From positions 1-22,482 of IMG/VR virus record IMGVR_UViG_3300001450_000357: 22,482 nt of DNA; one strand, written 5' to 3'. Origin of the DNA: a virus. The position numbers were made by a program, and so were the translations under genes. Below are positions 1 through 22,482 of this stretch, piece by piece. The stretch's first letter is position 1, and each line of letters starts with the position of its first letter. The notes under the pieces were generated by a model that ran no database searches, had not been told where the DNA came from, and was given only the letters and a program-made list of their open reading frames with translations.

Positions 1-1130
1 CTGACGATCCAGAAGAAACACCTGACGATCCAGAAGAAACACCTGACGATGATCCTGCGGGTGATGCACCTCCTTCAGGGGGGCCAACACCAGATGCAAA
101 CGGCAGATATACTTTTAACCATCCAACTCAAGGCCCTATAACGGATCTTACGCTAGATGGTTATCAGCAGATGGAGACTGAGCTTGCGGAGGAGCGAGCC
201 GCTGCGGAATCCAACAGAGAGTGGTTTGAAAAGAATTTTCCGGACGAGCCATATGTTCCACCTACAGACGAAAATGAAGAGCCTCCAGCCGATGATAGGG
301 ATCCCCAATCCCAATTTGGGAGGCGACCTTTTGATAGTACAGAACTTCAACAAAATGCTTATAACACAATTAAAGCAGATGGCGGAGACACTAATAACGA
401 TAACTATATATCGGCAGATGAGTGGGCTACTTGGACGTTTAATAAAGGCCCAAGTACGGGTTATTCGGAGAATTGGGCTGAAAGAATGGAAGCCTCAAAG
501 GGTTACGAAGGGCTTGACCAAGCTACTATAAACCTCTTAAATTCTCCAGACGCTAATGGTGTGTATATATCAGCCGATAATTTTTATGCAGATGAGAAGT
601 CCGGTTTTGATTTTACCCTTAATGGTAAAACTAGATTTGTACCCGTAGTATTTAGGGAAGGTGGCACAAAGTTTATTTCTGCGGAGAGCAGAGCGGAAGT
701 AGAAGAAGCTGCCCAAAGTGTTATAGACGGAAACCCTAAAGTAAGTAATGCGATATATAATCAAGTATATGCTAGAACTTATTTTGATTACTTACTGAAG
801 CTTGAAAATACAAGGTTTACACCTAACGGCGCAAAAGCGGGAGGGATTATGTCTCTTGCAGGAGGAGGGTACTTGGGTGGTCCTACTGATGGTATGGCGG
901 ATCAAATTAATACCTCTATAGATGGGCAGCAGCCAGCAGCATTGAGTGATGGGGAGTTTGTATTACCTGCGGATGTAGTAAGTCATTTAGGTAACGGTAA
1001 CTCAGATGCTGGGGCAGACGTTCTATACGGTATGATGAATAACATACGAACAGCGCGTACAGGTAGTTCTAAACAGGGTGAACAAATTAACCCGATGGAA
1101 TTTATGCCTTCGCAAAGAGGAATAGCATAA
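1..1130 (+). CDS. Virion-associated protein with EF-hand-like loop (5' end outside window)
   Basis: The frame is open from base 3 to the TAA at 1128-1130, so the gene starts upstream of the window; the ATG at 171 is internal and need not be the start. The visible N-terminal part is very acidic, with a duplicated 7-residue DDPEETP unit. A loop at bases 387-422 (DTNNDNYISADE) has Asp/Asn at positions 1, 3 and 5, Ile at 8 and Glu at 12, as in EF-hand or dockerin calcium loops. A second YISAD sequence lies about 50 residues later. The C-terminal part has a Gly-rich segment (AGGIMSLAGGGYLGG) and the stretch LSDGEFVLPADVV, a pattern I associate with virion genes of marine phages. It is the first of four co-directional, overlapping genes. 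A structural role is inferred from context and composition; the exact function is unknown. Confidence 0.75.
   Translation, partial: DDPEETPDDPEETPDDDPAGDAPPSGGPTPDANGRYTFNHPTQGPITDLTLDGYQQMETELAEERAAAESNREWFEKNFPDEPYVPPTDENEEPPADDRDPQSQFGRRPFDSTELQQNAYNTIKADGGDTNNDNYISADEWATWTFNKGPSTGYSENWAERMEASKGYEGLDQATINLLNSPDANGVYISADNFYADEKSGFDFTLNGKTRFVPVVFREGGTKFISAESRAEVEEAAQSVIDGNPKVSNAIYNQVYARTYFDYLLKLENTRFTPNGAKAGGIMSLAGGGYLGGPTDGMADQINTSIDGQQPAALSDGEFVLPADVVSHLGNGNSDAGADVLYGMMNNIRTARTGSSKQGEQINPMEFMPSQRGIA
3..44 (+). repeat. Two tandem 21-bp direct repeats
   Basis: Bases 3-23 and 24-44 are identical 21-mers. They encode two copies of DDPEETP, followed by the partial third copy DD. The array probably continues to the left of the window. 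In-frame acidic repeats of this sort usually form flexible linkers. Confidence 0.85.
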
Positions 1131-2038
1131 TGGCTAGTGATGACAGTTTAGGTTTTGAATCCTCCCTATCTTCGTGGGCAGGACCGTATGTTACGGATAT
1201 GTTGGGTAGAGGAAGGGCCGTAGCGTCTCAGCCTTACCAATCTTACTCTGGTCCGTTAACCGCAGGGGGTAGTGGTCTCCAACAACAAGCATTTACTAGC
1301 GCGGGAAACTTTGGAGACCCTACAAGTTCTACGGGCATTGGTAGCATGGGTACAGAGGGTTTTACAGGTAATACCTTTACCTCAGATACAGGGCAGACTA
1401 CAGATGCTATGACCGGGCTTAATACTCTCCCCGGTATAGCAGGTACGTACATGAACCCGTATTTGGAAAGTGCCCTTCAACCTCAGATAGATGAGATGAG
1501 GCGTGATTCTCAAATAAGTAGGTTAGGAGATGCTGCTAGGCTAACTGAAGCAGGGGCTTATGGTGGGTCGCGTCAAGCTATAATGGACTCGGAAACCAAT
1601 AGGAATCTACTGCAGGGTATAGCTCAATTACGGGGTACCGCTTACAGTGATGCTTTCGATAAAGGTAGACAGCAGTATAATGTAGACCAAGAACGTGCAT
1701 ATAACAGGCAGGAACTTATAAATCGGTATGGGTTCGATGTTATAGGAGAACAAGAAAGACTTGGTGCTACTCAGAGAGGTATTACTTCTGAGGGTATGGC
1801 TGCGGATATGGGGCAGTTTGCAGAAGAACGAGACTTTCCCTACAAGCAAGCTCAATACATGCAGTCTCTGTTACAGGAACTACCATTAGAAGCACAGACA
1901 ACCGCGCAAATAGCACCTAATGCTGTTACTGAAGGTATAAGTTCAGCTACAGGTATTCTAGGACTACTTGGGCAGTTTGGTCTATTTGGTTCAGATAAGA
2001 CAGCAGCAACAACAGCAGCAACAGCAGGAGTATCCTGA
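1130..2038 (+). CDS. 302-aa phage structural-module protein
   Basis: The ATG overlaps the upstream TAA by one base (TAATG), and AGAGGA at 1116-1121 is a good SD sequence. The protein has no signal peptide or membrane helix. The first 100 residues are rich in Gly, Ser and Thr. Residues 108-165 carry the pattern MNPYLESALQPQIDEMRR followed by AGAYGGSRQAI, a signature I recognise from proteins in the structural modules of marine podovirus-type phages. Residues 170-250 are charged and Gln-rich and probably helical. The C-terminus is a hydrophobic Gly/Leu segment (about 270-288) and a low-complexity Thr/Ala tail encoded by a CAG/CAA-rich stretch. It is probably a virion or tail-associated protein, but no catalytic motif is visible. 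Confidence 0.8.
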   Translation: MASDDSLGFESSLSSWAGPYVTDMLGRGRAVASQPYQSYSGPLTAGGSGLQQQAFTSAGNFGDPTSSTGIGSMGTEGFTGNTFTSDTGQTTDAMTGLNTLPGIAGTYMNPYLESALQPQIDEMRRDSQISRLGDAARLTEAGAYGGSRQAIMDSETNRNLLQGIAQLRGTAYSDAFDKGRQQYNVDQERAYNRQELINRYGFDVIGEQERLGATQRGITSEGMAADMGQFAEERDFPYKQAQYMQSLLQELPLEAQTTAQIAPNAVTEGISSATGILGLLGQFGLFGSDKTAATTAATAGVS

Positions 2039-3660
2039 TGCTTACCAATGACACGATACGAGGTATAAGTGGGTTAGAAAGCGCTTATAAAGGTAACGTA
2101 CCTGCTCTAGAGCAAAGAGCAAACATAGATAAGAGTCTAGCTACAGGACTAGTTTTAGAAAAGGCTAGAGAGATAATAGAGGCTAGTGCCAATGACTTGG
2201 CCTCTAAAGTTAATATACAAGATAACGACCCCACCGTTATAGATCAAACAGCAGAAGACATGCGTACTTTATTAGGCGGTCCTCCATCCAATGCGCCAAT
2301 GGGTACTCCTGAGTTAAATAAAGCAGGAAATGTAGGGGGGATAAACAACCTTGCAATGGCTAGGCAGCAACAAGCTCTTTCTGGTTTAGGTAAACCTAGA
2401 CCCCAAAGACCCCAAGGTATGCCCCAAGGTAGACCCCAAGGTATGCCCCAAGGTATGCCTCAAGGTAGACCCCAAGGTATGCCTCAAGGTAGACCCCAAG
2501 GTATGCCTCAAGGTATATCGAGATTACCCACTAACATGGCAGCTATGAAGAATATGGCTAGAGGTGGGATTGTATCTTTTAGTGGTGAAACTGGGAGTGA
2601 AGTTAAGCTTCCTCTTACTATAGATCAGCAGTACCAAGAGCAGATAGATGCTGCAAATAGACTTAGCCCTCGAGCTGCAGATGCAGCATCCGATCCAAGG
2701 TCTACAGAGGAACTAGTAGCCGGTGCATCCGATCCAAGGCTAGAACCAGAAGCGGAGCGAACAGAGGGTAATTTTGAATACAACAGCACTACAGTTACAG
2801 AGGCTGAAGCTGATAGAAAGCGTAGGATGGGAGAGGATGGTAACGAAGTTGACCGCGATGCAGGAAATATATACGCATCGGGTAACAAGAAATTTAGCGA
2901 AACACTGTATGGTAGTGTTGATGCAGAGGGTAACCCTGTAGCCGGTATCCTTGATACATACAAGCAAAAAAGAGATGCAAGAAATAAAGAGATAAACGAA
3001 GTTTTAGCAAAAAGAAAAATGAGTTTTCTAGGTATGGAAATCGACCCTGAAATGTTATCCGCAATTAGTAAAGGGATGGCAGGTAAGAAAAGTTTTGCGG
3101 AAGGTGTTAGTGGAGGGGGTGTAGCAGCTACTCTATTTAACAAGGAGCAAAGACAACTAGAAATATCGCTAAGAGAAAAAGCGCAGAAACAAGATGACGC
3201 AGATTTAGCAAGGGAGTTAGAACTTGCAAAGTTAGAGCATGGTAACAATAGTGCCCAAGTTAAAGAGTTAATGCAGTATCGGTTAGATGCGGATAAATTC
3301 GGTTTTGCTATAGCAGATGCTAAAAACAAATCTTTAGAATTCTTACTATCTTTGGATATAAAGAAACTAGAATTCGCAGAATTAAAAGATAAGAACCTCT
3401 TCGAAAAAGAACTAGCCGTAATTGTGACTAACTTAGAAGCTATAAAAGGTCAGGCTCTAAATAAACAAGAGGCAGGTAAGAGGATAACAGCAGCAATGAG
3501 CGCACTGAGTGTTATTGGTAGGAACATTAGCAGCCAAGAAATATTGTCCGATATAACACAAATAATACAGGTACTTCTTAAGGATTTAGCTAAAGGTGTA
3601 GACGAGGTTTCTGACCCTGCTTCAATTAGAACGCCACAGGCCAAACCTACCGATGACTAA
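2038..3660 (+). CDS. 540-aa virion-module protein with PQG repeats and helical C-terminus
   Basis: Start and upstream stop overlap by one base (TGATG), with AGGAG at 2026-2030, 7 nt before the ATG. Residues 122-160 form a run of 4-residue units (RPQG/MPQG). Residues 173-181 (MARGGIVSF) resemble the AGGIMSL segment of the first gene in the window. Residues about 217-235 hold an imperfect ASDPR duplication. From about residue 300 onward the protein is Lys/Glu/Leu/Ala-rich and strongly helical, possibly coiled coil (about 375-480). No enzymatic motif was found. Position between the 302-aa protein and the giant virion protein suggests a virion component or an internal or ejected protein. The function is unassigned. 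Confidence 0.78.
   Translation: MLTNDTIRGISGLESAYKGNVPALEQRANIDKSLATGLVLEKAREIIEASANDLASKVNIQDNDPTVIDQTAEDMRTLLGGPPSNAPMGTPELNKAGNVGGINNLAMARQQQALSGLGKPRPQRPQGMPQGRPQGMPQGMPQGRPQGMPQGRPQGMPQGISRLPTNMAAMKNMARGGIVSFSGETGSEVKLPLTIDQQYQEQIDAANRLSPRAADAASDPRSTEELVAGASDPRLEPEAERTEGNFEYNSTTVTEAEADRKRRMGEDGNEVDRDAGNIYASGNKKFSETLYGSVDAEGNPVAGILDTYKQKRDARNKEINEVLAKRKMSFLGMEIDPEMLSAISKGMAGKKSFAEGVSGGGVAATLFNKEQRQLEISLREKAQKQDDADLARELELAKLEHGNNSAQVKELMQYRLDADKFGFAIADAKNKSLEFLLSLDIKKLEFAELKDKNLFEKELAVIVTNLEAIKGQALNKQEAGKRITAAMSALSVIGRNISSQEILSDITQIIQVLLKDLAKGVDEVSDPASIRTPQAKPTDD
2401..2517 (+). repeat. 12-bp coding minisatellite (PQG repeat)
   Basis: About nine copies of a 12-bp unit (CCCCAAGGTAGA or CCCCAAGGTATG, some with CCT for CCC) encode [R/M]PQG repeats. 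The copies are nearly identical in DNA as well as protein, which points to recent slippage expansion or to length variation within the population. Confidence 0.95.
2686..2739 (+). repeat. 15-bp exact repeat 39 bp apart
   Basis: GCATCCGATCCAAGG occurs at 2686-2700 and again at 2725-2739, in the same reading frame, and encodes ASDPR twice, 13 codons apart. It looks like the remnant of a short in-frame duplication in the 540-aa gene. Confidence 0.8.
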
Positions 3661-6600
3661 ACCAAGTATAGAAGATTGGGAAAATTGGTTAGACAAAAAC
3701 CAAAATCATCCTTCTTTTGAAAGGGTACAGGGAGACTATTTAAAATTAGTTAAAGAAGATGCTGCAGTAGAAGAAACTGTAGTAGAAGATTCTGTTGAAG
3801 AAGATCTTGATGGGGGTAGCGGGGTTGTAGTTCCAAAATCAGAAGAAAAATTAGCATCTGAACTAGAAGAACTAATAGCAAAAGTCTATGCACCCCCTCC
3901 TACTCCCCCTGAGAATAAACCCGGTGATTTTATGCGGGGTTTAGCTAGTGGTAAAGATTACGGAGATCTTCTAATTGGTTCTGCCTTAGAAGGAGCAGGA
4001 AACGTAACAGGTATACAAGGTCTGGTTGACTACGGGCAAGGGTCTATAGAGAGTAACCAAGCGGAGCTAGATAAACTTCAAGGGGATATGATTCGGTTTG
4101 AAGATTTTACAATATTAGAAGATCCCGGCAAGTTTGCAGATTGGGCACAACAAACACTAGGGGCAGCAATACCTATTACTGGTACGAGTATAGCCACAGG
4201 TTTAGCCGCAGCACCAGTACTAGCATCCTTGGGGCTAGGTGCTCCTGCTGTAGGTTTAGGTTCCGCTGTAGTTTCCGCTGCAAGTATGCTCCCTTTTATG
4301 TTTGGAGGTAATCGAGAAGAGCAGAAACAAGCTATAGAAGAAGGTTTTAGAGAAGAAATAAGTGAGGGAACGGCGTTCCTATCTGCTATACCCCAAGCTT
4401 CATTTGAGGTACTTGCTCAGAGATTTCAGCTACGGGGTTTGGGAGAACTGTTTAATAAGTATATTAAAAGTGAAGGTGGTTTTCTTACTAAAATAGTTAA
4501 AGATTTTGCTAAAGGTACTTTTTCAGAAGTTCCTACAGAAGTTGGACAAACCTTCATTGAAAATTTACAAGCGGGTGGGATTGACTACGCCACTAGTCCC
4601 GACAAAATAAAAGAGTTAGAAGAAGTAGCGGCAGGTGCTGCTATTGTAGGAGGTACTCTTCAATCTGGTGCAGGAGCTTTTGATGTCGGACTATCCAGAA
4701 GAGACGCTAGACTAGCTGCTAAGTACGGTAAGCAGATGGTAGATGGCATCTCTTCCGGTGATAACGTGGTAGAGGGCGAATTCATACCCGCCGGTAAAGG
4801 TACTCAAGCAACATATGATGGACCTACATCCGAGCTAGAACAGATATCCGAACTAGAACGCATAATTGCAGAAACTGACCAAAATAAAACGCAATTAGAA
4901 AGAAGGAAGGTAAGAGGGCAGTTTGGGGATCAACTAAATTTAGCCTTAGAAGACGCACCTACTCCTACTCTGATACCTGCGCCCGTTGAACCTCCTTCTA
5001 GTCTTAGTGAAGAAGCGTCTTTAGAAGTGATAAAAGAATACGCATTAGCAGAAGAGAGATACGATAACGATGTATCTGATGCAGACATAGAAGAGGTAAC
5101 TAGGGAACAAGTTAAATCAGAGCGTTTAGAACCTACACCTGTAACGGAAGTACTGAAGAACGTAGAAGAGAACGAGACAGATCCTGAGTTTAAAAGTTTA
5201 GCAAACACGCTAGGTAAGCGTTTTGGAGAACTAGCAGAAGTAGGTGTGCCTGAACCTAAAGTAATTTCTGGCCCCAAAGAAATTGTAACTGATATTACAG
5301 GTAAAGAAATTGAAGATGACGTGGGAGGCAAGCTTCTACTCAACGAAAACATTATATATGTAAACCCGAATGCTCAGATATCTGAAGGATCACCCTTTCA
5401 AACAGTACTGCATGAGGCAGTACATGGAACTCTAGTATCTACTGTAGATATAGGTAGGCAGGAGAAGAATAAAAATACTCCATTAGGTAAGACCGTTGCA
5501 GAGTTAGATAATGTGCAGGGAGTAATACAGGCTTATCTTGCCGACAAGTTATCCCCCTTTGAACCTTATGCATCTTCTAACGAGCAAGGGGAAAAAGTTT
5601 ACGACACAGCCAATATACCTGCAGAGTTACTAAACACTTTAGACCCAGTAGAAAGAAGTATTGTCGCTGGTACTAATATGTTTAGAAACGCTGATGAAAC
5701 TCTAGCTTGGACAAACACTAACAACGAAGCTAAGAGGTATCTAGAAGGTGTACCTGTATCTGAAGCCGACCCTATAAGTGAAGGGGGTAAGATACGTAAT
5801 CTATGGGATGCTTTTGTTAATTGGACTAGAAAGCTACTTGGTATAAGCCCTAAAGATGCTACTGCGTTAAGTAAAGTACTTGCTGTATCAGATAACTTGT
5901 TTAGTGCGGATCCCAATCAAATTGCTGAAGGCATGCCTGACTTTCAAAAAAGAGTACAGGCTGGGGAAGTTACGCAACCTGACATAAAGTTTGTAAAGAA
6001 CATTATAGGTTTTTTGAAAGGGGATAAGGCTAAAGAATCTAAAAGCGTTGTTCAAGGTACCACAGAACGAAGAGGTGATGTATATACTCCTACCGATACT
6101 ACCCCCGGACCTAACTCTTATTCCCGTCTTTCCCCAAAATACTTTTTGCTACGGAAAAAAGACGCAGGGGAAAGATACATATACCCGACAAAAGTTAAAG
6201 CTAAGAAGACTATTAGCAAACCTAAACCAAAGAAAATAGAACCTACTCGTAAAGTTAGTAAAGCTGAAGAAAGAAAAGACGGTACGGTAGAACTATTCTC
6301 CACCGTTGCATTGCTTGCGGGAGAGAATAAAAAGTCAGTAGTAGCTAAGGAAGTAGAAAAGCTACAAGAAAAGATTGACGCAGGAGATAAGCTACTTAGT
6401 AAATTAGATTTTGAGTATGGTCCTAATTACGAAGACTTAATCGCTTTAGTAAGAAGGGGTGTAGAAAGTACAACTAGTGCAGGTAATTTTGTTACTTCTA
6501 GTGATAGAAACAAAGCAATAGAGGTACTAAGTACTTCTAATAAACGCAAACTTAGTATTTCAGAGAGGGCTATGTATGACTACTTGTCAGGAACAGGTAG

Positions 6601-9600
6601 GTTAGAGGATGCGTTAGTAACGATAGCCTTTGAAAGAGGTGAGGATGTAAGTGGTTCTGATCTCAATGTAGAGTTCTCAAAAAGTAAAGCTTTAACTCTG
6701 GAAGAAAATACTAAATTTGCAGGGACAGGAGGTAAGAATAGTCGCCTAGCTGAAGAATGGGTGATAAGTAACTTATCTGCTGGCACACTAGACAAGTACA
6801 ACGAGATAGTAAGGGCTTACGTTGCAAAAATAGTTTTAGTTAAAGGTTGGGTTGTTCGAGATAAAACTAAAATAAAAGATAAGCAACTTGTAGATTACGG
6901 TATAGCTACTAAACGTCCTCCTTCTAAAGATACATTATCAGGGGAAGTAACTACTTTTACTCCTGAACAAATAAAAGCATACGAAGCTTCCCCCGAAGGT
7001 AAAGCTAGAACAAAAAGATCTCAAGATAAGTTTATAGCGGGATTAGCGGTAGGAGATGTTGAATCAGATATATTTACAGAGTTAAAGAAACGAGAGGAAG
7101 CACGAAGTAAAAAACTAAACAGCCTTAAAAAAGCACAAGTTTTAGAAGAGTACGTAAATGAATTATCTGGACAAGTAACTCTTAACTATCTTAACAAGGA
7201 TATAGTTGACGAATTTAACTTACCCTCAAACGCAGTCTCTCAACTAGCGTTACCACTACACCCATCTGTAATCGGGGCGTTACAAAAGGGAGATTTACGT
7301 TTTGCTCTAGGTCTTTTAGATGCACGTTCTAAGGGCAATAGTGTGCCCAAAGATTATAGAGATTTGATTAAATCTATAGCTGCTAATTTCCCTGCATACC
7401 TTAATGGTGTAAAAGTAGAAATTATTCCTAACCTTAAAAATAGTTTAGGTCTAGACGTAGCGGGATTGTTTGATGAAACAACAGATACTATAAAACTAGA
7501 TTCTACGGAAGGTATGAATAGCCATGTGCTACTGCATGAAGTTGCTCACGCTGTACTCAACGCTGTACTTTCTAATAAGTCTCATCCAACAACTAAACAA
7601 CTAAACAAGTTGTTTAAAGAAACTAGTGAGATACTAGGTACTGGAGAGTACGGGTCCGTTAGCTTAAAAGAATTTGTTGCTGAAGCTCTTAGTAACATGG
7701 AGTTTAGGCATGCTATATCTAGCGTATACCCTAAAGGTGGGCCAATAAATTCCTTTAAGCGATTTGCTAACATAGTTATAGAGTTTTTAAATAGAGTTCT
7801 TTCATATGTAGGGTTAGGTCGTAAGGAAGACATGGTTAAGAGTGGTATTAAAATACCCTCTGTCCGTACTATAGATACTAAAGAGTCAATACTGTCTAAC
7901 GTAGGTAAGATAGTTGAAGCTTTACTGGCTCCTACAGCCGAAAACGTAGGTGTAACCGAATTAAACAGTCAGAGACCTGAAGAAGTTCTAGCAAATATAG
8001 AGAAAATACAGAAAGCTATTGTAGAAAGTGGAGGGACAAGACAAGACTTTACGGACCAGATAGTAGATGGGTTTGGGTCAATGGCAGACACCGCTAAAGA
8101 AGTACTACTCAAGACTCAAGATAGTCAAGACGTAGCCGTCTTAGCAGAAAAGTATGACTTAGGTAGAGTGGGCTACGACATATTTGAAACAATGCTTAAA
8201 CAAAGAGGAGCTATACAAGCCGCTAACAAAAATACGGATATTGTAAAAGAAGAATATATTAGTTGGTTCAAGAGGCTAAAGGATCAAGCTATTGCTGCAA
8301 AGAGGGACTTAGATGCGCTTATATATAGTCCTGAGTTTGGAGCTACAGTATGGCAAGTAAACCCCCTACTTAACAAGAAAGCTGCGTTAAAACGGTACGC
8401 TAACCAACCAGATAAAATAGAAATATGGAACAAGCAACAACCGTATGTACGTAGACTAAAAGCCAACGGTGGTATGAGAATATATAAACTCATGCGAGAT
8501 CATTACGTCGATAGCTATAAGCAGATGCAGAAAGTTATGGAGGGGCGTATAGATGAAGTTTTTGGCAGTACGCCAGAAGGTATAAAAGCGGCTAAAAAAC
8601 TAAAGCAGGAAGTGTTTGCAAAATTATTTGACAGAAGTTTGTTAGAGGTATACTTCCCACTAACAAGAGAAGGTAGGTACAAAGTACCTTTTATAATGAG
8701 GGAGGGGACGTACAGCGGAGAAGACCCTTTCGCTATGATAATGGTGGATAGTAATCAAGAAGCTAAAAGACTAGTATCCCAATTAGAAGATAATTCTGAT
8801 ATAGATTTTGTTTACCCTATAGTTGACGGTAAATACGATTCTAAAACTTTTCTTTCTAATGCTCCCCCGTCTTCATTTGTATCTCAAATCATAGAAGAAA
8901 TAAATGCAAACGCTACTGATAAGCAAGTAGCGGGAGAGCTTGTAGACAAAATAATGGATCTATGGGTTAGTTCTTTACCAGAAACTTCTTTTGCTCAGTC
9001 ATTGCAAAACCGAAAAAATACTCCCGGTTTTAAAGTGGATAGTTTCTATGCATTCACCACAAAGGGTTATGACATACCTGTACAGACGGTACGTTTAGAG
9101 TATAGCGCCAGACTTACTCAGTTAGGTGACATAGTAAAAGAAAACTACGTAAAGGCAGTTTCTCAGAAGAAGAATCAGGAACCCGAATACAAGTTGTTAC
9201 CTGTCGCTGTAGAGGATTCGTTACTTGGTAGTAGATTAAGTGCTATAGCATTGATACGGGATAGGCTTCTAAGGGATGTGCAGTTTGCATCGAATCCCCC
9301 TACTGGTATAGCTGAAGATATAGCCAAAAATCTTAATCAGTTTGCCTTCATACAGTCTATATGGATGAACGTATCTTCAGCGGCAATACAGCTAGGGCAA
9401 ATACCCTTTGTAGTGTATCCGATGCTTGCAGGTAGGTATGGGTGGAATGAAACGGGTAGTGCGTTAATGGAAGCTACTGGGTTAGTAATGCGTTCCGTAG
9501 ATATGAGATCTCTCGACGCAGGTATAGATAACTACGTGGAGTTAGTAAAGGTTGGTAAAAAACAAGAATACCGAATAAAGCCTAGTGTATTTAAAAATCT

Positions 9601-11101
9601 TTCCATAGGGGTTTCTCCAGAAGAAGCTTCTAAAAAAATACAAGATATGGAGGATCTACTACCCCTAATTACTTATGCTTTAGCTACAGGACAGTTAAAC
9701 AGAACATTCTTACAAGACACCCTAAACATATCAGAAGGAGGGCGTGAGAAAAAAGGTAATAAAGTTAGAAATGCTTACGAGGTAGCTACCTCAGTAGGTG
9801 CAGCTATGTTTAACACAGCGGATAGAATTAACCGCCAAGTTACTCTGGTAGCTGCTTACCAACTAGAGCTACAAAGAATACGAGATTTAAATAAGAAAAA
9901 TAAACCAAAAGGAACTAATGATCCTAATACCCTAACACCAATACAGATGCAAAATGCAGCGGTAAAAGCTATGTATACGGCTACAGAAACTAACGGGGGT
10001 ATTTTTCTAGAGACAGGTCCAGAAATAGCAAAGAAACATATGTTTCGTGTGATGGCTATGTACAAGACTTATGGTTTTAAAATGAATACCTTGATGTTAA
10101 ATACTGGGACTTCTGCCGTAAAAGTTATGTATAAAGGGAATACTGTAAAAGATAAGCTTTTTAGGAACGAAGCGTTAAAACAGTTTATTTTTGTACACCT
10201 ACACACTTTATTTTTATTAGGTGTAAAAGGTATGCCTCTATGGGGGATAGTAGCTGCCAAAGCATTGCTAGACGAAGTATTCTCCCCGGAAGACGAGACT
10301 GCAGAGGAGAAGGCACAAGACTATTTAGCTAATTTAACGCCCGGTCTAAATCTAAAAGAACTCTTCTACAAAGGGCTTATAAACTACGGTTTAGGTATCG
10401 ACATAACTGATAGAGCTAAATTAAATTCTCTTATCCTCCAACAAAATAAATGGAACAGAAGACCAGATTTCTTTGCTTTTGTAGCACAGCTTGCAGTCGG
10501 TCCTTCTGGATCTACTATTCAGAATACTGTAAAGGGTGGGCTAGATGTCTATAACGGAGAAACAGAAAGGGGTATAGAAAAAATGTTACCTCCGGGGTTA
10601 GCTAGTAATTGGAAATCTTCTTTTGGGCGGTTAGCTAGGGAGGGATATAGATCTAGGGATGGGCACCCTATATACACAGATGTAACCAGAGGTGAGTTAG
10701 CCCTACAATTCTTTGGGTTCCGCCCTGCAGAAGTGGCGTATAGGTCAGACATGAGTGCTAGATACAGAAGGATGAGTAAGGCAATAACAGAGAAAAGAGC
10801 AGATATATACAAGCGTTATAGGGAAGCGGAGTATGACGCTCCAAAGATGGCTTTAGTTATGAAAGACGTAGAGGCGTTTAACAAAAAAGAAGGCGTAAAG
10901 TTCCCCGATATAGCAATATTAATTGGTGATCTAAGAGATTCAGCATATAACGCTAGGCGACGTGAGGATCAGTATGTCAACGGGGTGTTCATCCCTCCGT
11001 TCATGCAGGAGTACGTTCAAAAGATTTCAGACGATAGAAATAGGGCTTTCAACGGGGATACATCCATAAATTCTAAGTACAACCCAATACTAGAAGAATA
11101 A
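3653..11101 (+). CDS. Giant 2482-aa virion/ejection protein with two HExxH domains
   Basis: The start overlaps the previous gene by 8 nt (ATGACTAA) with no clear SD, so translation is probably coupled. Residues about 167-218 are Gly/Ala-rich and hydrophobic, as in ejected inner virion proteins. Residues 587-591 are HEAVH with E682 in NADETLAW; residues 1295-1299 are HEVAH with E1340 in SLKEFVAEALSN. Both fit zinc-metallopeptidase sites with a downstream Glu ligand and look like paralogous copies. The C-terminal third has segments such as AAIQLGQIPFVVYPMLAGR, MFNTADRINRQVT and ELALQFFGFRPAEVAYR, a pattern I recall from very large polyvalent phage virion proteins. No lysozyme or transglycosylase motif was spotted. 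The probable role is a virion protein injected with, or helping to inject, the genome. The metallopeptidase substrate is unknown. The gene fills one third of the window. Confidence 0.85.
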   Translation: MTKPSIEDWENWLDKNQNHPSFERVQGDYLKLVKEDAAVEETVVEDSVEEDLDGGSGVVVPKSEEKLASELEELIAKVYAPPPTPPENKPGDFMRGLASGKDYGDLLIGSALEGAGNVTGIQGLVDYGQGSIESNQAELDKLQGDMIRFEDFTILEDPGKFADWAQQTLGAAIPITGTSIATGLAAAPVLASLGLGAPAVGLGSAVVSAASMLPFMFGGNREEQKQAIEEGFREEISEGTAFLSAIPQASFEVLAQRFQLRGLGELFNKYIKSEGGFLTKIVKDFAKGTFSEVPTEVGQTFIENLQAGGIDYATSPDKIKELEEVAAGAAIVGGTLQSGAGAFDVGLSRRDARLAAKYGKQMVDGISSGDNVVEGEFIPAGKGTQATYDGPTSELEQISELERIIAETDQNKTQLERRKVRGQFGDQLNLALEDAPTPTLIPAPVEPPSSLSEEASLEVIKEYALAEERYDNDVSDADIEEVTREQVKSERLEPTPVTEVLKNVEENETDPEFKSLANTLGKRFGELAEVGVPEPKVISGPKEIVTDITGKEIEDDVGGKLLLNENIIYVNPNAQISEGSPFQTVLHEAVHGTLVSTVDIGRQEKNKNTPLGKTVAELDNVQGVIQAYLADKLSPFEPYASSNEQGEKVYDTANIPAELLNTLDPVERSIVAGTNMFRNADETLAWTNTNNEAKRYLEGVPVSEADPISEGGKIRNLWDAFVNWTRKLLGISPKDATALSKVLAVSDNLFSADPNQIAEGMPDFQKRVQAGEVTQPDIKFVKNIIGFLKGDKAKESKSVVQGTTERRGDVYTPTDTTPGPNSYSRLSPKYFLLRKKDAGERYIYPTKVKAKKTISKPKPKKIEPTRKVSKAEERKDGTVELFSTVALLAGENKKSVVAKEVEKLQEKIDAGDKLLSKLDFEYGPNYEDLIALVRRGVESTTSAGNFVTSSDRNKAIEVLSTSNKRKLSISERAMYDYLSGTGRLEDALVTIAFERGEDVSGSDLNVEFSKSKALTLEENTKFAGTGGKNSRLAEEWVISNLSAGTLDKYNEIVRAYVAKIVLVKGWVVRDKTKIKDKQLVDYGIATKRPPSKDTLSGEVTTFTPEQIKAYEASPEGKARTKRSQDKFIAGLAVGDVESDIFTELKKREEARSKKLNSLKKAQVLEEYVNELSGQVTLNYLNKDIVDEFNLPSNAVSQLALPLHPSVIGALQKGDLRFALGLLDARSKGNSVPKDYRDLIKSIAANFPAYLNGVKVEIIPNLKNSLGLDVAGLFDETTDTIKLDSTEGMNSHVLLHEVAHAVLNAVLSNKSHPTTKQLNKLFKETSEILGTGEYGSVSLKEFVAEALSNMEFRHAISSVYPKGGPINSFKRFANIVIEFLNRVLSYVGLGRKEDMVKSGIKIPSVRTIDTKESILSNVGKIVEALLAPTAENVGVTELNSQRPEEVLANIEKIQKAIVESGGTRQDFTDQIVDGFGSMADTAKEVLLKTQDSQDVAVLAEKYDLGRVGYDIFETMLKQRGAIQAANKNTDIVKEEYISWFKRLKDQAIAAKRDLDALIYSPEFGATVWQVNPLLNKKAALKRYANQPDKIEIWNKQQPYVRRLKANGGMRIYKLMRDHYVDSYKQMQKVMEGRIDEVFGSTPEGIKAAKKLKQEVFAKLFDRSLLEVYFPLTREGRYKVPFIMREGTYSGEDPFAMIMVDSNQEAKRLVSQLEDNSDIDFVYPIVDGKYDSKTFLSNAPPSSFVSQIIEEINANATDKQVAGELVDKIMDLWVSSLPETSFAQSLQNRKNTPGFKVDSFYAFTTKGYDIPVQTVRLEYSARLTQLGDIVKENYVKAVSQKKNQEPEYKLLPVAVEDSLLGSRLSAIALIRDRLLRDVQFASNPPTGIAEDIAKNLNQFAFIQSIWMNVSSAAIQLGQIPFVVYPMLAGRYGWNETGSALMEATGLVMRSVDMRSLDAGIDNYVELVKVGKKQEYRIKPSVFKNLSIGVSPEEASKKIQDMEDLLPLITYALATGQLNRTFLQDTLNISEGGREKKGNKVRNAYEVATSVGAAMFNTADRINRQVTLVAAYQLELQRIRDLNKKNKPKGTNDPNTLTPIQMQNAAVKAMYTATETNGGIFLETGPEIAKKHMFRVMAMYKTYGFKMNTLMLNTGTSAVKVMYKGNTVKDKLFRNEALKQFIFVHLHTLFLLGVKGMPLWGIVAAKALLDEVFSPEDETAEEKAQDYLANLTPGLNLKELFYKGLINYGLGIDITDRAKLNSLILQQNKWNRRPDFFAFVAQLAVGPSGSTIQNTVKGGLDVYNGETERGIEKMLPPGLASNWKSSFGRLAREGYRSRDGHPIYTDVTRGELALQFFGFRPAEVAYRSDMSARYRRMSKAITEKRADIYKRYREAEYDAPKMALVMKDVEAFNKKEGVKFPDIAILIGDLRDSAYNARRREDQYVNGVFIPPFMQEYVQKISDDRNRAFNGDTSINSKYNPILEE

Positions 11102-11104
11102 TAA

Positions 11105-11125
11105 CTCCCCCAATTAAGGGGGGAG
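11105..11125. terminator. Hairpin at the convergent junction
   Basis: CTCCCCC (11105-11111) pairs with GGGGGAG (11119-11125) around a 7-nt loop. On the - strand the hairpin is followed by the T-rich stretch TTATTATTCTTCT, so it is a good intrinsic terminator for the leftward gene block. On the + strand no T-run follows, so termination of the virion operon here would be weaker or need a factor. It begins 4 nt after the stop of the giant gene. Confidence 0.75.
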
Positions 11126-11143
11126 CTACCATAGGAGAACGGT

Positions 11144-11161
11144 ATGACCAAACACCGCTAG
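11144..11161 (+). other. 5-codon ORF (MTKHR) with strong SD
   Basis: AGGAGA at 11133-11138 lies 5 nt before an ATG that runs for five codons to TAG at 11159-11161. It sits just past the junction hairpin on the + strand, where no full gene follows. If the TAG is ignored the frame stays open for a further 22 codons into the antisense of the next gene. It may be the remnant of a deleted rightward gene or a tiny leader peptide; neither is shown. Confidence 0.35.
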
Positions 11162-11171
11162 GCGAATCCTA

Positions 11172-11408
11172 TCATAGAATTCTCCATACACGCACCCCCA
11201 GAAACCCACTTTCTACCCTTATATCTACTTTAAGTACCCATTCCTTAGCATTAAACACTACTTTAAGCTGTTTCTTCGCTTTTGTAGTGTTTATACATGG
11301 TATGAACGCAGAAGCGCCGACTACCATATCGTCCCACTCCACGGTTATCTTTACCCCATCAGGGTATAGGTCATACGCCCGTAGTATCTCTAGGTTCTTC
11401 GTCTTCAT
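11172..11408 (-). CDS. 78-aa conserved-type small phage protein
   Basis: The last gene of the leftward block. The ATG at 11408 lies inside the 3' end of the primase gene (38-nt overlap), without a clear SD, so it is probably translated by coupling. A GTG at codon 23 is an alternative start. The core WDDMVVGASAFIPC and the C-terminal GFLGVRVWRIL fit a family of small phage proteins I recognise by its W-x2-M-x-VG-x-S-x-F-x-P pattern and terminal GVRVWR. Predicted composition is beta-rich, with no membrane segment or metal-binding motif. I know no assigned function for it. Confidence 0.65.
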   Translation of the reverse strand: MKTKNLEILRAYDLYPDGVKITVEWDDMVVGASAFIPCINTTKAKKQLKVVFNAKEWVLKVDIRVESGFLGVRVWRIL

Positions 11409-14142
11409 CTAAGTCAAACTTCATAACTAGTACGTCAGCCGCAGGGAGAACTAATTTGGTACCCTTACCTAATCTAACTTTCTCTCGTTTACCGTCACAG
11501 TGTTCTTTTATCTGCTTGACTAAGTACCCATAATTTATCTGTAGTTCACCACACCAATTTTTGAGTATCTTAGGTACCACGTAAAACTTCTTAGTATCAG
11601 GTTCGTATCTTGCAACTAACTTACCCCTAGCCATTACATCAGGTATAACTAAATCATCTAGCCCATTACCATGCATCTTACGTAGGTCTTGTGTGCTCTC
11701 TATCTGCAGGATGTTACTTATATGCTCACTGAAGAAATCGTTCATTATGTCAAATACTGAGGCATCACTTGTTTCTGTATTACGTTTGTTCTGAGGAAGT
11801 AGTACCTCTATTACCCATTTGAATATCTTTTTTATCGGGAAGTTATGTAGCCCTGCGTGTTTTGCCAGTATTAACCCAGACATGGTAGCTGCTATATGTG
11901 CAGACCAGAAACGGTTTTCCTGACTCAATGTACCTTCTTTATCCACATACTTTTTAACTTGTTTAGTAAGTGCTTCAGCTTCCTCTAAGTGATTCATTAT
12001 ATATTGTACGAAGGGTATACCTGCGGTACCAAACTGCTTGTATTTAACTGCCCCTTCAAACTCATAAGTCTCTTCTATAGAATCAAACAGGTGTTTCACA
12101 TTAGGTACATAACACTCTAGCACCCTCTGTGCCTCTGCTTTGGGCATAGCTTTAGCCATACTCACACGTTCGATAATACTAGCGTTACCTGTAGTGTTAG
12201 ATAGTAAGCTCCAAGCATGCCCCCTAAACCTTTCTACATTACTACTTGATGCCATGCGAGCACGTTGCTTACCAGAGGTAAACTGGTAGATAAGGTCAGA
12301 AGCTTGCTTGGGGGTAAGGTTAGTTATCTCGTCTATGCACCAAGGTAAGCTGTGGTATATCTCCCCACGGTTCATCTTACTTAGAAAGGTGTCCTCCTTA
12401 TCCATTATAAGTCTCTCTGGGTTCCCCCATATACCTGTAGCGGTAATCATAGCCGTAGTTTTAGCTACCCCTGAGTCTAAATTATGTAGGTGCATAGCAG
12501 CACAGTTAGCGTTAAAGAACTCCATAAGAACTGAACCAAACCCTGTACCTAAGACATATTGGTATAGTTCTAACCCATCTTTATTCCAAAAATCTATAGT
12601 CTCTTTCCACTCTTCTAGACTACCTTTAGGTTCAAAAGCGTCAAATAGACCTATAGTGTTATTAGATGGGGGGTTAAACTCTATACCGTCTGCGGTTATC
12701 TTCTGGTTACCTAGTACGAATGCCTCCATCTTAGGGCTAGTCCAGCCGAACTGCCTGTGTGCATCTTGAGCTACGCTGTTAGCTTGTAGTTCATTTATCC
12801 AACTAGTTGTGTAAGACATCAGATCATCCATTTTAGTAACAGCTACTCCCTGAGAAGCTACTACTTTTCTAAACTCCTCCCTAGAAGTAATAGCTGCTAG
12901 AGGTATAGTGAATTCACGTACCCCATCTCTAGGTAGATGTAACCGCATAACGGCGCTCTCCCCTAGTTCTGGATCGTGAATTCTTTTAACTACGTATAGG
13001 TCATTATGGTAAATAAGTTTCTCATCTACATCCCCATCTGCCGTAGAAGAGCGTAAAAACACTCCCCCATTAGCCCCTCTAAAATACGGGGGAGGGTAGT
13101 CAGGTATTGAAGAACTGGTTTCAGCTTCTTTGAAGCCATTACCTAATACAATAGGGGATTTAACTTTCCCCCAATTTGGGCAACTAGGACATATATCAGG
13201 ACTAAACTCATCAAACTTAGCACAGGTGTATGGCCCTTTGATTGGACCATATTTCTTAACCGTCTCTTCCTCTGAATAATTAGGGTGTTTTTTAGATAGT
13301 TTTCTAGCTGCCTTATCTCCATCACTACAGAATCTAGCTATAGAAAGCCCTGCTCTCCACATAGGCTCACTAGTATTCTCTTGGTCTGTCATTATCAGAC
13401 TTAACTGCTCACACCCACTACCTGCATTAGTCTTCTTAATTATGTCTATAAAACGTGACTCTCTGCTACCAAGTAAGGCATCCATAACTGCGCTCTTGGG
13501 GGAGCCTTTTGCTCTTGGTATAGGGGTTTGTTCTACACCGAAGAACCTAGAGAATGTATCAAAGCTTAAAGGTTCAGCGAATTTACTTATAAGTTTTACT
13601 AATGCTGGAGGAGTAGTTTTGTGGTTATGGGTTAACGGGATACGTAGTACCCTAGCAGTATCTGCGGTAACCGCAGGGTCTGCATATACCTTATTTTTGG
13701 AAAGTACTTCCTTAAAACTCCTTGCTACTGGTAACCATTCTTCTGGAAGTACTGCTTCTTCTAAAGGCCAGTATGCATGTATGCCCCTACCAGAGTTTAG
13801 TATCGTAGGTTTGGGTACACCTTTAGCTATACAGAAATCTTTAAGCGATAAAAGAGCTTCTTCCTGTGATTCGTAATCTTTGCTAGGCCCACAATCTAGG
13901 TCTACAAAAAAAGATTTTAGTTTATGTACATTGGATGATGTCCTAGACTCGGACGTTATAAACGTAGATAGTGCAAAATAGGTATCCCAACCCTCGCTAT
14001 CTAGTCTGTATGCGGTTGCTAATAGGTCTGTAGTATTGTCAAAAAACTTTTGTGTTATTTTGTTTGCTTTCGAATTAGAAGCGAATAGACAATACGAGCC
14101 GTCACTACATAGCACACTATTTAAAAATAGTTCTGTTTCCAT
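11371..14142 (-). CDS. Primase-polymerase fused to DUF927 helicase-like domain
   Basis: The N-terminal domain looks like an archaeo-eukaryotic-type primase/PrimPol: FFVDLDCG gives the metal-binding D81 and D83, NSGRGIHAYW supplies H122, and DTARVLRIPLTHNHK (161-175) has the conserved Arg/Thr/Asn set. A Cys cluster (C307, C318, C321) may bind zinc. The C-terminal half (about 450-690) matches DUF927: P-loop-like NLDSGVAKTT (554-563, K561), IWGNPE at 571-576, and Walker B-like CIDE (602-605). The Walker A motif is degenerate, with Ala before the Lys. The protein would make primers and probably unwind DNA at the fork, taking the place of the Toprim primase/DnaB-type proteins of other phages. The C-terminus is acidic. 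No good SD precedes the ATG at 14142; instead a structured U-tract element lies directly upstream. Confidence 0.87.
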   Translation of the reverse strand: METELFLNSVLCSDGSYCLFASNSKANKITQKFFDNTTDLLATAYRLDSEGWDTYFALSTFITSESRTSSNVHKLKSFFVDLDCGPSKDYESQEEALLSLKDFCIAKGVPKPTILNSGRGIHAYWPLEEAVLPEEWLPVARSFKEVLSKNKVYADPAVTADTARVLRIPLTHNHKTTPPALVKLISKFAEPLSFDTFSRFFGVEQTPIPRAKGSPKSAVMDALLGSRESRFIDIIKKTNAGSGCEQLSLIMTDQENTSEPMWRAGLSIARFCSDGDKAARKLSKKHPNYSEEETVKKYGPIKGPYTCAKFDEFSPDICPSCPNWGKVKSPIVLGNGFKEAETSSSIPDYPPPYFRGANGGVFLRSSTADGDVDEKLIYHNDLYVVKRIHDPELGESAVMRLHLPRDGVREFTIPLAAITSREEFRKVVASQGVAVTKMDDLMSYTTSWINELQANSVAQDAHRQFGWTSPKMEAFVLGNQKITADGIEFNPPSNNTIGLFDAFEPKGSLEEWKETIDFWNKDGLELYQYVLGTGFGSVLMEFFNANCAAMHLHNLDSGVAKTTAMITATGIWGNPERLIMDKEDTFLSKMNRGEIYHSLPWCIDEITNLTPKQASDLIYQFTSGKQRARMASSSNVERFRGHAWSLLSNTTGNASIIERVSMAKAMPKAEAQRVLECYVPNVKHLFDSIEETYEFEGAVKYKQFGTAGIPFVQYIMNHLEEAEALTKQVKKYVDKEGTLSQENRFWSAHIAATMSGLILAKHAGLHNFPIKKIFKWVIEVLLPQNKRNTETSDASVFDIMNDFFSEHISNILQIESTQDLRKMHGNGLDDLVIPDVMARGKLVARYEPDTKKFYVVPKILKNWCGELQINYGYLVKQIKEHCDGKREKVRLGKGTKLVLPAADVLVMKFDLDEDEEPRDTTGV

Positions 14143-14151
14143 TTTAGCCCC

Positions 14152-14228
14152 AAAAAAAGAGTCGCGGAACCAGCGGAGAACTTACATAAGAACCCGCTGT
14201 TTTCGGGATATAACTCCCTACCCGCGAC
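14152..14228 (-). ncRNA. Structured three-way-junction RNA with U-tract before the primase gene
   Basis: Read on the - strand from 14228, GTCGCGG (14228-14222) pairs with CCGCGAC (14167-14161), and a G-U pair can extend it. Inside are a GGGA/TCCC hairpin (14218-14205, 6-nt loop) and a CAGCGG/CCGCTG hairpin (14199-14171). Right after the closing stem comes TC and then seven Ts (14158-14152). This resembles an intrinsic terminator whose stem needs a three-way junction to form, so it could be an attenuator, a riboswitch-like leader or a processed small RNA. It fills most of the 98-nt gap between the SSB and primase genes. It does not match any riboswitch that I can name, and it lacks tRNA landmarks. 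Confidence 0.5.
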
Positions 14229-14240
14229 GAAACCTAAAGT

Positions 14241-15563
14241 CTATTCATCCCATTCATCTATTAGATCGTCTAATGAATCTTCTTTAGGTGGGGCTTTCTT
14301 ACTCTTTACTATAGCTTTTGGCTCTTCGGGTTCGTCAGGCTCCTCATCTACTTTAGCAGGTGTATCACCCACTGCTGTAAAGGAATGACCTTCTTCACCT
14401 TCTTCAGACCCATAACCTTCTTGGGCAGTGAAACTGTTGGATACAACTTTTTCAGCTAACGCGATAACCTGTACGGCTCTAGGTCTTAAAGATACTCCAC
14501 TACCCATAGCAGGATTAGACCAAGCATAGAAACCTACTTCTATATTTACGGTACTACCAGTAGTTAACTGAAAGTCTTCTGGTAGTGGTTCCAAGTTTGC
14601 TTTGTATTGCTTGGGTTTAGGAGTCGGACGGTCATTATAGGCCGCTTTAACTTTGCACTGTGTTTTAAACACTGCGTTCTTTTCTTTTTTACTACCCTCT
14701 ATAATAGTAAACCTATCATCAAACTCACCCCAAGATTCTTCAGCGTTCTCCTCATAGAAAGCTTTCATCTCTTTACGTAGCTTTATAGCTTCGCTGTAGG
14801 GTATTTTAAGATCAATGCAAAATTCCGCGCCATCTGTCTTAGCGTCACAAGGTTGGCTTCTGTTAGCTGCCTTGTCAAAGTAGTAGGGTTGGTCAAGCTT
14901 GGGCCAAAGTGCTTCGGCCCCTTTTATCTGGTGGTTCATTGTGTTCTCCTCAGAACTAAAATTAAATGTATAGTCCGTAGAGTAGTCGGTAGTTATAGCC
15001 CCAATAGTATCCTTGTGACTTATCATAGAAACTACTTGTGCTACCTCACACTCCTGTAACGGACGGTTTGGTGCAAAATATAACTTAGGCACCATGCTGT
15101 TTTTGTCAAAAAAAATCCTTGTGTATATAGATTCAGCGGAAGTACCTCGTCCGTTTAAGAACTTTGCGTATTCCTGCAAGGGCATATTCTTACCCTTAGC
15201 CTTACCAAAAATAGAATTGGCAGGTACTTGTATCTGGTATACAGTGTCTAGACCGTCTTCAAACATGACAGCTATTTTCTGTGAGAATCGGCAAGCCCGA
15301 CCCCCACTAGAACTGCTCCCCCGTACATTCTGACTACAATCAATGCACCTATGTGCTTGTTTGTTTTCTAACAGAACACTGCTGTGGGGTTGTTGCGTAT
15401 CAGTAGACCAACATACAGGCTTCTGAAAACTATTAAGGTCAAAACTATTTTGGTAAAAAGCCCTAGATACAGGTGCCGCATTGACAACTACTACCTCTAC
15501 TTCATCACCAAAACTATCATTCCCAGTTTCAAAGTTACCTGTACGTATACTTAATCTACGCAC
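14241..15563 (-). CDS. ssDNA-binding protein: Zn-finger domain fused to gp2.5-like SSB
   Basis: Starts with GTG, overlapping the upstream TAG by one base (TAGTG) with a weak SD. Residues 1-208 contain C51, C73, C76 and C91, spaced like a zinc ribbon (VCW...HRCIDC...GRACRF), and resemble the N-terminal ssDNA-binding or recombination-associated protein common in phages. Residues 209-440 look like a separate T7 gp2.5/DUF2815-type OB-fold SSB: the beginning MNHQIKGAEALWPKLDQ, a basic-aromatic middle, then an acidic tail ending DDLIDEWDE, as SSB tails do for partner recruitment. The 232-residue C-terminal part is the usual size of a stand-alone protein of this type. A strong internal SD and ATG (14939) sit exactly at the domain boundary, so both the fusion and the short SSB may be made. 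It lies beside the primase and follows the HTH protein. Confidence 0.75.
   Translation of the reverse strand: MRRLSIRTGNFETGNDSFGDEVEVVVVNAAPVSRAFYQNSFDLNSFQKPVCWSTDTQQPHSSVLLENKQAHRCIDCSQNVRGSSSSGGRACRFSQKIAVMFEDGLDTVYQIQVPANSIFGKAKGKNMPLQEYAKFLNGRGTSAESIYTRIFFDKNSMVPKLYFAPNRPLQECEVAQVVSMISHKDTIGAITTDYSTDYTFNFSSEENTMNHQIKGAEALWPKLDQPYYFDKAANRSQPCDAKTDGAEFCIDLKIPYSEAIKLRKEMKAFYEENAEESWGEFDDRFTIIEGSKKEKNAVFKTQCKVKAAYNDRPTPKPKQYKANLEPLPEDFQLTTGSTVNIEVGFYAWSNPAMGSGVSLRPRAVQVIALAEKVVSNSFTAQEGYGSEEGEEGHSFTAVGDTPAKVDEEPDEPEEPKAIVKSKKAPPKEDSLDDLIDEWDE
14937..14951 (-). promoter_or_regulatory. Internal SD and ATG for a stand-alone SSB
   Basis: On the - strand GAGGAGA, a 5-nt spacer (ACACA) and ATG lie in frame at codon 209 of the 440-aa gene. 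This is a stronger SD than the one before the GTG of the full-length protein. It would give a 232-residue product covering only the gp2.5-like domain and acidic tail. Confidence 0.65.
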
Positions 15564-15820
15564 TAAAAGTCTTCGTCAAGCGCAGCTATACCTGTAAATT
15601 CGTCAGGCTCAGACTCCGCAAAAAGTTGCTCACCTGCCTCTACGAGTTCACCCCTTAGATGTTTCTCTATAGCGGGTATATCAAAACGGTAAGTAGTATC
15701 AGCTTTGACGTAGCATGACCTGTCTATTAGACCTTTCTTTACCCACAGCCTTACAGTAGGCTCAGATATATCAAAAAACTTAGCAACGTCATGTACGTTA
15801 GAGTACTTAGATTCACTCAT
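15563..15820 (-). CDS. Small HTH DNA-binding protein, MerR/excisionase-like
   Basis: An 85-aa protein. Residues about 6-45 (VHDVAKFFDISEPTVRLWVK, then KGLI) form a winged HTH of the MerR/excisionase (HTH_17) type, a fold used by small phage regulators and Xis proteins. The C-terminal 30 residues are acidic and may be a partner-binding or regulatory tail. The start overlaps the upstream gene by 8 nt (ATGAGTGA), and its stop overlaps the SSB start by one base. No integrase is present, so a regulatory or replication-accessory role seems likelier than excision. The targets are unknown; the palindromes at 22358-22413 are one untested candidate. Confidence 0.75.
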   Translation of the reverse strand: MSESKYSNVHDVAKFFDISEPTVRLWVKKGLIDRSCYVKADTTYRFDIPAIEKHLRGELVEAGEQLFAESEPDEFTGIAALDEDF

Positions 15821-16253
15821 TTATATCGCCCTTCCCTTTTCTAACACTTATAGAATAAGACGAATCTGCTTGTAGGGATGGGATAACAATATCTTTATTT
15901 TCTTCTAAGTACTCTTTAAGGTTCTTAGTACTTATGCGTTGTTGGATAAGCCCCGCTGCATCATTCTCAATGGCGTACTTAAAAAACTCTCCCCAATTAT
16001 TAGAAAAGTAACGTGTGCTAACTTTTCTATAGAAGGTTTCTCCACCCTGAGTCTTAACGCTTTTTACACCGTTAGAGACACAATGTTTATCCAACGCACT
16101 AGATATAGCCTCCATCTTAGAACCGAGTTCATCGTATTTCTCGTCAAACTCTTTCTTTATAGTGGCTCTTTTTTCCCGTATACGTATGTATACTTTAGCA
16201 AGCCTCGTCAGTTTATCTGGGGATAAAACATCCCCTTCAGTAGGTATAGTCAT
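15813..16253 (-). CDS. 146-aa conserved phage protein beside SSB/recombination genes
   Basis: First gene after the sigma70-like promoter, with AAGGAGA 5 nt before the ATG. The N-terminal half (about 15-60) is a charged helix or coiled coil (IREKRATIKKEFDEKYDELG). The second half has NGVKSVKTQGGETFYRK, WGEFFKYAIENDAAGLIQQR and a terminal SYSISVRKG, a pattern I know from small proteins near phage recombination and SSB genes, sometimes loosely compared with Gam. No catalytic motif is visible. Location and co-transcription with an HTH protein and the SSB suggest a role in DNA metabolism, possibly binding ends or nucleases. The function is unproven. Confidence 0.7.
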   Translation of the reverse strand: MTIPTEGDVLSPDKLTRLAKVYIRIREKRATIKKEFDEKYDELGSKMEAISSALDKHCVSNGVKSVKTQGGETFYRKVSTRYFSNNWGEFFKYAIENDAAGLIQQRISTKNLKEYLEENKDIVIPSLQADSSYSISVRKGKGDINE

Positions 16254-16290
16254 TTAGTTCTCCTTGCACCAGTAACCACTGGGAGATACG

Positions 16291-16319
16291 AATATACGTT
16301 ACGTTATCTACTTAGTCAA
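16291..16319 (-). promoter_or_regulatory. Sigma70-like promoter, TTGACT-N17-TATATT
   Basis: On the - strand the -35 box TTGACT (16319-16314) and -10 box TATATT (16296-16291) are 17 nt apart. Each differs from consensus at one base. The -35 box overlaps the TAA of the SNF2 gene. Transcription would start near 16284 and run into the 146-aa, HTH, SSB and primase genes. A short hairpin (CCAGT/ACTGG, 16268-16281) lies in the leader before the SD. Confidence 0.75.
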
Positions 16320-17847
16320 GTATTTCGTTATATAATTCTAGTATTTGTGAGTGTATATTTATTCTGTTATTTAAAAGTGAGTATATACGCTTCTCTACAT
16401 CAGAACCTTGCAATTGAACTACTGTACATTTGTGGTCTTGTCCCGCTCTATGGATTCTTGCGTTGGCTTGAGCGTAAGTTTCTAAACTACTAGTTGGCCC
16501 CCACCACACAATTGTATTCGCTGCTGTTAGGGTTACCCCGTGAGCGGCAGACTGAGGTTGTACTACTAAAACCTTTGGATCTTCTTCCTCTTGAAACTTC
16601 TTGAATATCTCTGTACGTCTAGTAGCTGGCACATCCCCCCGTATTATAGCGGTGGTTATTTTGTCTGCTTCTAGTTTCCCTACTATTATGTCTATCGTAT
16701 GTCTGAAAGGTACAAACACTAATACCTTCTTACTAGACTCATCAATAACTTCTCTAAGAGCCTTGTACCTGTGCCTCATATCAAACTCTAGAGCTTCCCC
16801 ATCGTCGGTATAGATTGCCCCTGCGGATACTTGTAGTAGTTTATTCATGTTAACTGCGGCATTGGGGGCGGTTATCTGGTTGTCCGTAGTCTGCATCACC
16901 ATATGGTTCTTTAACTGCGCGTAGTACTTCTTCTGTTGGCGAGTTAGTTCCACTTCTCGTTTGACATATACTATGTCCGGTAGGTCAAGGCACTGGTCTT
17001 TCGTGTACCGGATAGCAGGTTGTAGTATCCTATGTACGGTCTCTACCGCATCCTCTCTAGGAAACCACTTAAACTGGTTGATCCTAAGCATTACCATGTC
17101 ACGGAAGGAACTAAAGAATTTAGGTACTAACTCTGGGTTTATTAGTTTAGCCAACCCATAAGCATCTAGGGGGGATTGCGCTGCGGGAGTACCTGTCATC
17201 ATCCATAACCAAGTATTTGAGGATACTAGTTTATTGAGTACCTTCCACCGTCTAGTCTGCACGTTTTTATAATGTGTAGCCTCATCGGCTATTATTAAAT
17301 CAAAACCTCCTTTGGCTATATCGTCAGCTACTATCTCTACCCCGTCATAGTTTATGATTACAAAGTCTGCGCCTTGATTGATTACTTTCCTACGTCTTTC
17401 AGAAGAACCATAAGCTATATCTACACTTCTGTGCATTGCAAAAGTAAAAAGGTCTGCTCTCCACGCACTATCCATGATAGATAGAGGGCATATAACTAAT
17501 ACTCTTTTCACCTTACCTTCTTTCATTAAGTAGTCACTTGCCCATATTGCAGATGCTGTCTTACCTGTACCCTGTTCGTTGAAACAGAAAGCGCGTTTGT
17601 TTAACGTCAAGAATGCTGCGGTGTCTTTCTGGTGTTCAAATGGTTTATGCTTACCCGTCCACTTATACTTAGATAGTATAGGGGAGGGCACGTTTATATT
17701 TAGGTTCTTCAGTACGTGTACTTCGTCTAACCCCCAGTTAACAAGTACCTTGTTATCTACTAGCTCTTTGCTTTTAGGTATTACGTCTGTTACTTTTTTG
17801 GGGTTACGTAGTCTTAGTAGTACGGCTTTATCTTTGACTATCTGCAC
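16312..17847 (-). CDS. SNF2-family DEAD/H-like helicase/translocase
   Basis: A 511-aa superfamily 2 protein. FEHQ (70-73) is a Q-motif-like start, NEQGTGKTASA holds Walker A (K96), IADEATHYKN gives motif II as DEAT (188-191), TGTP (218-221) is motif III, and QANARIHRAGQ (460-470) is the SNF2/Rad54-type motif VI. Length is that of a bare two-RecA-domain motor without extra regulatory domains. Such proteins move along dsDNA and often accompany PolA in marine phages. It starts with GTG, overlapping the TAG of the basic HNH-like gene by one base (TAGTG). The likely role is to assist replication or recombination at forks, acting with the adjacent Cas4-like nuclease and polymerase. The precise activity is inferred. 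Confidence 0.9.
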   Translation of the reverse strand: MQIVKDKAVLLRLRNPKKVTDVIPKSKELVDNKVLVNWGLDEVHVLKNLNINVPSPILSKYKWTGKHKPFEHQKDTAAFLTLNKRAFCFNEQGTGKTASAIWASDYLMKEGKVKRVLVICPLSIMDSAWRADLFTFAMHRSVDIAYGSSERRRKVINQGADFVIINYDGVEIVADDIAKGGFDLIIADEATHYKNVQTRRWKVLNKLVSSNTWLWMMTGTPAAQSPLDAYGLAKLINPELVPKFFSSFRDMVMLRINQFKWFPREDAVETVHRILQPAIRYTKDQCLDLPDIVYVKREVELTRQQKKYYAQLKNHMVMQTTDNQITAPNAAVNMNKLLQVSAGAIYTDDGEALEFDMRHRYKALREVIDESSKKVLVFVPFRHTIDIIVGKLEADKITTAIIRGDVPATRRTEIFKKFQEEEDPKVLVVQPQSAAHGVTLTAANTIVWWGPTSSLETYAQANARIHRAGQDHKCTVVQLQGSDVEKRIYSLLNNRINIHSQILELYNEILD

Positions 17848-18119
17848 TATTTCTTCTTCTTATAATTACGGCTACGGTTCTTACTCTTACTTTCTATACG
17901 TACACCATCCTTGTTAGAACCACCCTTGCTTAAAGCTTTTTTGTGGCTTACATCTTTACCTTCTCGTTTATCAGCCTTACCATTCTTGTTCTTATCAGGG
18001 CTATCCTTATCCATCTTACGTCTAGCTTTCTGACGTTCCATCCTATTACCGTGTTCCCCCCTTTCCTTCTGTTGCTTGTACTCTTTCTTATAAGGTCTTG
18101 GTTTCTTAGTATATGGCAT
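17847..18119 (-). CDS. Highly basic HNH-derived protein with EF-hand-like loop
   Basis: A 90-aa protein, very rich in Lys and Arg. GKDVSHKKALSKGGSN (54-69) and the later KSKNRS (78-83) follow the layout of an HNH endonuclease (DH-x2-PLS-x-GG-x-N...N), but the Asp before His is Ser and the Pro is Ala, so the fold may be kept with reduced or no cleavage activity. Residues 42-53 (DKNKNGKADKRE) match a calcium-binding EF-hand loop at positions 1, 3, 5, 6, 9 and 12. Similar small basic proteins are frequent in phage replication modules. It overlaps both neighbours by one base, between the Cas4-like nuclease and the SNF2 motor. A nucleic-acid-binding role is likely; nuclease activity is uncertain. 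Confidence 0.7.
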   Translation of the reverse strand: MPYTKKPRPYKKEYKQQKERGEHGNRMERQKARRKMDKDSPDKNKNGKADKREGKDVSHKKALSKGGSNKDGVRIESKSKNRSRNYKKKK

Positions 18120-18790
18120 TAGTTTCTCCCGTTATGGGCGCAGTCTAAAACTGCACAATGATTTCTACATAGTCCACTAGGTTTTGCGTTCCACACATTG
18201 TTGTCGAAACAAGTCTGCATATCTGAAAATGCCTCCGTCCACGAATCCCAAAGAATGCTTTGGTCTTTTACAGAGTACTTTTCTTTTATCAACTCGTTAC
18301 ATACTACAAAAAGTAGTCCTCCTTTTACTTCTTTAACTACTGGAAAGTGTTTGAATACAGCTAACGCCATAAGCTCTAACTGCCCCTTATCTGCGTAGCG
18401 TGTAGACTTCCCAGTTTTGTAATCTATAACCCACGCAAGGTGATTTTCTGTATCTAGTATAATTAGGTCTGCTATACCCCGCCACCAAACATCTTCAGAA
18501 TCAAACCCACAAGGTTCCAACTTTTCATTTAACCCCATTCTAAACTCGCACAGCTTGGCTCCCTTTATAGAGACTAGTGCATCCAATCCCTTACGAGTGT
18601 ATTCAAATTCAGGGGGTAAAGGTGTAGCTTCTTTTACATAATTCTCAGCCGCCTCATGCATCTGCGTACCGTACCGCATAGCGTCTGTTTCCCCTTCTAC
18701 GTACTCCTTGAGTACTTTCATGTGGTAGAACTGCTTCGGGCATTGTTGGAAAGCTTTGAGCTTACTGAATGACCAAGGGGTTATACTCAT
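18119..18790 (-). CDS. Cas4/RecB-like PD-(D/E)xK nuclease with Fe-S cysteines
   Basis: A 223-aa protein of the PDDEXK_1 type. YGTQMHEA contains the motif-I-like H45, GIADLIIL gives D108, and VIDYKTGK gives D123 and K125, followed by QLELMALAVF (Q137). One Cys near the start (C17 in QQCPKQF) and three near the end (C208, C212, C217) have the spacing of the 4Fe-4S cluster in Cas4 and AddB-type nucleases. Its ATG overlaps the polymerase stop as ATGA, a sign of coupled expression. It probably degrades or resects DNA ends during phage replication and recombination; no Cas genes are near, so a CRISPR role is unlikely. Confidence 0.88.
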   Translation of the reverse strand: MSITPWSFSKLKAFQQCPKQFYHMKVLKEYVEGETDAMRYGTQMHEAAENYVKEATPLPPEFEYTRKGLDALVSIKGAKLCEFRMGLNEKLEPCGFDSEDVWWRGIADLIILDTENHLAWVIDYKTGKSTRYADKGQLELMALAVFKHFPVVKEVKGGLLFVVCNELIKEKYSVKDQSILWDSWTEAFSDMQTCFDNNVWNAKPSGLCRNHCAVLDCAHNGRN

Positions 18791-20613
18791 TCACATTCTC
18801 CGTATCTTTTACCTATACCGGATTCACAATCCAGTGGTAGTCCTGTAGCCCAATCAGGTACCCACCGCATACTTTCCTCAACTGACAACTGTGCCTCTGA
18901 AACCTCTGTCTCGGGTACGCAGCATATAATTGAGTCGTGTACTGTCATCACGATATGGTACTTACGTCCTATTTTTAACATCTGCTCCCCGATTATACAA
19001 CGCGCTAAAGCTTGGCAAACATTCTCTACTACCTTACCTCCGTATATGTTTGTCGGTCCTTTCCTAGTTTTGTAAGTGAACTGCACCCCTCTCTCGTTTT
19101 GTTCAAACTCTAGGTTTTCATACCGTAACAATAGTCTGGAAGGTAGTCTTATAGCCGTCTTTTTAGGTACTATTTCTATAACACCATCTAAACCAAACTT
19201 ACCTTTGTTACCACGGGTAAATTCTGTAAGTACGTTCTGACCTTCTCTCCACAGTTGACCTATCTTCCAGTTGCTATCCCTATACACACTAATAACGCGC
19301 CTAGCTTCTTTCAAATCCATATCAAAACCAAAAGAAGCAAGTTGATCTTTAAATCTTACAGCCCCCATGCCATAGCCAGCACCAAGGATAGTAGTCTTAC
19401 CGACGAACCGTTGATCTTTAGTGATGTCTTCTTCAGAGACATTATATATTTTAGATGCCATCTGTTTGTACACATCCTTACCCGCAGCAAACGCTTCAGT
19501 AAGGTCATCTTGCCCTGCAAGCCAAGCCAACACCCGCGCTTCGATCTGAGAGGAGTCACAATCAATCAGCGTATACCCTTTCGGAGCTAAGATACTGTTC
19601 TTTAGTTTCTTCCCATTGTCCCCCCTACTAGGTAGGTTCTGTAGGTTGATCTTGTCTGAACCACCCCACCTACCTGTGTGTGCAGCGTAGTATCTTATAG
19701 GTACAGGGAGTGTTCCACGTTTGGCTATATCAATAAACCGCTGTGCTCTTGTCTCCTCCAAGGTACTCTTGTTACCTAACCTTGCTGCTACTAAAGCTTG
19801 TACCCTCTCATCATCGTGACACTCTAGTTCCTTTAATCCTTCGTCGGTCTTCGCAAAAGCAAACGCTTTCTTGCCCGTAGTAAGACTTATCTTTGTAGGA
19901 GGTACTACTCCCACACCTTCAAGAAGTTCCGCAAACTTAGCGTTACTCATCAAGGCTTTCTTGGTAGCGTTAACTTTAGATAGTAGGTCATCTTTCCTAA
20001 ACTTTACATTGTCTAAGTGAAACTCTAATAACCCTAAATCTAGTTCTAGTATAGGGTCTAGGAACATACGTAAAGTTATATCTATTATCTTTAACTCTTG
20101 TTTAGGGAATCCTTTACCCATCTTGCTAAACAATCTATACGCTAACTCTACATCGTTGATGCAGTAGTCCCCGTAACGGCTAAGTTCTTCGTCGGTGAAG
20201 TCTTTTCTATATTTACCTTTAGCAGCGACAACTTCAGTACCTTTCTTACCTAACCCATACCGTTCTGTTAATGCATTAAGCGATGCCTTAGCGTTTACTC
20301 CGTGTATAGCCCTAGCCATACACAAGGTGTCTGCCCATACTTTAGGGTTTATACCAAACAACCAATTAAGTATGGCACCGTCGAACATGGTGTTATGTGC
20401 TACCACCATGCTGTTCCCCCAATCAAAAGTATCTAGGTATCGTTGGAATTGTTTATGTGTACCACTGGCCCATTCTGTAGGGCCGTTGTTAACTTTTATA
20501 GCGACCCCTATAACTTCAAATCTACTATCTCTAACGTACTCTTCTGTAGTCATCTTAGACAGTGAAAAGTCTTGGTCGTAATACGTTTCAAAGTCTACTG
20601 TTATCAAGTCCAT
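18787..20613 (-). CDS. polA: Family A DNA polymerase with 3'-5' exonuclease domain
   Basis: A 608-aa polymerase, T7-like in layout, without a 5' nuclease domain. Proofreading motifs: D7 and E9 in VDFET, D78 in AHNTMFDGAILN, and Y150-x3-D154 in YCINDVEL. Polymerase motif A is DCDSSQIEAR (D353, E358), motif B is R402-x3-K406-x3-L410-x3-Y414-G, and motif C is VHD (H559, D560). The residue equivalent to E. coli Phe762 is Leu (L410, bases 19384-19386), a natural variant noted in viral ecology studies. The start overlaps the DUF3310 gene by one base (TAATG) and the end overlaps the Cas4-like gene as ATGA. It is the replicative polymerase of the phage. Confidence 0.95.
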   Translation of the reverse strand: MDLITVDFETYYDQDFSLSKMTTEEYVRDSRFEVIGVAIKVNNGPTEWASGTHKQFQRYLDTFDWGNSMVVAHNTMFDGAILNWLFGINPKVWADTLCMARAIHGVNAKASLNALTERYGLGKKGTEVVAAKGKYRKDFTDEELSRYGDYCINDVELAYRLFSKMGKGFPKQELKIIDITLRMFLDPILELDLGLLEFHLDNVKFRKDDLLSKVNATKKALMSNAKFAELLEGVGVVPPTKISLTTGKKAFAFAKTDEGLKELECHDDERVQALVAARLGNKSTLEETRAQRFIDIAKRGTLPVPIRYYAAHTGRWGGSDKINLQNLPSRGDNGKKLKNSILAPKGYTLIDCDSSQIEARVLAWLAGQDDLTEAFAAGKDVYKQMASKIYNVSEEDITKDQRFVGKTTILGAGYGMGAVRFKDQLASFGFDMDLKEARRVISVYRDSNWKIGQLWREGQNVLTEFTRGNKGKFGLDGVIEIVPKKTAIRLPSRLLLRYENLEFEQNERGVQFTYKTRKGPTNIYGGKVVENVCQALARCIIGEQMLKIGRKYHIVMTVHDSIICCVPETEVSEAQLSVEESMRWVPDWATGLPLDCESGIGKRYGECE

Positions 20614-20852
20614 TACAGGTTCCGCTCTTTGGATAGCCTTTTAATTTCAGCTTCAATATAGAATTTAATCTTCTTAGCATCTCGCAGCGCATCGCTATGT
20701 GAGGCTTGCCCTTTCCTGTAGATGGTCCTGAATATTTCACCATCTTGGGCATTCATATTCTTATGTGAGATAAGGTCTTGAAGTTCTACCGCGCCCTCTG
20801 GTAGCTGATAATATACTGCGGTAGAGCCGTCTGACCTACTTGGATCACTCAT
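20613..20852 (-). CDS. DUF3310-like protein (T7 gp1.7 C-terminal type)
   Basis: A 79-aa protein. The stretch from YYQLPEGAVELQDLI through GEIFRTIYRKGQ to DALRDAKKIKFYIEAEI has the order of conserved positions of DUF3310: HY-like start, E-x2-D-I, G-N-x-[IF]-K-Y-x-x-R-x-G, then a D-x-x-KA-x-x-Y-L-like helix. In T7 the related gp1.7 is a nucleotide kinase, but DUF3310 alone is usually a small helical protein whose activity is not established. It starts within the previous gene (8-nt overlap ATGAGTGA) and ends overlapping the polymerase ATG. A role in nucleotide supply or polymerase support is suggested only by context. Confidence 0.72.
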   Translation of the reverse strand: MSDPSRSDGSTAVYYQLPEGAVELQDLISHKNMNAQDGEIFRTIYRKGQASHSDALRDAKKIKFYIEAEIKRLSKERNL

Positions 20853-21249
20853 CGTTTGCCTCTTTGGTATTTAAATTATTGACTAAAGTCGCTATGCCGG
20901 TGACTTCTTCTTCGATTGACCTAGAATGATGGTGAAGGTATCTAGCTGACTTCCTCCCCTTTGGTTTAACACGACCTAAGTTGTTGTTCCCCGTACCATA
21001 CTTATCGTTCCTCCTAGACTCTCCTGCTATTTCCAATGTGCGTAAATAGTGTCCGGTCATAGGCTCGTCACGTAGCCAGTGGTAGTCCTCAAGTGTGTAA
21101 TCAGGGGCTATAATGTCTACCATCTCTTCCATATCATAGATACCCCAACGTACCTGCGAATCGGGTATGGGTTTACCTAAGAGTTTCCAATCAGGTTTCT
21201 CAAAGTCCAACTCCTGTAGGCTTGGCTCTCTCATTTTATTCGGCCCCAT
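20845..21249 (-). CDS. 134-aa protein of unknown function
   Basis: The ATG at 21249 has AGGAGA 5 nt upstream. A second in-frame Met is at codon 6 (MREPSLQ), without its own SD. The first 80 residues are acidic and aromatic (W21, W35, Y38, Y51, Y56, W58). Residues about 83-110 are basic and polar (GRVKPKGRKSARYLHHHSR), a possible nucleic-acid-binding loop. The C-terminal helix (111-134) is acidic. I recognise no family. It lies at the start of the polymerase cluster and overlaps the DUF3310 gene by 8 nt, so it is certainly co-expressed with replication genes. Confidence 0.65.
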   Translation of the reverse strand: MGPNKMREPSLQELDFEKPDWKLLGKPIPDSQVRWGIYDMEEMVDIIAPDYTLEDYHWLRDEPMTGHYLRTLEIAGESRRNDKYGTGNNNLGRVKPKGRKSARYLHHHSRSIEEEVTGIATLVNNLNTKEANDE

Positions 21250-21277
21250 TAATATCTCCTAACGCGATGCAATCAAT

Positions 21278-21388
21278 TTATTTCTTCCGTTGTTTGTCGC
21301 GAATGATGGTAAATACTGCGCCACTGACGATTATTACTATCGTTCCACAAAGCACCGTGAGCAGATGCGTAATCTCAGGCTCGGTCAT
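21278..21388 (-). CDS. 36-aa single-pass membrane peptide
   Basis: An ORF of 36 codons starting ATG at 21388 and ending TAA at 21278-21280, with GGAG 8 nt upstream of the ATG. It starts just 3 nt after the VRR-NUC stop and ends 28 nt before the next start, filling an otherwise empty gap. A short N-terminus (MTEPEITH) is followed by one hydrophobic helix at about residues 9-29 (LLTVLCGTIVIIVSGAVFTI), then a basic tail RDKQRKK. The positive-inside rule predicts N-out, C-in. Possible roles are a holin-like or membrane-anchoring factor. There is no homology basis for either, and no lysis gene is beside it. Confidence 0.6.
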   Translation of the reverse strand: MTEPEITHLLTVLCGTIVIIVSGAVFTIIRDKQRKK

Positions 21389-21391
21389 TCT

Positions 21392-21715
21392 CTACACTCC
21401 GAAATCTAAGTTAAGTTGTGTTTCGAACCTACCGGCAACTAACTCTGTTACCTGATGTACATTTTTCTCATCAATGACGAGAGCAATGCCACCTGCCATA
21501 GTAATCTCTCGTAGGTTCTTTTCCTGCAGTGCGGTAGGTTTGTTCTTCCCTGCTTTGCACTCGATGCCAAAGAACTTACTACCCATGCACCCTACGATGT
21601 CGGGTACGCCTGACTTACCATACCCACCTGTAGCGGGAAAGAAGTAGTACGCACCCATAGCTTTCAACTGCTCAACTACTTTCTTCTTGACCTTCGCTTC
21701 CGGTGTCATCGCCAT
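21392..21715 (-). CDS. VRR-NUC domain nuclease
   Basis: A 107-aa protein when started at ATG 21715, which has GAGGAG 6 nt upstream; the longer frame (to 21781) adds 22 residues unlike the family. MTPEAKVKKKVVEQL is the typical N-terminal helix, GKSGVPDIVGCMGSKFFGIECKAGK carries the PD...E-x-K nuclease site (SGVPD, then IECK), and PTALQEKNLREI with AGGIALVI completes the VRR-NUC fold. Such stand-alone domains are common in phages and are thought to act as structure-specific endonucleases, possibly resolving branched DNA. It overlaps the 48-aa ORF upstream by 44 nt and is followed closely by the small membrane peptide. Confidence 0.88.
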   Translation of the reverse strand: MAMTPEAKVKKKVVEQLKAMGAYYFFPATGGYGKSGVPDIVGCMGSKFFGIECKAGKNKPTALQEKNLREITMAGGIALVIDEKNVHQVTELVAGRFETQLNLDFGV

Positions 21716-21818
21716 ACGTGTCTCCTCGAAACTGTTGTAGCGTGTATAGAATTTCCTCCAACAAGATACGGTCATTCTCATTGTCTGTGTCCATGTCTAC
21801 TGTAAGTCTAATTTTCAT
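21672..21818 (-). CDS. 48-aa acidic small protein
   Basis: ATG at 21818, TGA at 21672-21674. The start overlaps the stop of the SNase gene as ATGA (4 nt), the coupled arrangement seen also between the polymerase and Cas4-like genes. The N-terminus MKIRLTVDMDT is a beta-strand, followed by a helix (NDRILLEEILYTLQQF) and an acidic, Gly/Ser tail. The last 44 nt overlap the start of VRR-NUC in another frame. It resembles in style small MKIKLTIDID-type phage proteins, but the family has no function I know of. Confidence 0.6.
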   Translation of the reverse strand: MKIRLTVDMDTDNENDRILLEEILYTLQQFRGDTYGDDTGSEGQEESS

Positions 21819-22246
21819 TCCCCAAATGCCTTGCGCTTGCCACCGTCATAGGCGTGGGCGTGACCTTCATCTATTAGCTGCTGGTTAATATCGGTGTCCC
21901 CATTGAACAATGTACCTAGCCAACGTCCGTACTTACCTTTACCTGATAGACATACACTAATAGGTACCTCTACTAGCTCTACTAACCGCTTCTTTGCAGC
22001 CAGACCTAACTTCTTTTCAGCAAGGTCTTTCGTGCGGGACTCCCATGCGTTTATCCCTTCCATGCGTATACGTAAGTCAGCCAACAACCCAAGGTCTACC
22101 GGAAGCACTTTAATACGTACATCTATGGTATCCCCATCGACTACTTTGAGTACCTCATCTACCTTAAAGCAGGGGGGAGTTGCGTTGGCGTTTGTAAATG
22201 GACTCCACAAAAGTATTGCGCTCAGTGCTATTGTTATCTTGTTCAT
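21815..22246 (-). CDS. Exported SNase-family (thermonuclease-like) protein
   Basis: Starts at ATG 22246, which has AAGGA about 8 nt upstream and directly precedes a signal peptide: MNK, a hydrophobic stretch ITIALSAILLW, and a likely signal-peptidase site after NANA (residues 19-22). The longer frame up to 22315 would bury that signal. The mature part is staphylococcal-nuclease-like: VVDGDTIDV (D37), then LRIRMEGINAWESR, matching R35 (R61 here) and E43 (E69 here) of SNase, and GKYGRWLG with the R87 equivalent R108. The residue matching the calcium ligand Asp40 is Asn66. The 143-aa length fits a single SNase domain. It is probably a nuclease of the periplasm or outside the cell that breaks down host or competing DNA, or recovers nucleotides. 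Confidence 0.85.
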   Translation of the reverse strand: MNKITIALSAILLWSPFTNANATPPCFKVDEVLKVVDGDTIDVRIKVLPVDLGLLADLRIRMEGINAWESRTKDLAEKKLGLAAKKRLVELVEVPISVCLSGKGKYGRWLGTLFNGDTDINQQLIDEGHAHAYDGGKRKAFGE

Positions 22247-22343
22247 TGCTTTTCCTTGTAGGTGATTTAAGGGTATCGTTGAGAACAACGACCCGCTGGT
22301 CATTACGGTATTCAACCGTAAAGTATTCTTTGTATTCTGCCAT
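22164..22343 (-). CDS. 59-aa small protein overlapping the SNase start
   Basis: ATG at 22343 with AGGA 7 nt upstream; the frame continues to 22164, overlapping the first 83 nt of the SNase gene. The longer frame to 22415 is unlikely because it lacks an SD and runs through the palindromes. The sequence MAEYKEYFTVEYRNDQRVVVL is a plausible beta-rich N-terminus; the rest is polar and basic (KSPTRKSNEQDNNSTERN), perhaps disordered. There is no family I can name. The non-overlapping part is only about 33 codons, so it may be a short leader gene or spurious. Confidence 0.45.
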   Translation of the reverse strand: MAEYKEYFTVEYRNDQRVVVLNDTLKSPTRKSNEQDNNSTERNTFVESIYKRQRNSPLL

Positions 22344-22357
22344 TTTTAGATCCTCAC

Positions 22358-22413
22358 TTCGTGCTACGAAACTGTTGTTTACTTCAAGTAGAGAACTGGT
22401 TTCAACTTGAAAC
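22358..22413. promoter_or_regulatory. Three palindromes spaced exactly 21 bp, operator-like
   Basis: TTCGT-GCT-ACGAA (22358-22370), TACTT-C-AAGTA (22380-22390) and GTTTCAA-C-TTGAAAC (22399-22413) are perfect inverted repeats. Their centres are at 22364, 22385 and 22406, each 21 bp apart (two helical turns). All are centred on C and fit roughly TT-N-S-NN-C-NN-S-N-A. They lie just upstream of the leftward 59-aa gene. A weak promoter (TTGAAA at 22405-22400, 18 nt, TAAACA at 22381-22376, - strand) would be covered by them. Binding by a dimeric regulator is inferred. Confidence 0.45.
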
Positions 22414-22482
22414 ACGGGTATCGGGAGCAGCCGCGCTCAAATTTATATCCTCTGCTATGGCACGTTTCATAGCTGGCGGTGT
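22402..22482 (-). CDS. C-terminal end of an unknown gene (5' part outside window)
   Basis: The frame is open from the right edge of the window to TGA at 22404-22402 and encodes 26 residues (TPPAMKRAIAEDINLSAAAP, then DTRVSS). It is too short to identify. The first of the three palindromes on this strand (22399-22413) spans its stop codon. It could also be a chance open frame. Confidence 0.4.
   Translation of the reverse strand, partial: TPPAMKRAIAEDINLSAAAPDTRVSS

Follow-up and report, generated by a model that had tools for sequence, protein, structure and literature searches.

The gap 5' of the primase gene of a marine phage encodes a conserved three-armed RNA, and this element probably restrains translation of the primase rather than ending transcription. 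The source DNA was the 22,482-base IMG/VR virus record IMGVR_UViG_3300001450_000357, the whole of which is referred to here as the window. Taken together, the observations are best explained, with a probability of roughly 0.55, by a divergent phage RNA of the int-alpA lineage that controls, in cis, how the next gene (in this case the primase) is translated.

Structure and conservation of the RNA element

An earlier note on this DNA had read the - strand between the SSB and primase genes as a closed three-way fold, in which a 7-bp stem (14161-14167 with 14222-14228) surrounds a 4-bp and a 6-bp hairpin, and our analysis confirmed this fold. The minimum-energy fold of the 68-nt element (14228-14161 on the - strand) was the three-way junction, at -29.9 kcal/mol, compared with a mean of -17.66 (sd 2.7) for shuffled sequences (z -4.53; 0 of 200 shuffles equally stable). 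When the flanks were included, z was -3.00 and 2 of 200 shuffles were equally stable. The + strand also folds, as expected for an inverted structure.

The closing stem P1 is formed by GUCGCGG (14222-14228) and CCGCGAC (14161-14167). The P2 hairpin, GGGA/UCCC (14205-14218; arms 14218-14215 and 14208-14205), has pairs that are conserved in homologues, and the P3 hairpin, CAGCGG-L3-CCGCUG (14171-14199; arms 14199-14194 and 14176-14171), has a stem that covaries in homologues and a loop, L3, at 14177-14193. The two hairpins are joined by the strand GAAAA (14200-14204), which matches both the homologues and the Rfam consensus; this strand starts with GAA in 101 of the 102 homologous elements listed. 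While UA and GAAAA are kept in the window, the strand from P3 to P1 (J3/1) is GU or GUU in place of CU. Beyond P1 lies a pyrimidine linker, UCUUUUUUU (14152-14160), at a position where relatives often show UCUYU, and its run of seven U (14158-14152) occupies the place of that motif. It is followed by GGGG (14148-14151), which from its position before the ATG at 14142-14140 is the presumed ribosome-binding site of the primase gene.

Scanning IMG/VR with the primase yielded 30 loci, and scanning with an alignment yielded at least 599 stretches, of which the best 80 were used. Five genome contigs also matched, one of them across nearly the full length. The gap between the upstream ORF and the primase could be delimited in 107 loci drawn from the matches listed, and 43 of the 64 non-redundant gaps among the loci listed folded at z < -2. 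Many gaps share a junction core composed of P1, UA, P2 (GG..CC), GAAAA, P3, CU and P1'; most of the remaining gaps form one long hairpin.

We then built a covariance model (R1) from 24 gaps of other phages, leaving out the window and its twin contig. The held-out model matched the window at 14231-14141 (-) with 21 bits and E 7.7e-5, while the next site in the 22.5 kb had E 0.45. The copy in the twin contig (L001, L002; IMGVR_UViG_3300025168_000315; 33.8 kb), whose element is identical and whose SSB and primase have 100% protein identity to those of the window, gave the same score and an E of 0.00016 in a direct search. In a 390-kb search with a cut of E 0.001, the window copy was not among the R1 matches. 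R1 matched 49 of the 91 related loci listed at E 3.4e-6 or better, all in the pre-primase gap, a count that includes the 24 model-building sequences; ten further matches, with E from 0.0034 to 0.96, were weak or located elsewhere. A search of whole records with R1 found one match each in 10 of 20 records and missed the twin record (G010). At the DNA level, the window element had just two weak matches (E 0.6) among named phages, and L133 had none at E 1 in E. coli genomes or phages.

The compensatory changes that the earlier note had proposed to look for in the stems of related gaps were present. In an alignment of 45 elements, 14 of the 16 pairs were changed on both sides, 95.1% of cells were paired, compared with 35-57% when the partner strand was slid, and the covariation score was 0.619 versus 0.264 (sd 0.014) in shuffles. 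Having been fitted to the structure, this alignment is biased toward it, yet the compensatory changes can be read directly from the sequences. The junction strands were nearly invariant among the aligned relatives. As judged from these comparisons of sequences, homology and conservation hold for the RNA type, the window copy included, and the proposal of a multibranch RNA control element in the SSB-primase gap was borne out to this extent. The wobble cells (41 G-U versus 7 A-C) fit selection on the - strand, a bias that would be shared by RNA and single-stranded DNA.

Primase tree and gene neighborhood

The primase tree had 63 rows, with the window represented by its twin contig L002. In this tree the sister of L002 is L003, whose gap forms a plain hairpin, and L034 adjoins them; the wider clade contains L035, L005, L037, L006 and L008. 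L002, L034 and L035 share a well-supported clade, and the R1 scores of L034 and L035 were 30.3 and 40.8 bits. The fourth P1 pair is A-U in L034-L036, and between L035 and the window it has undergone a compensatory change to G-C. On the other hand, L003, L006 and L008 had no R1 match even at E 10, and L005 and L037 matched only at E 0.11-0.15; a junction can nevertheless be drawn for both L006 and L008.

Among the loci listed, 30 of 33 non-redundant gaps without an R1 match folded at z < -2, compared with 13 of 31 gaps with the junction; the 33 include L002, which is in fact a weak R1 match. Since the no-match gaps fold more strongly than the junction gaps, a plain strong hairpin can apparently replace the junction in this clade, and the tree implies that one form gave way to the other a minimum of five or six times. 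Strong structure of whatever shape may be what matters here. We take the window element to be homologous to the typical ones and to lie on a branch whose structure is probably eroding or changing. In the hairpin-type loci L011, L013 and L019, the coding end of the SSB gene, GATTATC, folds with GGTAATC after the stop codon into a second structure directly before the main hairpin.

The gene 3' of the element (11371-14142, - strand) encodes a primase-helicase, with matches to DUF927 and a primase-type PHROG (phrog_25314). The gene 5' of it (14241-15563, - strand) encodes an SSB of 440 amino acids whose C-terminal half matches Gp2.5-like SSBs. This SSB is a single ORF with an extra N-terminal part (phrog_27714), while apparently the same parts form two overlapping ORFs of 219 and 245 amino acids in L022 (1762-3124), so that a fusion or a split occurred in the phage group. 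An 85-amino-acid protein resembling MerR or HTH_17, with matches below the curated cut-offs, is encoded before the SSB gene (15563-15820). The alpA in the name int-alpA is a small HTH gene, and a small HTH-like gene near an int-alpA-like element may be more than coincidence. Elsewhere in the window, the ORF at 2038-3660 contains a stretch of Pro-Gln-Gly-Met/Arg repeats, and positions 3653-11101 hold one ORF of 2482 amino acids in which two stretches resemble HExxH-type motifs by eye; its product is perhaps a large virion protein.

Neither a tyrosine integrase nor a serine recombinase was matched in the 18 records of the phage group (24.8-64.2 kb), which are possibly incomplete. The search for the tyrosine integrase covered 20 records, and its sole match was in the record of L167, outside the group. 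If the phages are lytic, the RNA would serve timing within infection, not prophage immunity.

Relationship to int-alpA and other RNA families

No tRNA and no Rfam family at its gathering score was found anywhere in the window, in agreement with the earlier view that the element matches no recognized tRNA or riboswitch. The Rfam int-alpA and C4 models gave nothing at E 5 over 14000-14400, and the int-alpA model gave nothing at E 1 across the record. At Rfam thresholds, the broader statement that nothing known is matched is correct for the window copy but not for some of its homologues, which match int-alpA (RF02996). Among 18 relatives searched whole, two reached the int-alpA cut-off of 35.8 bits (L107 with 41.8 and L061 with 39.6). 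In further searches, L074 was just below it (35.6 bits), and L099 had no int-alpA match. A pattern scan of viral contigs for the motif, blind to gene context, found at least 120 stretches and gave 80 loci. Nine of 18 of these motif-scan loci were above the cut-off; one, L174, precedes a primase gene, and the other eight precede other genes. The int-alpA-scoring homologues span 36.0-49.7 bits, and in the pre-primase gap a minority of homologues (L107, L061 and L174) reach the cut-off.

The likeness of this RNA type to int-alpA consists of the same three-way junction, the same order of stems and the junction strands CUAG, CGAAAAG and CCUG of the Rfam consensus. The window copy differs in having no Rfam match, in its GU or GUU strand and long L3, and in its place between SSB and primase, away from an integrase or alpA; the context of int-alpA near these two genes we take from the family name. 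We call the window element a divergent, int-alpA-like RNA, a designation that follows from likeness of sequence and fold.

Across the 80 motif-scan loci, elements lie 5' of primase genes and also 5' of other genes. Ten of the 22 distinct downstream proteins were scanned, and these had matches to KilA-N, Rha, Bro-N, HNH, DUF1376, integrase (two), glycosyltransferase (two) and DUF927 primase; the ORFs assigned to L144 and L194 begin 350 and 133 nt away and are possibly not the first gene. Such variety is what a portable leader would produce. A named example is Pseudomonas phage YMC11/02/R656, in which the element precedes the Rha gene. In L243, the ORF upstream of the element was recognized by eye as an integrase. 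The regions 8131-8313 and 8845-8920 of L189 hold matches to the Rfam families C4, c4-a1b1, isrK and int-alpA within about 0.8 kb.

int-alpA was reportedly described in a 2017 paper, and we know of no mechanism for it. In full-text literature searches, one paper (PMC12370729) named int-alpA, in a table of predicted small RNAs; RF02996 was named in none, and among the papers listed none dealt with a structured RNA between phage SSB and primase.

A ribozyme, considered from known junction cores, was rejected, as none was found among the Rfam matches of the window and of the relatives and motif-scan loci searched. The C4 antisense RNAs (RF01695) were compared as well, with phage P1 c4 as general background. 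These resemble the present element in being phage RNAs that can pair with two targets close by and lie in the vicinity of regulatory or replication genes, as does the satellite P4 CI RNA (PMC4825925, in part). They differ in that the C4 consensus junction lacks the CUAG and GAAAA core, and the window has no C4 match.

Loop L3 and translation of the downstream gene

In many relatives, L3 is antisense to the 3' flank. The test set comprised 102 elements (45 and 57 from two sets; the second match of L182 was left out), which were reduced to 47 by removing near-copies, and the pairing of each loop to the flank of the same element was compared with its pairing to flanks swapped in from the others. 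At least five consecutive Watson-Crick pairs with the own flank were found in 32 of 47 elements, versus 17.5 (sd 3.0) after swapping, a value that none of 5000 swaps reached. The excess was also seen for at least six pairs (19 versus 6.2) and at least seven (10 versus 2.1). Targets were concentrated near the closing stem: 13 started 4-5 nt after P1, with 1.7 expected, and 20 of the 47 elements had a near target (offset 2-8), versus 4.0 (0 of 5000). Two separate targets were found in 16 of 47 elements, versus 3.9 (0 of 5000), and 22 elements had a distal target, versus 12.5 (a count equalled in 2 of 5000 swaps). On inspection by eye, a plausible ribosome-binding site often coincides with the second copy or directly follows it, as with GACGGC, present twice in L171, and AUGGAG, present twice in L194.

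The primase set of 26 phages also had near targets above expectation (9 versus 2.9; 0 of 5000), while distal targets (7 versus 6.7) and two targets (3 versus 2.2) were not above chance in this set, and the test for any target was weak (13 of 26 versus 9.5; 364 of 5000). A first, smaller L3 test had given 96 of 2000 swaps that were equally good. A five-base target is missing from 15 of the 47 elements; in L070, L071 and L094 the P3 loop is short and closed and there is no target, and L096 has just a far one. In the window there is no convincing target for L3: one 6-nt match was found at offset 26, in the coding region, and none of 7, and chance often gives such a match. L2 was rejected as a second antisense loop, as its pairs with the own flank numbered 16 versus 21.6 after swapping (4952 of 5000 as high).

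The Rfam int-alpA model was also run over 289 bacterial genomes from the class to which a Rhodobacteraceae MAG belongs, and 7 of them had a match, 5 over the cut-off. All eight places in these genomes, five of them over the cut-off, had L3-flank matches of 5-9 nt, and 48 of 40320 permutations were as good, the real one included; the bounds of the loops and the start codons were chosen by eye. For the six loci remaining without L240 and L247, the figure was 3 of 720, again with the real one included. Since the bacterial places are also complementary, this is apparently a feature of int-alpA in the Rfam sense, and its natural reading would be translational control of the next gene.

The complementarity of L3 to its own 3' flank, together with the frequent location of a second copy close to the ribosome-binding site, suggests that the downstream gene is controlled at translation, and for the RNA type such putative control is well supported by these patterns. 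For the window copy, we infer control of primase translation from other relatives, since its L3 has no convincing target and its closest relative listed in the tree has a plain hairpin. The complementarity near ribosome-binding sites also favors RNA over a single-stranded DNA origin; the latter, with which the wobble bias on the - strand would also fit, was rejected on this ground.

We propose that a widespread phage RNA lineage, recognized in part by Rfam as int-alpA, has a divergent member in the window. The RNA would be transcribed between the SSB and primase genes and act in cis on the gene directly 3'. The typical junction, with UA joining P1 to P2, GAAAA joining P2 to P3 and CU joining P3 to P1, would in relatives that have it present L3 to the 3' flank, where it would pair with its target, most often from 4-5 nt after P1, and close a pseudoknot. 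In many members, L3 could also pair with a second copy, which often lies close to the ribosome-binding site; competition between the two targets and masking of the start site would then be possible. Pairing of L3 with its target would thus repress translation, and the window copy would presumably still act in this way. In the window, the same junction abuts a presumably weak ribosome-binding site and lacks a clear L3 target; it would be expected to limit or delay translation of the primase relative to the SSB.

Phage T4 offers partial parallels. According to excerpts of PMC3014915 and PMC2988022, mRNA structures in the T4 leaders of I-TevI, mobE, segB and gene e close the start site, including those of homing endonucleases, and one int-alpA-like element precedes an HNH gene. 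The T4 leaders differ in that, as excerpted, their helices or hairpins include the start site, while here a conserved junction has a loop that may pair with the flank. The T4 gene 32 leader, in which a pseudoknot controls translation of a replication gene, has another fold, is bound by the SSB itself and sits before the SSB gene (PMC3014915, in part).

The reading offered by the earlier note, that the junction and the seven U stop transcription before the primase as a terminator or attenuator, we consider the least probable and reject as the main reading. The U-run was said to follow the stem at once; it begins two nucleotides past the GC-rich stem, with U and C (14160-14159) in between. Such a position would suit termination, as would the U-rich stretch, in lower case, on the 3' side of the int-alpA consensus in Rfam, but the U-tract is not conserved. 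A run of five U no more than 14 nt from P1 is present in 8 of the 102 homologues listed (3 of 47 without near-copies). Under a looser criterion, an eight-base stretch with six U that begins 0-5 nt beyond P1, the count is 17 of 102 (7 of 47 non-redundant). Since a long U-tract is uncommon, termination is unlikely; moreover, the closing stem encloses 54 nt with two hairpins, and the primase start codon is 9 nt past the U-run. A terminator scan of 13900-14500 called no site, the scan being limited to short-loop hairpins and blind to this fold. Many relatives carry, in place of the U-tract, a short pyrimidine linker followed by L3-complementary sequence, which points to translation. A structure for mRNA processing or stability (for example a 5' shield or a site of RNase III type), free to change shape and keeping the SSB and primase messages apart, would account for the strong folding of the gaps without a junction match and for the turnover in the tree; it is hardly more probable, as it leaves the nearly invariant junction strands and the L3-flank complementarity unexplained.

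Recognition by a protein also seems improbable. The SSB or the primase would be the most likely to bind the junction and repress primase translation, in the manner of T4 gp32, which binds the pseudoknot of its own leader and represses itself (PMC3014915, in part). The neighboring genes and the nearly invariant strands, as possible protein contacts, would suit such an operator, but the same motif precedes KilA-N, Rha, Bro-N, HNH and integrase genes, and the element lies after the SSB gene, not before it. The alternative to which we give the most weight, while still holding it unlikely, is a processed antisense RNA like P1 c4 or P4 CI RNA, in which the junction is cut from the mRNA leader and L3 silences the next gene in trans. 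Two targets per loop, as in P4, the classification of int-alpA as a small RNA in Rfam and the cluster of C4, c4-a1b1 and int-alpA matches in L189 speak for it. The P4 CI RNA pairs with seqA and seqC, before and after it, and expression of the replication genes is prevented (PMC4825925, in part); here both targets lie 3' of the RNA. Within the primase set, chance is exceeded by the near target alone, which fits a pseudoknot in cis better, and with no integrase match among the possibly incomplete group records, a role in prophage immunity is not evident.

Translational control in cis thus remains our preferred reading. We tentatively extend it to int-alpA-type RNAs in general, which might be portable translation switches whose loop chooses between the pseudoknot copy and the copy that masks the ribosome-binding site, and of which a large phage group with no integrase match recruited one to time its primase. 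If this is true, it would give a mechanism to the int-alpA RNA family, and the complementarity of loop to flank makes that mechanism testable for int-alpA-type RNAs. In an abundant group of marine and freshwater phages, represented by at least 599 primase stretches, the replication operon commonly includes an RNA of the int-alpA type.
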